64,000 nucleotides of DNA, taken from positions 1 to 64,000 of the forward strand of contig DWYV01000067.1 of assembly GCA_019118525.1 (NCBI GenBank). The letters run 5' to 3'. Positions 1 through 64,000 of the stretch are shown one piece after another. The translations under genes were made by a program, and so were the position numbers. How positions within the stretch are numbered: position 1 is the first letter of the stretch; each line of letters begins with the position of its first letter. The notes beneath the pieces were generated by a model. It ran no database searches. It worked only from the letters and a program-made list of their open reading frames with translations, and had not been told where the DNA came from. Origin of the DNA: Candidatus Bariatricus faecipullorum. GTDB taxonomy: Bacteria > Bacillota > Clostridia > Lachnospirales > Lachnospiraceae.

Positions 1-55
1 CTAATGTGTTTTTATTTACGTAACTGGCAGGTCACGTTTTTATTATACACATTAG
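1..55. repeat. 9-bp inverted repeat at window edge
   Basis: CTAATGTGT at 1-9 is repeated as ACACATTAG at 47-55. The sequence between and around the arms is AT-rich with no plausible gene. With the hairpin at 94-116 and the broken transporter next to it, this looks like the end of an inserted element whose body lies left of the window. The element type cannot be named from what is visible. Confidence 0.4.
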
Positions 56-671
56 GAGTTTTATTTCTGAATACACCGCTAAAGCTTTTATGGAACCACG
101 CGACTATCGCGTGGTTTTCTTTATACAAAAAGCCGGTCATCTTCATGACCACGGTGTTTATCGTCATGGTTCCCGCCGTCGCCAGCAGCATACGGAAGTT
201 TCCAAGAAGGCCTCTTTCATAACGGTTCAGCGTCATCAGGCTGTTCATGGTTGCATAAGGTACATTGATTCCTGTATAGAAAATGGTAGATACCAGATTG
301 TAAGTCAGGAACATATACACAATCCGCACCGTTCCCGTAATCCCGGCCGGCACGCTGAACATCAGCACCGTGCTGACTGCCAGGGGCACACAGAGCCTGG
401 CAATCCAGGGACGCGCCTTGCCGTATTTACTGTGGGTGTGGTCTACAATATAACCCATTACCAGGTCGGAAATTCCGTCCAGGATTTTGGAAAAAGCGAT
501 AATCGATGCCGCCGTTCCTGCATTTGCTCCTACTACGTTTGTATAATATACCAGCAGAAAGGCACTGATTGCAGAGTAAACCAGGTTTCCTGCATAGTCT
601 CCGATACCATAAGCGAACCGCTCTAAAAATGAAAGTCTGGCATTAGGATCCATATTTGTTTTACTGCTCAT
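12..671 (-). pseudogene. Truncated GPH-family sugar:cation symporter
   Basis: The first ~182 residues read as a glycoside-pentoside-hexuronide symporter: the early FLERFAYGIGDYAGNLVY segment, then KILDGISDLVMGYIVDHTHSKYGKARPWI and several hydrophobic helices. Family members are about 450 aa, but here homology ends near position 125. The frame then runs through unrelated AT-rich DNA to a stop at 12, so at most half of the twelve helices remain and transport is unlikely. It lies 16 bp downstream of the GH5 gene on the same strand, which suggests a former glucan or oligosaccharide utilisation operon under the divergent AraC regulator. Confidence 0.8.
94..124 (+). terminator. Perfect 10-bp hairpin with T-rich tail at insertion junction
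   Basis: AACCACGCGA (94-103) pairs perfectly with TCGCGTGGTT (107-116) around a 3-nt loop and is followed by TTCTTTAT. It fits an intrinsic terminator for a plus-strand gene left of the window. It also fits the subterminal hairpin seen at IS200/IS605-type ends, because it lies about 10 bp from where transporter homology stops. Confidence 0.5.
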
Positions 672-687
672 TTTTCTTCCCCTTCCT

Positions 688-1869
688 CTATCTCGTTCTC
701 TCTTCCTCTACAAGGAACCAGCCAAAATCTGCACATCTGCCGAAGTCCCAGCTGTCCCAGCCAATCCATCCGGGCGTATTGACCGTATCCGTCATCAGTT
801 TATAACTCCAGTAAAAATATCCGGACCCTTTATGCCACGCTTCCAGCTGGGCATTTGCCACAGCACGGTAAATCTCCTTTTTCTGTTCGTCGCTGAAGGT
901 TTCTTCTGACATGCCCTCTTCCCCGTTCAGCACCGTCTGTCCGCCTTTCGTATCCCTTCCCACTGCCAGGGAATTAAACAGACACCACTCTCCGCAGATA
1001 ACCGGGAAGTATTCTTCCATCTCGGCAATATCCACGGCAAAATTCTCCCGGATATATTCTGTATACCCTTCCACGGTCTGTTCGCAGCCGTTCATCTCAG
1101 CCACCATCAGATACATATGGGTATCCAGAACTACATTTTTGTATTTTTCTTCCCGCATGAAATCCTTCCATGCTTTGAGCCGGAAGGCGTCATGGATGAC
1201 TACATACTTATTCTCGGGCATATACTTCCGGAGCCGGTCGTAGGCGTCCAGATAAAACTGGCGGATAAACTCCATGGTATTGGGTTTCGTACCCTTTGCC
1301 TTCTCCGGGTCTGCCGCCGGATAACGCTCCACCACGTTCATGGTCTCCCACATATCCTCCAGAATCGGTTCATTGATTACTTCAATTCCCCAGAGTCCTT
1401 CCCGGTTTCCGTAACGCTTTGCCAGCCTTTCCAGAACGGTCAGTTCAAATTCCACTTCCTCCGGTTCCTGAGACCATTTGCACACACCGCTGATTCCCCC
1501 GTTGTCAAAGCCGTTCTGACTGTCCGGCGCTGTATGCAAATCAATCAGAATTTTCAGTCCGTACCGTTCTGCCCAGTTAAACGCATTGTCCAGTTCCTCC
1601 ACACAGCCGATGAAGGGCGGTCTGTCCCCAAAGATAAAATACGGTACCGGAATCCGCACTGTATCCATGCCCAGTGCCTTAATCCGGATAAAATCCCGCT
1701 CCGTGATATATTCCGAACGGTGCATTTTGATTCTTGCCTCATAGACTTCTTTCGGCAGCTGCGTGGGAAGATAATATTCGTCTTCCGCAGTCGTTCCGTC
1801 AAAAAGAGCCGGACTCATCCATTTTTCCAGTACTAGCCAGTTTCCCAGATTTACTCCTTTTACATACAT
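688..1869 (-). CDS. Glycoside hydrolase family 5 beta-glucanase
   Basis: A 393-aa GH5 enzyme without a signal peptide, so probably cytoplasmic. The N-terminus KGVNLGNWLVLEKWMSPALF resembles exo-1,3-beta-glucanase-like GH5 proteins. The acid/base Glu167 is visible in VINEP and the nucleophile Glu294 in ICGEW. Conserved LIDLHTAP (about 108-115) and DTHMY (about 249-253) lie between them. The expected role is hydrolysis of imported beta-glucan oligosaccharides. AAAGGAAAA precedes ATG 1869. The gene lies upstream of the truncated GPH transporter and diverges from the AraC gene. Exact linkage specificity cannot be read from sequence alone. Confidence 0.88.
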   Translation of the reverse strand: MYVKGVNLGNWLVLEKWMSPALFDGTTAEDEYYLPTQLPKEVYEARIKMHRSEYITERDFIRIKALGMDTVRIPVPYFIFGDRPPFIGCVEELDNAFNWAERYGLKILIDLHTAPDSQNGFDNGGISGVCKWSQEPEEVEFELTVLERLAKRYGNREGLWGIEVINEPILEDMWETMNVVERYPAADPEKAKGTKPNTMEFIRQFYLDAYDRLRKYMPENKYVVIHDAFRLKAWKDFMREEKYKNVVLDTHMYLMVAEMNGCEQTVEGYTEYIRENFAVDIAEMEEYFPVICGEWCLFNSLAVGRDTKGGQTVLNGEEGMSEETFSDEQKKEIYRAVANAQLEAWHKGSGYFYWSYKLMTDTVNTPGWIGWDSWDFGRCADFGWFLVEEERTR

Positions 1870-1946
1870 TTTTCATTTTCCTTTCTTTTTGGGGCCTACT
1901 TTTTCTTATGTCTGTATCGTAATCCTCTTTTTCCGTTTTCTATATT

Positions 1947-1998
1947 ATATTTCTCATCTAAATATCATATTTCTCAGATAAAATAAATATGCTATAAT
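1947..1998. promoter_or_regulatory. AraC-type direct-repeat operator and divergent promoter region
   Basis: Two direct repeats, ATATTTCTCATCTAAA at 1947-1962 and ATATTTCTCAGATAAA at 1967-1982, start 20 bp apart, about two helical turns. That is the geometry used by AraC-family dimers. A TATAAT box for the plus-strand regulator lies at 1993-1998, and its -35 region overlaps the second repeat. The region separates the glucanase/transporter genes from the AraC gene, so it probably serves both directions. Confidence 0.55.
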
Positions 1999-2054
1999 GT
2001 CATTAGACATGATAGCAGCGCCGCCCCAGGGTGCCCGGAAAGGAGGCACCGTCC

Positions 2055-3284
2055 ATGAACCATTTATATCTGATGCAGCATATTTCCTATCATCTGCATA
2101 CGCTGGTACGCCGCTGTACTCCGGAAGGAGTTCTGCTGGACTCCTATTGTGCAAGAGCCCAGTTTAAGGACCAGTTTTCCACGGAAGAGCTGACGGCTCT
2201 TTTCCAGTCTTTCAGCGCAGACAATCCGGTATCACAGCAGGAAATTCCCCTTCTGCTTTTGTCCGGAAAGCAGACCGCCTATGCCCTGATTCCATGCCCC
2301 GGCTTTCTCTTTCTCATCGGCCCGGTAGGATTTTCCCAGCCGGTCTATCTGAAAAATCAATACACACCGGAGCACCTGGACGACGCCTGGCTCAAAACCG
2401 TACCGGTCTGCGAATTCAGCGACTTCACCACAGATGTACTTCTGGCTTTTAATCTGTACCAGGAAACCGTCTGCACGGAGAACACTCTGCTTCTTGCCAG
2501 CTGTATCTGTCCGGAAACCGGAAATACCCTTCACCGTTCCTTTTCGGAACTGGTCTTTGAAAACCGGGAATATGGAAAAATTCACAATCCATACGACCAG
2601 GAACTCCGGGAGTTCGCCAGCATTGAGTCCGGGGACCTGGAACAGCTGGAGCGGAGTCTGGCAGAGGATTATCCGGGCGAAGTGGGCACCCTGGCAAAAA
2701 ATCCCCTGCGGCAGGCCCAAAACCGGGGAATCGTAGTGATTACGCTGGCCAGCCGCGCCGCCATCCGGGGCGGTCTTGTTCCGGAAATCGCCTTTTCCCT
2801 CAGCGACTCCTATATTCAGAAGATTGAAGAATGCCGGGATATTCCCGCCGTTTTCCATCTTTTCCACACTGCCGAATATGAGTATGCCCAGATGGTAAAA
2901 GATATCAATGCACAAAAAGAAGGGATTTCTGCCAAAGACAGAAATCCCCACATTAACAAATGCAAAGACTATATTTTTTCCCATCTTCATGAAAAAATCA
3001 CCGTGCAGGAAATCGCCGACGCTCTGGGATTAAACGCCAACTACCTGTCAGGACTGTTCCGCAGGTATGAAAAAGTCTCTCTCTCCGCCTTTATCCGGAG
3101 GGAGAAAATCAGCCTGACCAAGAATCTCCTGGTATATTCCCGCTATTCCTACAGCGAGATTGCCACCTACCTGGGCTTTTCCTCCCAGAGCCACCTGGGA
3201 AAATATTTTAAGGAGTCTACCGGCATGACCCTGCACCAGTACCGGGACGTCTATGGAGTGAAAGAATTTGACTCCCTATTATGA
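2055..3284 (+). CDS. AraC-family transcriptional regulator
   Basis: The frame opens at 2031, but AAAGGAGG at about 2039-2046 fits ATG 2055, giving 409 aa. The last ~100 residues hold the double helix-turn-helix: ITVQEIADALGLNANYLSGLFRR and then YSEIATYLGFSSQSHLGKYFKESTGMTLHQYR. The N-terminal ~300 residues are a sensor-like region that I do not recognise. It diverges from the GH5 and GPH genes and probably activates them in response to a glycan-derived signal. Its last few codons overlap the convergent lipoprotein gene by 6 bp. Confidence 0.88.
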   Translation: MNHLYLMQHISYHLHTLVRRCTPEGVLLDSYCARAQFKDQFSTEELTALFQSFSADNPVSQQEIPLLLLSGKQTAYALIPCPGFLFLIGPVGFSQPVYLKNQYTPEHLDDAWLKTVPVCEFSDFTTDVLLAFNLYQETVCTENTLLLASCICPETGNTLHRSFSELVFENREYGKIHNPYDQELREFASIESGDLEQLERSLAEDYPGEVGTLAKNPLRQAQNRGIVVITLASRAAIRGGLVPEIAFSLSDSYIQKIEECRDIPAVFHLFHTAEYEYAQMVKDINAQKEGISAKDRNPHINKCKDYIFSHLHEKITVQEIADALGLNANYLSGLFRRYEKVSLSAFIRREKISLTKNLLVYSRYSYSEIATYLGFSSQSHLGKYFKESTGMTLHQYRDVYGVKEFDSLL

Positions 3285-4016
3285 AAACTGAATATTCTCG
3301 CTGACCGCCCGGTCAAACATGGTCTCTGAATAATACTCCCTGCCCATTGTCTCAGTACCGACGCGAACTCTTTCGGATTCTGTTTCAGCCTGATACCGGT
3401 TCACGAGAAGGAGGTTCCTCTCCATTTCATCCAGGCTGTTCAGGAAATTTACGATTCCCTGATACACGCTGTTTCTCAATGCGTACCGCTCGGATGCAGG
3501 ATCCAGAAGATATCTTTCTGCATCCAGGGAATCAGAAAAGGTAACACCCTCTTCGACCAGGATTTCTGCTATTTCCTCTGCAGAAAAGCCGCCGGCAAGA
3601 TAAGCTGACATATGCATATTAAAATCAGATGTCGATGCAATCGCGTTGTCCACTGTCCACCATACATTTGCCCATTCATAAGGGTCGCTTCCAGTATAGG
3701 CTCCGCTCACAGAATCGTAATTGTTGAAATCATTGGCATCATAGGGCAGAACCTGGAAATCGGCCGGAGAGATATTAAATTTGTCCAGATACTCTGTGGT
3801 GACAGAATCTTTTACTGATTCCAGAAGCGCCTCCAGCTGTGCGTCTGTCATTCCGTATTCGTTTACTTCCTGGCTTTCCTCCTCATCCCCGTCTGCCGCT
3901 GTCTCCTCACTCTGCGTTTCGGAATTGGAATCTGTTTCCTCTTCCGCACCGCATCCGGCAGCGAAAGAAAAGCAGAGGGCAGCGCAGAGCAGAATGGAAA
4001 TTACTTTCTTTTTCAT
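3279..4016 (-). CDS. Putative secreted lipoprotein, unknown function
   Basis: The 245-aa product begins with a classic lipoprotein signal: MKKK, a hydrophobic core, then lipobox FAAGC with Cys22 as lipidation site. A Glu/Ser/Asp-rich linker (about 23-50) follows. The mature part is acidic and helical. GMTDAQLEALLESVKDSV and GGFSAEEIAEILVEEGVTFSDSLDAERYLL look like small helical repeats. GAGGAGG precedes the ATG by about 8 bp. I do not recognise the family; it is probably an extracytoplasmic protein on the membrane outer face. Confidence 0.7.
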   Translation of the reverse strand: MKKKVISILLCAALCFSFAAGCGAEEETDSNSETQSEETAADGDEEESQEVNEYGMTDAQLEALLESVKDSVTTEYLDKFNISPADFQVLPYDANDFNNYDSVSGAYTGSDPYEWANVWWTVDNAIASTSDFNMHMSAYLAGGFSAEEIAEILVEEGVTFSDSLDAERYLLDPASERYALRNSVYQGIVNFLNSLDEMERNLLLVNRYQAETESERVRVGTETMGREYYSETMFDRAVSENIQFS

Positions 4017-4054
4017 CGTTTTTTCCTCCTCATAAAGATACTTTAATTAAAGAA

Positions 4055-4083
4055 AGTATAATGTTTTGTGTGAATAATTGCAA
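4055..4083 (-). promoter_or_regulatory. SigA-type promoter of the lipoprotein gene
   Basis: On the minus strand TTGCAA (4083-4078) and TATACT (4060-4055) are separated by 17 bp. They lie about 40 bp upstream of the lipoprotein start. Confidence 0.5.
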
Positions 4084-4244
4084 TAAAAAATGTATCTAAG
4101 TTATGGGCATAGTCTCAGAATAATCCTTCTTTTTTATTTTTTTAAAGCAGGTTATAATAGGAACTATACAGAAGCGCATGGTAACGGACAGGAAACAGAT
4201 GTGAAAAATTTAAAGTACCGTCAAATTAGAAAGGATGTGACTGT

Positions 4245-4674
4245 ATGCCAATACCGGAAAAACTTTATACGATAGATGATATCTATGCCCTTCCTGATGG
4301 ACAGCGGCGGCTCCTGCGAGGTCTATCCTGCGCCATTTGCCGTTTTTCTGAACGCAGACGACCAGACATATGTGGAACCTGATATATCCGTAATCTGCGA
4401 TAAAAACAGACTCACGGACAAGGGCTGCAATGGAGCTCCTGATTTTATAATAGAAATTGTGTCTCCCGGAAGCCGCAGGATGGATTATTCCACTAAAAAC
4501 GCGCTGTATTCAGATGCCGGGGTTCGGGAATACTGGATTGTTGACCCAGAAAAAGAGCGTACTACCATTTACAGATATGAGGAAGACGCCGCACCTGTTA
4601 TCATCCCATTTGACCAGGCCGCCTGCGTAAAAATATATGAAAATCTTGAAATACTGATTTCCTCATTCGTATAA
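4245..4674 (+). pseudogene. Uma2-family endonuclease-like gene with internal deletion
   Basis: AAAGGATG and ATG 4245 open a typical Uma2 (DUF820) start, MPIPEKLYTIDDIYALPDGQR. After that the frame is lost near 4302 and the family sequence resumes in another frame as GGSCEVYPAPFAVFLNADD. EPDISVICD and IIEIVSPGSRRMDYSTKNALY then follow. Members are about 190 aa; roughly 45-50 residues, including the ELIDG block, are missing. Part of the PD-(D/E)XK-like core is therefore gone and the gene is probably inactive. It is the last host gene before attL. Confidence 0.75.
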
Positions 4675-4701
4675 AAACCGCACCGGCACCAGAACGGAAA
4701 G

Positions 4702-4725
4702 AAATTCTTAATGGGAGTGTAACAA
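4702..4725. other. attL of the prophage
   Basis: The core AAATTCTTAATGGGAGT occupies 4702-4718 and recurs exactly at attR. It contains the arm TTCTTAA (4705-4711) and a 7-bp putative overlap TGGGAGT (4712-4718). The right arm here, GTAACAA, is a degenerate version of the TTAAGAA arm seen at attR, as expected for the phage-derived half-site. Confidence 0.85.
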
Positions 4726-4828
4726 AATCTAACGGTTTTACGGCATTTCAAAGTATTTTTGTTATTATTAAGTCCCTAACACCTTAAAATTAAGAAGTGC
4801 AATCGACTCCAAGATGATACAATAGGAA

Positions 4829-4858
4829 AGCCCCCGGTTTCCGCCGGGGGCTGTTTTT
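4829..4858 (+). terminator. Intrinsic terminator at prophage left end
   Basis: AGCCCCCGG (4829-4837) pairs with CCGGGGGCT (4844-4852), followed by GTTTTTAT. The T-run serves plus-strand reading and would shield the lysis genes from host transcription through attL. The hairpin may also stop minus-strand late transcripts, though the T-run on that side is weak. Confidence 0.7.
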
Positions 4859-5594
4859 ATACCCGTTTTACATACTTATCATGAATGGAAATCCATCCGG
4901 CACCGCTCTTCAGCCGGCCCCAGGGCACGGTACCCACGTACCGGGTCTCTACAATGGTGTATGTACCCTTGTCCGTAATGGTACCCACCAGTTTATTATT
5001 GACGCCGGGGCCGCTGCGGATGTTCAGGTCACAGAGAACCTTGACCAGGAAACTGCCGGAAGAGCTTCCAGAACTGCCGCTCTGGATTTTCGTACCCAGC
5101 ACCCCCTCCGCAATGGCCTTTGCGCACTTGTCCACGTCCCAGGCCGCTTTGTCCGTCTGGGAATCCACAAAGCAGCACTCCACCAGAATGGCCAGCGCCC
5201 TGGTATTGGCCAGAACATACAGATTTTTATTGTATTTCGTTCCCCGGTTCCGGATACCAAGCACTGAGGAAATGTTGGCACAGATACGGTCGGAAATGGT
5301 TTTTGTCCGGCTGTCATAGTTCAGCACCTCCACACCGGTACCGCCACCTGCATTCAGGTGGATGGAGATATCCAGGTCAACGCTGTGGGCATTGCATTTC
5401 TTTACGATGTTGGCCAGGTTCGCGCTCTGGCTCCGGCCGGCGTCATCCGTGCAGTCGTACACTGTATGACCGGCCTGCCGGAGGTAGGAAATCACCTTAT
5501 CTTTCACCTTTCTGTCTTCTGTCACTTCATCCAGGTACTTGCCTGCCCCAGGCACAATACTGTTATGCCCGGCATGTACATTATATACTCCCAT
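4857..5594 (-). CDS. Endolysin: N-acetylmuramoyl-L-alanine amidase with SH3 domain
   Basis: This 245-aa Amidase_3-type lysin cleaves the MurNAc-L-Ala bond of peptidoglycan at the end of the lytic cycle. The zinc-site residues are VHAGHN (His10 region) and ISIHLN (His79). The catalytic Glu139 lies in ILVECCFVDS. A Gly/Ser linker (about 172-182) joins it to a C-terminal bacterial SH3 domain (LNIRSGPGVNNKLVG to W-G-R-L) that should bind the wall. There is no signal peptide, so export relies on the holin gene 3 bp upstream. Confidence 0.92.
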   Translation of the reverse strand: MGVYNVHAGHNSIVPGAGKYLDEVTEDRKVKDKVISYLRQAGHTVYDCTDDAGRSQSANLANIVKKCNAHSVDLDISIHLNAGGGTGVEVLNYDSRTKTISDRICANISSVLGIRNRGTKYNKNLYVLANTRALAILVECCFVDSQTDKAAWDVDKCAKAIAEGVLGTKIQSGSSGSSSGSFLVKVLCDLNIRSGPGVNNKLVGTITDKGTYTIVETRYVGTVPWGRLKSGAGWISIHDKYVKRV

Positions 5595-5597
5595 GGT

Positions 5598-6077
5598 TTA
5601 CTCCTCCTTATCTGTATCCTCTTCCTGACTGTTCACAATCTTGTCTGCCACTTTCAGCCCGTTCACCAGGATAGCCGGAACATTAAATCCGGCCTCAACG
5701 AAATTCTCAAGAATTGACCGGATTTCATTGATTATTAAACTGGCAAGCACAAACCAGCCAAGCAGTGTAGTTACCCCAAGGTCTATCCCGATTGCCTTTC
5801 CTATTTCTACAAATATCGCCGCAGCGCCGAAAGCTACCATTATCATCAGCCAGTACCCCAGCTTCTTGAGGACTCCCTGGAATCCCTTTACGGAATTTTC
5901 CTTTCCGGCCATACGACTTTTCATCCAGCCCGTAATCCAGTCTGCCACATTGAGCAGCAGAAAGGCGGCAAAAAGCATCCAGTGTTCCCCAAGAACATAA
6001 GAAAGGACGGCCACGACCGTCCCCACAACCGCATTGTATCCATCAATTATCACGTCTGCGTAATTCATTTTCCTCAT
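5598..6077 (-). CDS. Phage holin (holin 4 / toxin secretion family)
   Basis: The 159-aa protein has three or four hydrophobic helices: VVGTVVAVLSYVLG, LFAAFLLLNVADWITGWMKSR, LGYWLMIMVAFGAAAIFVEIG, and LLGWFVLASLIINEIRSILENF. The VADWITGWMKSR motif and charged C-terminus (SQEEDTDKEE) are typical of the family in clostridial phages. It forms membrane holes that release the amidase encoded just downstream. Confidence 0.9.
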   Translation of the reverse strand: MRKMNYADVIIDGYNAVVGTVVAVLSYVLGEHWMLFAAFLLLNVADWITGWMKSRMAGKENSVKGFQGVLKKLGYWLMIMVAFGAAAIFVEIGKAIGIDLGVTTLLGWFVLASLIINEIRSILENFVEAGFNVPAILVNGLKVADKIVNSQEEDTDKEE

Positions 6078-6091
6078 AACCTCACCTTCTC

Positions 6092-6376
6092 CTATGTCAC
6101 ATTCACCTTTACATCATATATCAGGATTTCCTGACCTATGGTGTAGGTATACTCCAGGGTGTACACCGTACCCTTAATCATTGGCTGGATGATTGCCGAC
6201 AGCATAACTTCCGCGTCCCCGCTCTGCCGGATTTCACAGTCTCCACGGGTCTCTTCCTGGCTCCCATTCCGCAGCACGTACTTTGCAGACGCCACCTCGA
6301 ACGGCTCCCGGCAGGAACTGGTGATTTTGATACAGACATATTTCCGTTCTCCCAGCTGAAAATTTACTCTGTCCAT
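6092..6376 (-). CDS. Small phage tail-region protein, unknown
   Basis: AAAGGTGG and ATG 6376 give 94 aa; the longer open frame upstream lies inside the preceding gene. The product is beta-rich (FQLGERKYVCIKI, YTLEYTYTIGQEILIYDVKVNV) and looks like one Ig-like or jelly-roll module. It starts 3 bp after the stop of the previous gene and belongs to the late tail operon. It may be an accessory virion surface protein. Confidence 0.65.
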   Translation of the reverse strand: MDRVNFQLGERKYVCIKITSSCREPFEVASAKYVLRNGSQEETRGDCEIRQSGDAEVMLSAIIQPMIKGTVYTLEYTYTIGQEILIYDVKVNVT

Positions 6377-6378
6377 TT

Positions 6379-6693
6379 TTAAACCGCCACCTTTCTGCAG
6401 CGTCCAAGCTGCGTCCTGTATGCCCCGGGTACCATGTCCACACTGTACATTTCCACAAGACGGACTGTCCAGGGCAGAAGAACCAGACGAGCCTCCGTAT
6501 GCACGTGGGCTTCCCGCACCTGAACGGTACACAATAGGTGTCCTCTCGCTCCGGTACTGCTTTCTGCCCAGATTTCAATATCCTGAATGCCTGGAACCCG
6601 GGGAGCGTATCCTTCCCAGTATCCTGGCTTATCCGGGATGGGCGTGAACTCCACGTTCGTGGAATTCACAGTGCCCCATACACGAACAATCAT
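6379..6693 (-). CDS. Small Ig-like phage protein
   Basis: The 104-aa product begins MIVRVWGTVNSTNVEFTPIPDKPGYWEGYAPRVPG and continues IQDIEIWAESSTGARGHLLCTVQV. That is the strand pattern of a single Ig-like domain often found next to multi-Ig tail proteins. It lies between the Ig-repeat protein and the 94-aa gene. A role as virion adhesin or decoration protein is inferred from context. Confidence 0.6.
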   Translation of the reverse strand: MIVRVWGTVNSTNVEFTPIPDKPGYWEGYAPRVPGIQDIEIWAESSTGARGHLLCTVQVREAHVHTEARLVLLPWTVRLVEMYSVDMVPGAYRTQLGRCRKVAV

Positions 6694-6704
6694 ACTGTCC
6701 CTCC

Positions 6705-7619
6705 CTAGTCTGCCGGGTCGGTCACCTTGAAGGTTATCCGGATGTTGCTGTTAGCGTTGACCGTGGTGGCATCTGCCACAACATCGCTGATAACCGGCGC
6801 CTGGGTATCAACGGTGATATGTCTGGTAACCGTAGTGGTTTTGCCAAGACTGTCTTTTGCAACGACAGTAATCGTATTGGCTCCGTCCGCAAGACCGGTA
6901 AGTTCTTTTGAGAACGCTCCGCCCTCTCCTACGGAAACGGCCGTTCCGTTGATTGTGACCTCTGCCAGGGTAACCGCATCGGAACCGGGAGCGGCAATAC
7001 CAGCTACAGTCACAGTGCTGCTGTTGGTCAGAAGTCCTTCAATCGGGCTGCTCACAGTCAGAGTCGGTGCCGATGTAGAAATAATAAATGTTACTGTATC
7101 CAGGTCGGAAACATTTCCGTCATTATCGCTTACCTGCAGGCTGACGCTGTTGGAGCCATCCGAAAGGTTCGTTGCGTGGTATGTGCAGGTCTTTTTGCCG
7201 TTTTCTCCGTCCTGCCAGGAAAGCCCGGCAGAAACCTGAATATTATTGACCTTGAACACCACGGACGACATATTCAGGCCAGAGCCTCCTGCGTCCTGAA
7301 GTTCCAGTTTGATGTCCTGAGTAGACGCACCGAGTACAGAGCCCTGCGTGGGATTTGTAATGGTTGCTGTCGGTTTTGTCTTTTCCAGGACACGGAAATT
7401 CAGCTCATCGCCGTAAGTAGGGTCTGTGGAAAGCATGACTGTTTCATTCCCGGCGGCGTCCAAAGCGTGGAGCTCTACCGGGAATGTATGGTCCGTCTGC
7501 GACCAGGATGATTCCGCGCCGGCCGGAAACTCAACTTCCCATTCCTGCGTATCATCGTTATATGTGGCATTGTATGTCTGCCCTTTATACTTGGCATATG
7601 CCTGTGTTATTTCACTCAT
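6705..7619 (-). CDS. Multi-domain bacterial Ig-like tail/adhesin protein
   Basis: This 304-aa protein consists of three or four tandem Ig-like repeats. Each has a core such as VELHALDAAGNETVML, VSLQVSDNDGNVSDLDTVTF and ANTITVVAKDSLGKTTTVTRHITV, joined by TxPTxTITxPTxG linkers. There is no signal peptide or LPXTG, which fits a virion component more than a cell-surface protein. Such proteins help phages stick to mucus or polysaccharide. It lies between the tail-tip and lysis genes. Confidence 0.75.
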   Translation of the reverse strand: MSEITQAYAKYKGQTYNATYNDDTQEWEVEFPAGAESSWSQTDHTFPVELHALDAAGNETVMLSTDPTYGDELNFRVLEKTKPTATITNPTQGSVLGASTQDIKLELQDAGGSGLNMSSVVFKVNNIQVSAGLSWQDGENGKKTCTYHATNLSDGSNSVSLQVSDNDGNVSDLDTVTFIISTSAPTLTVSSPIEGLLTNSSTVTVAGIAAPGSDAVTLAEVTINGTAVSVGEGGAFSKELTGLADGANTITVVAKDSLGKTTTVTRHITVDTQAPVISDVVADATTVNANSNIRITFKVTDPAD

Positions 7620-7621
7620 TT

Positions 7622-7765
7622 TTACTTCCTTTCTGATGCAATCGGGTAGTCATGCGGATAATCATAGGGATAATCCACCTCATACCAGAATTCAAACCGG
7701 ATTCTGATTTTCTGGCCGACTTCCAGAGTTGTCTTTTCCGACTGCACATTCTTGATTTCCGCCAT
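7622..7765 (-). CDS. Small phage protein with Tyr-Asp-Tyr-Pro repeats (47 aa)
   Basis: AGGAAGGCAGG precedes ATG 7765. The 47-aa product starts MAEIKNVQSEKTTLEVGQKI and contains a WYEVDYPYDYPHDYP stretch in which a D-Y-P unit recurs three times. It fills the gap between the CBM protein and the Ig-repeat protein and stops 2 bp before the latter. Function is unknown; the position suggests a virion accessory peptide. Confidence 0.6.
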   Translation of the reverse strand: MAEIKNVQSEKTTLEVGQKIRIRFEFWYEVDYPYDYPHDYPIASERK

Positions 7766-7780
7766 GTTCTACCTGCCTTC

Positions 7781-8503
7781 CTATTCTGTCGCCGCTACCT
7801 CAAAATACTGACCAACCAGCGCGGACGGAGCAAAGTACAGAATTACCTTTTCTCCCTCAGCCATTCCGCCACGGTTCATGAGATACACTGTCCCATTTTC
7901 GGAGTAGTATTTCCCCTTTTCGTACTCCATTCCTGCCATCGTTACAGTATCCGGAACCGGAATCGGGTCTTCCAGTGTTCCGGCGCTGGTTCCGGCATCT
8001 ACCGCCGCCCAGAGGCTCGGTGCTACACCAGGCTCCCAGCCCGCCTGAGACGTATGCGCCTGCAGACATTTATACAGCACGTCTTCATGCAGCACCTTGT
8101 AGTCTGCCGCATAGCTTACGCTTTCCCCGCTCCATGCCGGATAGATGGCCTTTACAGTCAGCGCCTGCTCATCTGTCAGCTCCTGTGCCTGGATTCTGGC
8201 CACCGCTACTGCGGCCTGCTGGATTTCTGTCTGAACTTCCGGCAGTGTTTCCGGCTTGTACATAGTCACACCATAAATTTGACCGGTGTAACATTCCGTC
8301 CGGTAAAATGCAGTGTAGCCGTCATATTCCCCGATAATCTGACCGCGTTCTTCCACTACCATATGGGCGGTTCGGCCAGCGTCCTCAAACAGCACCCGGA
8401 GCTGCTCCGGAGTGTTCCCCGTGGTAAGGATATTCAGATAGTCTCCATAGGTCCTTACCTGCTGGATGTTAATTTCCGTAGCATCATTGAAAGTTAATTT
8501 CAT
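7781..8503 (-). CDS. Tail-associated protein with chitin-binding-like module
   Basis: AAAGGACC and ATG 8503 (MKLTFNDATEIN) define 240 aa. The N-terminal ~100 residues resemble clostridial phage structural proteins with a YTAFYRTECYTGQIYGVTMYKPE segment. The middle (about 138-190) is a CBM5/12-like fold: YPAWSGESVSYAADYKVLHEDVLYKCLQAHTSQAGWEPGVAPSLWAAV. Such modules bind glycans. The start codon lies only about 26 bp from the first shufflon site, so transcription of this gene may vary with the state of the inversion region. Confidence 0.78.
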   Translation of the reverse strand: MKLTFNDATEINIQQVRTYGDYLNILTTGNTPEQLRVLFEDAGRTAHMVVEERGQIIGEYDGYTAFYRTECYTGQIYGVTMYKPETLPEVQTEIQQAAVAVARIQAQELTDEQALTVKAIYPAWSGESVSYAADYKVLHEDVLYKCLQAHTSQAGWEPGVAPSLWAAVDAGTSAGTLEDPIPVPDTVTMAGMEYEKGKYYSENGTVYLMNRGGMAEGEKVILYFAPSALVGQYFEVAATE

Positions 8504-8517
8504 TTCTGGTCCTTTCC

Positions 8518-8542
8518 GGAAAAATACAGAGTTAAATAGCAA
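8518..8542 (+). repeat. Shufflon site 1 with extended arm
   Basis: The 14-bp core is at 8529-8542. Eleven further bases on the outer side (8518-8528) are identical to those beside site 2, giving a 25-bp inverted repeat between sites 1 and 2. The site also lies in the leader of the CBM protein gene. Confidence 0.85.
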
Positions 8543-8873
8543 AACAAAAAGTACGATACTGGAAGGGAGCAACGCCTATAGGATAATTTCATCCAATATC
8601 AATACGGAACAAGGTAACGCTGTAATGCGCAGGGTTGGAAATATCCGTATATTTTCGTTCGAATTTACAGCCAAAAGTACAGTTTCATCTGATATAACAC
8701 CGTATGTTTTGAATAACGATGACGCCCCTGCATCACGTGTTGATTTCTGTTTTAAATCGGGGTCATCCATAAAACACGGCTGGATATTTAGCGGGAGCAC
8801 GACCGTTTATACTGATTCCGGGGTAATGACATCAGGACAGGCGTCAAACGGAGAAATAATATATACTGTATGA
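8529..8873 (+). CDS. Silent alternative C-terminal cassette 1
   Basis: In frame from the crossover site this encodes 114 residues, ELNSKTKSTILEGSNAY to NGEIIYTV, then stop. The RVGNIRIFSFEFTAKSTV segment resembles terminal beta domains of tail fibres. It has no ribosome binding site or start of its own, and the upstream part of the open frame is antisense to the CBM gene. It would be expressed only after inversion joins it to the constant region at 11053. Its stop abuts the stop of cassette 2. Confidence 0.75.
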   Translation, partial: ELNSKTKSTILEGSNAYRIISSNINTEQGNAVMRRVGNIRIFSFEFTAKSTVSSDITPYVLNNDDAPASRVDFCFKSGSSIKHGWIFSGSTTVYTDSGVMTSGQASNGEIIYTV

Positions 8874-9209
8874 TTACTTCCATCGTCCTACCACATAGAT
8901 TCCGGATGTAGTATTTAACGTTTCCTGAGTCATGGAATAGCAGGTCAGCCGCATTGATGTTGTCGTGATACCGGTTGCACCTATCCAGTACAGCGAATTT
9001 GTTGCATTCGGCGTTATTTCTACAACCGGGGTATCTATAAATATCACTGGGAATCCGCCTGGAAGGTCAGATGTGGCGAAGTACATACCATTTTTCCACA
9101 GTGTACCAAGATATGTAGTCCACTGAAAACGCCGCCAGCATTCGCATTTGCCGTTAGCATGTTTTATGACGGTCCAGCCATCGATAACTTCTATCTTGCT
9201 ATTTAACTC
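8874..9209 (-). CDS. Silent alternative C-terminal cassette 2
   Basis: From the site at 9209 the minus strand reads ELNSKIEVIDGWTVIKHANG and continues through ECWRRFQWTTYLG to GIYVVGRWK, 111 residues. The DGWTVIKHANGKCECWRR motif is a common start of phage tail-fibre tip domains. The internal ATG at 9086 is not the real start: reading continues open to the crossover site, but no start or ribosome binding site is present. It is silent in the current orientation. Confidence 0.75.
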   Translation of the reverse strand, partial: ELNSKIEVIDGWTVIKHANGKCECWRRFQWTTYLGTLWKNGMYFATSDLPGGFPVIFIDTPVVEITPNATNSLYWIGATGITTTSMRLTCYSMTQETLNTTSGIYVVGRWK

Positions 9210-9220
9210 TGTATTTTTCC
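9196..9220 (-). repeat. Shufflon site 2 with extended arm
   Basis: The core TTGCTATTTAACTC is at 9196-9209, followed by TGTATTTTTCC (9210-9220), which matches the outer flank of site 1 in inverted orientation. Confidence 0.85.
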
Positions 9221-9260
9221 TTTAAATCTAATGTTTTTGGGTTACAGTTTTGGGCATAAC

Positions 9261-9288
9261 AAAAACACCAGACACCTCTGCCTGATGT
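9261..9288 (-). terminator. Intrinsic terminator after the recombinase gene
   Basis: On the minus strand ACATCAGGC pairs with GTCTGGTGT around AGAGGT (9288-9265), then TTTTG. It ends the recombinase transcript and isolates it from cassette 2. The bases just beyond it (9247-9259, GTTTTGGGCATAA) recur next to the terminator at 21976. Confidence 0.65.
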
Positions 9289-9312
9289 AAATAAACCTAT
9301 TTACTTACTTTG

Positions 9313-10305
9313 TTATGCACTCAGATATTTTCCATGGTGGAACTTTACGGATTCCTGCTCTACCGTGCAGTATTCCATAGTGGTTTCCAGCTTGGAATGT
9401 CCCAACAGCTTTGCCACTTCCTGGACCGGCATTCCTCTGTTCAGGGCATTAGTGGCCGCCGTCCTCCTAAACCGGTGCGGGAATGCATGTACCCCGGCCT
9501 TTCGGCCCGTTTTTCGGACAATATCCTCAACTCCGGACTTTGTGAGGCGCCGATGCGGGCTCCGTTCCGCCACAAACAGCGCCGGATTATTGTCCTCCCG
9601 GATTGCCAGGTACTCCAGCAGGTACATGTTTGACCGCTCGTTTAGGTATACTACACGCTCCTTCGCCCCCTTTCCGAACACTATCATATCCCGGGTACCG
9701 AAACGCACGTCTGAAATGTTCAATGCCGCCAGTTCCGACACCCGGACAGCTGTAGAATATAGGAATTCCAGCATCGCCTTATCCCTCAGTGTCCTGCAGT
9801 TACGCAGCATTTTCTCCCGCTCCGTATCGCTGTACGGTTTTCGGATTTTCTTCTCCACCTTTATCTGCTCCACCTGAACCATGGGATTTTTTCGCACCCG
9901 GTCACGGTCCCGAAGCCAGCCGAAGAAGCTGCTGAATACCGCCCGGATGTTCTTCAGAGTCTGATTGCTTATCCCTCTGGCCCGTTTATACGCCCGCATG
10001 TATCCGGATATGTCTCCCGGCCGAATTTTATCCACAGCCTTGTTCACGTAGGACAACAGCCGGTTCAGCTCATAACGGTACCGCTTCAGTGTGGCCGCTG
10101 ATTTTCCCTCCAGCGCCTTGGCCATCAGATATGATTCCAAATCATCCCGCCAGCTGTCGTCCAGCACCATGATTTCCTGATTTTCCGGTTCTACCCGGTA
10201 CCCGCACAGTACATTCTGCAGAACCGTTTTCAGCTCACTCAGCTGGCTGTCTTCCAGGATTTCCTGCATGCCATACAGAACCTGGTTAATCATCCGTTCC
10301 TTCAT
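9313..10305 (-). CDS. Tyrosine recombinase, predicted shufflon invertase
   Basis: This 330-aa XerC/D-like recombinase has an N-terminal SAM-like core-binding domain (about 50-140) and a C-terminal catalytic domain. The catalytic residues are Arg188 in TAVRVSEL, Lys in FGKGAKERVV (212-216), His277 and Arg280 in PHRFRRT, His303 in LLGHSK and Tyr312 in MEYCTV. AAAGGAGA precedes ATG 10305. It lies between two cassette pairs inside the tail module, far from attL and attR, and the phage has a separate integrase. Its predicted job is therefore inversion at the GAGTTAAATAGCAA sites rather than integration. Confidence 0.88.
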   Translation of the reverse strand: MKERMINQVLYGMQEILEDSQLSELKTVLQNVLCGYRVEPENQEIMVLDDSWRDDLESYLMAKALEGKSAATLKRYRYELNRLLSYVNKAVDKIRPGDISGYMRAYKRARGISNQTLKNIRAVFSSFFGWLRDRDRVRKNPMVQVEQIKVEKKIRKPYSDTEREKMLRNCRTLRDKAMLEFLYSTAVRVSELAALNISDVRFGTRDMIVFGKGAKERVVYLNERSNMYLLEYLAIREDNNPALFVAERSPHRRLTKSGVEDIVRKTGRKAGVHAFPHRFRRTAATNALNRGMPVQEVAKLLGHSKLETTMEYCTVEQESVKFHHGKYLSA

Positions 10306-10327
10306 GTTCTCTTCTCCTTTTTGCTTT

Positions 10328-10355
10328 ATTATAGCGGCAAAAGAAGAGAGTTAAA
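10328..10355 (-). promoter_or_regulatory. Putative recombinase promoter overlapping shufflon site 3
   Basis: A perfect TATAAT (minus strand, 10333-10328) lies 22 bp upstream of the recombinase ATG. The best -35, TTTAAC or TTAACT (within 10355-10349), lies inside the crossover core at 15-16 bp spacing. The -35 is weak, so this is a candidate only. Confidence 0.4.
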
Positions 10356-10361
10356 TAGCAA
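10348..10361 (+). repeat. Shufflon site 3
   Basis: GAGTTAAATAGCAA, identical to the other three cores. It starts cassette 3 on the plus strand and borders the recombinase leader. Confidence 0.85.
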
Positions 10362-10704
10362 TATTGAGACCGGAGGAGATCCAAATGAATATAGATACTA
10401 TGTCCGGTTCAAAAAGGAGAAACTACAGATCTGCTATGGCTCGTTCTGGGCAACTATGGCACTTAGCCAGAATGGTTCCGGTTACACCGGGGTATCAAAC
10501 AGCATTCGAAATGGCAGTTTCGCGAAAGAATTTTCCACTGTCCGGTCACTGATCATATCACGAAATAGCGGTGACTGGGCAACAATTCTGTCGAAAAGTG
10601 CCAATAGCGAGGAAATCACCCAGGTTGTATTGGGCTATTGGGGCGGATACACGTCCAGAGAGTTTGCATTTGATTATGTGGCCATAGGAACATACACTGT
10701 TTGA
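10348..10704 (+). CDS. Silent alternative C-terminal cassette 3
   Basis: Reading from the site gives 118 residues, ELNSNIETGGDPNEYRYYV to FDYVAIGTYTV. It is unrelated to cassettes 1, 2 and 4 apart from the first residues and a shared YTV end with cassette 1. A nominal start at 10321 has no ribosome binding site and lies in the recombinase leader. Inverting 10348-11053 would join it to the constant region. It ends one base from the stop of the expressed cassette. Confidence 0.75.
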   Translation, partial: ELNSNIETGGDPNEYRYYVRFKKEKLQICYGSFWATMALSQNGSGYTGVSNSIRNGSFAKEFSTVRSLIISRNSGDWATILSKSANSEEITQVVLGYWGGYTSREFAFDYVAIGTYTV

Positions 10705-10705
10705 T

Positions 10706-11542
10706 TTATTTTATTTTATAGATTTCATATGCCACATTTGCCGCGCTTGGGGTAACATAGGCCAATCGAACAGAACCGCTGTTTTCCACCTGAATTATTG
10801 CAGACACGCGGCTTGTGAAATTCATCGGGCCATTGTAAATGTCTGCTATCGGCTCAATGCCGGATACACCAGTATTTAGATAGGCAGTAAGATAATGCCG
10901 TCTATTTGATGCTGCAGACCGTAGCTGCAGATTCAGGGAAAGCATATATATCCCTTTCTGCAGCTGAATGGTTTTCCAGTCCGTCTGCGATGTCACTACC
11001 TGGGATATCGACTCCTCGCTATCGATTTTGGAAAACAAATTGCTATTTAACTCAGCAAGGCTCCCGTTTAAAACCTCCAAAAGTTTCACTACTTCCGTAA
11101 CCTGAATCCCGTCCAGATGCACTTCAAACAGCGGGCAGTCGTCCGTCAGGTCTCCGTCCTGCATGTTTCCCTCCGTATATGCTGGCGCCACCGGAGAATC
11201 CGCCGCAGGAGTTCCCTGAATTACTTCCCAGGTCATAGTTTCTATTTCCGTCTCCGGATTTTTGGTGTACCTGGCAACCACTAAGTCAATTCTCTTCATC
11301 CCCTGGCTGCCATTGCCTATGTTTACCTCATCGTAGGTATTCTGTTTTACTTCACTGATGCTCCCGTGATGGCACAGCATTCCACTGCGGATTCTCAGCA
11401 CATTATTAGACTGCAACTCCGGCTCCAGCAGTTCTCCTTTTCCCAGGATGTAACTGCCTTCCCCTATAATCATTTCGTATATTGCTCTATGCTGCGTACT
11501 CGTTACATGCGGCGTTTTCGCCGTTCCCGTAATCAGTTCCAT
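10706..11542 (-). CDS. Phage tail receptor-binding protein, phase-variable C-terminus
   Basis: AGGAGA and ATG 11542 start a 278-aa tail protein. Residues 1-163 (MELITGTAKTPHVTSTQHRA to LNGSLA) match a conserved clostridial tail-tip N-terminus with LRIRSGMLCHHG and MKRIDLVVARY. The crossover site encodes ELNSN (about 164-168). The last 115 residues (to VAYEIYKIK) are the currently expressed variable domain. It directly follows the Gp37-like hub gene, so it is probably the tip fibre that recognises host surface glycans. Swapping the C-terminus should change host range. Confidence 0.85.
   Translation of the reverse strand: MELITGTAKTPHVTSTQHRAIYEMIIGEGSYILGKGELLEPELQSNNVLRIRSGMLCHHGSISEVKQNTYDEVNIGNGSQGMKRIDLVVARYTKNPETEIETMTWEVIQGTPAADSPVAPAYTEGNMQDGDLTDDCPLFEVHLDGIQVTEVVKLLEVLNGSLAELNSNLFSKIDSEESISQVVTSQTDWKTIQLQKGIYMLSLNLQLRSAASNRRHYLTAYLNTGVSGIEPIADIYNGPMNFTSRVSAIIQVENSGSVRLAYVTPSAANVAYEIYKIK
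11040..11053 (-). repeat. Shufflon site 4, expression site
   Basis: The core lies in frame inside the receptor-binding protein gene and marks the border between constant and variable parts. Its outer flank (AGCAAGG) differs from that of the other sites. Confidence 0.85.
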
Positions 11543-12544
11543 CTAATCTTCTCCTTCCACCTGATATTCCACGCTGACATTTCCCTGGTCATCCGTGGTG
11601 TAAATGATATTTGATACCGGTTTTGCCATATACACTCCCGTCAGGTAATCCCGGCCGCCTATAATGTCGCCAATATTGACATCAAGATTCAGGGCGGACG
11701 TGTTCATGCCAAATTCCTGCCGGTTCATTATCTGAACAAATTCTTCCCGTGCCTTCTCCTCGACTTCTTCTGTTTCCGTGGAAGTGTTCTCATAAACATA
11801 GCATCTTTCTTCGATTCCGGTATAATACTGGGTTTTCTGAATGCTGCCATCCGGCCAGGCATATAAATGAATTACATTTCTGTCAGCCAGCTCGCCCTTT
11901 CCGGCCACAATCATGTGATTGTAACCGTTCCGGATGTCATTAAGCTGGAAGTCCAGACCACTGTCCTGGGAAAGCTCTATCTCACTGGAATAATCCACTA
12001 TCGGAACCGATTCTATCAGGACATATCCCAGCTCCCGGCTTTCTTCCACATAAGTTATCTGGATTTTGTACCCCTGGCTTTTCAGCAGCTTTTCAATGCC
12101 GGAAAGCATATCCGTGTACCGTTCAAACTGATAATTGTTCACATAAACCCCGGTGCTGACCGAAGAAACCACAAAGAGCCCGTCAAACTCCGGTTCAATC
12201 AGGCTCTTCAGGATACTGTTCAGTTCTCCACTCACTATCCGGTAATCCTGGCCGGATGGCGGCTCTATCACTTTCCCGTTCAGCATGCCTCTCCAGGTAA
12301 TGCCGCACACTTTAATGTAGTCCAGCGCCGTGTCTGTGTACATCCGCCCTATCCGGCCACCGATTTCAGTACCGGGCTGAAAAATCAGACCTCCATACTC
12401 AAAATCAGCGTCCCAGGCGTTCCGGTGAACAGATACTTCAAAATCTCTCGTCCCGTTCAGGTCGATATCCACTCCGACATTCAGGAGGGATTTTATCTCC
12501 TTCCCGTCTTTTCCTGCCAGAATCAGCGCTGTTTTGCTATCCAT
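11543..12544 (-). CDS. Gp37-like tail hub / tail-associated protein
   Basis: The 333-aa protein resembles the siphovirus ReqiPepy6 Gp37-like family found after Dit in many Gram-positive phages. Visible features are the N-terminal LNVGVDIDLNGTRDFEVSVHRNAWDADF, a GGLIFQPGTEIGGRI segment, and a C-terminal NLDVNIGDIIGGRDYLTGVYMAKPVSNIIYTTDD beta region. It probably forms the tail tip hub that holds the receptor-binding protein encoded next. Its start overlaps the Dit gene by 22 bp. Confidence 0.82.
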   Translation of the reverse strand: MDSKTALILAGKDGKEIKSLLNVGVDIDLNGTRDFEVSVHRNAWDADFEYGGLIFQPGTEIGGRIGRMYTDTALDYIKVCGITWRGMLNGKVIEPPSGQDYRIVSGELNSILKSLIEPEFDGLFVVSSVSTGVYVNNYQFERYTDMLSGIEKLLKSQGYKIQITYVEESRELGYVLIESVPIVDYSSEIELSQDSGLDFQLNDIRNGYNHMIVAGKGELADRNVIHLYAWPDGSIQKTQYYTGIEERCYVYENTSTETEEVEEKAREEFVQIMNRQEFGMNTSALNLDVNIGDIIGGRDYLTGVYMAKPVSNIIYTTDDQGNVSVEYQVEGED

Positions 12545-13356
12545 AACGGCTCATTCCTTTCTACATATGCTGTGATGTCAAAACCAAAAGTACCGGTCCA
12601 GTTCACATAGACTGTGCCGGGACCTATCGGGTCAAACACGCTGTCCTCCATTCTTCTGTTATTATACAGATTTGCCGTGGTTCCATTGGACAGGTATTTT
12701 GTTATCGTATGGTCACGACTGTCCAGAATCAGATATTCATTACTCTCCAGTGTTGTGTATATCTGATACGGATGCCCGTCAATCAGAATCCTCGGGTCTG
12801 TTACGGGGCCATATACTATCATTGTAAACGGACAGCTTCCAACATGGTCTATATACCAGTCCTGGGAGCCGATATCCGTAACCGTATAATTAAATGGATA
12901 ATCAAACGGGTAGTCCAGAAAATCACCGATATCTGCGCCGGACATATCTTTTTTGTAAAAATGCTCGGACACTTCACGTATCCAGAACGGGCGGTCAGAA
13001 ACCACCGTGGCCGTCACCACTGTGTAAATCCCGGCTTCCCATTCCTCTTTGTCCACACCCTTTATGTAGCAGGACAGATATTCTCCATTTACATAAAGCT
13101 TTCCCGGAGTATTATCCAGCACATCCACAGCTACTATACTTTCAAAATCATTCATCCTTGCAGGGAACTCAGACTCCGTACAGAACACATCGAATTTCAG
13201 TTTTTTCTCAAATATTTTCCTCTGAAATCCATATATTTTACTGCTGTATGTGATTTCCTCCCAGGAGTAGCTGAAAAAATCGGCCGTAATCAGCCGGTAT
13301 GGATATTTCATCAGGTTGATTTCTTCCCCTCTGCTATTTCTGTAGTAGCAAATCAT
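12523..13356 (-). CDS. Distal tail protein (Dit-like)
   Basis: The 277-aa product fits the phage tail protein family of SPP1 gp19.1/Dit. The N-terminus MICYYRNSRGEEINLMKYPYRL and the FDVFCTESEFPARMNDFESIV segment form the usual belt domain. SCYIKGVDKEEWEAGIYTVVTATVVSDRPFWI and the C-terminal FNYTVTDIGSQDWYIDHVGSCPF follow as a galectin-like region. It caps the tail tube and anchors the hub. It lies between tape measure and hub genes, the canonical place. Confidence 0.85.
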   Translation of the reverse strand: MICYYRNSRGEEINLMKYPYRLITADFFSYSWEEITYSSKIYGFQRKIFEKKLKFDVFCTESEFPARMNDFESIVAVDVLDNTPGKLYVNGEYLSCYIKGVDKEEWEAGIYTVVTATVVSDRPFWIREVSEHFYKKDMSGADIGDFLDYPFDYPFNYTVTDIGSQDWYIDHVGSCPFTMIVYGPVTDPRILIDGHPYQIYTTLESNEYLILDSRDHTITKYLSNGTTANLYNNRRMEDSVFDPIGPGTVYVNWTGTFGFDITAYVERNEPLWIAKQR

Positions 13357-16300
13357 ACCTTAATATCTCCCTTCTTCCGTGTAGCCCGGTTTACTTCCCG
13401 GTTATTCAGAATAATGGGTCTGTCATCCCGTTCCCGGTTTATCCGCTTCTGCCGCTGTTCCCATTCGTCAAGGATACCGGTGTAGTCCGCCGGCTGCTGT
13501 CCATACGCCTTTCCGGATACCGCTCTGTATACTCCGGATGTATCAGCTGACGTGGTAAGAAGAACCTTCTTTTTCATTCCCATAAGCGCATTTTCCATTT
13601 CGGTGGAAAGCAGGTCTGTCGTACTGTCTATGGCGCCCAGAAGCAAATCCGCATTTTTCACAAGGCCTCTTTCAATACCCCGGTCAAACATTTCACCTAT
13701 CCATTCCCCAACCCGGGAGGGGCTGTTAATGTCCAGGTTTTTGTTTGCGGATTCCACAGCAGCATTGGCGACCTGCGCCGCAGCTGCAGCAACACCGTTC
13801 TGTCCGGAACGAATTCCAATAGCCAGACCGTTACTGAACTGCAGACCCGCAGTCTGCCCGGCGCTTCCCAGACCGTTCACCGCCAGCTTTGCCGCGTTGA
13901 TTACTGTGGTAACCGATGTCCTTACGGTTCCGGTACCCGATTTCAGGGAATCGGACAGAGACTTGATAAAATTGTTCCCTTCCGATTTCGCTTTCTGGGG
14001 CATCTGACCGGATGCCAGTCCGGTTATTGCGGCATTGGCCGCCGCAGTAGCAGCGCTTGTAATGCTTCCGGTTCCTGAACTGATAGAACCGGCCAGACTT
14101 TCCATAGCGGCACTTCCGGCGCTGGCATATGCGCCGCTTAGGTCCACACCGGATGCGGAACTGGAAACTGCATTGGCCGCCGCAGCCACGGTTCCGGTCT
14201 GCCCGGTCAGACTGCTTCCCAGACTCTGTCCGGCCTGCGTTCCCGCCTGAGAAAATGTCCCGCTCATATTGGCGGACACAATGCCGGCATTCGCCTGACT
14301 GCCCAGATTCTGGCCGGCAAGAGAAACGTTTCCGGCATTCATTCCAAGGGTACCGGTAAGGCTGTTTACCGCTGTCTGAGCACTGGAAGAAAACGTTCCA
14401 GGAACGTTCGCAAGCTGCAGGCCATTACTGGTGCTGGTTCCCAGATTCATCGCTGCTGTGCTTACAGTCACACTTCCTGCGTTCAGTGTTGTCGCAAAGG
14501 AAGATGTTGTCGCATCAGCCACACTGGTTGCTGACATCTGGGCGCTGGCCGTTGTACTCTGTACTCCTTCCGCGTATTTCTCCCCGGTTTTCCGTCCTTC
14601 TTCCGCTGCCTCATCACTTCCGCCGGTGAATATTCCCTTTACAGCGTCCCACAGACTGGAACCTATGCTGAGAATACCGTCTTTAATGGCCGTAAGAATC
14701 TGTTTTCCGACATCCAGCCAGTTTACACTGGTTATTCCATCCACAAAGGCCTGGAAAATTTGCGGAATCAGGTTAAGCAGGTCCGGAATGGCCTGAATCA
14801 CGCCTGAAATCAGGGCACTCAGCAGCTGAATACCCGTTGTGATAATCGTTGGCAGGCTCTGTACAATTCCCGACACCAGGGACTGTATAATAGACGGAAT
14901 CGCCGCTATCAGGGTCGGAATCGCGCTGACAACGCCCTGCACCAGCCCAAGGAGAAGCTGCATTCCTGCACTGATAAGCTGTGGGATATTCTGAATCAGG
15001 GACTGAACGAGAGTCAGTACCATCTGCAGCGCAGCCGGTATCAGCTGTGGCAGCTGCTGGGAAATTCCGGTTACCAGAGCCGAAAGAATCTGTATTCCGC
15101 CCGTAACAATCGCCGGGATATTGGCTGTTATCGCATCAAGCAGATGTGTTATCAGGGTTGCCCCCTGGGCTATCAGTTCCGGAAGGGCGGATGAAATACC
15201 GTTACAGAAATCTGTAATAACTTCCGGTCCCTTGGTCTGGACCATCTGAAGGACGCTGTCTATCTCGCCGCCGAAGGCATTATACAGAAGGCCCAGGCCC
15301 GCCACCACGATGCCGATACCGCCGGCAATATTCATATATTTCAGGAACTGTGATGAAAATCCGGCCGCTTTCATCAAAACAGGAGCAAAAGACTCTCCCA
15401 TTTTGCTTACCGCACTACCGAAATTCTCAAAGGGTTTCCCCATTTTGCTTACTGTACTGCCAAAATTTCCAAAGGTTTTCCCAAGCCCTGACAGATTGTC
15501 TCCGGCCCCCTTCAATGAACCGGGAAGTTTTGAAATGCTGGACGCAATTCCATCTGTAATTCCACTAAATCCTTCTGTGGCAGTTTTAACGATACCGACT
15601 CCCTTGGCTAAAGCCGAAAACGCCGGTACTGCACCCCCGACAGTAAGAAGTGTTTTCCCAAGCGAAAGCAGTTCCTCCGATGACATTCCCTGCAGTTTTT
15701 CTGCCAGTTCTCCTGCTGCATCTGTCAGCCCCTGAATCATGGGCACTGCATTTCCCAGCTCATCCAGGAATCCCTGGAAGCCGCCTTCCGCAAAAGCATC
15801 ATTCAGATTCCCCAGAAAATCATTTATCGCAGGAAGGATATCTTCTCCAAGAACCTGGGATACTCCGGACGAAAGACTTCCAAGAAGCTGCTGTACATTA
15901 TCGCCCAGAGTAGACAGCTGTCCGGATACTGTCTGGGACTGTTTTTCCATGGACTGAAAGTATTTTCCTCCTGCACTGGTGGAGCGTTCCATGGATGCCG
16001 TAATCTCATCAACCGAAATTGTACCTTTGGAAATCCGGTCATACAGAGACTCCATGCTTTCCCCGGTTGACTGGGATATCTCCTGAAGGGGGTTAAATCC
16101 CGCCTCTATCATCTGCTTGATATCTTCCAGCTGTACTTTTCCGGCACTGGACATCTGCCCGTAAGCCATTGCGATACGGTTCATTTTGTCAGCGCTGCCC
16201 TGGGAAATATCCCCAAGCATCATCATTTTGTCCAGTGCGTCCTCCGCAGTGAAACCGTAGTTCATTAACAGCTGGGTAGTATCGGCAAGCCCGGTCATTT

Positions 16301-16589
16301 CAAATGGCGTCTCCGCTCCCAGTCTGGTAAGCTCCTGGACAATCTCAGCCGCCTTTTCCGCACTTCCGGTCATAACCTCAAAGCTGGTCTGATACTGTTC
16401 TATGGTGGCGTTATACTTTACCCCGGCCGTCACTCCGGCTCCCAGCGCTGCAGTTACTCCGGCAAGAGCGGTTCCTACTGCCGCGACTCCGGACTTTGCA
16501 AGCCCGGTCAGTTTTTTAACTCCGGTATCAAACCCTTTTTCGTCAATCCGGGTATCGAAATTCAAATGCCCGTCTACAGCCATGCTCAT
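13353..16589 (-). CDS. Tail tape measure protein
   Basis: GGAAAGG fits ATG 16589 (MSMAVDGHLNF), giving 1078 aa; an upstream in-frame ATG at 16613 lacks a site. The N-terminus has the tape-measure domain (YQTSFEVMTGSAEKAAEIVQEL, EDIKQMIEAGFNPLQEIS). A hydrophobic region (about 430-640) follows with tandem segments of the type LPQLIPAALQMVLTLVQSLIQNIPQLISAG. An Ala/Ser/Gly-rich tail comes next. The length sets tail length; at about 1.5 Å per residue it implies a tail near 160 nm. Confidence 0.92.
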   Translation of the reverse strand: MSMAVDGHLNFDTRIDEKGFDTGVKKLTGLAKSGVAAVGTALAGVTAALGAGVTAGVKYNATIEQYQTSFEVMTGSAEKAAEIVQELTRLGAETPFEMTGLADTTQLLMNYGFTAEDALDKMMMLGDISQGSADKMNRIAMAYGQMSSAGKVQLEDIKQMIEAGFNPLQEISQSTGESMESLYDRISKGTISVDEITASMERSTSAGGKYFQSMEKQSQTVSGQLSTLGDNVQQLLGSLSSGVSQVLGEDILPAINDFLGNLNDAFAEGGFQGFLDELGNAVPMIQGLTDAAGELAEKLQGMSSEELLSLGKTLLTVGGAVPAFSALAKGVGIVKTATEGFSGITDGIASSISKLPGSLKGAGDNLSGLGKTFGNFGSTVSKMGKPFENFGSAVSKMGESFAPVLMKAAGFSSQFLKYMNIAGGIGIVVAGLGLLYNAFGGEIDSVLQMVQTKGPEVITDFCNGISSALPELIAQGATLITHLLDAITANIPAIVTGGIQILSALVTGISQQLPQLIPAALQMVLTLVQSLIQNIPQLISAGMQLLLGLVQGVVSAIPTLIAAIPSIIQSLVSGIVQSLPTIITTGIQLLSALISGVIQAIPDLLNLIPQIFQAFVDGITSVNWLDVGKQILTAIKDGILSIGSSLWDAVKGIFTGGSDEAAEEGRKTGEKYAEGVQSTTASAQMSATSVADATTSSFATTLNAGSVTVSTAAMNLGTSTSNGLQLANVPGTFSSSAQTAVNSLTGTLGMNAGNVSLAGQNLGSQANAGIVSANMSGTFSQAGTQAGQSLGSSLTGQTGTVAAAANAVSSSASGVDLSGAYASAGSAAMESLAGSISSGTGSITSAATAAANAAITGLASGQMPQKAKSEGNNFIKSLSDSLKSGTGTVRTSVTTVINAAKLAVNGLGSAGQTAGLQFSNGLAIGIRSGQNGVAAAAAQVANAAVESANKNLDINSPSRVGEWIGEMFDRGIERGLVKNADLLLGAIDSTTDLLSTEMENALMGMKKKVLLTTSADTSGVYRAVSGKAYGQQPADYTGILDEWEQRQKRINRERDDRPIILNNREVNRATRKKGDIKV

Positions 16590-16627
16590 CACTTTCCTTT
16601 CCGTAATCAGCACGGCTCACGGGCTCA

Positions 16628-16795
16628 CTAATGCTTCTGTATTTTTATTTCCTCCGTTTTATGGCAGTATTTACAGCGGATATATACTCCATGGCACTCT
16701 GCCGTATCGTTATATATCAGCAGCTTCTGCCCGCATCCGGAACACCGGTACCATTTTTTCTCCGTAGGGATGTTCAGCGTCTTCATCTTTTTCAT
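16628..16795 (-). CDS. Com-like zinc-ribbon peptide (55 aa)
   Basis: ATG 16795 overlaps the stop of the Gp15 gene (ATGA). The 55-aa product has two Cys pairs, CSGC (18-21) and CKYC (41-44), in a small zinc ribbon: YRCSGCGQKLLIYNDTAECHGVYIRCKYCHKTEEIKI. Phage Mu Com, a translational activator of the adjacent gene, has a similar ribbon. Here the peptide may regulate tape measure translation or act in tail assembly. The function is an inference from family and place. Confidence 0.7.
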   Translation of the reverse strand: MKKMKTLNIPTEKKWYRCSGCGQKLLIYNDTAECHGVYIRCKYCHKTEEIKIQKH

Positions 16796-17379
16796 GCGAA
16801 CACATCTCCAATCTGGTACGCATCCAGCTTTCTGGCCGGATTTCTCAGTTCTATTCTCTTTTTGATTTCCGCAATACGTTTGCGTTCTTCCTTGCTCTTA
16901 ATGTCTTTCAAATCCACACTCCGGTAATAGATGCGCTCCTTGATTTCCGTGTTTTCGGGAAGTCCCTCAAACAGTATCAGAAATTTCCACCAGTGCATGT
17001 ACGGGACCGTTTCAATATCAATCCCGTACACGGCAAGAAAGGCCGCGTATATCTGTACTGCATCCTGCGCAAAAGAAAATACCGGCCTTCTGTTTCTTTT
17101 CTGTATTTTCTGTTTCTCCGGACTTTTCCTGTCTCCCGCGGCCGGCTCCGGGACCGGAGCTCCGGCCATGAATTTTTCAAGGGCCCGCACTGCGGCAATT
17201 TCATCCGCGGGAATTACTTCGTACCAGTCAAGGATGATATCCAGAATCTGTCTGTTGAATTTTTCCGTTTTTTCAAACAGTTCATACAGTTTAATCCATT
17301 CCCGGAAATCCGTCTCAATCCGGTACCGCTTGCCATGAACGGACACGGAATCCGGAAGCTTCTGGAAGAGAATGTTCAT
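16792..17379 (-). CDS. Gp15-family tail assembly protein
   Basis: The 195-aa product matches the phage Gp15 family: MNILFQKLPDSVSVHGKRYRIETDFREWIKLYEL at the start and SFAQDAVQIYAAFLAVYGIDIETVPYMHWWKFLILFEGL later. Such genes come just before the tape measure and play the part of the second tail assembly chaperone. A Lys/Arg-rich stretch (about 82-98) is variable. Confidence 0.85.
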   Translation of the reverse strand: MNILFQKLPDSVSVHGKRYRIETDFREWIKLYELFEKTEKFNRQILDIILDWYEVIPADEIAAVRALEKFMAGAPVPEPAAGDRKSPEKQKIQKRNRRPVFSFAQDAVQIYAAFLAVYGIDIETVPYMHWWKFLILFEGLPENTEIKERIYYRSVDLKDIKSKEERKRIAEIKKRIELRNPARKLDAYQIGDVFA

Positions 17380-17382
17380 GTC

Positions 17383-17781
17383 CTATCCTCTTTTCCCGTG
17401 TTTCTTCTGGTAATCTCTTCGCTGGGCCCGGTTTCCTCTCCGGTTCACCCGGTACTGGTTCACCCGGTACTGGTCCATCCGGCTGTTAAATCCCTCAGAC
17501 TGTTTATCCTCAAACGCTTTCAGCGCATCGGCAGCATCCAGTCTTTTGCTCAGTGAACCACCGGAAAACATCTTCCTGCTTGCCCCCTGCCCGAGAATCC
17601 GGTCAAAAAACCGGTCATAGCATGCATTCTGTGCCCGGACAATTTCGGAATTCCTTCCGGTCTTTGGGAGCTCCTCGGCTTCTTCTTTCAATTTTTTCTG
17701 CGCGTTTTCCAGGCAGTCCAGAAAATCCGCATCCGTGAAATCAATTTCTGCTTCAAAATCTCCAAATTTCCAAAGGCTCAT
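17383..17781 (-). CDS. Tail assembly chaperone (DUF6673-like)
   Basis: The 132-aa product begins MSLWKFGDFEAEIDFTDADFLDCLENAQKKL, typical of small chaperone genes between major tail protein and Gp15. It has an amphipathic helical middle and a basic C-terminus, RGNRAQRRDYQKKHGKRG. A 15-bp tandem duplication (17442-17471) produces QYRVN twice. No frameshift fusion to the Gp15 gene is visible, unlike many siphoviruses. Confidence 0.7.
   Translation of the reverse strand: MSLWKFGDFEAEIDFTDADFLDCLENAQKKLKEEAEELPKTGRNSEIVRAQNACYDRFFDRILGQGASRKMFSGGSLSKRLDAADALKAFEDKQSEGFNSRMDQYRVNQYRVNRRGNRAQRRDYQKKHGKRG
17442..17471 (-). repeat. Tandem 15-bp duplication in chaperone gene
   Basis: GGTTCACCCGGTACT occurs twice in direct succession and keeps frame, adding five residues (QYRVN) to the basic C-terminal tail. 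Confidence 0.8.
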
Positions 17782-17803
17782 AGGCTCAAATTCTCCTTTT
17801 CAT

Positions 17804-18316
17804 TTATTCCTCCGGGATATTTCCCTCCGTGAATGTACATGTCTTCCAGTCGTCTTCTGTGGTGCAGTATCCTTTTGTGATTTCGGATGCCGCAGAGAAA
17901 GAACCGCTGTAAATCAGGGCATCTGTTCCGTCTCCGGTGGTATCCGGAATGACACTGTATGTTCTTTTTCTTGCAAGCGCACGTCCCTGACTGTCTTCCG
18001 TGAAAATATCCACGGAAACAATATCAACCTGGGCGTCTGTTCCCACCAGTTCATCATCGGCGATTGTGGACAGTTTTTCGCATACCGGGTCATTGGTATA
18101 CCGGTCGAATTCATAATCGATGGATGTGGCATACCCCACCACGTCTGTGCGCTCCGTTGCCTCGTCCACATACTGCCGGCTGTACTCCGTCGCTTCTTTT
18201 CCCTCGGAAAGAGAAGTAAAACCGGTCATCCTGGTATAACTTGCGCCGGTCCCTGCAGTGTCCATAAATGCAAGCCGTTTATGGCGGCCAACCAGCTGTT
18301 TTGCTCCTTCTGGCAT
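17804..18316 (-). CDS. Major tail protein
   Basis: The 170-aa protein lies at the expected place between tail completion and chaperone genes. It has the pattern of major tail tube proteins: TRMTGFTSLSEGKEATEYSRQYVDEATERTDVVGYATSIDYEFDRYTNDPV, then DIVSVDIFTEDSQG and DALIYSGSFSAASEITKGYCTT. It polymerises into the tail tube. No C-terminal Ig domain is present. Confidence 0.82.
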   Translation of the reverse strand: MPEGAKQLVGRHKRLAFMDTAGTGASYTRMTGFTSLSEGKEATEYSRQYVDEATERTDVVGYATSIDYEFDRYTNDPVCEKLSTIADDELVGTDAQVDIVSVDIFTEDSQGRALARKRTYSVIPDTTGDGTDALIYSGSFSAASEITKGYCTTEDDWKTCTFTEGNIPEE

Positions 18317-18331
18317 AATTTTGTCCTCCTT

Positions 18332-18748
18332 TTATCTGTAAATCAGTCTGCAAATTATCTGATATCTCCCCAGGTCTGCCTCCGTGGAAAACAGATACCC
18401 GCTCTGAAGGACGTCCACCCTTGCCGCTGTGTGTCCTTCCAGTTTCGGGAAAATATCATTCATGTTATTCCGTTCAATCCATTCTTCAAAAAACTGATAA
18501 AAACCACTGTTTGCAATACCCGTCCTGGCGTCTCCGTCATATGCTTCCTTGCTCAGCAGGGAAAACTGGAACTGTTTCAGGCAGGTCCCGTCCGTGTACT
18601 GCTTGTAAACCGGGTCTCCTCCTACCGGGTCAATGGAATAGGCCATCTCATCCGGCAGATAATCCACATTTACTTTCCCGTCCTTCAGAAACGGACAGGA
18701 AAGAATGTAATCCCTAATACTTTCAATAATTGGCTTACTCTCCGGCAA
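18332..18748 (-). CDS. Tail terminator / minor tail-completion protein
   Basis: The 138-aa product (MPESKPIIESIRDYILSCPFLKDGKVNVDYLPDEMAYSIDPVGGDPV) resembles chloride-channel-like minor capsid or tail terminator proteins of clostridial siphoviruses. SGFYQFFEEWIERNNMNDIFPKLEGHTAARVDVLQSGYLF is typical. Position just before the major tail protein supports the role of stopping tail tube growth. It overlaps the preceding gene by 14 bp. Confidence 0.72.
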   Translation of the reverse strand: MPESKPIIESIRDYILSCPFLKDGKVNVDYLPDEMAYSIDPVGGDPVYKQYTDGTCLKQFQFSLLSKEAYDGDARTGIANSGFYQFFEEWIERNNMNDIFPKLEGHTAARVDVLQSGYLFSTEADLGRYQIICRLIYR

Positions 18749-19118
18749 TTCGGTTCGCCCCTTTCAGTATCGTCTCTTTCCGGCTGGCCTTCATGGTTTC
18801 AAACCAGCGTGCTTTTTCCTTGTGCTCATAATACTGTCTTCTTGCATAAGGAGCCAGGTATTCAATGCTTCCGCTGCCAATGACTGTGCCAAGTGTGCCT
18901 GACTTTATCAGAGTCCCCGTCCTTCTCGGGGTAAGGGGATTCATATACCGCAGGCACTCCGAGTCCACAAATTCCTGCGCCCGCATAAATGCCGCTCCTT
19001 TTCTTCTGCCGAATCCGGGCGCCCACTGAATACGTGCCGTAACCTTCCCGTTCTTACTGGTGGTCGTATAAACATATCCCCTTGGGGTCGCAATTTTGAT
19101 ATCCCTTTTCTGTGCCAT
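18735..19118 (-). CDS. Minor capsid / HK97 gp10-like neck protein
   Basis: The 127-aa basic protein contains FVDSECLRYMNPLTPRRTGTLIKSG and IEYLAPYARRQYYEHKEKARWFETMKASRKETIL. This P-R-x-T-G-x-L-x-x-S pattern is found in gp10/minor-capsid neck proteins. It joins head and tail and stands between stopper and tail terminator genes. Confidence 0.78.
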   Translation of the reverse strand: MAQKRDIKIATPRGYVYTTTSKNGKVTARIQWAPGFGRRKGAAFMRAQEFVDSECLRYMNPLTPRRTGTLIKSGTLGTVIGSGSIEYLAPYARRQYYEHKEKARWFETMKASRKETILKGANRIAGE

Positions 19119-19526
19119 CTATACGCCTCCTATTCTCCAGTGCGGCAGACCGCCAAAACGATTGTCGGACCAGGAAGTAATTTTACAGTATTTCCAGCCG
19201 GATTTTTTCAAATCCGCGGGCTTTTCTATATCCAGTCTGCATATGCCCCTTACTACAATATCGTCATTCTGCAGGGTCCACTTCCCCAGCACGTCACATC
19301 CGCAGGCCATCCACTCATCCTCAGAAACATATTCGCTCTGACAGTCCGCATTTTGGGGAATCCTGATTTTGTAGATGTCCGCACTGTTTACGCCGTTATC
19401 CCCGACAGAAATTTTATTGTCCACATAAAAATGAACACCGCAGATTACTGTCCTCTTCCATTCGTCCAGCCTGGTATCCGGGTTGTAAAAATGGTTATAA
19501 AGAGTAATATCCGCATTCACAGTCAT
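19119..19526 (-). CDS. Head-tail stopper-like protein (DUF6751-like)
   Basis: AAAGGTGG precedes ATG 19526, giving 135 aa; the longer frame upstream overlaps the connector gene and lacks a site. The product starts MTVNADITLYNHFYNPDTRLDEWKRTVI and is beta-rich, with DVLGKWTLQNDDIVVRGICRLDIEKPADLKKSGWKY. Its place after the connector gene fits the head-completion stopper. The family assignment is tentative. Confidence 0.65.
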   Translation of the reverse strand: MTVNADITLYNHFYNPDTRLDEWKRTVICGVHFYVDNKISVGDNGVNSADIYKIRIPQNADCQSEYVSEDEWMACGCDVLGKWTLQNDDIVVRGICRLDIEKPADLKKSGWKYCKITSWSDNRFGGLPHWRIGGV

Positions 19527-19905
19527 GTCTGCACCCCACCTTTCGGGACAATAGGCCGGTTGGAAGAAGCCACTTCCGGACAATGCCGTACACTTTGCGG
19601 GCTGTAAGAGATTCTGACGTTTCCCCGTCTTTCCCCTCCACCGCATAGGTGACAGAATATCCGTCATTATTTTCACTCTTTACCCGCCCTTTTTCTCCGG
19701 CCATATCCATGGAGGCCTGATAATATGCATCCGCCGCCTCGCAGGATGCATACTTCAGCTCCTCCCCGTCATAGCTGTCGGATTTTCCGGCGGTTACATA
19801 ACGGATATACTGGGATGCAGACAGAATATTTCTGGAAAAATCCGTTTCCTCCATCTGGCCATGCCAGCTGTTCAGGTAAAAATCATAATCTGCGTATCCC
19901 TCCAT
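19495..19905 (-). CDS. Head-tail connector protein (gp6-like)
   Basis: The 136-aa product (MEGYADYDFYLNSWHGQMEETDFSRNILSASQYIRYVTAG) with the segment KYASCEAADAYYQASMDMAGEKGRVKSENNDGYSVTY has the all-helical adaptor pattern of SPP1 gp15/HK97 gp6 proteins. It attaches under the portal. It overlaps the next gene by 32 bp. Confidence 0.72.
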   Translation of the reverse strand: MEGYADYDFYLNSWHGQMEETDFSRNILSASQYIRYVTAGKSDSYDGEELKYASCEAADAYYQASMDMAGEKGRVKSENNDGYSVTYAVEGKDGETSESLTARKVYGIVRKWLLPTGLLSRKVGCRHDCECGYYSL

Positions 19906-19916
19906 ATCATCACCAC

Positions 19917-20273
19917 CTATGCCATGATTCCGGCTGCCTTCAGGCTGGAAATAATTCCATTGATAGCCGCCTTGTTCGCATTGGCCAGCGTTACCGCCGT
20001 CTGGGCGGTCGCCTGGTCATATGCCGCTCCCGCAGCTGTGGCATCAGCTGCAGACACACTGTTTACCGATGCCGCCTGCTTCACACCGCCAAGCGTATCT
20101 GTTGACGCGGCCGGAAGGGTGTAGGATTCTCCTCCCATTCCGGATGAAATAGTCTCCCAGTTATCGGCCATATACTGAATAGCCTCCGCAATCTGGTCTG
20201 TGCCGATTTCCACAGTTTCTTCCTCGCCTTTCATGGCGGTGATAAGGTTTTTAATTGCGTCTACTATCTGCAT
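19917..20273 (-). CDS. Phage head fibre protein
   Basis: The 118-aa product has a helical N-terminus and then YTLPAASTDTLGGVKQAASVNSVSAADATAAGAAYDQATAQTAVTLANANKAAINGIISSLKAAGI. That pattern is typical of head fibre proteins like phi29 gp8.5, which trimerise on the capsid surface. The gene follows the major capsid gene. The fibre is usually dispensable and may aid adsorption. Confidence 0.78.
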   Translation of the reverse strand: MQIVDAIKNLITAMKGEEETVEIGTDQIAEAIQYMADNWETISSGMGGESYTLPAASTDTLGGVKQAASVNSVSAADATAAGAAYDQATAQTAVTLANANKAAINGIISSLKAAGIMA

Positions 20274-20283
20274 TCTACCCCTC

Positions 20284-21279
20284 CTATTCAGCCGCTTTCA
20301 GAATGGCAAACGGAAACCTCTGCGCTTCCGTGGGCTTCAGGCTGTTAATCGGATTCGGAACCTCCCAGCCAAGCCGCATCACAATCCGAAGGGCAACCAT
20401 ATCCTGCTGGGCAAGCGCGTAGATAACTTCCTTCGTGGACGGGTCCACAATGGTCGCTTCGGTCAGCAGTTTGTAGGTCACATCCTGACGGATGGAATAT
20501 ACGAGCTGGGAGAAATCTCCGGTAATCATCAGAGCCTTGGTTTTGTCAAAAGCTCCGTTTCTGGGGAAGTCCATGGGAGAACCGTCCAGGGAATAATTTG
20601 TGGAACCCTGAACATCTGATTTAAAAATCGGTGCGCCGGTGGAGTCCTTCAGACCTCTCAGCTTTGCTCTCATGGTCACGTCTGCCATATGTCCGGAGGG
20701 GAAGAAACCTGCTTCCTCTACTTTTGCAATTACACCGTCTTCGGCCATGATTTTGTCATACAGACTGTCTTTCTCTGCCAGGGTAACCACGTTTCCGGCA
20801 TCTGTGGCGCCTTTTACCAGGCCGTCACGCCAGGTATCCGGTTTCTCCACGTTAAAAAGTACTGCGCCGTCAATTTTCTTGCCAAGCGCTTCCACAGCCC
20901 GGGGCCTTACCTCTCCCCAGATATCATAATCCGCATCATCCAGCACGGCTTCCGGGATGGGGATGATTACCGCCAGTTCTTCCGCAATGATGTATTTATT
21001 TTTCCATGCCATTTTGGAGGTCTGTTTAAATCCATTGTCTCCATTCACCCAGTAAGCCACCGGGAGCATGTCAAGGACCGGCATCCGGTACTTCTTTTTG
21101 GACATGTTGGGCAGTTTCCGCCCCATCCGCAGCACAGTGGACTGCTCTGCAACGCCCTGAATGATTTCATTCGCCACCTGCTCAGAAATCAGGGCCTCTG
21201 CCCCGGTCCGGTCAATCATATCAGAAGCCGCATACCTCTGAAGATTCATCCGTTTTACAAGTCTTCCTTTTCTGTTCAT
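20284..21279 (-). CDS. Major capsid protein, HK97 fold
   Basis: The 331-aa protein matches the phage major capsid family: TVLRMGRKLPNMSKKKYRMPVLDMLPVAYWVNGDNGFKQTSKMAWKNKYIIAEELAVIIPIPEAVLDDADYDIWGEVRPRAVEALGKKIDGAVLF, and later the P-domain with MADVTMRAKLRGLKDSTG. The start MNRKGRLVKRMNLQRYAASD contains NLQRYA, which resembles the Prp cleavage motif of ribosomal protein L27. No long N-terminal delta domain is present; a separate scaffold gene lies upstream. Confidence 0.92.
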   Translation of the reverse strand: MNRKGRLVKRMNLQRYAASDMIDRTGAEALISEQVANEIIQGVAEQSTVLRMGRKLPNMSKKKYRMPVLDMLPVAYWVNGDNGFKQTSKMAWKNKYIIAEELAVIIPIPEAVLDDADYDIWGEVRPRAVEALGKKIDGAVLFNVEKPDTWRDGLVKGATDAGNVVTLAEKDSLYDKIMAEDGVIAKVEEAGFFPSGHMADVTMRAKLRGLKDSTGAPIFKSDVQGSTNYSLDGSPMDFPRNGAFDKTKALMITGDFSQLVYSIRQDVTYKLLTEATIVDPSTKEVIYALAQQDMVALRIVMRLGWEVPNPINSLKPTEAQRFPFAILKAAE

Positions 21280-21294
21280 ATTTTCCTTCCTTTC

Positions 21295-21903
21295 CTAACG
21301 TCTGAACGCCTCACGAATCAGGTTGTTCATCTGTTCGTTGCTGTTCTCTGTAGAGTTTCCGCTTCCTCCAGCCCCTCCGCTGCCGGAAGTCACCCCGGTA
21401 GACATCCGGTAGGACTGTCCGGTAAATCTCGGATTTTCCTTCAGAAACTCATCAGCTGCTGTTTTAAAATCCTTTTTGTCGGTAACCAGCTTGTTTACCT
21501 TGAAAGCGACATAGTCCAGGTCTTCCGGTTTTACCCCCTTGCCAACCAGAATCTTTTCGTTCTTATACTGGGCCGCCTCAGCGCGTGCCTCATCGCGCTC
21601 CTTTTCAATGGCTGCCACATCCGGCTGACTGGCTTTCCTCTTTGCCTTAAAATCGTTAATCGCTGTTGTGATTTCCTCTTCGCTTACCCCGCGTTCCCGC
21701 AGATAATTGGCGATGGCAGTCCGTTCTGCCCTGCTGGCCCTGGCCTGGGCCACTTCCTCAAGCTGCTCATAAGTATAATTCGCTGCGTTTCCTCCCTGGT
21801 CGCCGCTGCCAGACCCGGTGCCTCCACCCTGGCCTCCTGAGCCAGCGCCGCCTCCGTCACCGTCACCGAAAAGCTGTAAATTCATTGCCATTCTGTTTTT
21901 CAT
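21295..21903 (-). CDS. Capsid scaffolding protein (DUF4355-like)
   Basis: CGGAGG precedes ATG 21903. The 202-aa product has a Gly-rich N-terminal linker, an acidic helical middle (EEVAQARASRAERTAIANYLRERGVSEEEITTAINDFKAKR, then a coiled coil EKERDEARAEAAQYKNEKI) and a basic C-terminus (LIREAFRR) that binds capsid protein. The N-terminus MKNRMAMNLQLFGDG holds an NLQLF motif that could be cut by the adjacent Prp protease. Confidence 0.85.
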   Translation of the reverse strand: MKNRMAMNLQLFGDGDGGGAGSGGQGGGTGSGSGDQGGNAANYTYEQLEEVAQARASRAERTAIANYLRERGVSEEEITTAINDFKAKRKASQPDVAAIEKERDEARAEAAQYKNEKILVGKGVKPEDLDYVAFKVNKLVTDKKDFKTAADEFLKENPRFTGQSYRMSTGVTSGSGGAGGSGNSTENSNEQMNNLIREAFRR

Positions 21904-21971
21904 ATTCTTTTACCTCCGTTTTGCCTCGACAGGCTCCCGAGCTTTTAATGCCGTCACGTTTTGGGCATAAT

Positions 21972-21995
21972 AAAAGCACCTATATTTCAAGGTGC
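21972..21995 (-). terminator. Small hairpin terminator at prp 3' end
   Basis: GCACCT and AGGTGC (21995-21976) flank an 8-nt loop and are followed by TTTTATT on the minus strand. It overlaps the last codons of prp. It should attenuate rather than block transcription into the scaffold gene. The downstream 13 nt are shared with the terminator at 9265. Confidence 0.5.
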
Positions 21996-22297
21996 AGTTT
22001 TACATAGTCTGGATATTCCTCCTGAATTCCTTCAATTCCGGTTCTGTACATGTCTACCAGTAAATCCGCTTTATCGTCCGGCATATAAATAAAAATATGA
22101 GGACTGCGGTCCTTCACATAACGAAATTCTATAAGCTGAACATCCGACAGTTTTCTCAGTGCATTTTCAAGCGTTATCGTCAGAGCCGATACTGCGGAAC
22201 ATACAATATCTTTCCCGGAATCCGCATATCCGGCATGTCCCTCCACATGAAATCCGGTATAATGTTCCCCGTCTTCATGCAGATATACGTCAATCAA
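21980..22297 (-). CDS. Prp-type cysteine protease, predicted capsid maturation protease
   Basis: The 105-aa product is a member of the ribosomal-processing cysteine protease (YsxB/DUF464) family: GFHVEGHAGYADSGKDIVCSAVSALTITLENAL holds His21 and Cys33 as catalytic pair. It starts at TTG 22297 behind AGGAGG. Chromosomal Prp removes the N-terminal extension of L27 in Firmicutes. Here the gene stands just before scaffold and capsid genes whose N-termini carry NLQ-aromatic motifs, so head protein processing is the likely job. Confidence 0.82.
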   Translation of the reverse strand: MIDVYLHEDGEHYTGFHVEGHAGYADSGKDIVCSAVSALTITLENALRKLSDVQLIEFRYVKDRSPHIFIYMPDDKADLLVDMYRTGIEGIQEEYPDYVKLHLEI

Positions 22298-22354
22298 TCG
22301 TCACCACCTCCTGAAGGGTATAAAAATACCACTCACTCCGAAGAATGAATGGTA

Positions 22355-22606
22355 TTAATTCGTTTGATAATATATACTGTCTCGTATTTCCTCCAATTTC
22401 TTTGTTTCAAAAGTTGGCTCCTGATTCTCATCCATAAAACCCACAGCAGCATCTTCCAGGAAATCCATAAAATCAATTTTCGTGTCCACATCAATAAAGA
22501 ATTCTTTATCATTTTTACTATGCAGCACGCTTTGTACAATCTCCTCATCAGGGAACATTTTTTCTAAAAAAATCACCTGCTCTTCCGTCAAACTAATGCG
22601 TATCAT
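22355..22606 (-). CDS. Putative immunity protein for the capsid-linked toxin domain
   Basis: The 83-aa acidic protein (MIRISLTEEQVIFLEKMFPDEEIVQSVL to EIRDSIYYQTN) starts at an ATGA overlap with the minor capsid gene, so the two are translated together. It is AT-rich compared with neighbouring late genes. No family was recognised. Small size, acidity, coupling and position directly after a toxin-like C-terminus suggest a cognate inhibitor. This is inference. Confidence 0.5.
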   Translation of the reverse strand: MIRISLTEEQVIFLEKMFPDEEIVQSVLHSKNDKEFFIDVDTKIDFMDFLEDAAVGFMDENQEPTFETKKLEEIRDSIYYQTN

Positions 22607-24327
22607 TTCTTCAACCTCCTGATTAAATCACTATCTGTAGGATTACATTGAATCAAGATTCCCGTATCAGGATTTATTGTAACCGTTGCTTTTTCACCTA
22701 CATATTTCTGACTTCTTTGCCCGTTTTTACTGGTTTTAATCTCATTTACTTTCACTGGATTAGCTAAAGATTCCAATATATCTTCAGCCGAAACACCAGA
22801 ACGTGCATTTCCTGTTTTTGGGTCGCACATAGTACCAATTACACGTTCCATAAAATGTTTACTTTGCCCTGTGATTTTTGTCCCTTCTGCCGTCTCGACC
22901 CCAACTACATTTTTCTCAATCTTGTTATAGATTTTTTTATAATTTTTAAACCCTGATAACGGAGAAACCATGCCACTTTCCACTGAATTCTTATAATCTG
23001 TCAAAAGAGCAAAATCATTAGGTTTATTGTACTTCATCTGCCGGAAATTCGCAAGGGTTCCCACACTGTCCCCGATAATGTTTTTGTATCTTTCATACTG
23101 TCTGGAATCTTTTTCCGCATTACGAATCATACTGGCAGTATACTTTGCATTCTGTCGCTTTGTATTTGAAGCCACAAAGCCCTGCATATCATAGTAAATC
23201 CGCTCCCTTTCTTCCTTTAGTCCCATTTTCCGGCTAAACCTGGAATACTCATTCAGTTGTCCCTGGTACTTCGCCCTGGCAAGCATTATATCATCCGGGT
23301 CTGCTTTTCCTTCCTGAAGAAGCTGCACCTTTTCTCTCTGAGCCCTCATTGCCGTTTCCATCTGCCGCTGCTTCTGCTTTGCCTCGTAAACCGTATATTT
23401 CTTTCCATGAAATTCCCTGGGAGTGTTTTCTTCCCGGTTTTTCCGTTCAAGCCATTCATCAGACCAGTTCCGCTCAGACAGTCCCGGGAAAAACGGGTAT
23501 CTCTCATGATAGCAGTTTGCCCCTTCCAGCCCCGTCACTGTTCCAAGACCGCAGACCGTAACAAGCTCCTGCCGGCTCCATACCTTCCCCTGCCATACCT
23601 GATGTGTGGGTCTGGCTCCTGCGTGCCATGCGATTTCAAAATAATCTGTTCCCAGGGTCTCGGCATTGTAATCCGAAATATATCCGGTAAGCTGGGTAAT
23701 TCCGGTCATTACCGCCATTCTGGCGGACACATTTACCCGATATGCTCTTCCCGATGCATAATCAACGGTACGGAGGCCACTGTTTGTCATCTGTGTGACA
23801 ACTCTCCGGAGAACACTGTTATAGTCAAAGGCACCGGATACGATGTCCATGCATGCCGCGTCCAGATAACTCTGATACACCTGGGCAAGCGGGGTGAGAA
23901 CCCGGTTCCCCCCTCCGTAGTCCAGGTAAAAGCCAAGCGACTGCGTAATATTCTCCAGTTTCCCCCTGGTCTGCCGGATAATACTGTCAGTAAGCTGCTG
24001 AAGCTGTGCGTTATCCTCGAAAGGGATAAAGCTGGCGTTTATCTGCTCATAGATATCCCGGTTCCGCACATATTCCCAGTCTATTACCTGGTCATACAGT
24101 TCAAACATTTCCGGATAGGAAGCGCTGAGCGCATCCTTCAGCATTTTTTCAATGTCCTCTGAGGAATTTCCGAGAATGCGAAGGCGGTTTATCTGCCAGT
24201 CCGCTGTGCTGGTAATCTCCCCGCTCTGTCTGATACGCCGCACAATATCCTTCATAATGCGTTCTTCCAGACTGGAGAACTGATTCTCTATCTTCCGGGA
24301 AAGCTTCTCTTTGTATTCCTGGTTCAT
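22603..24327 (-). CDS. Minor capsid protein with C-terminal BECR-like nuclease/toxin domain
   Basis: Residues 1-330 match the phage minor head protein family: DYASGRAYRVNVSARMAVMTGI, DYFEIAWHAGARPTHQVWQGKVWS and GTVTGLEGANCYHERYPFFPGLSERNW. A charged helical linker (about 330-430) follows. Residues 430-574 are unlike the core: KITGQSKHFMERVIG, RSGVSAEDILESLANPVKV, and ATVTINPDTGILIQCNPT. This His-x3-Arg, NP and INPDTG pattern resembles phage BECR-fold nuclease domains attached to capsid proteins. The 3' part of the gene is AT-rich, which suggests module exchange. Confidence 0.78.
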   Translation of the reverse strand: MNQEYKEKLSRKIENQFSSLEERIMKDIVRRIRQSGEITSTADWQINRLRILGNSSEDIEKMLKDALSASYPEMFELYDQVIDWEYVRNRDIYEQINASFIPFEDNAQLQQLTDSIIRQTRGKLENITQSLGFYLDYGGGNRVLTPLAQVYQSYLDAACMDIVSGAFDYNSVLRRVVTQMTNSGLRTVDYASGRAYRVNVSARMAVMTGITQLTGYISDYNAETLGTDYFEIAWHAGARPTHQVWQGKVWSRQELVTVCGLGTVTGLEGANCYHERYPFFPGLSERNWSDEWLERKNREENTPREFHGKKYTVYEAKQKQRQMETAMRAQREKVQLLQEGKADPDDIMLARAKYQGQLNEYSRFSRKMGLKEERERIYYDMQGFVASNTKRQNAKYTASMIRNAEKDSRQYERYKNIIGDSVGTLANFRQMKYNKPNDFALLTDYKNSVESGMVSPLSGFKNYKKIYNKIEKNVVGVETAEGTKITGQSKHFMERVIGTMCDPKTGNARSGVSAEDILESLANPVKVNEIKTSKNGQRSQKYVGEKATVTINPDTGILIQCNPTDSDLIRRLKK

Positions 24328-25739
24328 TCAATCACCTGGTTCTGCTCCGGAAGCCTGCTCCTGGCTTCTTCTTCTGTTTCACCGTACCATTTTGCCCGGT
24401 ACTCTTCATGCCTCATCACGCCCATACTGACATCCTGGCGGTCCTGCTGGCGCTCGGAGGCCTTGTCTTCAATAATGGAATCGTCAAAATCAATGGTAAC
24501 TTCCGCATTTTCATCCAGGCCGGCCACTCCGGTCTTAATTCCCAGGCGTATGATAATTCCAATCAGCTCTTTTATCACATCTTCCAGAATGATTTCATGT
24601 TTCTGCAGATTCCGGTACATGTCGGAATTTTCGCTGATAACCTGGGTCGCCGTAGTCACAGTCCCCTTTTCAAACCTATACCTCTCTGTTCCGAATCCGC
24701 ATTTAAACGACAGAAAATTCAGGTCGTCATTGATGGCCTTGCTGTGCTGTTCTGCCCTCAATTCCATGTCAACTTCGTAAATCGGTTTGTTTCCCATTTC
24801 CGTATCTTCCGGAAGCTGATAAAACACCGTATCATTTTCATCAAATGCTGGATTCCCGTTTTCATCCATCAGCATCTCCGGCGCCACAAAAATACGTTTC
24901 CGTCCAAGATTGAATTCATTGGCATAAGAATCATATTCCATGTCAATCTTCGCCAAAACGTCAATGGCATTTGCGAAGATAGAGACGCCCATGGGATTGG
25001 TGTCATCCTCGTCCGCATTATTTACGATATTCAGACGGTCCAGAACGAACTGCGGCTTGTCAGAACCAGTCCTGATTTCCGGCGCCAGTCCGGCAAACGG
25101 TTTCAGTTCATTCCATTCATCCGGTGGAATTTCCGTACCGGTTGCGCCGGATGTACACTGGACCACATGGTTCTGAATCACATATTCTTCCTCCTGGAGC
25201 AGATGGAACTGAATCAGTGCGTACTTTTTCCCCTGAACCGTTTTGGGGAAAAGGAAGGCCGCTTCCGTTACTGTTCCGTTTTCCCAGGACAGCGGAAATA
25301 TATTTTTTGCCTGGACATAATTTATGATAATATGCCCTCCGCTTATATTTCCCTCCCCGTCTGTCACTGCGTCTTTGAGCTGAGGTATATAGGCGACTGT
25401 CCCCGTATAGGCCTTCCGTTCCTGATAATCATTTCCCTTCACAAGAAATTTATTCCGGGCAAGAACATCATTCACGAATTCGTCCGTACTCCCGGACTTT
25501 CCTACCGTTATTTTTACCCGCTCATTCAGCAGCAGGTCTGCCATGTCTTCGCATACTTTCTTTGCCATGCCAAGACTCAGCCTTCTGCAGCGGATTTTAT
25601 TCTTGCCATTGTAAACATGGTAATGATGAAATTTCCTCACATCGCCCTTGTACCAGGACTCCCAGACCTTTATCTGCGTATAGAACGAGGAATCCACTAC
25701 GTCAAAACCAAGCTTTTTCAGATATGTAAATATATTCAA
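24324..25739 (-). CDS. Portal protein (SPP1 gp6-like)
   Basis: The 471-aa product fits the SPP1-type portal family: an N-terminal WESWYKGDVRKFHHYHVYNGKNKIRCRRLSLGMAKKVCEDMADLLLNERVKI, a middle KIDMEYDSYANEFNLGRKRIFVAPEML, and DLNFLSFKCGFGTERYRF with TATQVISENSDMYRNLQKHE. It forms the dodecameric vertex for DNA passage. It overlaps terminase and minor capsid genes by 4 bp on each side, so the three are coupled. Confidence 0.93.
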   Translation of the reverse strand: MNIFTYLKKLGFDVVDSSFYTQIKVWESWYKGDVRKFHHYHVYNGKNKIRCRRLSLGMAKKVCEDMADLLLNERVKITVGKSGSTDEFVNDVLARNKFLVKGNDYQERKAYTGTVAYIPQLKDAVTDGEGNISGGHIIINYVQAKNIFPLSWENGTVTEAAFLFPKTVQGKKYALIQFHLLQEEEYVIQNHVVQCTSGATGTEIPPDEWNELKPFAGLAPEIRTGSDKPQFVLDRLNIVNNADEDDTNPMGVSIFANAIDVLAKIDMEYDSYANEFNLGRKRIFVAPEMLMDENGNPAFDENDTVFYQLPEDTEMGNKPIYEVDMELRAEQHSKAINDDLNFLSFKCGFGTERYRFEKGTVTTATQVISENSDMYRNLQKHEIILEDVIKELIGIIIRLGIKTGVAGLDENAEVTIDFDDSIIEDKASERQQDRQDVSMGVMRHEEYRAKWYGETEEEARSRLPEQNQVIE

Positions 25740-27085
25740 TCTTTCTCACCCCTTTCCTCAGCCGGAAGAAAATGTTTTATTTTTTTCCAGAATCCCATGA
25801 CCAGGTATCTGAGAGCATCCATACAGTGGTCATCTTCCTTGACCGGTACTTCCTTTCCCTTTTCCACGGAATTTTTGTCATATTCATAAGTCCCGAATTC
25901 CCGCACCAGATTTTCCTGGCGTGGCGAAACCTTCAGGACCTGATACATCAGCACTTTCTGCACCCTGGAAATCCCCAGTGAAACCGTATTCTCCGCATCC
26001 TTTATCAAAACCTGGTAAGGTTTTTCCCTTGTTTTCCGCTTCAGTTCTTCAGCAAGTCCCGCAGCGGAAGGGTCGATATAGGCATAAAAAATACTGCATG
26101 CGTATTTCTCATGCAGCATATCTGTCATATCGCAAAAATCCTTGGCGTATTCTGACGGACTCTTCTGTTTTCCCTGGTCTCTGCCGGAATAATAATACTC
26201 CCACAGCCCGTCCAGGCTTCTCCGCTCCATGTTCAGTCCAAACGGGAGATACACGGTTGCGTTCTGCTGTCCGTAGTCCACGCCGATTCCGATAATCCGG
26301 TAATTCTTGCGTGCCGGCAGCTCTTTGTGCTTTTCCGAAAACATGTAATATATCAGGTCATCTACTCCGGTAGCTTCCCCCAGCCATACCCATCTGTACA
26401 TCTTCTCATCGGCATTTTTCATGGCCTCCGCAGACGCAATCAGGTCTGTTCCAAGCCAGTCCGCGGGAACGTCCCGGTAATCCGTATGGATATGGATACA
26501 GTCGTCCCGCTTTTCCATTTTTCTGCACCACTGATTCACTGGAGCATTCGGGTTCTTTGGCGGATTGTACAGATATATCATCTGGAATCCTCCCTTGTTT
26601 CCACGTACAAAGGTGGCCTCTATATTCGTCAGCTCGTCTTCGCCTTCCCCATCATCAAAGAATTCTGTCAGCTCATCCAGAACCACCAGCCTGATGGGCT
26701 TGTCCTCATCAATAATCCCCTTCGTGTCGTCTATTCCGTCAGACCCTGAAAAATATATGGTGGAACCGGTCTTCCGGTAGCTGATTTCCATCGGGGATTT
26801 CGTAATAACAAACCGGTTTTTTGGTATACCAAGGCGGCTGATTCCACGAAGCATTTCCTTGTACACGGTTTTCCGCAGCTTATTGTGATGCTTTCTCAGG
26901 ACTACCACGGAGCCCGACGGGTCTGATACAATCTGGTAGTCTGACCGTATGGCGGCATAACTGGATTTTGTGCCGGCACGGCCGGAAGTCAGGATAATGT
27001 GCTTCACCGTCCGGTTGTTAAATATCTGCAGGTACTTCGGTATGATTATTTCCGATATCCTCACCTGCCGGGGCATCGTTGACAA
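25736..27085 (-). CDS. Terminase large subunit (PBSX-like)
   Basis: This 449-aa packaging motor has a Walker A variant TSGRAGTKSS (33-42), a Walker B LVVLDELTEF (about 133-142), a coupling-motif region YLYNPPKN, and a C-terminal RNase H-like nuclease: GIGVDYGQQNATVYLPFG and YAYIDPSAAGLAEELKRK, then DDHCMDALRYLVMGF. It translocates DNA and cuts concatemers. It overlaps TerS by 68 bp. Confidence 0.94.
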   Translation of the reverse strand: MSTMPRQVRISEIIIPKYLQIFNNRTVKHIILTSGRAGTKSSYAAIRSDYQIVSDPSGSVVVLRKHHNKLRKTVYKEMLRGISRLGIPKNRFVITKSPMEISYRKTGSTIYFSGSDGIDDTKGIIDEDKPIRLVVLDELTEFFDDGEGEDELTNIEATFVRGNKGGFQMIYLYNPPKNPNAPVNQWCRKMEKRDDCIHIHTDYRDVPADWLGTDLIASAEAMKNADEKMYRWVWLGEATGVDDLIYYMFSEKHKELPARKNYRIIGIGVDYGQQNATVYLPFGLNMERRSLDGLWEYYYSGRDQGKQKSPSEYAKDFCDMTDMLHEKYACSIFYAYIDPSAAGLAEELKRKTREKPYQVLIKDAENTVSLGISRVQKVLMYQVLKVSPRQENLVREFGTYEYDKNSVEKGKEVPVKEDDHCMDALRYLVMGFWKKIKHFLPAEERGEKD

Positions 27086-27773
27086 TCACAACACCGTCCT
27101 CTCCATCTGCCTCCGTGTGGTCACGGCGCAGGCGTTCCGCATTGGCTTTCATCTGCTCTATGCGGGCTTTCTGCTCATCCGTTGCCGCTTCCCAGTTCTT
27201 ATGCAGCATCTCATCATACTGCTTTATCATGCTCCGCAGTTCTGACTGGGCTTTTGCCTGGGCCTGGAGGAAATGCGCCTGCTTGTCCCAAGCCTGCTGT
27301 ACCTCCCAGCGCTCTCCAATTACATTTCCGTCCTTTTCTTCTATTTTCTCAACGGTTTTATCCTGCTTATCTGTCACATACATGATTGGCTGGGCCCGGA
27401 GTATTGCCGTGTAAGCCAGTTTTATCTGGTCCCACAGAAGGTCCAGGGGCTCTGCCTCGTCCAGAGAGAAGAATATCTCCCTGGTGTCTTCCGGAAGATA
27501 CCGGGAAAACAGTCCGTGTTTCCTTGCATTCTGGTTTCCCTTTGGCGCTCCGTGGCCTGCCGCATTCTGATTACCAGGCGGAGCTCCCCTTTTCCTTTTT
27601 CCCGAACGTTCGTTTCTTTTATCCGAACGTTCGCTATCCCACCCGTAAGAATGTTTCCATCTTCTAACAGTCCCTTCCGGAAGGTTCAGCTCCCTGGCAA
27701 TGTCTATCAGCCTGGCCCCGGAACGGTATAATTCTTCTGCCTGATAGGAATCAGGACTTCTCTGCTTCGGCAA
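27018..27773 (-). CDS. Terminase small subunit (PBSX-like)
   Basis: TTG 27773 follows GAGGTGAGGTGA, giving 251 aa. The N-terminal helix-turn-helix is ARLIDIARELNLPEGTVRRWKHSYGW. A basic GAPPGNQNAAGHGAPKGNQNARKHGLFSRYLPEDT segment follows, characteristic of PBSX-type TerS, then a coiled C-terminus. It recognises the packaging site and feeds DNA to TerL. Confidence 0.9.
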   Translation of the reverse strand: MPKQRSPDSYQAEELYRSGARLIDIARELNLPEGTVRRWKHSYGWDSERSDKRNERSGKRKRGAPPGNQNAAGHGAPKGNQNARKHGLFSRYLPEDTREIFFSLDEAEPLDLLWDQIKLAYTAILRAQPIMYVTDKQDKTVEKIEEKDGNVIGERWEVQQAWDKQAHFLQAQAKAQSELRSMIKQYDEMLHKNWEAATDEQKARIEQMKANAERLRRDHTEADGEDGVVIVNDAPAGEDIGNNHTEVPADI

Positions 27774-27834
27774 TCACCTCACCTCTGTCTTTATATTTAT
27801 ATACCACCATGCGAAGCATATGTTCTTTTTCAGC

Positions 27835-27870
27835 CAAAAAACGCCCTGCGGCATGCAGAGCGTCTTTTTA
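27835..27870. terminator. Bidirectional terminator upstream of terminase genes
   Basis: ACGCCCTGC (27841-27849) pairs with GCAGAGCGT (27855-27863) with one mismatch. T-runs lie on both sides, CTTTTTAT on plus and TTTTTTGG on minus. It separates early from late transcription, so the late regulator or a downstream promoter must drive the terminase genes. Confidence 0.6.
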
Positions 27871-27930
27871 TGAAGAGAGGAATGTCAAAATGACTTTTTC
27901 ACTTTTCTCAGCTTATACTATAGCACTTTA

Positions 27931-27960
27931 AAAACGGACAATCCGGGACAAAACGGACAA
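27931..27960. promoter_or_regulatory. Paired 11-bp direct repeats before the late genes
   Basis: AAAACGGACAA occurs at 27931-27941 and 27950-27960, with starts 19 bp apart. On the minus strand the repeats read TTGTCCGTTTT, and the promoter-proximal copy could serve as -35 (TTGTCC) with TATAAG 18 bp on. The element could bind the ArpU-like regulator encoded just upstream. It could also be part of the packaging site. Confidence 0.4.
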
Positions 27961-27963
27961 ATT

Positions 27964-28389
27964 TTAATTTTTTTGTATAAATCTCTGAAATTCTTTTCTT
28001 ATGCTTTCTTCGCCGCCCTTACATTTCATCAATGTAGCAGTTTCCTCCCAGGACAGCCGATTGAAGAATCTGTACCGGACTATCCGCTGCATCCGGAAGG
28101 GAATGGTCTCCATCCACTCTTCCACTCCAAGCTTTAGCTCCTCTGCCTCCTGGAGCTTCCTGGCAAGCAGAGCCTCCTTCCTGGCCAGCAGGCTGGCATC
28201 CTCCGGCGTATCCGTGGTACCGGACACCTGGAAGGACCGTGCCTCATAGGGCCAGTCCGGGTTGCTGCCATATACCTTATCCTGGACAATCCGCCTTTTC
28301 TGCTTCATCCTTGCGATTTCCTCCCGGATTTCCCGGGCATACTCGCAGGCGTCTATGTAGTCCTCAAGAATCTTTTTGTCCATGCTCAC
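27964..28389 (-). CDS. ArpU/RinA-type late transcription regulator
   Basis: The 141-aa protein has a helical N-terminus and a sigma-70 region 4-like helix-turn-helix at the C-terminus: IPFRMQRIVRYRFFNRLSWEETATLMKCKGGEESIRKEFQRFI. Such proteins stand just before terminase genes and switch on late transcription. The paired repeats at 27931-27960, directly downstream, are a possible target. Confidence 0.78.
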   Translation of the reverse strand: MSMDKKILEDYIDACEYAREIREEIARMKQKRRIVQDKVYGSNPDWPYEARSFQVSGTTDTPEDASLLARKEALLARKLQEAEELKLGVEEWMETIPFRMQRIVRYRFFNRLSWEETATLMKCKGGEESIRKEFQRFIQKN

Positions 28390-28750
28390 TGTCCTCCTTC
28401 AGCCGGGGTATGTAATACCGGTTCTCATGATACTTCTCTACTTTCCTTACCTTCCCCAGAAGCTGCCGGAGCTGCTCCAGCGTTCTCTTGTGCTGGGGTT
28501 CCCGGAAGAACTTCACAATTTCATCCGTTTCCTCAAAGATGTCCTTGTACCGTCTACGTTCTGCCCTGCAGTGGTGAAGCTTCGTGCACAACGGCCCTCT
28601 CTTCTTAGAATTATTCTGAAATTCTATTTCATGCAGCAGGTCCTGCTGGCGCTTTTCCTCCGTGGATATGCCTTTGGCCGCCATGCTGTTCAGATTATGA
28701 CATTCATCCACAAAATCAAGGAAGCTCTTTATCTGTTCTGATGCCTTCAG
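28364..28750 (-). CDS. Conserved phage protein upstream of late regulator
   Basis: The frame stays open to the left of GTG 28711. GGAGGGG fits a CTG start at 28750, which gives 128 aa beginning (M)KASEQIKSFLDFVDECHNLNSMAAKG. Related proteins in clostridial phages begin at this point. The rest is basic and helical (CRAERRRYKDIFEETDEIVKFF, LRQLLGKVRKVEKYHENRYYIPRL). The non-AUG start is inferred; GTG 28711 is the alternative. Its function is unknown. Confidence 0.6.
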   Translation of the reverse strand: MKASEQIKSFLDFVDECHNLNSMAAKGISTEEKRQQDLLHEIEFQNNSKKRGPLCTKLHHCRAERRRYKDIFEETDEIVKFFREPQHKRTLEQLRQLLGKVRKVEKYHENRYYIPRLKEDSEHGQKDS

Positions 28751-28762
28751 TGCTATCCCCTC

Positions 28763-29095
28763 CTATCCCTCCAGATTCCACTGAATTGCCTGCCCGCAAT
28801 GATAACAATATTCAGCAATCCCAGTTCCGGTAAAGTGTTTCCCACAGTTAGGGCAAATATAGTCATCTGTGTGCCTTATGCTAGAGTTGGTAACTTTCTC
28901 CGGTTTCTTCGGCTTCTGCTTCTCCGCCCCCTCCCGGCACTCTTCCACTGTTCCAATTTCCCTGTACTGCTGGATTTCTTTAAGGGCGGTGATTGCCATA
29001 CTCAAAGCTACGGTTATATATATGGCTCGTGGTTCGTTTAACTTATGGATTTTCATATGGTCTTTTATTCTTTCAATTGCTTCATTCTCCGTCAT
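28763..29095 (-). CDS. Small phage protein with C-terminal zinc ribbon
   Basis: ATG 29095 (MTENEAIERIKDHMKIHKLNEPRAIYITVALSMAITALKEI) follows AAAGGATCG, giving 110 aa. Residues 80-105 form a zinc ribbon, CPNCGKHF...YCYHCGQAI. Such genes cluster in clostridial phage accessory regions. They probably bind nucleic acid or a protein partner; no specific role is known. Confidence 0.65.
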   Translation of the reverse strand: MTENEAIERIKDHMKIHKLNEPRAIYITVALSMAITALKEIQQYREIGTVEECREGAEKQKPKKPEKVTNSSIRHTDDYICPNCGKHFTGTGIAEYCYHCGQAIQWNLEG

Positions 29096-29462
29096 TGTTA
29101 TCGATCCTTTCTGCTTGGTACGGCTCTGGATTCTCTCGCCATGCAATAACGTATTCGTCCACAATTCCCGGGCCATGCCACCAGTGTCCATTGCCATATT
29201 TGTAGTGCCGCACATCTTTAACATTTCCAAACTTCGCCGTCACTTGATATTCACAAAAATCCTGTGATGCCGGATTTATTTTTTCTTCCGGCAGCCGCTC
29301 TTCCACCGGAATCCAGCCATCATTCATGTGCTTGCGGATAATGTCTTTCGCTATATTCATCCCATAGCAGAGATCAGTTACTTTTCCGTCTATATACGGA
29401 TTTTTCCCATACCTTTCTATCGTTTCGTCTATCTCTTCCAGAATCTTCTCTAATTCCTGCAT
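29082..29462 (-). CDS. DUF551 domain protein
   Basis: The 126-aa product carries the DUF551 signature DGWIPVEERLPEEKIN, then YQVTAKFGNVKDVRHYKYGNGHWWHGPGI and VIAWRENPEPY. DUF551 proteins are common in phages and have no established biochemical role. It overlaps the following gene by 14 bp. Confidence 0.75.
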   Translation of the reverse strand: MQELEKILEEIDETIERYGKNPYIDGKVTDLCYGMNIAKDIIRKHMNDGWIPVEERLPEEKINPASQDFCEYQVTAKFGNVKDVRHYKYGNGHWWHGPGIVDEYVIAWRENPEPYQAERIDNNDGE

Positions 29463-29463
29463 G

Positions 29464-29652
29464 TCAGTCCTCCTTTAATTCCTTAATCCTCGAATATGCC
29501 AACGCAGATAATCTGTCCACAGCAAAATTCAGATGGCATACAATCTCTTCGATATCGTTTGATACAGCAATTCTGTTTATATTCCCCTGTATCATATCAA
29601 GGATGTACCTCTTTTCTTTTCTGGTGAATGGTTCGTTTAACAACTTTGCCAT
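29464..29652 (-). CDS. Small phage protein (62 aa)
   Basis: From ATG 29652 (MAKLLNEPFTRKEKRYILDMIQGNINRIAVSNDIEEIVCHLNFAVDRL) the product is helical. An upstream start (29667) lies inside the preceding gene. No family was recognised. Confidence 0.55.
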   Translation of the reverse strand: MAKLLNEPFTRKEKRYILDMIQGNINRIAVSNDIEEIVCHLNFAVDRLSALAYSRIKELKED

Positions 29653-29654
29653 AG

Positions 29655-29963
29655 TCAGTCCTCCCACTTAATCCGCTGTCCGCATTTTGGACAGAATTTA
29701 TAGTCATCATAATCTACCTCATACTTTTCGCCGCAATTCGGGCAAATCCATATATCGTATATTATGTTCCCATCGTCGTCATATCCGTCACCCTCATAAT
29801 CTGGAACTTTCGCCTTATCCCGCTGCTTCAGCTCCTGAATCTCTTCCGGATTAAGGCCGGCATCCTCGTACTGCGCCAGTCTGTCCACCAGTTCCTGCTT
29901 TTTATTCGGTGACCAGTAGCCTTCTTTTATGCCGTTCATCCGGTAATGTGTTAATCTCTCCAT
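29655..29963 (-). CDS. Zinc-ribbon phage protein
   Basis: ATG 29963 starts MERLTHYRMNGIKEGYWSPNKKQELVDRLAQYEDAGLNPEEIQEL, a recognisable clostridial phage N-terminus. It continues with an acidic linker and a C-terminal zinc ribbon, ICPNCGEKYEVDYDDYKFCPKCGQRIKW. 102 aa. Function is unknown. Its ribbon resembles that of the 28763-29095 gene, so the two may be distant paralogues. Confidence 0.65.
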   Translation of the reverse strand: MERLTHYRMNGIKEGYWSPNKKQELVDRLAQYEDAGLNPEEIQELKQRDKAKVPDYEGDGYDDDGNIIYDIWICPNCGEKYEVDYDDYKFCPKCGQRIKWED

Positions 29964-29967
29964 ATCG

Positions 29968-30231
29968 TCATTCCTCCCTGAACTCCACATACCATTTCCC
30001 GTCCCTGGGCATTACCTCTATGGTCCCGGTCAGCTCCACGCTTGTCCCGTCCGGGTACACCATTACCAGGGTGCCCTCTTTCTCCTGGGAAGGGATGTGG
30101 ACTGTCTCTGCCTTTGTTTGTTCTGCCTTTTCTGCCTTCCTTGCCTCGTCCCAGTCGTGCCGGATTGCCATGGTACCGGCAACGGCCAGGACAGTTCCTG
30201 AAAGGATAATCACTTCCGCCATTCTCTTCAC
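29968..30231 (-). CDS. Membrane-anchored small phage protein
   Basis: The 87-aa product has one N-terminal transmembrane segment (VIILSGTVLAVAGTMAI), a charged helical stretch and a C-terminal beta part, GTLVMVYPDGTSVELTGTIEVMPRDGKWYVEF. Possible roles include superinfection exclusion, but no family was recognised. It overlaps the preceding gene by 4 bp. Confidence 0.55.
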   Translation of the reverse strand: MKRMAEVIILSGTVLAVAGTMAIRHDWDEARKAEKAEQTKAETVHIPSQEKEGTLVMVYPDGTSVELTGTIEVMPRDGKWYVEFREE

Positions 30232-30515
30232 TGGTCTTCCTCCCTGATTCTGCGCAGCTGCCTGAGCAGTTTCCGCATAATCATATCCTTCATCTCTTTC
30301 TCACAGCCCATAAGATGCTTCATCTGCCAGAGCATTATCTGAACATCTGCCATTTCCTCTATGACCTCTTCCCTGGAGCAACGTCCACCATAGTCATAGT
30401 GGAGGAGCGTGTCCGACAGCTCAATCAGTTCCTCAACCGTTTTCTCTTTCTGGCTATAATAGCCGTAATAGTCTGCTATCATATGCGCCAGTACCGGCAT
30501 ATGCATGTCTTCCAC
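30228..30515 (-). CDS. MazG-like nucleotide pyrophosphohydrolase
   Basis: This 95-aa protein shows the helical MazG-like metal site: KTVEELIELSDTLL followed by SREEVIEEMADVQIMLWQM (E-x2-E and E-x2-D). Such enzymes hydrolyse (d)NTPs to NMP and PPi and may tune nucleotide pools during phage growth. Confidence 0.75.
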   Translation of the reverse strand: MEDMHMPVLAHMIADYYGYYSQKEKTVEELIELSDTLLHYDYGGRCSREEVIEEMADVQIMLWQMKHLMGCEKEMKDMIMRKLLRQLRRIREEDQ

Positions 30516-30520
30516 CTCCG

Positions 30521-30904
30521 TCAGTCATTCTCCCGTATCGTCATCTCAATTCCCAGCTCATCCCGGATAGACTGGATATAGTCATCCCAGGAAGCCATAT
30601 CATCCACCAGGCACTCCGCCTTCAGGTTCAGGCGTTCGATAAACCTCCTGCACCGCTTTGCGCCGAAGCCAAACTCATCATGCAGCGTTGCCACGGAAAT
30701 GACCAGAATAGTGTCCAGGGTCCGGTTTTTTATTTTGACACAGGCCTTGTCCAGCTCCTTCCTGGTCAGCGCCACGTTGATGCCGGTGATGTTCCGGAAC
30801 CGGATTTCCTTCTCCAGTTCTTCAATTCCCCGCTGTTTTACGATATCCAGGGCCATCCGCAGGCCGTCCGCCCTCCCGGCAGAATAATCATCTACTTTTC
30901 CCAT
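30521..30904 (-). CDS. Conserved early phage protein
   Basis: ATG 30904 (MGKVDDYSAGRADGLRMALDIVKQRGIEELEKEIRFRNITGINVAL) gives 127 aa. The segment TILVISVATLHDEFGFGAKRCRRFIERLNLKAECL recurs in clostridial phages as a helical domain of unknown role. It overlaps the upstream HTH/zinc protein gene by 17 bp, so it is translated with it. Confidence 0.6.
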   Translation of the reverse strand: MGKVDDYSAGRADGLRMALDIVKQRGIEELEKEIRFRNITGINVALTRKELDKACVKIKNRTLDTILVISVATLHDEFGFGAKRCRRFIERLNLKAECLVDDMASWDDYIQSIRDELGIEMTIREND

Positions 30905-31616
30905 CAGGCATACCTCCTTCATTTAGCGTTACGCCCTTCTTCTTTCTCAGGGGCGCCCCTTTTTGGTACACAGTGCACTCATCAGCCCGGCAGCCCCTGC
31001 TGTGGTCATTCAGGCTGCAGTAATCACAGTTCATCCCGTTGCTTTTAGGCGTTCCCGTCATCCGGAACATGCAGGTTCTGCACAGATGCCGGTCCGCATT
31101 GTGTCCGGCCGGATTTTCCGGTTCAGGTTCCAGCTTCGGCACTTCCACGCCGGTCTCTGTCTTCCTGCGGGCGCCCGGCCGTCTGAGCCCGGTAAGACCG
31201 TACTTCCTGACCAGATGTTTCAGCCTGGATTCCGTTATTCCCAGTGTCCTGGCTATGTCCGCATTTGTCATTCCCGCCCGTATGTACTGTCCTATCCGCT
31301 TTTTCATGTCCTCCATGTCAGAATCCTTCCTTTCCTCAGCCGGGAATCTCGCTGTTATCCCCGGCCTCTCCGGGGGGGGGGGGGCTGGACTTTCCTCCCC
31401 GGAAGACCCGCCTGCCATCATGTCACGCACGGCGGCGCTGAAGTCCGGATTCTCATAGGCCGGAACGTCCACCAGAAAATGAAAATCCTTATTCTCCAGA
31501 AAATCAGACAGCAGGCCCGCATCCATCTTTCCCGACTCCTCAACAGTCAGCACTGTTACTTTCCGTCCTTTCACATAGTCCCCAAGGGCACTCTTTACAT
31601 CCTTTTCAATCAGCAT
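30888..31616 (-). CDS. HTH and Cys-rich phage protein with homopolymeric C tract
   Basis: This 242-aa product has an N-terminal region (1-66), a Pro-rich linker coded by 13 C residues (APPPPERP, about 78-85), a helix-turn-helix (GQYIRAGMTNADIARTLGITESRLKHLVRKYGL, about 108-140) and a Cys-rich C-terminus (CRTCMFR, CDYCSLNDHSRGC, C). It is probably a DNA-binding regulator. A slip in the C tract would truncate it before the HTH, so it may be phase-variable. Confidence 0.65.
   Translation of the reverse strand: MLIEKDVKSALGDYVKGRKVTVLTVEESGKMDAGLLSDFLENKDFHFLVDVPAYENPDFSAAVRDMMAGGSSGEESPAPPPPERPGITARFPAEERKDSDMEDMKKRIGQYIRAGMTNADIARTLGITESRLKHLVRKYGLTGLRRPGARRKTETGVEVPKLEPEPENPAGHNADRHLCRTCMFRMTGTPKSNGMNCDYCSLNDHSRGCRADECTVYQKGAPLRKKKGVTLNEGGMPDGKSR
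31372..31384 (-). repeat. 13-nt homopolymer (C on coding strand)
   Basis: Thirteen consecutive G on the plus strand (C on the coding strand) lie in the linker of the HTH/Cys-rich gene. The length is not explained by codon needs for Pro and is a classic slippage site. The current length keeps the frame open. Confidence 0.85.
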
Positions 31617-31840
31617 CCTTTTTCCTCCTTCAGATGTTCCCCGTGAAGCGCGTTCATAACCGGGGCAAATGCATACAGGATATTTACAAGAAACCTGCTC
31701 CGCTTGTATTTCTCTTTCAGTTCCCCAACTCTCCGGTTATACAGCGCCATGTCATGACCCGCCGTGTATTCCCGGTATATTTTCCAGCATTCGTTGTATA
31801 TGACCGTTACTTCCCGGTCCAGTTTCTCACTGTCTTTCAT
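31610..31840 (-). CDS. Small phage protein (76 aa)
   Basis: The helical 76-aa product (MKDSEKLDREVTVIYNECWKIYREYTAGHDMALYNRRVGELKEKY, then SRFLVNILYAFAPVMNALH) overlaps neighbours on both sides by 7 and 14 bp and belongs to the early operon. No family was recognised. Confidence 0.55.
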   Translation of the reverse strand: MKDSEKLDREVTVIYNECWKIYREYTAGHDMALYNRRVGELKEKYKRSRFLVNILYAFAPVMNALHGEHLKEEKGC

Positions 31841-33218
31841 TTATCCTGCACCCCGCTTTCCGGTAACTCGTCTTTCTCTTTTTCCACTGATTCTCACAGA
31901 ACTGTATCCGGTCCACATAATCCAGACACACGGCGCTGTCCTTCCCCTCCGCTTTCCGGGCTATCCGTCCGATACTCTGGGTCACCACGGCATAGTCCTT
32001 TTTCGGCGTGGCCATGTACAGCCGGTCAAGCCTTGGAATGTCAAGCCCCTCTTTCGCCAGGCTGTAGGAAGCGAAAAGGATATGCTTCCTTCCCTCCCTC
32101 ATGTCCTCAATGGCCCGGATGCGCTCCGCCCTTGCTTTCTTCGATGTCATTTTCCCGTCTATCATGACGCTTTCCTTCCTGAGCTCCTCCGGGAGCATGG
32201 AACGGATTCTCCGCAGATGCTCCAGCCGGTCCGAAAGAACCAGGCTGTAATACTCCCGGTTTTTTTCCAGGTCGGATACTATCATGGCGTTCCGGGCCTG
32301 GTGCTCCGTCAGATACTGTATCAGGCTGCTGTATACCATGGTTCCGTCCGTGTCCAGACAGCTCCGGGATGTCTCTACCCCGGTATCCCGTCTCTGTACG
32401 GTCACACGCATGGTCTTTTCCTCCACTGCCTCATCCGGCACACGGTACCTGACTTCCCCGAGCACTGCGAAGGTACTTCTAATCAGACCGTCAGACCGGT
32501 GAACCGTGGCACTCAGTCCGTATTTGTACCTGGCCGCCAGGCTGCTTACCACCCGGTAAAACATTCTGGCGCTGGAAGGCGTCCCGGATACCCGGTGGCA
32601 CTCATCCACGATGACACAGTCCCATGCGTACCGGAACTTCCGCAGGTCCAGTCTGGAAAGTGTCTGCACGGTTGCAAACGTGATATGGCTGCCGACATGC
32701 ACCTTCCCGCCGGTTATGTCTCCCAGAATGTTTTCCGGAAAGTAGCGTGCCGCCCGCTCCCTGGACTGTGTCAGAAGGTCCGATGTATGTGTCAGCCACA
32801 GCGTTTTCCGTCCGGTCCGTGCCGCCAGCGCAATGCCCATCTGGGTTTTCCCGGAACCGCAGGGGCTCTGCAGAATTCCGCAGCCTGCCTTTTCCATGGC
32901 GCTTACCGCCTCATCCTGGTAATCATAGAGGGGAACTTCCCCCGGCCATTCCAGAATGCCGTTGTCGGCCAGGTCCGTTTTCATCACGGCGCCCTTCAGG
33001 AACGGACGTATCTGTCTGGCTGCCCCGCAGGGGATTACCAGGCTGTCGCCGTCCACATAGTACATATAAAGCTGCCGTTCCGTATTTCCGGTCCACAGCC
33101 CCATCCGCAGCCGTCTGGAATACTCCGGGTTTTCCAGCACCAGGTTTTCCCTGGCCCACCCCACAAGCTCCGGAGAGGGGGCCCATATAACAAGCTCGCT
33201 CCCTATCGTCACCTGCAT
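31827..33218 (-). CDS. Phage SF2 DEAD/DEAH-box helicase
   Basis: ATG 33218 (MQVTIGSELVIWAP) follows AAAGGAAATC; the longer frame overlaps the nuclease gene. The 463-aa protein has Q-motif-like PLYDYQDEAVSAM, Walker A PCGSGKTQ, motif II VDECHR, motif III GLSATVHR and motif VI QSIGRIARK. The C-terminus CLDYVDRIQFCENQWKKR is typical. It probably opens duplex DNA or a recombination intermediate during replication. Confidence 0.9.
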   Translation of the reverse strand: MQVTIGSELVIWAPSPELVGWARENLVLENPEYSRRLRMGLWTGNTERQLYMYYVDGDSLVIPCGAARQIRPFLKGAVMKTDLADNGILEWPGEVPLYDYQDEAVSAMEKAGCGILQSPCGSGKTQMGIALAARTGRKTLWLTHTSDLLTQSRERAARYFPENILGDITGGKVHVGSHITFATVQTLSRLDLRKFRYAWDCVIVDECHRVSGTPSSARMFYRVVSSLAARYKYGLSATVHRSDGLIRSTFAVLGEVRYRVPDEAVEEKTMRVTVQRRDTGVETSRSCLDTDGTMVYSSLIQYLTEHQARNAMIVSDLEKNREYYSLVLSDRLEHLRRIRSMLPEELRKESVMIDGKMTSKKARAERIRAIEDMREGRKHILFASYSLAKEGLDIPRLDRLYMATPKKDYAVVTQSIGRIARKAEGKDSAVCLDYVDRIQFCENQWKKRKTSYRKAGCRINERQ

Positions 33219-33619
33219 AACTGATTTCCTTTCAGCCAGTCTGTCAGCTCCACGCCCGTTTCTGACGCAGCGCTTTCCGTCATCACGGAAATTCCGCCTT
33301 TTTCCAGTTTTTTCAGAGCTTCCAGGGTAACCAGAAATATCGCATCCCGGAACTCCAGGGCGAACATTCCCGGCGTGTTTCCCGTTGCCGCCCAGAGCTC
33401 CATGGCGTTTCTCTGGTTTTCTTCTATCCTTGCCAGGCGGAATATCCCGGACCTGCATTCCTTGCAGTCAAATGCCCAGGCCGTTCCGTCCCTTGCCGCT
33501 ATCACATCAAAGGGCTGGCCATTCCGGTTCCCGGCCAGGCAGTGCGCCCAGAATCCTTCCGCTGCCAGTATCCTGGCAAAATTCTGTTCAAATTCCGTCC
33601 CGCTGCTCTTGTTGCTCAT
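33209..33619 (-). CDS. Holliday junction resolvase-like PD-(D/E)XK nuclease
   Basis: The 136-aa protein has the RecU/Hjc-like pattern: GTEFEQNFARILAAEGFWAHCLA with the first Glu, then QPFDVIAARDGTAWAFDCKEC with Asp and the D-x-K motif. It is followed by FRLARIEENQRNAMELWAATGN. It likely resolves branched DNA formed in recombination-dependent replication. It overlaps the helicase gene by 10 bp. Confidence 0.82.
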   Translation of the reverse strand: MSNKSSGTEFEQNFARILAAEGFWAHCLAGNRNGQPFDVIAARDGTAWAFDCKECRSGIFRLARIEENQRNAMELWAATGNTPGMFALEFRDAIFLVTLEALKKLEKGGISVMTESAASETGVELTDWLKGNQLCR

Positions 33620-33640
33620 ATTTTCCTCCTTTTTCCGGAT

Positions 33641-33931
33641 GTCTTACCTTTTTCCCGTTTTGTCTTACCGGCATCTTACCCGAAAAATGCCCGCAAACCC
33701 TCTAAATACGTGGTGTCTTACCTTCTTACCTGAAATCCGTTCACACATACATATTTTTTACATGTATTTTTCCGGGGCATGAATAAATGCGTTACGTCAC
33801 GTATTTAATTCAGGTAAGACAGTAAGATGGTAAGACATTGTATTATAAAGCCCGTGGTTGAGCCATTTCTTTGTCTTACCTGATGTCTTACCTTCCAGAA
33901 AATTCACTATTTTGTTTCTTTTAGGTAAGAC
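33641..33931. repeat. Iteron-like GTCTTACC repeats, candidate replication origin
   Basis: The 314-bp gap between the nuclease and DUF927 genes holds GTCTTACC at 33641, 33662, 33715, 33873 and 33885, and its complement GGTAAGAC at 33813, 33829 and 33924. There are near matches at 33673, 33723 and 33821. Some copies lie about 10-12 bp or 16-21 bp apart. The middle (about 33737-33800) is AT-rich with no repeats. No gene fits here. The arrangement fits an initiator-bound origin for the adjacent primase and helicase proteins. Confidence 0.7.
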
Positions 33932-33933
33932 AT

Positions 33934-35841
33934 TTAGGTGAACGGGAGTTCTATCTGTTCCTCTTCCGTTTCCACAAAACCGTCCCCGTCCGCGACCGGC
34001 TCCATGTTCAGCTTGATGTAGCTGGCCTTGGTTCCGTACACCCGGGTCTGATGTACCAGTTTCCCCTGGGAGTTCCGGATAAGCCGGTCCTTTGACGCCC
34101 ATTTCTTGCTGACCGCGGCATAGTCGTAACCGTTCTGCTCCAGGAAGGTACAGAGGACGTCCTTGTTTATGACAGCCACCGGAGGCTTTTCCGGATGGTC
34201 CGTGTCAATGCGTCCCCATACCTCTCCTCTGTTGGACGAATAATCATCATCCGGATTCCGGAAGCGGACCGGGTTCCTGGCAATCCAGTTCAGCACAAGC
34301 TGGTAGGAGCGCTCCGCAATGTCCACTTCCTTTGCGCTGCGCAGGTATCCCTTCACATCGTCCACGGTCAGGGCGTCCTCATCCGTAAACACCACATCCG
34401 TAAGAATGCGGTCCGCCACCAGCATGCATCCCATGGACATGGCCTGCTTTTCCGTGGTATCCAGCCGGCACATGGCGTCAAAATACCCCTTGTACTCCTT
34501 CCGCAGGCTTTCCATGTCCACGTTCTGCAGGTACCGGACCAGTTCCTTTCCCGCATGTCCGTAGTTCTCTGTCAGGATGGATACCGTGCGGTTTCCGTCC
34601 TCCAGCAGTTTTTCCTCTGCCTCCACCTCGATAACACGGTTTTTGGATCCGGCCCGGCTGTTCGCCTTGGTAATGGGTTCCTCCCCGGTAAACAGATAGC
34701 TGTTGTGCCAGGTCTTTGTCTCCTCTATGCCGCCGGTTGCCCGGCCTCTTCCCCGGTCAATTCCTTCCGTTATCTGATAGATGAGCTGGTCAAAATTTCC
34801 ATGCCATTTGTCCTTCATGGTCTGCAGTTCATCCCCCGCATAGGGAAGGGAGTACAGGAATGCGGAATTCCGCATGATTCCCACCTTGGTGGTATTCATG
34901 GTTTTTACCAGGCCGCCCATCTTCGGGTTTCCCCAGATGGACATGGCAGCCATGACAGCAACGGTTTTTCCGGTACCTGATTCCCCGCTCCAGATATGGA
35001 ACACGAACGGAAGTATCCTGAGCAGCTCAATCAGCACGCTTCCCAGGCTGGCGGCAAAGGCCATCCGGACAATCCGGTTCTTCCGGAGTTCTCCGCAGTG
35101 TTCCTTCCAGACCTCATAGTTCCCCTTTTCCCCGATGTTCCGGTAGACGGAATCATACTCCCGGTCCCCGTCATACACAATGTCTTCCGCATAGGGCATA
35201 AACTCATTCCCGCACCAGCCGAGACGGTTGATGGAGCGCTTCGGCTCCAGCTTTGCCGGGTTCATCCCTATGCATTCGCTGAGAAACCGCACCAGGTACT
35301 TGGCATTTTCAGAGGTCACCTCTACTCCTATCCGGCTCAGGACCTTTACTATACTGGAATTGTCCGCGCAGACCTCCCGGTTTACGGTCACATAGTTCCA
35401 TGTCCCGTACTTGAAATACGCAATTTTAACCCTTTCATCGCCAGTGTCCACATTTTTCAGGATTTCCACCGGGAGAATGGGATGTATGCAGGCTGTTATT
35501 TTTACCGGCATGCCCCGGGTGTCAAATTTCTGCGCGGTGACGCCCGCGTCTGTTGCCCTCCAGGGGCCGCACTGCAGCTCCAGGGGCTGCTCCGTAAACT
35601 CCGTCACATTCCCGTGCTCCCGCATCCGCTGCTGATAGTCACGGAAAAAGGACTGGAGGACATTGGAAAACTCCCTGGCTCTTCCCAGTGCCTTCGCACG
35701 GTTCCGCAGGGCCTCCACGTACTGGGTCCGCTCCACATGGTCCTCTATCTCAAAAATGGCATAAAACACTTCGTCCGGAAACGGCTCTGCCGGCGTCAGC
35801 TCATTTATTCCATCCAGCAGTTCGCTTCTGGATTTCTCCAA
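33934..35841 (-). CDS. DUF927-family replicative helicase/primase-associated ATPase
   Basis: The 635-aa protein carries the DUF927 domain: KRSINRLGWCGNEFMPYAEDIVYDG, then Walker A WSGESGTGKTVAVMAAMSIWGNP (near residue 290), followed by SLPYAGDELQTM (Walker B region) and LFTGEEPITKANSRAGSKNRVIEVE (sensor/arginine region). The C-terminus resembles a winged helix. It pairs with the CHC2 primase gene and probably unwinds DNA at the adjacent repeat origin. Confidence 0.85.
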   Translation of the reverse strand: MEKSRSELLDGINELTPAEPFPDEVFYAIFEIEDHVERTQYVEALRNRAKALGRAREFSNVLQSFFRDYQQRMREHGNVTEFTEQPLELQCGPWRATDAGVTAQKFDTRGMPVKITACIHPILPVEILKNVDTGDERVKIAYFKYGTWNYVTVNREVCADNSSIVKVLSRIGVEVTSENAKYLVRFLSECIGMNPAKLEPKRSINRLGWCGNEFMPYAEDIVYDGDREYDSVYRNIGEKGNYEVWKEHCGELRKNRIVRMAFAASLGSVLIELLRILPFVFHIWSGESGTGKTVAVMAAMSIWGNPKMGGLVKTMNTTKVGIMRNSAFLYSLPYAGDELQTMKDKWHGNFDQLIYQITEGIDRGRGRATGGIEETKTWHNSYLFTGEEPITKANSRAGSKNRVIEVEAEEKLLEDGNRTVSILTENYGHAGKELVRYLQNVDMESLRKEYKGYFDAMCRLDTTEKQAMSMGCMLVADRILTDVVFTDEDALTVDDVKGYLRSAKEVDIAERSYQLVLNWIARNPVRFRNPDDDYSSNRGEVWGRIDTDHPEKPPVAVINKDVLCTFLEQNGYDYAAVSKKWASKDRLIRNSQGKLVHQTRVYGTKASYIKLNMEPVADGDGFVETEEEQIELPFT

Positions 35842-36394
35842 GTTTCCTCACCGCCTTTCTGTCGGCATAATACTCCGCGGGATTTTCCCGGAGGCATTCC
35901 AGACGGTATTCCACAACGGAAAGCTCCTGCAGGGCTTCCACAAAATGAGCGGATGAAGGGTCCCTGGCCGCCTCGCAGAGCAGTATCCGGTATCCGGAAA
36001 GAATCTTTTCTGCTTCCTTCCGGAACTTCTGCAGCTGCTCATGTCTTTCCTGCCGCTTCTGTCTTTCCCGCCTTTCCCGGTAGGTTTCCCCTTCATGTGT
36101 CACCGGAATGGAAAAATCCTCCGCCAGTTTCCGGCAGGCCTCCCGGTCAGTCAGGCCAAACAGAAGGGCCGTGAACCTTATCACGTCCCCGCCTTTCCCA
36201 CAGACCCAGCAGTAAAATCCCCGGTCATCCGGGTAAATTTTCATGCTGGGATGGATATCGTTATGAAACGGGCAGAGGCACACCCCTCCCCGCTTCACCT
36301 GGTACCCGTAGAATTCCGCCACCTTTTCCATGGAAAGCCGGCTTTTTACCTCCGCGTAGTCTTCCCTAGTTAAAGAACGGAAGCTCCTCATCAA
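35801..36394 (-). CDS. CHC2 zinc-finger primase
   Basis: The 197-aa protein has the DnaG-type zinc finger: CPFH (Cys41, His44) and CWVC (Cys62, Cys65) within GGVCLCPFHNDIHPSMKIYPDDRGFYCWVCGKGGDVI. A charged helical C-terminus follows. No TOPRIM domain is present, so it must act with the DUF927 protein, whose gene it overlaps by 41 bp. Confidence 0.88.
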   Translation of the reverse strand: MMRSFRSLTREDYAEVKSRLSMEKVAEFYGYQVKRGGVCLCPFHNDIHPSMKIYPDDRGFYCWVCGKGGDVIRFTALLFGLTDREACRKLAEDFSIPVTHEGETYRERRERQKRQERHEQLQKFRKEAEKILSGYRILLCEAARDPSSAHFVEALQELSVVEYRLECLRENPAEYYADRKAVRKLGEIQKRTAGWNK

Positions 36395-36968
36395 CCCCGT
36401 CCGGAATGTTCATGAATCCGTCACTGTCGGCCGGCCCGTACTGAGGCGCCGGGGCGGCGGCCGGCGCGTCCTCCAGCAGCCTGTCCTCCGGAACTTTCGC
36501 GTCTTTCAGCCCGTCCACGCTGCGTATCTGCACAATCTTCGTTGCCATTCTCTTCTGGCCTTCCGGCGTCAGGAATTCCTCCCGGCCCATCACGGCACCA
36601 AACTTTTTGCCTGCCAGGGTTTTCTCATTCCCCTTTGTTCCCCATGGGAACCGGTACCCGCTGTTGGATTTCTCCACGCTGGTCATCAGCCCCTTGAAAA
36701 ACGGAAGGCCGGAACCGTCCATGTACTGGTTATGTACGCCCCTGTATCTGGCGTTCTGGTCCGTCTGCTTTGCCATTCTGTACTGTTTCTGATAGAAATC
36801 CTTCTGTTCCCCCTCCGCAATGTCAAACTGCATGACAAAACGGGGTCTTCCGTTATGTTCCTCCTGCTTTGCGCCCAGGATGGTACACACGTACAGTCCT
36901 GCCGGGAGCTGCGAAAACTCCCCGGTGTATGCCTGGGCCTCATCGTATCCTTCCGGTTTCTGAATCAT
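36366..36968 (-). CDS. DUF669 protein, probable ssDNA-binding role
   Basis: The 200-aa product begins MIQKPEGYDEAQAYTGEFSQLPAGLYVCTILGAKQEEHNGRPRFVMQFDIAEGEQKDFYQKQYRM and has the FPWGTKGNEKTLAGKKFGAVMGREEF core of DUF669. The C-terminus is acidic, ending DGVDEELPFFN like an SSB tail. It stands between the Sak4-like ATPase and primase genes, which supports an SSB-like role. Confidence 0.8.
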   Translation of the reverse strand: MIQKPEGYDEAQAYTGEFSQLPAGLYVCTILGAKQEEHNGRPRFVMQFDIAEGEQKDFYQKQYRMAKQTDQNARYRGVHNQYMDGSGLPFFKGLMTSVEKSNSGYRFPWGTKGNEKTLAGKKFGAVMGREEFLTPEGQKRMATKIVQIRSVDGLKDAKVPEDRLLEDAPAAAPAPQYGPADSDGFMNIPDGVDEELPFFN

Positions 36969-36970
36969 AT

Positions 36971-37633
36971 TTATTTCTCGCTTTCCTTCTGTTCTCTGTT
37001 TTTCGGGTTCTCTATTCCGTAATACTCACGGATTCTGCTGTCCACATAGAGCAGGTCATTCGGTATCTCCGTGTCCTCAAACATTCCTTCCGGGGACTTG
37101 GATATGGCGGAGCCGTCCGACTGGGTAATGAACTTGTGCTCGCTCAGGTTGTTGACGCACCGGAGCACAATCGTAAACATCCCTTCCAGGCATATCTTTT
37201 CATCCAGCAGCTTTCCGATGGTCTTCGCCTTCACATTTCCATAGTCATCCGTATCCTCATGCATCATCACGTACACTACTTTTTCCTGCGGAACCTGGTT
37301 TACAATAAATTCAATCAGGTTCCAGAAGTTGTCCGCCAGGGTATTGTACAGACCGAACACCTCATTCCCTTTCCCCTTGGTACTGTGGTTCCGCATAAAG
37401 TAGTTGGTAATCAGGTACCCCGCGTCATCGATTACGACCGATTTTGCGGGAGCCGATTTCAGGGCCCGTGTCACCATCTGATAGTCATCCGTTACCCAGC
37501 CCGGTATTTTCCCCCGGAACGGCAGGGGCTTGTTCAGCACCCTCACCAGGTTGAAGTCCTTTCCCACGCAGTGTTTCATACTGGCAGACTTCCCGCTGCC
37601 GGACTTTCCGATAATCAGTACCGGAATTGCCAT
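36971..37633 (-). CDS. Sak4-like RecA-fold ATPase (recombinase)
   Basis: The 220-aa protein has Walker A IIGKSGSGKSASM (about 7-19) and Walker B KSVVIDDAGYLI. The FWNLIEFIVNQVPQEKVVYVMMHEDTDDYGNVKAKTIGKLLDEK segment follows. This fits the Sak4/RecA-like AAA ATPases that promote single-strand annealing with DUF669-type SSBs. Confidence 0.82.
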   Translation of the reverse strand: MAIPVLIIGKSGSGKSASMKHCVGKDFNLVRVLNKPLPFRGKIPGWVTDDYQMVTRALKSAPAKSVVIDDAGYLITNYFMRNHSTKGKGNEVFGLYNTLADNFWNLIEFIVNQVPQEKVVYVMMHEDTDDYGNVKAKTIGKLLDEKICLEGMFTIVLRCVNNLSEHKFITQSDGSAISKSPEGMFEDTEIPNDLLYVDSRIREYYGIENPKNREQKESEK

Positions 37634-38233
37634 TTATATCACCTCCACAAATTTTCCGAAGTCCACGGTTTTCAGGGCGTCCATAATCCTCCTGTCGCCG
37701 TCTCCCACCCCGTCAAGCGGCAGGCAGGCGTATGCGGAGTGCTCGTTTTTCCAGACAAGGCATCCGTTCTCTGATACGGACGCCGGGCCGGACGGCCGGC
37801 TTTCCTCTCCCAGTTCGCTGAAATCAATCACTCCGTAAAAAGATTCCGCCATGGCCTTTATGAGGTCCGGATGCCCGGTTTTCTGTAAAAACCGGATTTC
37901 CGAGTACTGGCCCCTGCTGACTACCGGAGTCACGGTCCACGCTTGCGTGCATTCTTTCCTCATCTGAGGAAGGTTGTACGCCGGACAGTCCGCCACCTCA
38001 TACTGGACCGGCTCATTTTTTTTGGCCAGTATGGCGGTTTCCGGCCCGGGAAGCTCCCCGGTATGCTCCATCACGGCCGCCTTCAGCCAGTTTGGAACAT
38101 ATCCGTCCTCTGTCCAGGTAACCCAGGACCCTCCGGCCACCACAAGTCCCCCGTATATCCGGCCCACAAACAGCCCTTCCCATTTGTAGGCGCTTTTTAT
38201 CATTGCTTTTAATCTGGTTTTGTTAAGGAACAC
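37634..38233 (-). CDS. Phage recombination-region protein, unknown
   Basis: AAGGAGG fits GTG 38233 (VFLNKTRLKAMIKSAYKWEGLFVG), giving 199 aa. The product carries GGLVVAGGSWVTWTEDGYVPNWLKAAVMEHTGELP and a C-terminal VIDFSELGEE and LDGVGDGDRRIMDALKTVDFGKF. I do not recognise an enzyme motif. It stands 1 bp from the Sak4-like gene, so a role in recombination or its control is likely. Confidence 0.6.
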   Translation of the reverse strand: MFLNKTRLKAMIKSAYKWEGLFVGRIYGGLVVAGGSWVTWTEDGYVPNWLKAAVMEHTGELPGPETAILAKKNEPVQYEVADCPAYNLPQMRKECTQAWTVTPVVSRGQYSEIRFLQKTGHPDLIKAMAESFYGVIDFSELGEESRPSGPASVSENGCLVWKNEHSAYACLPLDGVGDGDRRIMDALKTVDFGKFVEVI

Positions 38234-38421
38234 GGTATTTCTCCTCCTTCCCTGCATTTCCTCACTGCTTCCGCCGCCAGCTCCAGGACAATCTCGCACT
38301 CATCCCAGGTGGGACTGTACAGATTTCTCCCGTTCACAATCTGGTCCGTGACCGCGGCGGCAGTCTTTACTATCTGGTTCATTCTGTATGGGGAAATCCC
38401 CTTTCTTTCCATACCGTCCAT
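38209..38421 (-). CDS. Small phage protein (70 aa)
   Basis: ATG 38421 (MDGMERKGISPYRMNQIVKTAAAVTDQIVNGRNLYSPTWDECEIVLELAAEAVRKC) is preferred over 38451, which lies in the preceding gene. The product is helical. It overlaps the next gene by 25 bp. Its function is unknown. Confidence 0.55.
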   Translation of the reverse strand: MDGMERKGISPYRMNQIVKTAAAVTDQIVNGRNLYSPTWDECEIVLELAAEAVRKCREGGEIPCSLTKPD

Positions 38422-38425
38422 GGCG

Positions 38426-38923
38426 CTACCTGATGGTAAGATGTTTTCCATAGGGTTCCAGATGCGCCCATTCCACTTCTTTTTCCGCCAGCAGCTCCCG
38501 GATGGCCTCTTTGTCCGGCAGCGGAACCTGCGGAATCAGGTATTTTCCGGGAATGTCTCCCAGGTTGTCCGTAATCACAAGAGGCTGCTTTCCGCCATTC
38601 TTCGACACGGAGAAGGAAAACATCTGTGTTTTGAACTTCGTCTTCCCGATAAACTCCAGATTGGCCTGCAGGGTGTTTTTGAGCCTCTGGATACGGTTTT
38701 CCAGTGATGCCCTCCTGCCATGCAGCCGTTCCTCCTCCGCCTTTAAGGCCGTCACGTCCGCGGCCATGTTTTTAATCAGCCGGGCATAGTTGTCCGCCTT
38801 GTCCTCAATCTCGCCCTCTATGGATTCCAGGGTGTCCAGGATGGTCTGCTCGTCCGTCTCGCCGTCATACAGCATCTCCTCCACGGTCTTCCATGCATCC
38901 GTCAGTTCATAAATTGTGCTCAT
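38426..38923 (-). CDS. Siphovirus Gp157-family protein
   Basis: This 165-aa protein matches Gp157: MSTIYELTDAWKTVEEMLYDGETDEQTILDTLESIEGEIEDKADNYARLIKNMAADVTALKAEEERLHGRRASLENRI, a long coiled coil. QMFSFSVSKNGGKQPLVITD and IPQVPLPDKEAIRELLAEKEVEWAHLE follow. In dairy phages Gp157 proteins are linked to replication and resistance phenotypes; the precise role is unclear. Confidence 0.88.
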   Translation of the reverse strand: MSTIYELTDAWKTVEEMLYDGETDEQTILDTLESIEGEIEDKADNYARLIKNMAADVTALKAEEERLHGRRASLENRIQRLKNTLQANLEFIGKTKFKTQMFSFSVSKNGGKQPLVITDNLGDIPGKYLIPQVPLPDKEAIRELLAEKEVEWAHLEPYGKHLTIR

Positions 38924-39284
38924 CTGTCTGTTCCTCCTTCAAAAACATAAAATCTCTCATCATCCGTTCCTTTACGGCTTCCGCATCCTCCAGTCCGGTC
39001 AGACTGTCATATACGGGCACTGCCAGGATAAAATCCCCGGCAATGGGACAGCCGTGTTCATCCGCTGCATAGAACCAGCTTCCCAGCCGGTTAAATGGCA
39101 GCTGCTTCAGGTGGCCCTCCTCGTCCACAATCATCATGATGTCCGTACCGAAGTAATCCCGCATGCGCTGGGTACGAACGGTTTCAAAATGGCCGCCTAT
39201 GGCCTTCTGGATTGACCGTAAATCATCGAAATCCACATCCACTATGGAAATCCGGTCATCCGTGGTAACTTTTACTGTCTTCAT
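38907..39284 (-). CDS. DUF3846 protein
   Basis: GGAGGAA favours ATG 39284 (MKTVKVTTDDRISIVDVDFDDLRSIQKAIGGHFETV), 125 aa. The FGTDIMMIVDEEGHLKQLPFNRLGSWFYAADEHGCPIAGDFIL block is the DUF3846 core. Function is unknown; such genes are common in early phage operons. Confidence 0.78.
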   Translation of the reverse strand: MKTVKVTTDDRISIVDVDFDDLRSIQKAIGGHFETVRTQRMRDYFGTDIMMIVDEEGHLKQLPFNRLGSWFYAADEHGCPIAGDFILAVPVYDSLTGLEDAEAVKERMMRDFMFLKEEQTDEHNL

Positions 39285-39329
39285 TGACATTTCCTCCATT
39301 CTGTCCGATAATAAAAGTGGTTAGTTAAT

Positions 39330-39608
39330 CTATGCGCCTTCGTGGAGTTGCCGCTCCCGGGCGCATTTTTCATACAGCCGTTCCAGGTGCTCCCGGCAGC
39401 CCCGCAGCGCCTTCTCGTCCGGGTTCCTGACGCTGATTCTGTACACTGCGTCATACGGTTCCTCCAGGAGTCCGTCTTCCCGGATGTAAACGTAAACCAG
39501 GCCGGTCAGTGTGCTGTAATCCAGCAAAATCAGCGGTCTACATAGTTCCGCGTCATTCATTTCCATGCAGAGCCTGAACAGCTCTGAGATTCTCTTTTTT
39601 GCGTTCAC
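39330..39608 (-). CDS. Small phage protein (92 aa)
   Basis: The 92-aa product (MNAKKRISELFRLCMEMNDAELCRPLILLDYSTLTGLVYVYIREDG) has a beta-alpha layout with AVYRISVRNPDEKALRGCREHLERLYEKCA. It overlaps the membrane protein gene by 56 bp. No family was recognised. Confidence 0.55.
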   Translation of the reverse strand: MNAKKRISELFRLCMEMNDAELCRPLILLDYSTLTGLVYVYIREDGLLEEPYDAVYRISVRNPDEKALRGCREHLERLYEKCARERQLHEGA

Positions 39609-39852
39609 GTCTTTCCCTCCTTTCCAGTTCCAGAAAATACCGGCATCCGAAGTATCCGGTACCCATCATGGTCAGCCCCAGCAGCAGGTAAATCATCATC
39701 ATGGCGAATGTGCTGACCGGGTTGTCCGCTATGGCCCCGGAAAACAGTACCAGCAGCAGTCCGAATATGGCCAACGCCACGCAGCCCCGCTGGAGCGTCC
39801 TGTAGGCCAGCATGCGCCGCTGTCTCTTCTGCCGGGCCTCTCTTATGGTCAT
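39553..39852 (-). CDS. Two-helix membrane protein
   Basis: GGAGGTG fits ATG 39852 (MTIREARQKRQRRMLAYRTL). The 99-aa product has two transmembrane segments, GCVALAIFGLLLVLFSGAI and FAMMMIYLLLGLTMMGTGYFGC, with basic ends. It is possibly a superinfection or lysis-timing factor, by analogy only. Confidence 0.6.
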   Translation of the reverse strand: MTIREARQKRQRRMLAYRTLQRGCVALAIFGLLLVLFSGAIADNPVSTFAMMMIYLLLGLTMMGTGYFGCRYFLELERRERRERKKENLRAVQALHGNE

Positions 39853-39859
39853 TTCCTCA

Positions 39860-40081
39860 TCACCTCCTCTCCAGACGTTCTTCCAGTTCGCCGTCTGTAA
39901 TGGACAAGTATTTTGCCAGGTCCCTGGCAATAATTTCATAAGAATTCTGGGTCTGGCCGGTTTTCGCCTTCGGTATAACCCTGCCAAAGGTCCATATATT
40001 TCTCTTCAGTCTTTCCCTTACCTTCTGCGGGGTACAGCCTATGACAACCGCCGCCTCACTGGCTGATAAAATGGGCTTCAT
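39860..40081 (-). CDS. Excisionase-like/HTH DNA-binding protein
   Basis: GGAGGTGAG precedes ATG 40081 (MKPILSASEAAVVIGCTPQKVRERLKRNIWTFGRVIPKAKTGQTQNSYEIIARDLAKYLSI), 73 aa. The winged-helix MerR/excisionase pattern is clear. It may be the excisionase, although it lies 3.5 kb from the integrase, or an early regulator. Confidence 0.65.
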   Translation of the reverse strand: MKPILSASEAAVVIGCTPQKVRERLKRNIWTFGRVIPKAKTGQTQNSYEIIARDLAKYLSITDGELEERLERR

Positions 40082-40099
40082 GCTACTCACCTCCCTATA

Positions 40100-40128
40100 T
40101 TTACTGCTCTGGAATTTACTGGTATAAT
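40100..40128 (+). promoter_or_regulatory. Extended -10 promoter of the 40160 gene
   Basis: TGGTATAAT (40120-40128) is an extended -10 with perfect TATAAT. The -35 (TTTACT, 40100-40105) is weak. It would drive the plus-strand gene separately from the early operon. Confidence 0.5.
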
Positions 40129-40159
40129 CTTCCTAACAAATGATGAAAGGAATGATTTT

Positions 40160-40474
40160 ATGGAATTAACACGGGACACTGATAAAATTTTTTGCCTAAT
40201 CTACGAAGAATACTTAACTCGCAGAAAATTGGGGTTACCAAAATCCCAGGCAAAATTGTTTGATAGTCCGGCTCTTTTACAAAAACAGTTCTTACAAGGA
40301 ATGCTTGAAGATGATATCAGTGATGCCATACTTGAATTAAGTCACGCAAAAGCTATCCGCATGTATTATGACCGTTCCTTTTATCTTGAAGACGCCGGTA
40401 TCATTTACATGGAAAACAGATTTATAAATGGGCTGAAAGAAGTAACTGACTTTATCAGCAAATTCATTCCTTAG
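40160..40474 (+). CDS. Winged-helix (YjcQ-like) protein on opposite strand
   Basis: The 104-aa product (MELTRDTDKIFCLIYEEYLTRRKLGLPKSQAKLF) ends DAGIIYMENRFINGLKEVTDFISKF, which resembles YjcQ-type winged helix proteins. It is AT-rich, lies on the plus strand amid minus-strand early genes and has its own promoter. This is a moron-like layout, so it may be expressed in the lysogen. Confidence 0.6.
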   Translation: MELTRDTDKIFCLIYEEYLTRRKLGLPKSQAKLFDSPALLQKQFLQGMLEDDISDAILELSHAKAIRMYYDRSFYLEDAGIIYMENRFINGLKEVTDFISKFIP

Positions 40475-40477
40475 CGC

Positions 40478-40645
40478 TTATGCGGGCGCTGTATATACCT
40501 CATCCCTGGTTATTTCCAGCGCCCATCCGTCTTCACAGTCCCATGTAAGTGCCAGGGCCCGTATCCGTTCGGCCTGAATTCCGTTAAGTTCATAGATTCC
40601 TTTCTCCAAATCAATGTGAATGGATTTAAATTTTTCCGGTTTCAT
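40478..40645 (-). CDS. Small phage protein (55 aa)
   Basis: GGAGGTGAGAGG precedes ATG 40645. The product is 55 aa, MKPEKFKSIHIDLEKGIYEL to EVYTAPA, with a two-stranded beta start and WDCEDGWALEIT. It is the first gene of the leftward early run after the DnaA-box region. Function is unknown. Confidence 0.6.
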   Translation of the reverse strand: MKPEKFKSIHIDLEKGIYELNGIQAERIRALALTWDCEDGWALEITRDEVYTAPA

Positions 40646-40705
40646 TTCCTCTCACCTCCTCTCATCTTCTGTCTGGAACAGATAATCTAATGACTTATCC
40701 GGAAA

Positions 40706-40740
40706 AGTTATCCACATATCCCTATATTTTGTGGATAACT
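40706..40740. promoter_or_regulatory. Inverted pair of perfect DnaA boxes
   Basis: TTATCCACA (40708-40716) and TGTGGATAA (40730-40738) are both exact DnaA boxes in inverted order. They lie within an 11-bp inverted repeat and are separated by 13 AT-rich bp. Next to them is a 100-bp AT-rich stretch. The site could be DnaA-controlled or a second origin region. Confidence 0.6.
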
Positions 40741-40792
40741 ATATTTTTATGATTTTTTAATACTTTATATTGTGCTAATACACAATTTATTG

Positions 40793-40821
40793 TTGACATT
40801 ACACCAGCCAAAGATTATTCT
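40793..40821 (+). promoter_or_regulatory. SigA promoter of the 44-aa basic peptide gene
   Basis: A perfect TTGACA (40793-40798), 17-bp spacing and TATTCT (40816-40821) lie 42 bp before ATG 40863. AAAGGTGG supplies the ribosome binding site. The promoter is strong by eye, so the peptide may be expressed in the lysogen. Confidence 0.65.
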
Positions 40822-40862
40822 ATATTTAGAACATGTATTCGGAAAAGAAAGGTGGTGAAAAT

Positions 40863-40997
40863 ATGTCAAAAGGTAAAACATGTAAACCCTCTGCTAAAGT
40901 TAGTAAAGCCGGACACACACTCTCTACCAGTAAATCCAAATCTGCAAAATCACAAGCAGGAACTACGTTAGCAAAACACAAGAACGCTTGCCATTAG
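40863..40997 (+). CDS. 44-aa highly basic Lys/Ser-rich peptide
   Basis: ATG 40863 with AAAGGTGG encodes MSKGKTCKPSAKVSKAGHTL to LAKHKNACH, 44 residues. There are about 11 Lys and only polar or small partners; SKAGxTLSTSKSKSAKSQAGTTLAKHK shows an internal AG-x-(T/S)-L repeat. Similar KxAGxxL repeats occur in small clostridial proteins of unknown role. It may bind nucleic acid. It has its own promoter and terminator. Confidence 0.65.
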   Translation: MSKGKTCKPSAKVSKAGHTLSTSKSKSAKSQAGTTLAKHKNACH

Positions 40998-41001
40998 CAC
41001 A

Positions 41002-41030
41002 AGGCCTGAGTTATTCCTCGGGTCTTTTTA
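41002..41030 (+). terminator. Terminator of the basic-peptide gene
   Basis: AGGCCTGAG (41002-41010) pairs with CTCGGGTCT (41017-41025) with two wobbles, followed by TTTTTA. It overlaps the 3' end of the minus-strand gene. Confidence 0.6.
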
Positions 41031-41177
41031 AATTGTTCTAAATAGCACTTTTGTAATTTCAATCATTGCATTTAATTCCGCCGGTGCCGGGTTATCTTTT
41101 GTTGCTGTCCGCATAACAAAAACTGATAAATCTTCTACCATCTCCTCATACAATGATTTTCGTTTCTTTTTTGCCAC
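41028..41177 (-). CDS. Small phage protein (49 aa)
   Basis: GGAGGTGAGAG precedes GTG 41177. The product reads MAKKKRKSLYEEMVEDLSVF to IEITKVLFRTI, with a basic N-terminus and an amphipathic helix. It follows the cro-like gene by 5 bp and is probably co-transcribed from the rightmost minus-strand early promoter. Function is unknown. Confidence 0.55.
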   Translation of the reverse strand: MAKKKRKSLYEEMVEDLSVFVMRTATKDNPAPAELNAMIEITKVLFRTI

Positions 41178-41182
41178 CACTC

Positions 41183-41389
41183 TCACCTCCTATCTCTACC
41201 AAACAAATACTTAATTTCTAAATCCGGGAAGAATGTCTCCTGAATCAGCATTGCTTGTTCAATGGAAAAAGCGCTTTCGCCATTCAACTTATTCGCCACG
41301 CTATTCCTATGAATTCCAAGTAAGTCTGCTATGCTTTCTATTGATATTTTTCTTTTTGCCATCTCTCCCCGTAAGTTAATACAAGGCAC
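41183..41389 (-). CDS. Cro-like HTH repressor
   Basis: GTG 41389 (with AAGGAGA about 11 bp upstream) gives 68 aa starting MPCINLRGEMAKRKISIESIADLLGIHRNSVANKLNGESAFSIEQAMLIQETFFPDLEIKYLF. This fits the clostridial phage Cro family with its INLRxEM start. It faces the cI gene and is driven by the TTGACA/TAATGT promoter within the operator region. Confidence 0.82.
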   Translation of the reverse strand: MPCINLRGEMAKRKISIESIADLLGIHRNSVANKLNGESAFSIEQAMLIQETFFPDLEIKYLFGRDRR

Positions 41390-41417
41390 TCTTTATCACT
41401 CTCCTTCTAAATTACTC

Positions 41418-41525
41418 GTTTGCGTGTTTCTGATGATACATTAACACGTGTTTGCGTGGTTGTCAACATATTTTTACGCATTTGCAAAATATTTTGTTGA
41501 ATAAAATCCGCAAACATGATATATT
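41418..41525. promoter_or_regulatory. Lysogeny switch operators and divergent promoters
   Basis: GTTTGCGTG lies at 41418-41426 and 41450-41458 (32 bp apart), with the complementary CGCAAAC at 41509-41515 and a weak copy near 41475. The leftward promoter has TTGACA (41466-41461), 17 bp, and TAATGT (41443-41438); the second operator lies inside its spacer. The rightward cI promoter has TTGAAT (41497-41502), 17 bp, and TATATT (41520-41525), with the third operator inside. This is a typical mutual repression layout. Confidence 0.75.
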
Positions 41526-41543
41526 CAAATCATAGGAGGTAGT

Positions 41544-41855
41544 ATGATGGGAATAGGTAATAAACTAAGTGATTTACTAAAAGAACGTAATATGACTGTT
41601 ACAGAGCTTTCCAGAAGAATAAATGTCGCTCCAACTACAATCTACTCAATTATTCAAAGGAATAATAAAAAAGTAGACATAGATGTACTTTTGGACATAG
41701 CAGATGTTCTTGGTGTTACCGCAGAATATTTTAGAGATTCTCCAAAATCAGAACCCACCACCCTCGCCGCCCACTTTGACGGCGATGAGTTTACCGAAGA
41801 TGAGCTGGATGAAATCAGACAGTTCGCAGAATTCGTAAAAAACAGAAAAAAATAG
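41544..41855 (+). CDS. CI-like HTH repressor (Xre family)
   Basis: ATAGGAGG precedes tandem ATGs at 41544 and 41547. The 103-aa product has an N-terminal helix-turn-helix, LLKERNMTVTELSRRINVAPTTIYSIIQRNNKKVDIDVLLDIADVLGVTAEYF. A short C-terminus follows (EDELDEIRQFAEFVKNRKK) with no peptidase domain. Repressors of this kind are cut or relieved through the ImmA protein encoded next. Confidence 0.85.
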   Translation: MMGIGNKLSDLLKERNMTVTELSRRINVAPTTIYSIIQRNNKKVDIDVLLDIADVLGVTAEYFRDSPKSEPTTLAAHFDGDEFTEDELDEIRQFAEFVKNRKK

Positions 41856-41910
41856 ATGTCCATATTTTTGGACACCCGGTCTGATATACTGTAGCGGGAG
41901 GTGCATGGTT

Positions 41911-42372
41911 ATGAATATGTACGAACGTATGGAAGACGAAGCCTGCGAGGACGGTATAGATATAATTGACTGTGATTTCACGGAGAACATAAAAGGACTG
42001 TACTGCGACGGAGTTATAGGTATAAATAAAAAGCTGGATACAACAGAAAAGGCCTGCGTCATGGCCGAGGAACTGGGACACCACCATACCAGCGTGGGAA
42101 ACATACTGGATATGTCCATTCCCGGAAACCGGAAGCAGGAACGCCAGGCAAGAATCTGGGGATATAACCGTCTGATTGGTCTGGCCAAGCTGGCAGAAGC
42201 CTATGAGAACGGCTGCCGGAGCTACCATGATACTGCGGAATATCTGGAGGTTACCCCGGAATATCTGGCAGAGTGCGTGGAATGCTACCGGGATAAATAC
42301 GGGGACAGCGTCACGGTCGGTGATTACATCATCATGTTTATACCTTATCTGGCAGTATTTAGAAGGATATGA
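41911..42372 (+). CDS. ImmA/IrrE-type metallopeptidase
   Basis: GGGAGG fits ATG 41911 (MNMYERMEDEACEDGIDIIDCDFTENIKGLYCDGVIGINKKLDTTEKACVMAEELGHHHTSVG), 153 aa. The expected HExxH motif appears as EELGHH: the first His is Glu. This is seen in other clostridial phage ImmA-like proteins, so activity or metal binding may differ. It probably relieves the CI-like repressor under stress. Confidence 0.8.
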   Translation: MNMYERMEDEACEDGIDIIDCDFTENIKGLYCDGVIGINKKLDTTEKACVMAEELGHHHTSVGNILDMSIPGNRKQERQARIWGYNRLIGLAKLAEAYENGCRSYHDTAEYLEVTPEYLAECVECYRDKYGDSVTVGDYIIMFIPYLAVFRRI

Positions 42373-42427
42373 CCGCTTCGGCGATTATATAAATGCGGTT
42401 GTGTAAGGTACGAAAGAGAGGGAAAGC

Positions 42428-43366
42428 ATGAAATTATTTGATAAATTATTAAAAAAATCACCTGAAATACCTGAGCAAATTTGTAAGCATAATATTTATG
42501 AAAAGGAGACTTCTCAATATTCCCCACTACCCAGGTTTTATTATATAAAAGGCGAAAAATACGATATTGATTCATCAAGCAGTGTTTTGAACATCCCCGT
42601 TTGTGAAACTAATTTTAAAATCGGCAACGAAGATTGGGGAATAGATACCATTTTACGAGAACATGTAAACAGATACTATGTTCATATTCCAGAGGATTTA
42701 AAAGAGGCATGCTATGCAAAAATTTCTGAAATAAAATGGGAAGGTTTGGAAAAATTATCTCGTTCAGAAAAGTCGGCATTAAAAAACCAGCAAGAAGAGC
42801 AATTACAAGGAAAATCTTTGTTAAACGCCATTTCACGTTCAGATATGGAGCAATTCCATTTTGAAAAATATAAAATGGAAGAACCTTTTTATGATAATAA
42901 TAAATGCATTATGTTAATTTCAGGCGAAAACAGAAACCAGGTCATAAACGATTTATCACTACTTGAATCTCATGTGGAAACATATTGTAAATCTTTATGT
43001 ATTAAAGATAATTTGCATATAAATCCTCAAGAATTAAAGTTTGATATCTCAACACACGAAAAGACAAATACTGCTTTATATTTTACTTATTTTGAGTGTA
43101 ATCCGTATACTAAAACAGGAAAAAAAGCAAAATTTCCGCTCATACTTCATTATGCAACTCCCGCATATTATGAATTTAATCCGACAATAAATTTTTTTGG
43201 CGATATATATTATTTACAAGACGGAAATATAGGGAAAGCTCGACTAATATACTGGATTCACCATATAATGTATTCTTTTGAATTAGGGATTACAAGGCAA
43301 ACATTAGAAGTAAAGAAAGTGGAAAAAACTATCAACGGAAATAAAAGTGTATTATATAATCAGTAA
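42428..43366 (+). CDS. Unknown AT-rich lysogeny-region protein (312 aa)
   Basis: AGAGGGAAAGC precedes ATG 42428. The 312-aa protein has no signal peptide or transmembrane segment. Features include a Lys-rich start (MKLFDKLLKKSPEIPEQICKH), an acidic middle (SRSEKSALKNQQEEQLQGKSLLNAISRSD), and a C-terminal FTYFECNPYTKTGKKAKFPLILHYATPAYYEFNPTINFFGDIYYLQDG. I do not recognise it. Base composition is far lower in GC than the neighbouring genes. The position is where morons, exclusion or anti-phage genes often lie. Confidence 0.7.
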   Translation: MKLFDKLLKKSPEIPEQICKHNIYEKETSQYSPLPRFYYIKGEKYDIDSSSSVLNIPVCETNFKIGNEDWGIDTILREHVNRYYVHIPEDLKEACYAKISEIKWEGLEKLSRSEKSALKNQQEEQLQGKSLLNAISRSDMEQFHFEKYKMEEPFYDNNKCIMLISGENRNQVINDLSLLESHVETYCKSLCIKDNLHINPQELKFDISTHEKTNTALYFTYFECNPYTKTGKKAKFPLILHYATPAYYEFNPTINFFGDIYYLQDGNIGKARLIYWIHHIMYSFELGITRQTLEVKKVEKTINGNKSVLYNQ

Positions 43367-43369
43367 AAA

Positions 43370-43452
43370 CCGCCCTGGTGCGCCAACACCAGGACGGCTG
43401 ATGAACTCCGAAGAGATACATCTTTGTGCAAATAATATTGTATCATCTTCGG
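43370..43452. other. Two conserved-looking hairpins before the integrase gene
   Basis: CCTGGTG (43374-43380) pairs with CACCAGG (43387-43393), extended by CCG/CGG. A second imperfect inverted repeat, CCGAAGAGATACA (43408-43420) with TGTATCATCTTCGG (43439-43452), follows. There is no T-run after the first. The pair lies 80-160 bp before the integrase start. It may act as a leader structure controlling integrase or as recombination arm sites. Confidence 0.5.
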
Positions 43453-43531
43453 TACAGCCATACAATCCAGAACATAAGTTCATGGACTGGCTGTTATTTT
43501 TGTACTTAAAATACGAAAAGGAGATGATGTT

Positions 43532-44686
43532 ATGGCTAAACGAAAGAAACATCCACGGCTCCCGAACGGCTACGGAAGCATACGCTGGCTGGGAAAAGGT
43601 CGCCGCAATCCCTACGGGGTCTATCCGCCAGTAACAGAGTTCACGGAAGACGGAGTGGCAGTCCAGAAGAAGGCGCTGTGCTATGTCGATGACTGGATGG
43701 TAGGTTTCGCAGTCCTCACTGCATACAAGGCCGGAACCTGGAAACCGGGAATGGAGTCCGAATTTAAAAAGCTGACGCTGGAAGACGGTACCGGAACATC
43801 TACACTGGCAGGACGCATTCTGGCCGACTACAACCGCTACGCTCATCCGGACAAGGGAAACGGGGAGAAGAGGCCCACATTTGCAGAAGTGTATGAGCTC
43901 TTTTTTGACTGGAAGTACAATGGAAAAAAGAGGTATTCCACTGCTTCCAGAAACAGCACTCAGGCAGCCTTTAAGAACTGCTCAGCGCTTCATGAAAGAA
44001 TATATGCAAATATTTCCTACCAGGAAATGCAGGATATTCTGGACAACTGCCCATTAAAACATTCTTCTGTTGAGCTGATGAATTCTCTTCTAAAACAAAT
44101 GGCCCGGTATGCCATGGCCGAGGGAATTGTCAAAGATATGCGAAGCGTAGAGCTGCTCAAAATCAATATTGAGGATGATGATGAGCACGGTATCCCATTT
44201 ACGAATGACGACCTTAAAAATTTCTGGGCAGATTCCCAAAACGATGTAGCAGAAGTTATCCTGCTGATGTGTTATTCTGGTTTTCGCATAGGTGAGCTGT
44301 ATGTGGTAAATGTAGACCTGAAAAATAAGTGCATCCGTGGCGGTTTGAAAACACGTACAAGCAAGACGCGAATCGTACCTATACATTCCTCCGTTCTTCC
44401 AATAGTAAAGCGCAGAATTCACAAATATGGATGTCTGATGCCTATTCCACGTGACAAGTTCCGAAAAGAAATGTATGAGTATCTGGAATGCCGCAATATG
44501 GAAAAACACACACCACACGACTGCAGACACACCTTTTCCAGATTATGTGAAGATTATGGGGTACGTGAAAATGACCGCAAGAGAATGATGGGACATAAAA
44601 TCGGAGACATTACAAACGATGTTTACGGCCATAGGGAAGTTGAGCAGCTTCGAGAGGAAATTGAAAAAATCCGAGTGCCTGATTAA
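43532..44686 (+). CDS. int: Phage integrase, tyrosine recombinase
   Basis: AAGGAGATG precedes ATG 43532. The 384-aa integrase has an N-terminal arm-binding region, a SAM-like core-binding domain (about 110-205) and a catalytic domain with Arg252 (SGFRIGEL), Lys278 (RTSKTR), His329/Arg332 (HDCRHTF), His355 (MMGHK) and Tyr365 (DVYGH). It ends 150 bp before attR, the usual place, and integrates the phage at the 17-bp core. Confidence 0.94.
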   Translation: MAKRKKHPRLPNGYGSIRWLGKGRRNPYGVYPPVTEFTEDGVAVQKKALCYVDDWMVGFAVLTAYKAGTWKPGMESEFKKLTLEDGTGTSTLAGRILADYNRYAHPDKGNGEKRPTFAEVYELFFDWKYNGKKRYSTASRNSTQAAFKNCSALHERIYANISYQEMQDILDNCPLKHSSVELMNSLLKQMARYAMAEGIVKDMRSVELLKINIEDDDEHGIPFTNDDLKNFWADSQNDVAEVILLMCYSGFRIGELYVVNVDLKNKCIRGGLKTRTSKTRIVPIHSSVLPIVKRRIHKYGCLMPIPRDKFRKEMYEYLECRNMEKHTPHDCRHTFSRLCEDYGVRENDRKRMMGHKIGDITNDVYGHREVEQLREEIEKIRVPD

Positions 44687-44763
44687 GAGAATCTGTTATT
44701 AGTTTGTTACAAGTGATTTCATTTTATTGCCATTGTCCTAATACGATAATAAGTAATGTAAGA

Positions 44764-44811
44764 CACTGACAAACCCAGTATTTCCAAGTACTTCGGTAAA
44801 AATCACTGACA
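44764..44811 (+). repeat. Candidate integrase arm sites
   Basis: CACTGACA occurs at 44764-44771 and 44804-44811 in direct orientation, 40 bp apart, between int and the attR core. Such spacing fits arm-type binding sites. This is an inference from position alone. Confidence 0.35.
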
Positions 44812-44835
44812 GCATACGGTTTTTGTAAAACTCAC

Positions 44836-44859
44836 AAATTCTTAATGGGAGTTTAAGAA
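44836..44859. other. attR of the prophage
   Basis: The 17-bp core AAATTCTTAATGGGAGT (44836-44852) is shared with attL. Perfect 7-bp arms TTCTTAA (44839-44845) and TTAAGAA (44853-44859) flank the 7-bp spacer TGGGAGT, as expected for a tyrosine recombinase core site. The reconstructed bacterial site carries both arms and lies between genes, so integration disrupts no gene. Confidence 0.85.
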
Positions 44860-44922
44860 AATTTCGTTTTCTTTTATGGTTCCATCATATTTTGGACACA
44901 TTTTCACTTTATACTAAAAGTC

Positions 44923-44989
44923 AGATAGTTGATAAACACTCAACTATCTCCCCCCTCATAAAGTAGTACAGCCGGGGAGACCCGGCTGT
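44923..44989 (+). ncRNA. Structured intergenic RNA candidate downstream of attR
   Basis: AGATAGTTGA (44923-44932) pairs perfectly with TCAACTATCT (44940-44949). A C-rich single-stranded linker (CCCCCCTC, about 44951-44958) follows, then ACAGCCGGG (44968-44976) pairing with CCCGGCTGT (44981-44989). The outer bases TAAAGT and ACTTTA extend the second stem. No gene lies in 44853-45123. Two perfect stems with a C-rich linker fit a small regulatory RNA, but no clear promoter was found. Confidence 0.35.
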
Positions 44990-45033
44990 CGCACTTTACT
45001 CTCATTCCTTTAGATAACTTATAAAAACAACGG

Positions 45034-45061
45034 AACCCGCTGACCGAAAGGCCAGCGGGTT
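45034..45061 (-). terminator. Terminator downstream of the ABC exporter operon
   Basis: AACCCGCTG and CAGCGGGTT (45034-45061) form a strong stem capped by a GAAA loop. On the minus strand it is followed by CCGTTGTTTTTAT. It ends the ABC-2 operon transcript. Confidence 0.6.
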
Positions 45062-45123
45062 TCCGCCGTTCATGGGACTGTCCCGGACGCCCGTGGACAG
45101 TTTTGGGACAGTTTTTGTTCCTG

Positions 45124-45942
45124 TCAGAAAAACTGCAGCTCTCCCGTCTCTCTGTTATGCTTCTCCACTCTCCAAATCAGGAAAACCGTTATCCCGGCCA
45201 TCACAGCCAGACAGAGGAAAAGCCCTGCCAGGTCCGGCAGAATATTGTGTGCCCTGCTCTGGATTCCCAGGATAAACCGGATAATGTTCAGGCAGTATGT
45301 CAGCGGGAAAAGAAGGGATATCACCTTCGCCCACAGCGGAAAACACTGTACCGGAATCCTTGTCCCGGCAAACAGAATCATGGGGGCGTCAAATACATCC
45401 ATAATCATGGACGCATCTCTGGAATACAGAAAAACCGCGTTCAGCATGCCGCCCCAGACCATGGAAGAAAAAAGAAGGAGGACCAGAAACAGCGGCAGGG
45501 CCCACAGATTTTTCCAGTTCAGGGTGTGGGTGTAAAAAAGCACAAACAGACAGAAGCACCCGAACATCCACACTTCCTGAATCAGGGCTCCCAGTGCTTT
45601 TCCATAATTCATGGCCAGTCTGTTTGCCGGAGTAAGAAAGGCCATTTCCAGGGTCCCGTCCCTCCTCTCCTGAAGCGACATGGACCAGGCATTCTGCACC
45701 ATGGACCAGAAGCAGGTATAAGCCATGTATCCGGTTCCCAGAAAAGCCAGCAGGTCGCCGCCATCTTCAATTCCCAGATATCCGGTAAACGCAAACGGTT
45801 TATATGTATAATAGACTTCCAGAAATCCCAGTACCGGCCAGATTAGCAGGGAAAACCAGACAAAATAGGAATGATAGTCATACTGCTGTTGTTTGATAAT
45901 TTCCGCCTTCATTATCCGCGCAATGTTCCTCATCCGTCTCAC
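45124..45942 (-). CDS. ABC-2 type exporter permease
   Basis: This 272-aa membrane protein has about six hydrophobic helices and the ABC-2 core pattern SMSLQERRDGTLEMAFLTPANRLAMNYGKAL (LEM/T-P region) and FPLTYCLNIIRFILG near the end. It overlaps the ATPase gene by 65 bp. It pairs with a second permease, so the transporter is a heterodimer of two permeases plus an ATPase. The substrate is unknown; drug or lipid export is common. Confidence 0.85.
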   Translation of the reverse strand: MRRMRNIARIMKAEIIKQQQYDYHSYFVWFSLLIWPVLGFLEVYYTYKPFAFTGYLGIEDGGDLLAFLGTGYMAYTCFWSMVQNAWSMSLQERRDGTLEMAFLTPANRLAMNYGKALGALIQEVWMFGCFCLFVLFYTHTLNWKNLWALPLFLVLLLFSSMVWGGMLNAVFLYSRDASMIMDVFDAPMILFAGTRIPVQCFPLWAKVISLLFPLTYCLNIIRFILGIQSRAHNILPDLAGLFLCLAVMAGITVFLIWRVEKHNRETGELQFF

Positions 45943-46735
45943 CCCTTGACTGTTTTATAATTTTCATCAGCACTTCCTCCAGACTCATTTCCTGCACTAC
46001 CAGGCGTGGTTTCGCTTTAAAGATTTCTTTCAGTTCCGCCTTTGTTCCGCGGGCAATTATCTGGCCCTGGTCCAGGACATAGATGTAATCGCAAAGCTCT
46101 TCCGCCTCACTGATATAGTGGGTAGTCAGCAGGATTCCCTTCTGTCTCTCTTTTGCCAGGGTCAGAATCAGCTCCCGAATCTCTTTCGCAATCAGAATAT
46201 CCAGCCCCAGGGTCGGTTCATCCAGGAACAGATATTCCGGCTCGTTGATAAGTCCCCTCGCAATCTGAAGTCTCTGTTTCATTCCCTTGGAGTACCGCTC
46301 CACCGGAATATCCGCCGCTTCTTCCAGGCCGACGGTTTTCAGCAGTTCCCGGATTCTCTTCTCCAGTTCTTTTCGGTCAATCCCGTACAGACTTCCGAAA
46401 TACCGGAGATTCTCCCGGGCAGTCAGCCGCCAGTACAGATTCCGTTCCCCGCCGGAAATAATATTTATCCGCTCCTTCACCCACAGATGATGTTTCACTG
46501 CGTCCACTCCGTCCATGGTCAGCGTCCCGGAAGCAGGTGCAATCAGGGAAGACAGCATCCGGATAGTCGTCGTTTTTCCGGCTCCGTTAATTCCCAGAAT
46601 CCCCGTGATGTTTCCCTTCGGTATTTCCAGGGAAATATCCCGCACCGCCGGAACCTTCCGTTCTTCCTTTTTTCCGAAAATGTGTTTTTTCTCTTTTATA
46701 AGATATGTTTTCGATAAATGTTCTGCTTTAATCAT
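45878..46735 (-). CDS. ABC transporter ATP-binding protein
   Basis: The 285-aa protein has Walker A GINGAGKTT, signature SKGMKQRLQIARGL and Walker B YLFLDEPTLGLD, H-loop TTHY. The insert IKEKKHIFGKKEERKVPAVRDI near the N-terminus is typical of NatA-like exporters. It powers the two adjacent ABC-2 permeases. Confidence 0.9.
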   Translation of the reverse strand: MIKAEHLSKTYLIKEKKHIFGKKEERKVPAVRDISLEIPKGNITGILGINGAGKTTTIRMLSSLIAPASGTLTMDGVDAVKHHLWVKERINIISGGERNLYWRLTARENLRYFGSLYGIDRKELEKRIRELLKTVGLEEAADIPVERYSKGMKQRLQIARGLINEPEYLFLDEPTLGLDILIAKEIRELILTLAKERQKGILLTTHYISEAEELCDYIYVLDQGQIIARGTKAELKEIFKAKPRLVVQEMSLEEVLMKIIKQSRGETDEEHCADNEGGNYQTTAV

Positions 46736-46751
46736 CGCTTCTCCCCCTCTT

Positions 46752-47567
46752 CTACCCGAAAATGCTCTCCAGCAGAGACCGTTCCTGTTTCCGGTTCCAG
46801 ATATATCCGGCCGCCAGGTAGCCTGCGGAAAGCAGGAGCACCTGCCAGATGAGCTGCTGATTTTCCAGAATGCTCTGCCCTGCGGTTACCACGTTTCGAA
46901 ACAGGGTCACCGCCGGAGTCAGGGGAAATATCTGGGCCAGACACTGCACCCAGCGGGGCAGGTACTGAATGGGAAATGCGATTCCGCATACCAGACTCAT
47001 GGACACAAACAAGGTATTCTGCGTAATATACGTGTCCCGTGTATACAGCATAACGCCCGACAGCAGAAGACCCATGCAGAAAAAACTGAAGACTGCCAGC
47101 GCCACGGCCGCCAGCGAAGAGACCGTAAATATACGGTCAAGCCGCGCCCCGCAGCAGGCGCCCACCACAAGCACCGTACCGAATTCCAGAAGTGCCCTGG
47201 TTGTCTGCTCCATCAGACAGCCTGCAAAATAAGGCCCCCTGGAGGACGGGGACAGAAGAATCATCTCCAGCGTCCCTTCCCGCAGTTCGGTAATGAGCGC
47301 TCTGCCGATATTCATCAGCGTGGAGACCGCCAGTACATTCAGGGCAGAACCCAGTACCACATAGGTCATATAGTCCGCTCCTCCTGCGTATCTGTAAAAA
47401 GTGTCCGTCACGTTTTCTTCCATAAAAAAGGTATAAATAAAATAAGGGATAACAATCTGAATGATACCGGTCGTAATCCTGGATACCATAAAAGACCAGG
47501 GCACCGCCCGCCATATCCCGATTCGAATCCGCCTGTAAGTCGACCAGGCAAGACGCATCCTAACCAT
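46752..47567 (-). CDS. ABC-2 type exporter permease
   Basis: The 271-aa permease has about six helices and ABC-2 features: LITELREGTLEMILLSPSSRGPYFAGCL and FPIQYLPRWVQCLAQIFPLTPAVTLFRNVV. It is first of the three transporter genes behind the ArsR-type regulator gene. A later in-frame ATG at 47558 has slightly better spacing from the ribosome binding site. Confidence 0.85.
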   Translation of the reverse strand: MVRMRLAWSTYRRIRIGIWRAVPWSFMVSRITTGIIQIVIPYFIYTFFMEENVTDTFYRYAGGADYMTYVVLGSALNVLAVSTLMNIGRALITELREGTLEMILLSPSSRGPYFAGCLMEQTTRALLEFGTVLVVGACCGARLDRIFTVSSLAAVALAVFSFFCMGLLLSGVMLYTRDTYITQNTLFVSMSLVCGIAFPIQYLPRWVQCLAQIFPLTPAVTLFRNVVTAGQSILENQQLIWQVLLLSAGYLAAGYIWNRKQERSLLESIFG

Positions 47568-47590
47568 CCTCTCTCTTTTCTTTCGTTTCC

Positions 47591-48547
47591 TTATCTGGTC
47601 AGTATTTCATAAAGCGTGTAGGGAATAAAATCAATTACTTCCATATTCAGGCTGTATTCCATAAAATGGCCCCTGGCGGCCTTTCTTACCAGATTTGCCC
47701 CATTTAAAACTTTCAGGTGTCTGGATACTGCCGCTTCACTTATGTTCATCTGTTTTGCGAGTTCCTGCGTTGTCCTGACTCCCTGGAACAGAAGCCGCAT
47801 AATATTTAACCGCGACGTATCTCCCAGCGCCTTAAACAGCTGCACGGTCTGTTCCGGCAGATGCCAGCATTCCGGCTGTTCCACCCGGATACTCTTTACG
47901 ACCTCCAGCTCCGTACCGTTCTGGTACAGCCATAAATGGGGCTCCAGAAACGTACTGGCCGTAATATATATCGTCCGGATATCCGTTTTCCGGTAGACAA
48001 ACTCCCGGTTCTTCCGGTAAACGACCTGATGTTCCTCCACCTTCAGTCTCTCGTGAATCGTCCGGCACCATTCCCAGACGCCCTTTTCTCTGCAAAGCCT
48101 GGCTTCCCGTTCCAGAATTCTTGTCAGGAACGTCCGGAGTATCACCTCTTCGCTTCGGAATACCTGCTCATAATAGGACGTGAAAATTTCCAGAATGTCT
48201 CTCCGCTCCCTGCTATCTATTTTTCTTCCCAGGGTGTTCACCATCCCGTTCCACTGGCGAATGTCCTTCTTTCGCAAAAAGGCGAGAAAATCCGGAATCT
48301 CCATCTGACGCATGGCTCCCCATGCAGGGACATCGATAAACAGGGTCCACTGGCAGGTAAGCTCTCTGTATTCCCGGATGCGCTTTGTCAGCTCCGGATA
48401 CATTTCTTCTGCCCTTTTCGCCCATTTTTCCCGATAGATATGGTGGTCCGGATTCGAAAGCACATGCATGGAAAAGCACAGCTCCCACACCGGCAGATAA
48501 GAGACGACCACATCCGGCCCTTCGCTTTTCCAGTGATTCAAAACCAT
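47591..48547 (-). CDS. ArsR-family regulator with large N-terminal domain
   Basis: Residues 225-300 form a winged helix: LFKALGDTSRLNIMRLLFQGVRTTQELAKQMNISEAAVSRHLKVLNGANLVRKAARGHFMEYSL. The 220-residue N-terminal part (LPVWELCFSMHVLSNPDHHIYREKWAKRAEEMYPELTKRI) is a sensor domain seen in similar Firmicutes regulators. It is 24 bp before the exporter genes and probably represses the operon and itself at the palindrome 48565-48584. Confidence 0.85.
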   Translation of the reverse strand: MVLNHWKSEGPDVVVSYLPVWELCFSMHVLSNPDHHIYREKWAKRAEEMYPELTKRIREYRELTCQWTLFIDVPAWGAMRQMEIPDFLAFLRKKDIRQWNGMVNTLGRKIDSRERRDILEIFTSYYEQVFRSEEVILRTFLTRILEREARLCREKGVWEWCRTIHERLKVEEHQVVYRKNREFVYRKTDIRTIYITASTFLEPHLWLYQNGTELEVVKSIRVEQPECWHLPEQTVQLFKALGDTSRLNIMRLLFQGVRTTQELAKQMNISEAAVSRHLKVLNGANLVRKAARGHFMEYSLNMEVIDFIPYTLYEILTR

Positions 48548-48564
48548 TTTACTGACCTTTCTTC

Positions 48565-48640
48565 GATTGACTAATTAGTTAATCTTTGCGCTTTTCCCTT
48601 AAGGTATGGCTATTATAAGGACGGCGGTTCGGTCTGTCAA
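48565..48640 (-). promoter_or_regulatory. Consensus promoter and palindromic operator of the ArsR/ABC operon
   Basis: Minus-strand TTGACA (48640-48635) and TATAAT (48617-48612) are perfect and 17 bp apart. A 20-bp palindrome GATTgACTAATTAGTtAATC (48565-48584) lies between the promoter and the ATG at 48547. It has one mismatched pair. A repressor bound there would block elongation or initiation of a very strong promoter. Confidence 0.75.
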
Positions 48641-48785
48641 TCTTTTTTTTGGCATACCGCCCTTGTGGTAAAAGTTGCCACAAAAGAGGGCATTGACCAC
48701 CAGCAGCGTTTTCATCATCCTGCCGTAATGTCTGGCGTATTCATCGCCAGCCTATTTATTTACAGTCAATTTCTTGACTATGCTG

Positions 48786-48832
48786 TAACAAAAAAAGCAG
48801 CCTTTCAGCAAGGCTGCAATAGCTTTTTGTTA
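48786..48832. terminator. Bidirectional terminator between GNAT and ArsR operons
   Basis: GCAGCCTT and AAGGCTGC form an 8-bp stem around TCAGC, with A- and T-tracts on both sides that extend the inverted repeat (TAACAAAAA to TTTTTGTTA). The rest of 48641-48936 holds no convincing gene. Confidence 0.6.
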
Positions 48833-48936
48833 TCCATAAAATGTCTTATAAAACACCGTTTAGTAGTATCCCCAGAAAAATGCTCCTAATCCGGCGACTG
48901 CAAACAGCGTACCGGCAATACACTGGATTATGCAAG

Positions 48937-49524
48937 TTATATTTCTGTTTCTATAAAATGGACTTTCGAGTTATCCCAGTACTTTTTATATACCTGGCCT
49001 TTCCGCCCATTCAGATTTAACTGGTACATTCGAAAAGTGACCAGAATATCTTTGGGCTGCCACTGCTCTTCATAGGAATACTGATACTTCATTCTAATAT
49101 TTTTCATCACGCCGCCGCTTCCCGGATTCCTGCGGTCATGGGTAGCGGTGATATAAGGGATTCCGTCTGCTTTCACCTGTTCAGCTACTGCCCGCCCTGC
49201 TTCTGTCATAATGCCCTGGCGCCAGAACTCTTTTCGCAGGCCGTAACCAAAATCATGGCCTTCTCCCATTTCAACATTCATATATCCAATCGGAATATTA
49301 TCTCTTTTCATGCAGACCGCATAGGCATATGCCTGCGGCTGTGCATACCGGGACTCATACCTTTCCTGGAAAAAGTACTGTGCCTCCTTCATGTTTTTTA
49401 CCGGGAACCAGGGAAGAAACCGGTTGACTTCCTCATCACTGAAAATCTGGTAAAAGGCTTCCATATCGTTTGTCGTAAATTTTCTCAATAGCAGCCGCTT
49501 CGTCTCAAGTGCTGGTGTGTTCAT
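48937..49524 (-). CDS. GNAT-family N-acetyltransferase
   Basis: ATG 49524 (MNTPALETKRLLLRKFTTNDMEAFYQIFSDEEVNRFLPWFPVKNMKEAQYFF) gives 195 aa. The RimJ-like pattern includes IGYMNVEMGEGHDFGYGLRKEFWRQGIMTEAGRAVAEQ, which contains the acetyl-CoA pyrophosphate loop as RQGIMTEA. The final region PGSGGVMKNIRMKYQYSYEEQW is typical. Substrate is unknown. It overlaps the DUF3784 gene by 4 bp. Confidence 0.85.
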   Translation of the reverse strand: MNTPALETKRLLLRKFTTNDMEAFYQIFSDEEVNRFLPWFPVKNMKEAQYFFQERYESRYAQPQAYAYAVCMKRDNIPIGYMNVEMGEGHDFGYGLRKEFWRQGIMTEAGRAVAEQVKADGIPYITATHDRRNPGSGGVMKNIRMKYQYSYEEQWQPKDILVTFRMYQLNLNGRKGQVYKKYWDNSKVHFIETEI

Positions 49525-49832
49525 TTCTTCTTCCTTTTCCTGCAGACCGTATTCGCCAGAATGACCGTGATTACCGCCGCCGCAAAAATAATGGAGCCGA
49601 TAAGGCCTTCTCTTCCACCGGCCGACAGCCCCAGAATCCCGTCCGCCAGAAACATGATAGCGCAGAACCCGGTCAGACAGCTCATCAGCCGGCACAGTTT
49701 TTTATGGTCATAATTCTGTTTTTCTTTTTCACTCATGGTATTATAACCGGCAAACAGCCAGCTTCCTTTTTCCTTCCAGAAGGCCACGGCCATTATGGCC
49801 AGGACAGCCGCCACTGCGTATTCCATATTCAT
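49521..49832 (-). CDS. DUF3784 membrane protein
   Basis: GAGGTGG fits ATG 49832 (MNMEYAVAAVLAIMAVAFWKEKGSWLFAGYNTMSEKEKQNYD), 103 aa. Three transmembrane segments and the LFAGYNTM motif are those of DUF3784. It is coupled to the GNAT gene. Function is unknown. Confidence 0.82.
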   Translation of the reverse strand: MNMEYAVAAVLAIMAVAFWKEKGSWLFAGYNTMSEKEKQNYDHKKLCRLMSCLTGFCAIMFLADGILGLSAGGREGLIGSIIFAAAVITVILANTVCRKRKKK

Positions 49833-49950
49833 TCCAGCCACCTCACTTTTTCTTCCAGGCTTTTCTTGATTTTACCACAAATTCCTTGTCTGTGACCATA
49901 AATCCGGTTATCATCTATATAGAAATGTTACTTTCAAAGGAGGGCTTTCC

Positions 49951-50496
49951 ATGGACTGGATGGAAGAAGTAAAGACAAGACTTGGCAGAAAAAACCAGGT
50001 TCTTTTTTCCAAAGATTCCCCCTGCCTCCAGGATTTGCGGCTTCTGCTTCAGGACCAGGACCGCAGGCTTCTGATTTTATGGGCCCTGGATTTTGCCGAA
50101 GAGTCCGCGGCGGATTTAAAAGAAAAATACCCGGAAGAAACCCGGCCGGAAGAAGCGCTTCAGGCCGCCAGGGACTGGGCCTCCGGCCGGATAAAAATGC
50201 CCCTGGCCCGGCGGAAAATCCTGGACTGCCACGCCTTTGCCAAAGAAATAAACTGTAAAGAAGATATCGCCGCATGTCACGCAGTGGGTCAGGCCTGTTC
50301 CGTTGTGCATACCGCCGGCCATGCCATGGGCTATCCCATTTATGACCTGACTTCCCTCATATACCATTATGGCATAGAAAGCTGCCGGGAACCGGCAGAG
50401 GCCCGCATGGCAGAATATATCAGCCGCCTGCTCTACTGGCAGAAAGCTTTTCCGGATTATAAACGAGAGTGGGCCGGTTTCCTGCAGAAAAAATAA
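49951..50496 (+). CDS. Imm5-like putative immunity protein
   Basis: AAAGGAGGG precedes ATG 49951. The 181-aa product has RRLLILWALDFAEESAADLKEKYPEETRPEEALQAARDWASGRIKMPLARRKILDCHAFAKE and ACHAVGQACSVVHTAGHAMGYPIYDLTSLIY, which matches the helical Imm5-like immunity family known from polymorphic toxin systems. No toxin gene lies nearby, so it looks orphan. Confidence 0.75.
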   Translation: MDWMEEVKTRLGRKNQVLFSKDSPCLQDLRLLLQDQDRRLLILWALDFAEESAADLKEKYPEETRPEEALQAARDWASGRIKMPLARRKILDCHAFAKEINCKEDIAACHAVGQACSVVHTAGHAMGYPIYDLTSLIYHYGIESCREPAEARMAEYISRLLYWQKAFPDYKREWAGFLQKK

Positions 50497-50554
50497 CCGG
50501 CATAACAGAGCCGCGTTTCCCGCCAATTTGTATGAATTGTGTCAGAATTGTAGT

Positions 50555-50590
50555 GGGGGACGGGTACGAGCCAGCTCGTACCTGTCCCCC
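50555..50590. repeat. Long GC-rich inverted repeat between convergent genes
   Basis: Positions 50555-50571 and 50574-50590 are complementary over 17 bp with one G-T pair (GGGGGAC...GTCCCCC ends). No T-run follows on either strand, so it is less like a terminator and more like an extragenic palindrome. A related GGGACTGTCCC palindrome occurs near 45071. Confidence 0.55.
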
Positions 50591-50598
50591 GCCAAAAC

Positions 50599-52281
50599 TT
50601 ATGAGAATAAAGGTTTCAGCGCTTCAGCCAGGCTGTCTTTCTGTGCCTGTGCTTCGGCCAGGTCTTTTCCAAGTGTAGTAAAGTAGGTTTTAATCTTGGG
50701 CTCTGTTCCGGAGGGACGCACGATAACGGTGGCACCGCCTTCCAGTTTGTAGATAAGTACATTGGCAGACGGAAGTCCGGTTTCTTCCGGCTTCGTATAA
50801 TCTACTGCCTCTGTCACCTTCAGGCCGCCGATTTCTGCAGGCGGATTTTCCCGCAGGTTCTGCATGATGCCTGCCATCTTGTCCATTCCGCTCAGTCCCG
50901 GGAATTCAAAGCTGTCTACCTTGTTCAGGTAACGGCCGTATTCTGCATAGATTTCTTCCATTCTCTGCTTCAGGGAACTTCCGATGCTTCTGTAATATGC
51001 CGCCATCTCGCAAATCAGCATGGAGCCGATAACGGCGTCTTTATCTCGAACGTAGGGGCCTGCCAGGTAACCGTAGCTTTCTTCAAATCCAAAGATGAAA
51101 CGGTCTACTTCTCCGGCTTCTTCCAGTTTTGCAATCTGGTCGCCAATCCACTTGAATCCGGTCAGCACGTTTCTCATTTCTACGCCGTAGTGCGCGGCAA
51201 CAGCGTCTGCCAGCGGTGTGGATACGATGGATTTTACTGCAACCGGATTCTCCGGCATGGTGCCTTTTTCAATCCGGCCTGCACAGATGTAGTCAAGAAG
51301 AAGTACACCTACTTCATTTCCGCTTACCAGCTCATAGGAGCCGTCCGGGCATTTCATGGCGATACCTACCCGGTCTGCATCCGGGTCGGTGGCAAGCATC
51401 AGGTCTGCGCCGGTCTCTTCTGCCAGCTTCAGCCCCTGCTCCAGTGCCTCGAAAATCTCCGGATTCGGATAGCTGCAGGTGGTAAAGTATCCGTTTGGGT
51501 ACTCCTGGTCAGGCACAATGGTAATATCCGTAACGCCGATATCCTTGAGCACCTGGGTTACCGGTACCAGACCGGAACCGTTCAGCGGGCTGTACACCAG
51601 TTTCAGTCCTGCGCTCCTGCACAGTCCCGGACGAACCTGGCGGGATTCGATAGCGTCATACAGCGCTCTCTTGCAGTCATCGCCTACGAAACGGATAAGT
51701 CCTTCTTCCACGCCCTGGGCAAAGGACATGTATTTTGCTCCGTTTAATACGTCTGTTTTCTGGATTTCTTCATAAACAACAGCCGCAGCGTCGTCGGTCA
51801 TCTGGCATCCGTCCGGTCCGTATGCCTTGTAGCCGTTATACTTGGCCGGATTGTGAGATGCCGTTACCATAACACCCGCGTTGCATTTGTAATACCGTGT
51901 TGCAAAGGAAAGCGCCGGTACGGGCATCAGTGCGTCATAGATTCTGACATGAATTCCGTTTGCCGCCAGCACGCCTGCTGCCGTCTTCGCGAAGACATCA
52001 CTCTTCAGACGGCTGTCATAGCTGATTGCCACAGTCTGGGTGCCGCCCTGGGTCTTTACCCAGTTTGCAAGTCCCTGGGTTGCCTGACGTACCACGTAGA
52101 TATTCATACGGTTGGTTCCTGCTCCCAGCACACCCCGGAGTCCGGCTGTCCCGAATTTCAGCGCTACTGCAAAACGGTCTTTGATTTCTTCTTCATTTCC
52201 CTGGATTCTGGACAGTTCCGGTTTTAAATCGGCGTCCTCCATATCCGCCGCCATCCAGCGTTCATACTCTTCCTGATACAT
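50599..52281 (-). CDS. Phospho-sugar mutase (phosphoglucomutase type)
   Basis: AGGAGTGG fits ATG 52281 (MYQEEYERWM), giving 560 aa. The catalytic serine loop VMVTASHNPAKYNGYKAYG, metal loop ATDPDADRVGIA, sugar-binding GFEESYGYLAGPYVRDKDA and phosphate-binding RPSGTEPKIK are all visible. It interconverts glucose-1-P and glucose-6-P or a similar sugar phosphate, feeding glycolysis and wall precursor synthesis. Confidence 0.92.
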   Translation of the reverse strand: MYQEEYERWMAADMEDADLKPELSRIQGNEEEIKDRFAVALKFGTAGLRGVLGAGTNRMNIYVVRQATQGLANWVKTQGGTQTVAISYDSRLKSDVFAKTAAGVLAANGIHVRIYDALMPVPALSFATRYYKCNAGVMVTASHNPAKYNGYKAYGPDGCQMTDDAAAVVYEEIQKTDVLNGAKYMSFAQGVEEGLIRFVGDDCKRALYDAIESRQVRPGLCRSAGLKLVYSPLNGSGLVPVTQVLKDIGVTDITIVPDQEYPNGYFTTCSYPNPEIFEALEQGLKLAEETGADLMLATDPDADRVGIAMKCPDGSYELVSGNEVGVLLLDYICAGRIEKGTMPENPVAVKSIVSTPLADAVAAHYGVEMRNVLTGFKWIGDQIAKLEEAGEVDRFIFGFEESYGYLAGPYVRDKDAVIGSMLICEMAAYYRSIGSSLKQRMEEIYAEYGRYLNKVDSFEFPGLSGMDKMAGIMQNLRENPPAEIGGLKVTEAVDYTKPEETGLPSANVLIYKLEGGATVIVRPSGTEPKIKTYFTTLGKDLAEAQAQKDSLAEALKPLFS

Positions 52282-52395
52282 TTTGACCACTCCTACTATT
52301 CTTTCTTGATTATTTTTGTACAAATTGACAAAATATCAGTTATACTATACCATGTTTGAAGAGTTCTGGCAACAAAGAGTTCGCCGGTCAGAACG

Positions 52396-53715
52396 TCAGG
52401 ATTCAAAAAAGCTCATAAAGACGGCAAAGCTGTCTTTTCCTGCCTCCCAGGACAGCACCCCGCCGTACTTTTCCACAATCCGCCTTACACTTTTCATCCC
52501 ATAGCCGTGAAGGCCGCCTTTCTTGGTAGTCGGCAGCTTCCCGTTTTTCTCTTTTGGTCTCTCCCCGATACTGTTCCCCACTTCCAGGAACAGCATCTGA
52601 TTCTTTTTCTCAATCCGGACCCGAATCCACTTTTCTTCTCCCTCTATCTTTCCGCAGGCCTCCATGGCATTGTCCAGCAGATTTCCGAAAAGGGCACACC
52701 CTTCCCGCTGGGAAAAAGGAAAGGCCGGAATCAGCTCCGCCTGCACAGTCACTGCAATCCCTGCCCGTTCCGCCTCTTCTTTTTTCTGCTGAAGGACCAG
52801 ATCCCAGAGGGTATTCTGGGTCCAGACGGTCCGTTTCCGGGAGGCCAGCGCCTGGCTCATGCTGTCCAGATACTGCCGCAGTCCTTCGTAGTCGCCGCTG
52901 GCGGCGTATTCCCGCAGCGCCGTAACGTCATGGCGCATATCGTGAACCATACAGCGGTTCTTCTCGATTTCCTCTTCCAGTCTCTGGTACTTCTGCATCA
53001 TCAGGTCTTCCTGCATGGCCAGATACTGATTCTCGCTTCTCGTTACCCGGTTATTGAGAAAAAGGATAATGATAATGCTCAGAACAACCAGGCTTGCCAG
53101 GATGGAAAGGCTCATGCCGCCTCCGGCCAGATTATCCTGGCCCAGCATAATGGCTACCATCCTCTGGTAGTACTGCCACAGAAGAATTACCAGCGCGGCG
53201 GCGGTTCCGGCCAGCACCAGGCGATACTCCTCTTCCGGAATCTTTCCTCTCCATTTTTTCCCCAGAATCAGCACCGGCAGGGCCAGGACCAGCCGGGAAA
53301 CCAGATAAATCCCTGCCTGCCAGAACAGCCCCTCCCCGGTAAAGACCTTTTCCAGAAAAGCTTCCCCCAGCAGGGGCATACTGGCAAAGGCCAGCACAAA
53401 ATCCAGCAGAGCCTGTACCGAATACCAGGAAAAAATTACGGAGGCAGTCATCAGCAGATGTCCCCGCTTTACTACCGCCCCGCAGACAAAATGAATCCCG
53501 GCCGCCGCCAGGAACACCAGCGGAGAGAAAAACATCCGCATCCGGTTTCCGCTCAGTAAGGCGCCGAGAAGCACGAGACTTCCTGCAATCAGTTTTCTGT
53601 CTTCAGGGTTCTGTTTTTCCTTCCCCGGCAGGACACAGAAAAGAACATACCAGCCAAGGCCCGCCTCCCCGCAGGCCAGCAGCATCTGCAGGGCCAGGGC
53701 CGCCCACCGGCTCAT
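52396..53715 (-). CDS. GHKL sensor histidine kinase (LytTR partner)
   Basis: The 439-aa protein has about six N-terminal transmembrane helices, a coiled linker (ENQYLAMQEDLMMQKYQRLEEEIEKN), the phosphoacceptor region MVHDMRHDVTALREYA and a GHKL ATPase domain (CALFGNLLDNAMEAC, GGLHGYGMKSVRRIVEKYGGVLSW). It is AgrC-like in layout and starts in a 4-bp overlap with the regulator gene. Confidence 0.88.
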   Translation of the reverse strand: MSRWAALALQMLLACGEAGLGWYVLFCVLPGKEKQNPEDRKLIAGSLVLLGALLSGNRMRMFFSPLVFLAAAGIHFVCGAVVKRGHLLMTASVIFSWYSVQALLDFVLAFASMPLLGEAFLEKVFTGEGLFWQAGIYLVSRLVLALPVLILGKKWRGKIPEEEYRLVLAGTAAALVILLWQYYQRMVAIMLGQDNLAGGGMSLSILASLVVLSIIIILFLNNRVTRSENQYLAMQEDLMMQKYQRLEEEIEKNRCMVHDMRHDVTALREYAASGDYEGLRQYLDSMSQALASRKRTVWTQNTLWDLVLQQKKEEAERAGIAVTVQAELIPAFPFSQREGCALFGNLLDNAMEACGKIEGEEKWIRVRIEKKNQMLFLEVGNSIGERPKEKNGKLPTTKKGGLHGYGMKSVRRIVEKYGGVLSWEAGKDSFAVFMSFFES

Positions 53716-54425
53716 TCTTCTCTCCTCCAGTACAGATTCATCTGCTGTTTTACCCGGTTCAGACGAATCCGGCTGATTTTAATCCGTTCTCCGTCATCCA
53801 GACAGATTTCCGCTCCATCCAGCTTCTGAATATGCTCCACATTTACCAGGATACCCCGTTCTGCCTGGATAAAACGGCTCTCATCCAGCTTCCGGATGAC
53901 CGCCTCCAGGGAAGTCCGCTCCCGATAGGTCTGGTTCTTTGTCACAAATTGCACATATTTTCCCGCTTTTTCTTTACTGATGACCAGAATATCCCTGTAG
54001 TATACCTTTTCCTGGTGACTGCTATTTCCCGTAATGCGGTACTGCTGCTCCTCCTCTTCCAGCTTCCGGGCGATTTTTCCCAGAATCCGGGGGAGCCGTT
54101 CCTCCATCTGGTCTTTCAGTACATACTGGTAAGCATCCAGCGTATAGCTCTCCATGGCATACTCCGGATGGGCCGTCAGGTAAATCAGACGAATCTCCGG
54201 ACAGGTTTTCCGGATTATCTGGCCCAGGCGGATTCCATCCATTTCTTTTTCTTCCATCTCAATATCTGCCAGCACCACATCCGGTTTTTCCTCCAGCTTC
54301 AAAGCGTCCAGAAACGCTTCCCCAGAGCCAAAACAGCGTACTTCTCCGACCCCCGGTATCCGGCCCAGAAATCCTGGCAGCCTCTCCCGCATTCTCTGGT
54401 CGTCGTCTACCACTGCAATCTTCAC
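53712..54425 (-). CDS. LytTR-family response regulator
   Basis: The 237-aa protein has a receiver domain (VVDDDQRMRE, phospho-Asp in VVLADIEMEE, LTAHPEYAMESYTLDAYQYVLK) and a C-terminal LytTR domain (REDIL-like YRDILVISKEKAGKYVQFVTKNQTYRERTSLEAVIRKL, RFIQAERGILVNVEHIQKLDG). It is AgrA-like and likely controls the adjacent BceAB-like transporter. Confidence 0.9.
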   Translation of the reverse strand: MKIAVVDDDQRMRERLPGFLGRIPGVGEVRCFGSGEAFLDALKLEEKPDVVLADIEMEEKEMDGIRLGQIIRKTCPEIRLIYLTAHPEYAMESYTLDAYQYVLKDQMEERLPRILGKIARKLEEEEQQYRITGNSSHQEKVYYRDILVISKEKAGKYVQFVTKNQTYRERTSLEAVIRKLDESRFIQAERGILVNVEHIQKLDGAEICLDDGERIKISRIRLNRVKQQMNLYWRREE

Positions 54426-54443
54426 GGGCTTTTCCCCCTTTTC

Positions 54444-55196
54444 TTACAGATCCGCCATCCGTCCAATAATCTCCTGGTAGAAGTCCTCCCGGCTTTCCCC
54501 TTGTGTGAGGGTATCCAGAATCACCCCGTCCTTTAAAAGGATAATCCGGCTGCAGCAGCTTGCCATCTGCGGGTCATGGGTCACCATAACGATAGTTTTC
54601 CCCAGTTCCCGATTGATTTTCATCAGAGAGTCAATTACGATTTTTCCCGACTTGGAATCCAGGTTCCCCGTGGGCTCATCGGCCAGAATGACGTCCGGGT
54701 CGTTAATCAGCGCCCGGCAGACAGCTACCCTCTGTTTCTCGCCGCCGGAGAGTTCATAAGGATTTTTCTTCAGCAGATGGTCAATCTGGAACTGTTCCGC
54801 GTATTTTCTGGCTGCCTCTGTCATGACCTCCACTTTTTCCTTTCCCAGAATCATGGGAAGCATGATGTTTTCTTCCACGGAAAGGCTGTCCATCAGATAG
54901 AAATCCTGAAATACAAAGCCTATCTGTTCCCGCCGGATGTCCGCCAGGTCATCCCCGTAAAGCCCGCTGGTGTCTTTTTCCATGAAGCGGACGGTTCCGG
55001 CAGTCTGCTTGTCAATCATTCCCAGCACCTTCAGAAGGGTCGTTTTTCCACAGCCGGATTTCCCCATAATCCCCACGAATTCCCCCTCTTCCACAGAAAA
55101 ATTCAGTCCTTTCAGCACCTTGATATCGTCATCGCTCTTTTTCAGGGCGGACTTCTGATAATTCCGGACCAGATTCTCTACTTCCAGTACATGCAT
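54444..55196 (-). CDS. BceA-like ABC transporter ATPase
   Basis: The 250-aa ATPase has Walker A GKSGCGKTT, signature LSGGEKQRVAVCRAL, Walker B VILADEPTGNLD and H-loop VTHDP. It is typical of MacB/BceA proteins that pair with FtsX-like permeases and protect against antimicrobial peptides. It overlaps the permease gene upstream by 68 bp. Confidence 0.9.
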   Translation of the reverse strand: MHVLEVENLVRNYQKSALKKSDDDIKVLKGLNFSVEEGEFVGIMGKSGCGKTTLLKVLGMIDKQTAGTVRFMEKDTSGLYGDDLADIRREQIGFVFQDFYLMDSLSVEENIMLPMILGKEKVEVMTEAARKYAEQFQIDHLLKKNPYELSGGEKQRVAVCRALINDPDVILADEPTGNLDSKSGKIVIDSLMKINRELGKTIVMVTHDPQMASCCSRIILLKDGVILDTLTQGESREDFYQEIIGRMADL

Positions 55197-57126
55197 GGTG
55201 TTTTCCCCCTTTTCCCAGTCTTTTTAAAATATAATTGGCAAACAGCCGCTGTATCAGCATATCCGCCAGTATATACGCCACAATGATTCCCAGCCAGTAC
55301 CACCAGAATTCCCGGTGAAGCAGCGCCGCCTCTTTTTTCAGGCGGTACAGAAAAATGCCCAGATAAAGAACTGCCATGACAAGGCAGCTTCCCAGGGCAA
55401 CCCGGGAAAGCATCCCCGTTTCAAACCGGATAAGTCTGCACTGCTCCTTTTTCTTCATTCCCATACAGTTCAGAAACGTATAGCGTCTCCTGTAGGAATC
55501 CAGTTCTGTCAAAATCCGGATTCCCGTAATGAAAAATCCGCTTGCGAACAGAGCCGCCAGAAGAAGCAGCTTACTTACCAGACTGAACAGAAGTCGCATT
55601 TCCTGGCCGTGCAGAAAATCTTCCGTATGGTAAAGTGCCTGCCCTTTTCCACTGGATTTCAGCAGCTCCATGGCTTTCTCCCCGTTTCCGTCCTGGAAAT
55701 CAAACAGCGTCAGCACAGTGGCCTCTCTTGTATCTTCTTTTACCAGTTTCTGCTGCCGTTCAAATTCTTCCCCCGACATCACTATCAGATTTTCATGCCA
55801 CCGGTCAATGGAATACTGACCGATGACACTCTCTGTAATGATTTCCTGGATATCATAGAGATACTCCGGATCCCGGATATCAATTATACCGGTGCCCCGG
55901 TCCTTCTCTCTGCCAGTATACAGAAAAAAATAGGCATTCTGATAACTTTCATCCTCTATCCGGGTCTCCTCTGTAAAATCCTGGTCTTCAATTCCCACCA
56001 GAATTTCCCTGCCTTCCAGATGTACCTGCTTTCCGCCCAGCCTTTCATAGGAACCGGCGGAGATACCAATATGTTCCGCCCCGTACCGGGTGGTCATGCG
56101 CACCATGGGGCAGGTTCTGATTTCACAGTCACTGATTTCTTTTATCTGTTCCGTCAGTTCCTGGTCTTCCTCCCGGGCAAGCCACACTGCGTCATAAGGA
56201 TAGTTTTCCCGGTACCTGTCCAGCGGAAGAACCGATGCCGTCTCCACCGTCAGGTAGGTCAGTGCAAAAAAGTGAAGGACCAGCAGCATCAGCAGAACCA
56301 GCAGACTGTTCTGATAGTGGCTGTACAGCTGATTCAGTTTCAGGATGTTTCGAAGATAAAAATGCTTCCTCTTCCGCAGCGCTCCCAGAATCAGGGCAAG
56401 TCCAAAATATACAAGGAGAAAAAGCCCGGCTATCCAGAAGACGTGGGACCATACATATCCTTTGTCGGAGCTCTGGTAGTAATAAAGGGCAAACGCAGTC
56501 AGGCCCGCTCCGGCCAGGGCCGGCAGTATCCAGCCCTTTCCTGCGGGGCGTTTTTCCACCCGCTCTCCCTCCATGGCCAGTCCGCTCAGGTCCCGTTCCT
56601 CCATCCAGACCATCAGTCCTATAAATACCACCGCCATCAGAGCCAGTCCCAGAATGCATACATTCCGGTATATCTCCGGACAGACGGCAGTCACGGTAAG
56701 GAATTCGGAATCCAGCCGTTTCAGCACCCACTGGGTCCCGTAAAGCAGAAGCTGCCCTGCCGCCAGACCTGCTGCCAGCGATGCGGCGCATCCTGTGCAG
56801 TACTCCAGAAGGAGCAGAAAAAAAGAGCTTCTTTTCTTCATACCAAGTATGACAAACATACTGTAATCCTTAATCCGCAGACGGACATAGTGCTGCATGG
56901 CATAAATCATCAGAAACACGGTGATAAAAACCATCAGCCCCGCAGCCACCTGGAAATCAAACTTCAGCGCCTCCGCGGTAACCTCATCATTCACCGCTTT
57001 TTTCACAATATCGTTCATTCCCCAGAATACAAACAGCTCTGCAATCGCGATAATACTGCTGGTAAAAAACAGCACATAGTTTTTCAGGTTGCTCCTGAAA
57101 TTTTTTAAAATAATATGAAACAGCAC
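55129..57126 (-). CDS. BceB-like FtsX-type permease
   Basis: GGGGAGG fits GTG 57126 (MLFHIILKNFRSNLKNYVLFFTSSIIAIAELFVFW), giving 665 aa; the longer frame reaches back into xpt. It has about ten transmembrane helices with a large extracellular region (about 330-470), as in BceB-type peptide sensors. The N-terminus KNFRSNLKNYVLFF and the final RIELDSYRRRYTFLNCMGMKK-like element are diagnostic. The gene stands before its ATPase, the reverse of the usual bceA-bceB order. Confidence 0.85.
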   Translation of the reverse strand: MLFHIILKNFRSNLKNYVLFFTSSIIAIAELFVFWGMNDIVKKAVNDEVTAEALKFDFQVAAGLMVFITVFLMIYAMQHYVRLRIKDYSMFVILGMKKRSSFFLLLLEYCTGCAASLAAGLAAGQLLLYGTQWVLKRLDSEFLTVTAVCPEIYRNVCILGLALMAVVFIGLMVWMEERDLSGLAMEGERVEKRPAGKGWILPALAGAGLTAFALYYYQSSDKGYVWSHVFWIAGLFLLVYFGLALILGALRKRKHFYLRNILKLNQLYSHYQNSLLVLLMLLVLHFFALTYLTVETASVLPLDRYRENYPYDAVWLAREEDQELTEQIKEISDCEIRTCPMVRMTTRYGAEHIGISAGSYERLGGKQVHLEGREILVGIEDQDFTEETRIEDESYQNAYFFLYTGREKDRGTGIIDIRDPEYLYDIQEIITESVIGQYSIDRWHENLIVMSGEEFERQQKLVKEDTREATVLTLFDFQDGNGEKAMELLKSSGKGQALYHTEDFLHGQEMRLLFSLVSKLLLLAALFASGFFITGIRILTELDSYRRRYTFLNCMGMKKKEQCRLIRFETGMLSRVALGSCLVMAVLYLGIFLYRLKKEAALLHREFWWYWLGIIVAYILADMLIQRLFANYILKRLGKGGKHHACTGSRESGPELSEVRPEKER

Positions 57127-57241
57127 ATCCCGGCCTCCCCTCTTTTTCCTTCTGGTTCCAGTATAGCAACCTTCCGGTTTTCCCGCATCAGGGTGGCCAT
57201 AATGTGCTGTTTTCTGGCCATGAATGGTTCCGGCCGTTTCC

Positions 57242-57826
57242 TTAATTCTGTTCGCGAAATACGATTTTTCCGGTCTTCCATTCCATGTCGTCCACAATGG
57301 CCAGAGACTCCAGCTGGTATCCCAGGTTCCGAATCATCCGCCCTCCGGGCTGGAAGCCTTTTTCAATCGCAATACCGATTCCTTCCACTGTGGCGCCTGC
57401 GGACTGGACAAGCTGAATCAGTCCCTGGAGGGCACAGCCGTTGGCAAGGAAATCGTCAATCAGCAGGATATGGTCATTCTCGTTCAGAAACTTCTGCGCC
57501 ACAATGACCTGATTTTTGCATTTATGGGTGAAAGACTCCACTTCCGCCACATACATCTCCCCGTCCAGGTTAATGCTCTGGGTCTTCTTTGCAAATACTA
57601 CCGGCACGCCGAAATGCTGGGCCACAATGCAGGCAATACCGATTCCGGAGGCCTCCACCGTCAGAATTTTGTTGATATTCTTTCCTTCAAACCGTTTTTT
57701 AAATTCTTTTCCCATCTCGTTAAACAGCTCAATGTCCATCTGGTGATTCAGAAAGCTGTCTACTTTCAGTACATTCCCCTCCTTGACGATGCCGTCTTTC
57801 AGGATCCGTTCCTCTAAAAAGTTCAT
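57242..57826 (-). CDS. xpt: Xanthine phosphoribosyltransferase
   Basis: The 194-aa enzyme converts xanthine and PRPP to XMP in purine salvage. [32 protein letters not shown] is the typical start, VEASGIGIA lies in the middle and the PRPP loop reads [14 protein letters not shown]. It stands 24 bp downstream of the DUF4129 gene, with no room for a purine riboswitch, which is unlike many Firmicutes xpt genes. Confidence 0.94.
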
Positions 57827-57850
57827 CTTTATCCCTCTTTCCCCGGTGTC

Positions 57851-58450
57851 TTACCAGATTTCCTTCATCATAACATATTTACACTTCTGTATCCACCTCA
57901 TATGGGAATAAAAATGAGCTTCTGTATCCCTATATACATGATATACCTGCTCTTTTTCCTCTTCGGTCACCGGCCTGCGGCCAAAAGAGGCCTGACTGAC
58001 CGTATCCGCCATGTTCTGAATCCGCTCCGGTTCCAGCCAGGGCAGGGCTTTTTCCGCCTGTTTTACAAAATCTTCTTCCACGCCGGTCATGCCTTCCAGA
58101 AGGTGATGCCTTTGTACCAGGCGCAGAAATTCCCCGAAATAGTAGCGGCAGTCCTTCTTCACGTTTCCTCTGCGCCACCGGCGCCAGAATATCCAGCCTG
58201 CCAGGGCGGCCAGAAGGAGAACCGCGGCCGTCCGGGGAAGCCAGGAGGGTATCTCAAAATCTGCGGCCTGCCAGACTGTCTGTGCATCCTCCCCGGCGCG
58301 CTCCTCTTCCTCCGGCGTCTCCTGTGTCTCTTCCTGGCCTGCCGTACTTTCCTGAATCCGGGCCGCCAGATTCATCAGACTGGACCCGTCCATTCCAGGG
58401 GAAATTCCGCGCTCTGCGGCAGTTCCGGTTTTTCTCCCTTTTCTCTCCAT
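57851..58450 (-). CDS. DUF4129 membrane protein
   Basis: The 199-aa protein has a Gly/Glu-rich N-terminus, one transmembrane segment (LPRTAAVLLLAALAGWIFW, about 70-88) and the DUF4129 domain (YFGEFLRLVQRHHLLEG, ASFGRRPVTEEEKEQVYHVY). It belongs to a MoxR/DUF58/DUF4129 operon and overlaps DUF58 by 76 bp. It lacks the transglutaminase part found in some homologues. Confidence 0.8.
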   Translation of the reverse strand: MERKGRKTGTAAERGISPGMDGSSLMNLAARIQESTAGQEETQETPEEEERAGEDAQTVWQAADFEIPSWLPRTAAVLLLAALAGWIFWRRWRRGNVKKDCRYYFGEFLRLVQRHHLLEGMTGVEEDFVKQAEKALPWLEPERIQNMADTVSQASFGRRPVTEEEKEQVYHVYRDTEAHFYSHMRWIQKCKYVMMKEIW

Positions 58451-59373
58451 GCCTGCTCCGACTCATACAGGCAGGTCAGCAGAAAGTCCCGCTCCTTTTC
58501 CTCCCGCAGCACAGTCTGTATCAGCCCTTCTCCCGGCTTTCCCGGCCAGTATATCACTGCGCCCCGGGGCAGACGGACCAGAGCCGTAAGCAGGGCGTAA
58601 AGAATCTCATAAAACGCGTCCCTGCATTTCTCTTCTTCTGGAAACGGGTTTTCTCTCCGGGGATTTACCAGGAGGGCTGTCTGCCCGTCCGGCTCCCGCT
58701 CGTATTCTTTTATCCAGTAATTTTCCATCCGGGCGCTGATTTTCCAGTCGATGTCACGAACCGCATCCCCCGGCCGGTATTCCCGGAACTGCCGGTAGTC
58801 ATGCCCTTCTTCTCCGGTCTCTCCCGTGCGCTCCTCCCGGTGGTCCCATTCCTGCTGTTCCGAAAGTATCTCGCCCTCCGGCCACACCAGGTTTTCCCCC
58901 GGAAGGACATATCCTTTCAGTTCGCATCCGCTTTTTTTCCTGCTCCCGAAAATTCCGAAAAAGTCGTAGACTTTCAGGGAAACTACCTGAACCTTCACAA
59001 TCCCGCAGTGCTCCGGTTTCAGCCTGCATGGGGCGTCTGTCTTGTCTTCCGCCGGGGCCTGCCCCCATACTCTCCGGTGTCTGGGGGACTCTTCCGGTTC
59101 TGTCACCGTCAGGCGCAGCCGGAACAGCCCTGCCGGAAGGCGGCTTGTATTCAAAAGGGAAATCGAAAAAGACGCCTCTTTTCCTCTGTGAAAAAAAGAC
59201 GCGGGAACCTGCGGGGAAACCGTCAGATGTTTCCCCAGATAACGGCTCATCAGAAACAGGACCGGCAGGGCCAGAATTTCTGCCACGGCCAGTACCAGAA
59301 GGGACCGGGAGTGATACATCCCGGCAAGATAGTAGGTTATGCACACTGTCAGGAAAAACACCAGTTTTCTCAT
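58375..59373 (-). CDS. DUF58 domain protein
   Basis: The 332-aa product has two N-terminal transmembrane segments and the DUF58 motif REYRPGDAVRDIDWKISARMENYWIKEYE. This is a VWA-like fold found downstream of MoxR ATPases. It overlaps the ATPase gene by 4 bp. Role in cell envelope or chaperone-like processes is inferred from family. Confidence 0.88.
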   Translation of the reverse strand: MRKLVFFLTVCITYYLAGMYHSRSLLVLAVAEILALPVLFLMSRYLGKHLTVSPQVPASFFHRGKEASFSISLLNTSRLPAGLFRLRLTVTEPEESPRHRRVWGQAPAEDKTDAPCRLKPEHCGIVKVQVVSLKVYDFFGIFGSRKKSGCELKGYVLPGENLVWPEGEILSEQQEWDHREERTGETGEEGHDYRQFREYRPGDAVRDIDWKISARMENYWIKEYEREPDGQTALLVNPRRENPFPEEEKCRDAFYEILYALLTALVRLPRGAVIYWPGKPGEGLIQTVLREEKERDFLLTCLYESEQAWREKGEKPELPQSAEFPLEWTGPV

Positions 59374-60248
59374 CCGCTTCTCCTCCCCAGAGACGGCGGA
59401 ACGGCGGCCTGGCAGATTTCCGTCAGAATGGCCTGTTTTTCCCGTCCTTCCATACGGGCTTCTGCCGTTCTGCGAATCCGGTGAACGGTTACCGGGGCAA
59501 ACTGTTTCTTCACATCAGCCGGGGTTACATAGTCTCTTCCCCGCATCCAGGCTTCCGCCTTTGCCATCTTCACCAGCACCGTGGTTGCCCGGGGCGAGGC
59601 TCCCCGCTCCAGGGCGGGGTGCTCCCGGGTGGCGCGAATCAGGCCGGTCAGATACCGGCCTACGTCTTCTTTCAGGTAAACCTGCTGTACCTCTTCCTGA
59701 AGGGCCAGGAATTCTTCTTTTCCGATTACCGGATGCAGCCGGTCCGTCTGGGCCTCCGGCAGGAACTGGGTTCCTGCGGTTCCGGACGGGTTCTGGGTGG
59801 CAATGACCAGAAAGGGTTCCGGTACTTCCCGGGTCACGCCTTCCGTGGATACCCGGTGCTCCTCCATAACTTCCAGAAGGGCGGACTGGGTCTTGGGCGA
59901 CGTCCGGTTTATCTCGTCTGCCAGCAGCAGATTGCAGAAGACGCTTCCCGGCTGAAAGACAAACTTTTCTTCTTCTTTTCTGTAAATGGAAAATCCAGTC
60001 AAATCGGAAGGGAGCACATCCGGAGTAAACTGTACCCTCCTGCACTCCAGACCCAGGCTTCTGGAAAATGCCATGGCCAGGGTGGTTTTCCCTACCCCTG
60101 GAATATCCTCCAGAAGCACGTGGCCGCCGGCCAGAAATGCCAGAAAAACTTCTTCCACTACTTCTGCTTTTCCCAGAATGACCTGGTTTACCTGCCGAAT
60201 TACATCTGCGGCTTTTTTCTGACTTTCCCTCATCTGTCTGTCTTTCAT
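59370..60248 (-). CDS. MoxR-family AAA+ ATPase
   Basis: GAAGGGAGC fits ATG 60248 (MKDRQMRESQKKAADVIRQVNQVILGKAEVVEEVFLA), 292 aa. Walker A is EDIPGVGKTTLA and Walker B LLLADEINRTSPKTQSALLEVMEE. The PEAQTDRLH sensor region follows. It is a chaperone ATPase that works with the DUF58 protein encoded next. Confidence 0.92.
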   Translation of the reverse strand: MKDRQMRESQKKAADVIRQVNQVILGKAEVVEEVFLAFLAGGHVLLEDIPGVGKTTLAMAFSRSLGLECRRVQFTPDVLPSDLTGFSIYRKEEEKFVFQPGSVFCNLLLADEINRTSPKTQSALLEVMEEHRVSTEGVTREVPEPFLVIATQNPSGTAGTQFLPEAQTDRLHPVIGKEEFLALQEEVQQVYLKEDVGRYLTGLIRATREHPALERGASPRATTVLVKMAKAEAWMRGRDYVTPADVKKQFAPVTVHRIRRTAEARMEGREKQAILTEICQAAVPPSLGRRSG

Positions 60249-60296
60249 GTTCTGCTCCCTTCCTGAAATCGGCATATCTGATGGTTCCGGGGCTTC

Positions 60297-61445
60297 CTAT
60301 GCCCCGAAGATTTCTGCGGCTTCCCGCATGTTCTCTGTCACCTTTACGTGGAACGGACACCGTTTCTCGCAGGCTTTGCACTGCACGCATTCGGAAGCTT
60401 TATGGGGCAGCACCCCGTAGTGCTCCCGCACGGTCTCCGGCATCTCCTTCTGGGCCTTCACCAGATTCAGAAATTTGGTTACCGCCGCCACATCGATTCC
60501 TTTCGGGCAGGGCGCGCAGTGACCGCAGTACATGCAGTGCCCTTCCCAGCTGATTTTCGGCATGGAGGCAAACGCCGGGGCGTAGTCTTTTTCTTCCTCT
60601 GTGGCCGTTTCGTACGCAGTGTTTGCCAGCAGTTCCTGAACGGAATGCACGCCGGACATGATACTTACCACGCCCGGTCTTGTCAGGGCGTAATGGAGGC
60701 ACTGCAGTACGGTCAGTGCGGTTCCCGCCGGGGAAAGGGATGCATCCAGCAGGTCCCCGCCTCCGAAGGCTTTCATCACGGTGATGCCCACGCCCATCCG
60801 CTGACAGACTTCATACAGTTCCTCCCGCTCCGGGTCCATGTTCACCAGCTGATTTTCGTAATTTTTCTCATCCCAGAGGGCGTTCACATCCTCGCTGGCC
60901 GGCTGTAAGTCGTAGCAGGGATTGACGCTGAACAAAAGCACATCGATGTCCCCGCTTTTTACCGCTTCCAGGGCGACCTGGGGATTGTGGCTGCTCAGCC
61001 CCAGAGCCTGGATTTTTCCTGCGGCTTTCAGTCCCTTCGCATAATCCAGAATCCCGTTTTTCTTTACCGTCTCCCAGTCCTCCAGGGCGTCCACGTAGTG
61101 AATCATTCCCACTTCTATGCTGTCCCTCCCCAGCCGGGTCAGCATATCTTCAAAGCCTTCCTTTACTTCGTCCAGCTTCCGGGTCCGTTTGTACTGGCCG
61201 TCCTTCCAGACTGCGCAGAGATGTCCTTCCACGGCGAATCCGCCGCCCAGCTCCTGAAGGGCCCAGCCAATCCGGGAGCGCAGCTCCGGATCCGGCGCAT
61301 ACATGTCGATGCAGTTGATTCCCTCTTCTTTTGCTCTCTTTAAGATTTCCAGTGTCTCTTCCTTTGTCTTTTTCACAAAGCCTTCGCAGCCCAGTCCGAT
61401 TTCGCTGAACTTCAGTCCGGCCCGTTCCAGTTCTCTGTACCTCAT
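60297..61445 (-). CDS. Aldo/keto reductase with C-terminal 4Fe-4S domain
   Basis: The 382-aa protein has an AKR barrel: GLGCEGF start, INCIDMYAPDPELRSRIGWAL, GLSSHNPQVALEAV and MKAFGGGDLL. CMYCGHCAPCPKG and CVQCKACEKRCPF at the C-terminus are two ferredoxin-type cluster motifs. Such enzymes are common in anaerobic Clostridia and reduce unknown carbonyl substrates, probably with electron transfer through the clusters. Confidence 0.9.
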   Translation of the reverse strand: MRYRELERAGLKFSEIGLGCEGFVKKTKEETLEILKRAKEEGINCIDMYAPDPELRSRIGWALQELGGGFAVEGHLCAVWKDGQYKRTRKLDEVKEGFEDMLTRLGRDSIEVGMIHYVDALEDWETVKKNGILDYAKGLKAAGKIQALGLSSHNPQVALEAVKSGDIDVLLFSVNPCYDLQPASEDVNALWDEKNYENQLVNMDPEREELYEVCQRMGVGITVMKAFGGGDLLDASLSPAGTALTVLQCLHYALTRPGVVSIMSGVHSVQELLANTAYETATEEEKDYAPAFASMPKISWEGHCMYCGHCAPCPKGIDVAAVTKFLNLVKAQKEMPETVREHYGVLPHKASECVQCKACEKRCPFHVKVTENMREAAEIFGA

Positions 61446-61554
61446 GAGTCCCCACTCTCCTTTTTTGTTGTCTTTTGTCTATCATAAAGCCTGGAGTCCA
61501 CTCCAGGTCAAGTCTTCCCTCTGTTGTTCACACAATGTTCGCAATCCGTTATAT

Positions 61555-61580
61555 AAAAAAGCAGGAGTCTCTGCTCCTGC
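61555..61580 (-). terminator. Terminator of the C39-like peptidase gene
   Basis: GCAGGAG (61561-61567) pairs with CTCCTGC (61574-61580). The minus-strand T-run, TTTTTTATAT, is immediate. It ends the gene at 61587. Confidence 0.85.
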
Positions 61581-61586
61581 CTCTGT

Positions 61587-62504
61587 CTACACCCAGTATG
61601 CCCACATTCCTTTTATCTGAGGAAGCAGGACATCTGCGCTCCATTCTTTTTCGCTGTTTATCCGGCTGTTCGGGTCATTGACCTGAATCATTCCGTCGGC
61701 TGTAATGCCGGACAGGACAATAAAATGTCCCTGGTCGGTAAAGTCTCCCGGCCCCATACTGCAGATAATGGGATGCCCCGCCTGAAGCTGGGCCACAATC
61801 GCGCTGGTGCTCCAGTCCACTTCCTGCCACTTAAGGCCGAGCTGTCCGGCTCCCTGGCTCATCAGGCTCCAGTCTGTCCCGGTGTCTTCCAGGTAATAGC
61901 CCTCCTGCTGGGAAAAATCGGCTATCCGCTTGGGCGTAAGGGACGTATCCCCGGTAAGCCCCGTGACTACCATGGAAAGACTGGTGGGCCCGCATCCGTC
62001 CGTGGCAATCTGCCCGCTCCCGTAGGAGGCATAGCCCCAGACCTCACTCCACTGATAATATCTGGGAATACCGTTTACCGAATCGTATTCACTGACATCC
62101 ACCGGCTCCAGCGCTTTTGCGTCAATCGCCTCTGTCCCCTGTGCCATGGCCTCCGGGTACTGAATCACCCAGTCTATGGCCTCCGGGTGCCCTGCCAGGT
62201 AGTCAATCAGTTCGTCGGAATATTCCGACCGGTTCCGGATAATCGTCTCGGTCTCCGGATAATCCGCGTAAAGCGCCCGGAGCTGTTCCTGTCTGCTGTC
62301 CCCGGCCAGAAGCTCCTCCACGCTGATTTCTTCTGTTTCTTCCTTTATATCTGCAGAAGCGGCCTCAGCCGCTTTTTTATTCTTGTCAACGGTATTTCCC
62401 CCGCACAGTACCAGTACTGTGACAAGGATGATTCCCCCCGTTATAATACCGTAAACAAGCTGCCTCATCTGCTTTCTCCTCTGCATTACTCTGTACTGTC
62501 GCAT
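61587..62504 (-). CDS. Membrane-anchored C39-like cysteine peptidase
   Basis: The 305-aa protein has a basic N-terminus and one transmembrane anchor (LVYGIITGGIILVTVLVLCG, about 16-35), a helical stalk and a C39_2-type papain-like domain: TDGCGPTSLSMV with Cys171, QGHFIVLSG with His260 and VNDPNS for the Asp. It is probably an extracytoplasmic peptidase acting on the wall or peptides. An ATP-binding domain is absent, so it is not a bacteriocin exporter. Confidence 0.85.
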   Translation of the reverse strand: MRQYRVMQRRKQMRQLVYGIITGGIILVTVLVLCGGNTVDKNKKAAEAASADIKEETEEISVEELLAGDSRQEQLRALYADYPETETIIRNRSEYSDELIDYLAGHPEAIDWVIQYPEAMAQGTEAIDAKALEPVDVSEYDSVNGIPRYYQWSEVWGYASYGSGQIATDGCGPTSLSMVVTGLTGDTSLTPKRIADFSQQEGYYLEDTGTDWSLMSQGAGQLGLKWQEVDWSTSAIVAQLQAGHPIICSMGPGDFTDQGHFIVLSGITADGMIQVNDPNSRINSEKEWSADVLLPQIKGMWAYWV

Positions 62505-62659
62505 CCCTGTCGGTCCTTTCTAAAATCAGAATCTGCATTTCCTGTTTTCTGGTATGATAACGTCTGTACGCTCCGGCGTTTCGGCCGGACCGGCTCCGTC
62601 ATTATGTCCAGTCTAACACATTTCCCGTGGAAAATCACCCTTTTTTCGACACCCTTTTC

Positions 62660-63289
62660 TTAAAGCCGGCGCCAGACGGGCTCCAGAATCTGCCTGCAGG
62701 TAGAGCAGACCGCAATGCGGGCGTCTGCCCCGGGCGTCTGAAATTCCCGGAAAAAATACGCTTCCTTTACCTTTTCCGGCTGCCGCATCAGCACTGGTTC
62801 ACGGCCTTCTTCCAGCCGGATTTCAAAACTGTCCAGGCCCAGGACCATTCCGTACCGGGTCGCCTTCATAAAGCTCTCTTTCAGTACCCAGAACCGGTAG
62901 AACAGCTCCTTCTGTTTTTCTCCTTCCGCGTTTACAATCGTATCGTACTCGGAGGGACAGAAAAATCTCCGGGCCGTTTCCCGGTGAAACCGTTTTACTG
63001 TCTCAATGTCACATCCGGCTTTTTCCCCTTCCGGTCCCACGGTGGCCAGCACATACCGCCCGGAATGGGACAGGTTAAACGGCTGCTCCGGGGAGGCTCC
63101 CAGCTCGTTTCTGGCCGTCGTCAGAAGCAGCCAGGCTCCCACACTCTGGGCCTGGTCCTCCCGGAAACGCAGCCGCTGTGCTTTTTCCCTGCGGAAATCC
63201 GGCACCTTTTCCAGGGCTTTCCGGTAGGCTTCTTCCTCCAGGAGGGGGGTAATATCCGCCAGATATGTCCAGACTTTTCCCTTCTTCAT
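62660..63289 (-). CDS. 4'-phosphopantetheinyl transferase (Sfp type)
   Basis: The 209-aa protein has the Sfp-type motifs FNLSHSGRYVLATVG, GCDIETVKRF and FWVLKESFMKATRYG, with Mg-binding Asp and Glu residues. It attaches phosphopantetheine from CoA to a carrier protein serine. No carrier or NRPS/PKS gene lies in the window. Confidence 0.9.
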   Translation of the reverse strand: MKKGKVWTYLADITPLLEEEAYRKALEKVPDFRREKAQRLRFREDQAQSVGAWLLLTTARNELGASPEQPFNLSHSGRYVLATVGPEGEKAGCDIETVKRFHRETARRFFCPSEYDTIVNAEGEKQKELFYRFWVLKESFMKATRYGMVLGLDSFEIRLEEGREPVLMRQPEKVKEAYFFREFQTPGADARIAVCSTCRQILEPVWRRL

Positions 63290-63379
63290 AATATTTCCCC
63301 ACTTTTTCCTATTTTATACCAGTGTACCACAGCGGCCGGAAAACCGCCAGGCAGGGCCGTTCCAATTTCGTTTTCCGTC

Positions 63380-63409
63380 TTGGCAAGGCGCCCTCTCCTA
63401 TGCTATAAT
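63380..63409 (+). promoter_or_regulatory. SigA promoter of the asparagine synthetase gene
   Basis: TTGGCA (63380-63385), 18-bp spacing and TATAAT (63404-63409) lie 30 bp before ATG 63440; AGAAAGGA is the ribosome binding site. Confidence 0.7.
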
Positions 63410-63439
63410 AAATGCATTTGATAGAAAGGACGTGAAACT

Positions 63440-64000
63440 ATGTGTGGGTTTGCCGGCTTTTATGGCACTGGAGATTATAATAGAGAAGAGATTCTGGATA
63501 AGATGGGAGAGATGATTGCCCACCGGGGACCGGACAGCAAGGGCAGTTTCGTGGACGATTATGTGGGCCTTGGCTTCCGCCGTCTGAGCATCATCGACCT
63601 GGCCGGGGGTACCCAGCCTATTCACAGCGCAGACGGAAAGCATGTGATTATTTTTAACGGCGAGATTTATAATTATAAGGAAATCCGCCAGGACCTGATT
63701 GAGAACCACGGCTGTGTATTCCAGACCAATTCCGATACGGAAGTCATTTTACAGACTTACAAAACCTATGGGGAGAAGACGGCCTCCATGCTCCGTGGTA
63801 TGTTTGCTTTTGTGATTTATGACAAAGAGCATCACACCATGTACGGCGCCCGGGATTATTTCGGCATCAAGCCTTTTTACTATGCGAAGATGAACGGCAC
63901 CCTGCTGTTTGGTTCCGAGATTAAGTCGTTCCTGCCCCACCCGGCTTTTGAGAAAAAAGTCAACAAAGACGCCCTGAAGATGTACCTGATTTTCCAGTAT
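63440..64000 (+). CDS. asnB: Asparagine synthetase, glutamine-hydrolysing (partial)
   Basis: The first 187 codons of a class II glutamine amidotransferase are present: MCGFAGFYG with the catalytic Cys2, IAHRGPDSKG, RRLSIIDLAGGTQPI, FNGEIYNYKEIR, NSDTEVIL and MFAFVIYD. YGARDYFGIKPFYYA and LLFGSEIKSFL follow. The synthetase half lies beyond the window edge. It makes asparagine from aspartate, ATP and glutamine. Confidence 0.92.
   Translation, partial: MCGFAGFYGTGDYNREEILDKMGEMIAHRGPDSKGSFVDDYVGLGFRRLSIIDLAGGTQPIHSADGKHVIIFNGEIYNYKEIRQDLIENHGCVFQTNSDTEVILQTYKTYGEKTASMLRGMFAFVIYDKEHHTMYGARDYFGIKPFYYAKMNGTLLFGSEIKSFLPHPAFEKKVNKDALKMYLIFQY

What the first reader, a model, noticed from the sequence alone, without database searches (positions are those of the whole stretch)
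8518..11053. Phage tail-fibre shufflon with four C-terminal cassettes and a dedicated tyrosine recombinase
Seen: four identical 14-bp sites in alternating orientation, each followed in the same reading frame by a different C-terminus of 111-118 aa. Two cassette pairs are tail-to-tail with 0-1 bp between stops, and a tyrosine recombinase gene with a full catalytic set lies between the pairs. The site lies inside the receptor-binding protein gene at residue 164. Known: tyrosine-recombinase shufflons (Rci) vary pilus tips on IncI plasmids, and phages Mu and P1 use serine invertases for tail fibres. Inference: this prophage switches host receptor by inverting cassettes, with all four reachable by one or two inversions.
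Basis: partly seen in the sequence, partly recalled or inferred. Interest (0 to 1): 0.95.

Follow-up and report, generated by a model that had tools for sequence, protein, structure and literature searches.

The report
Four-way tail-tip switch in gut phages
A prophage in a likely gut bacterium carries four interchangeable endings for a predicted receptor-binding tail protein, and a recombinase gene lying between the two pairs of endings likely flips them at four short repeated DNA sites; relatives of each silent ending are found joined to nearly the same tail protein in public sequence data, so the phage would be able to change which host surface it grips.

Summary
Four exact GAGTTAAATAGCAA sites alternate in orientation and are the only copies found in the genome. 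Each opens, in one frame, a different 111-118 aa ending; a tyrosine recombinase lies between two tail-to-tail pairs; the 163-aa constant part follows Dit and a minor tail protein.

Best reading: an inversion system for a phage receptor-binding protein. Twelve listed proteins carry the constant part at 99% identity or more (one is the window's own) and diverge at the site; their endings include C4, relatives of C1, C2 and C3, and four other families. Of 32 related loci tested, 28 share the layout and 22 also the frame (controls: 5 and 0 of 49). In 12 pairs of loci the same cassette sits in different slots while outer flanks stay with the slot, placing the crossover within 9 bp (AAATAGCAA), perhaps its last 6. 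Two prophages of one genome differ by such an inversion.

The kind is known: Rin shufflons of Bifidobacterium and Eggerthella prophages. This is a new variant: different recombinase lineage (related to hsdS-linked enzymes), different site, mirror-image layout, in phages of Lachnospiraceae. Catalysis by this recombinase and receptor switching are inferred.

The parts
11054..11542 (-). Constant N-terminal part (163 aa) of the likely receptor-binding protein
   Evidence: relatives in 17 of 299 family genomes at E 1e-10 or better
11040..11053 (-). Site s4 (active), codons 164-168 of the gene
10706..11053 (-). Cassette C4, expressed ending in this assembly (115 aa)
10348..10704 (+). Cassette C3, silent ending (118 aa); relative fused to the constant part in P0132 (78%)
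10348..10361 (+). Site s3
10314..10333 (-). Possible recombinase start signals: TATAAT at 10328-10333 and AAAGGAG at 10314-10320
   Evidence: read by eye; a consensus scan found no complete promoter
9313..10305 (-). Tyrosine recombinase, 330 aa, predicted invertase
9265..9288 (-). Terminator-like hairpin after the recombinase
   Evidence: 2 found, 1.2 expected in the scanned stretch; z -2.31
9196..9209 (-). Site s2
8874..9209 (-). Cassette C2, silent ending (111 aa); relative fused to the constant part in P0122 (88%)
8529..8873 (+). Cassette C1, silent ending (114 aa); relative fused to the constant part in P0133 (96.5%)
8529..8542 (+). Site s1

Best explanation
The locus has the anatomy of a four-cassette shufflon in which a tyrosine recombinase is predicted to invert DNA between oppositely oriented 14-bp sites and so would change the C-terminal end of the prophage's likely receptor-binding protein. 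Shown here: the sites, frames, cassettes and recombinase; the same constant part joined to relatives of the three silent endings in other sequences; and, in related loci, cassettes inverted or moved between slots with junctions at the site. Inferred: that this recombinase catalyses the exchange; that the crossover lies within AAATAGCAA in the window as it does in relatives; that s3 x s4 swaps C4 for C3, s1 x s4 brings in C1, and C2 needs s1 x s2 as well; and that the endings bind different host surface structures. Within loci only one arm and the core of the site are shared; by analogy with Rci and its sfx sites this asymmetry would favour inversion over deletion. Recombination between sites of like orientation would always remove the recombinase and so end switching.
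For: Sites exact and unique, cassettes in one frame. Of 120 listed proteins, 12 share the constant part at 99% or more (one is the window's own); the ten that do not carry C4 are 99.3% alike over residues 1-163, invariant at ELNS and 8% alike after it; their endings include relatives of C1, C2 and C3. Layout in 28 of 32 tested loci, with a shared frame in 22, against 5 and 0 of 49 controls. DNA blocks inverted or relocated between sites: L097/L098 in one genome (98.8%, 563 bp), L062/L103 (92.0%, 740 bp), L103/L116 (99.3%, 725 bp), L105/L117 (86.7%, 601 bp). In 21 cassette pairs from 12 pairs of loci the right side follows the cassette and the left flank the slot. A separate integrase-family gene at 43532-44686.
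Against: No reads of this strain, so switching in it is not observed; the contigs behind the twelve proteins could not be read, and three (P0123, the window's own, P0128, P0133) show no source. Recombinase orientation is 21:4 rather than even. Six of 28 loci with the layout have endings that are not all open in one frame. Two fairly close relatives, L135 and L140, show one cassette pair only. No complete promoter was found before the recombinase. The model of the tail protein is poor (mean pLDDT 48.7), and receptor binding was not tested.
Confidence: 0.9

Rival explanations
1. A cassette store reshuffled mainly between phages by homologous recombination or module exchange; the sites are only short anchors and the recombinase is not needed.
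For: Some relocations need two inversions or an outside donor (L103/L116), and four ending families joined to the constant part are absent from the window.
Against: Junctions fall in 9 bp or fewer of identity in most of the relocated pairs, in-place inversion is seen with colinear neighbours, and a recombinase sits between the pairs in 28 of 32 tested loci.
Confidence: 0.07
2. The recombinase is the prophage integrase and the repeats are remnants of attachment sites or of integration of other elements.
For: It belongs to the phage integrase family.
Against: Another integrase-family gene lies at 43532-44686, far from the tail genes; the four sites each open a reading frame, and the layout recurs in relatives.
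Confidence: 0.02
3. Inversion is real but switches something other than receptor choice, such as tail assembly, antigenicity or an enzymatic trait of the particle.
For: No binding data; none of the four endings has a Pfam match above its cut-off; a nearby tail gene carries a CBM_5_12 domain and another has Ig-like domains, so other adhesion parts exist.
Against: Position after Dit and minor tail protein; constant part homologous to one in bifidophage PMBT6; published interpretation of the analogous Rin locus as a receptor-binding switch (PMC6109161).
Confidence: 0.15

Closest known systems
Rin shufflon of Bifidobacterium dnaJ2 prophages (PMC6109161: abstract, passages and section 8 read) and of Eggerthella lenta clade-1 prophages (PMC8778435: passages read)
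   Same: Tyrosine recombinase; constant receptor-binding N-terminus of similar length (168 against 163 residues) with variable endings of about 100 residues; short asymmetric repeat before each ending. A phage with rix-like repeats, PMBT6, has a constant part 31.6% identical to the window's.
   Different: In the paper the recombinase flanks a row of cassettes; here it lies between two mirror-image pairs. Site sequence differs (TTCCCTAACCC there). The PMBT6 recombinase shares only a 37-residue stretch with the window's.
Rci/sfx shufflon of plasmid R64 (PMC11852207: abstract and introduction read)
   Same: Tyrosine recombinase, several sites, swapped C-termini of an adhesin, conserved core and one arm with the other arm variable.
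   Different: Pilus adhesin on a plasmid; seven sites; no sequence comparison with Rci was made here.
Type I restriction hsdS inversion systems with a tyrosine recombinase (found here in L075 and L076; mentioned in passages of PMC11892184)
   Same: Related recombinases (about 40% identical), placed between inverted cassettes at short sites.
   Different: The target is the DNA specificity subunit of the host, not a phage tail protein.
Serine-invertase tail-fibre switches of phages Mu, P1 and p15B (Gin, Cin, Min; as described in PMC6109161)
   Same: Inversion swaps tail-fibre ends and is tied to host range.
   Different: Serine recombinases; the window's enzyme is in the Phage_integrase family.

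Membership tests
Rin-type phage shufflon | Tyrosine recombinase beside a tail receptor-binding gene | tested here: met
Rin-type phage shufflon | Constant N-terminus with alternative endings, each preceded by a short repeat | tested here: met
   constant part 31.6% identical to that of PMBT6
Rin-type phage shufflon | rix site TTCCCTAACCC | tested here: not met
   the site is GAGTTAAATAGCAA
Rin-type phage shufflon | Recombinase at the edge of tandem cassettes | tested here: not met
   it lies between two tail-to-tail pairs; same in 28 of 32 tested loci
Rin-type phage shufflon | Recombinase of the Rin lineage | tested here: inconclusive
   only the PMBT6 recombinase was compared: 37-residue match, E 5e-6; the Rin protein of Bb423phi1 was not at hand
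Rin-type phage shufflon | Armless, XerD-like recombinase | tested here: inconclusive
   SAM-like and catalytic domains match; residues 1-58 match no Pfam domain; nearest solved structures are XerA/XerC/XerD
Rci/sfx shufflon | Asymmetric site: core and one arm conserved, other arm variable | tested here: met
   within-locus conservation in 20 loci
Rci/sfx shufflon | Homology to Rci | not tested
   Rci was not compared
hsdS inversion systems | Cassettes encode the specificity subunit beside hsdM/hsdR | tested here: not met
   no hsd match at the window, Methylase_S in L075 and L076
Serine-invertase tail-fibre switches (Gin, Cin, Min) | Serine recombinase | tested here: not met
   Phage_integrase family
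Diversity-generating retroelement | Reverse transcriptase and template repeat | not tested
   not sought; discrete cassettes give no reason for one

The most novel reading that the evidence does not exclude
A portable, self-contained switch module is spread through prophages of Lachnospiraceae: one recombinase lineage, two mirror-image cassette pairs and four sites, plugged into unrelated tail-fibre and receptor-binding genes and fed from a large shared pool of tip cassettes. Its mirror layout is a fail-safe, since any deletion between like-oriented sites throws out the recombinase itself. Related enzymes and sites switch the hosts' type I restriction specificity, so phage attachment and host restriction are shuffled by related machinery in the same bacterial family.
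Probability: 0.5. Interest if true: 0.82.

Novelty: new variant of a known kind. Interest (0 to 1): 0.7.

Why it matters
A phage that keeps four receptor-binding tips and would switch among them could help explain how prophages persist as host surfaces change, and why such phages may be hard to grow on a single strain. The comparisons place the natural crossover within 9 bp and supply a set of related recombinases with diverged sites, so site recognition, bias against deletion and the use of a central recombinase become directly testable. The kinship with hsdS-linked recombinases asks how often one switch design was recruited on both sides of the phage-host contest.

Tried and rejected
Rejected: chance repeats; the recombinase as the prophage's only integrase; a serine-invertase system; exchange by homology alone (short junctions).

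Led nowhere or weak: viral-contig scans with the window recombinase or the constant part alone gave 2 relatives each, so an alignment was used (32 loci). Scans for C1 and C3 found no relative, for C2 one 16-residue match. DNA search of 8400-12600 in phage records: no match. Genus search: of 8 genomes only the window's own has the recombinase at E 1e-60 or better. Structure of the native protein: mean pLDDT 48.7, residues 171-278 mostly 56-78; no PDB match at E 0.001 or better; nine viral-library matches at 0.001 or better but with query TM-scores of 0.12-0.30, not used as evidence. PDB sequence search: recombinase resembles XerA/XerC/XerD; nothing credible for the tail protein. Rfam: none. Consensus scan: no complete promoter, terminator-like sites near chance.

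Counting notes. One search examined 49 loci, four of which repeat others (L129, L133, L138, L141). 32 gave the full layout; one of these, L005, failed. Of the other 17, I judge 11 cut by contig ends; L135, L139, L140, L068, L069 and L071 are not. One search took 32 of the 49, leaving out the repeats, other truncated loci, L135, L139 and L140, so its 28 of 32 is not independent. Its controls are those of L143-L212 with at least 12,000 bases, the recombinase being assumed at 7001-7990, which is wrong for a few of them. One search placed the constant gene (open frame of 100 aa or more) in 25 of the 28 loci with the layout; the truncated L065 has the opposite orientation and is not counted. One search compared 12 chosen pairs. 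One search used 20 and 22 chosen loci.

Prior-print searches: searches showed no title or abstract start, and no passage that I read, describing such a system in Clostridia phages; the library holds open-licence papers only. Milman et al. 2023 on gene-altering inversions is not held; I saw only its entry in a reference list. PMC5903667, PMC11323893, PMC11892184 and PMC11868660 were seen as passages.

Full report
What is there. The four 14-bp repeats are exact, and they are the only copies in the window (4 found, 0.5 expected at up to 2 mismatches) and in the 2.55-Mb genome (up to 1 mismatch). Each opens, in the same frame, an ending of 111-118 residues beginning ELNS; the two pairs of endings meet tail to tail with 0 and 1 bp between stops. 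One ending, C4, is joined to a 163-residue constant part. Between the pairs lies a 330-residue tyrosine recombinase with core-binding and catalytic domains and conserved catalytic columns. Gene order (Dit, minor tail protein, this gene, two further tail-like genes, holin, endolysin) makes it a likely tail-tip or receptor-binding protein. An integrase-family gene at 43532-44686 is the likely prophage integrase.

Do the endings exchange? Three lines of evidence say yes. First, a search scored on the constant part alone listed the best 120 of 4979 proteins; 12 share it at 99% identity or more, one being the window's own. The ten that do not carry C4 are 99.3% alike over residues 1-163, invariant at ELNS, and 8% alike after it. 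Endings in the twelve include relatives of C1 (P0133, 96.5%), C2 (P0122, 88%) and C3 (P0132, 78%), C4 itself (P0123, the window's own, and P0128), and four families absent from the window. So a relative of each ending that is silent here is found in the expressed position elsewhere. The contigs behind these proteins could not be read, and three of the twelve show no source.

Second, related loci differ by inversion or relocation of cassettes. Two prophages of one genome (L097, L098) differ by a 563-bp inverted segment, 98.8% identical, with colinear neighbours. L062 and L103 differ by an inverted 740-bp pair, L105 and L117 by an inverted 601-bp pair. In L103 and L116 a 725-bp pair, 99.3% identical, has changed arm and orientation. 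The recombinases of L097 and L098 are about 39% identical to the window's; those of the others 63-65%.

Third, junctions map the crossover. Of 22 chosen loci, 12 pairs of loci hold the same cassette in different slots (21 cassette pairs, 19 of them in the window's clade). There the sequence right of the site follows the cassette, while outer left flanks are only 10-60% alike. In 9 of the 21, identity stops exactly at the first base of AAATAGCAA; one pair (L109/L110) stops three bases further in, which would leave TAGCAA, but a later mutation could explain that one. In 27 same-slot comparisons with different cassettes, identity runs from the left flank to at least the last base of the core. Across 20 loci of the clade the four sites agree over the 9-bp core (one column at 80%), mostly agree over about nine bases to its left (some columns down to 5% and 30%), and agree in only 5-60% of loci to its right. 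One arm and the core are thus shared and the other arm is not, as described for the Rci sites of R64 (PMC11852207, introduction).

How widespread. In 299 genomes of the bacterial family, 51 have a recombinase relative at E 1e-30 or better and 17 have the constant part at 1e-10; the 51 include hsdS-linked enzymes. Of 49 loci first examined, 32 showed the four-site layout. Of 32 taken to the frame test, 28 have the layout and 22 have all four endings open in one frame, against 5 and 0 of 49 control loci around distant relatives. The constant genes differ: ten of 25 match the window's constant part, the window included; others do not, some having collagen-like repeats, one being a fibre with a Gp53-like C-terminal domain (L061). 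The tree of 65 recombinases puts the window in a 21-row clade (100/100) without hsd genes nearby; 16 rows elsewhere lie near hsdM, hsdR or hsdS, and L075 is a complete type I system with Methylase_S cassettes beside its recombinase. Of the ten closest titled genome records, seven name Lachnospiraceae; that the window's own genome belongs there is an inference, from genomes of its family that share contig lengths with such records.

How it would work. Enumeration gives 16 states. s3 x s4 swaps C4 for C3; s1 x s4 brings C1 to the constant part and turns the recombinase round; C2 needs two steps; s2 x s3 turns only the recombinase. Both like-oriented pairs enclose the recombinase, so a deletion would end switching. 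The recombinase may be its own transcription unit: TATAAT and AAAGGAG lie just inside s3, an AGGAG-like signal precedes 25 of 28 relatives by eye, and a hairpin follows it; but a consensus scan found no full promoter and rated hairpins near chance. If all inversions were equally free, its orientation should be random; it is co-directional with the constant gene in 21 of 25 loci. I read this as fast toggling within the pair next to the constant gene and slower exchange between pairs, though selection or shared ancestry could do the same.

Against the reading. No reads from this strain were at hand. Two fairly close relatives (L135, 69%, and L140, 50%) show one pair only. In six of 28 loci some endings are not open in the shared frame, partly because silent sites carry a stop in frame. 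Cassette scans of viral contigs were nearly empty, and of 8 genomes of the genus only the window's own has the recombinase. Exchange between phages probably also occurs, since some relocations need two inversions or an outside donor. Receptor choice is inferred from position and from known systems.

Comparison. Tyrosine-recombinase tail-protein shufflons were first reported as Rin in Bifidobacterium prophages, with inversions seen between prophages and in virion reads (PMC6109161, section 8), then in Eggerthella (PMC8778435, passages). Bifidobacterium phage PMBT6 has rix-like repeats, a recombinase and a constant part 31.6% identical to the window's, but that recombinase shares only a 37-residue stretch with the window's. 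The window works like Rin with a different site, layout and, as far as tested, recombinase lineage, so I call it a new variant of a known kind and do not file it as Rin.

Noticed in passing
7781-8503 (-): Tail-region gene with a CBM_5_12 carbohydrate-binding domain, next to the shufflon; perhaps a second adhesion protein.
   Followed up: no
6705-7619 (-): Ig-like and Glucodextran_B domains; the same protein family (phrog_11157) stands near the shufflon of L098.
   Followed up: no
43532-44686 (+): Second integrase-family gene (Pfam 2.3e-8), likely the prophage integrase.
   Followed up: partly
L062, L104, L108, L116 silent sites: Silent sites read TAATAAAATAGCAA where the active site reads GAATTAAATAGCAA, placing a stop in frame just before the core; it may keep silent endings from being translated.
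   Followed up: partly
L135:6446-6947; L140:5881-6594: Relatives of the recombinase with only one mirror-image cassette pair, possibly a simpler or reduced form of the module.
   Followed up: partly
L072-L079, L084, L086, L087, L089, L090, L093, L094, L096: Recombinase relatives beside type I restriction genes; several have hsdS cassettes with sites around AAACRATAATTTAG.
   Followed up: partly
L099 (G138), around 6064-6552: A relative of the constant part (64%) with no related recombinase in the 13-kb stretch, perhaps a fixed receptor-binding gene.
   Followed up: no
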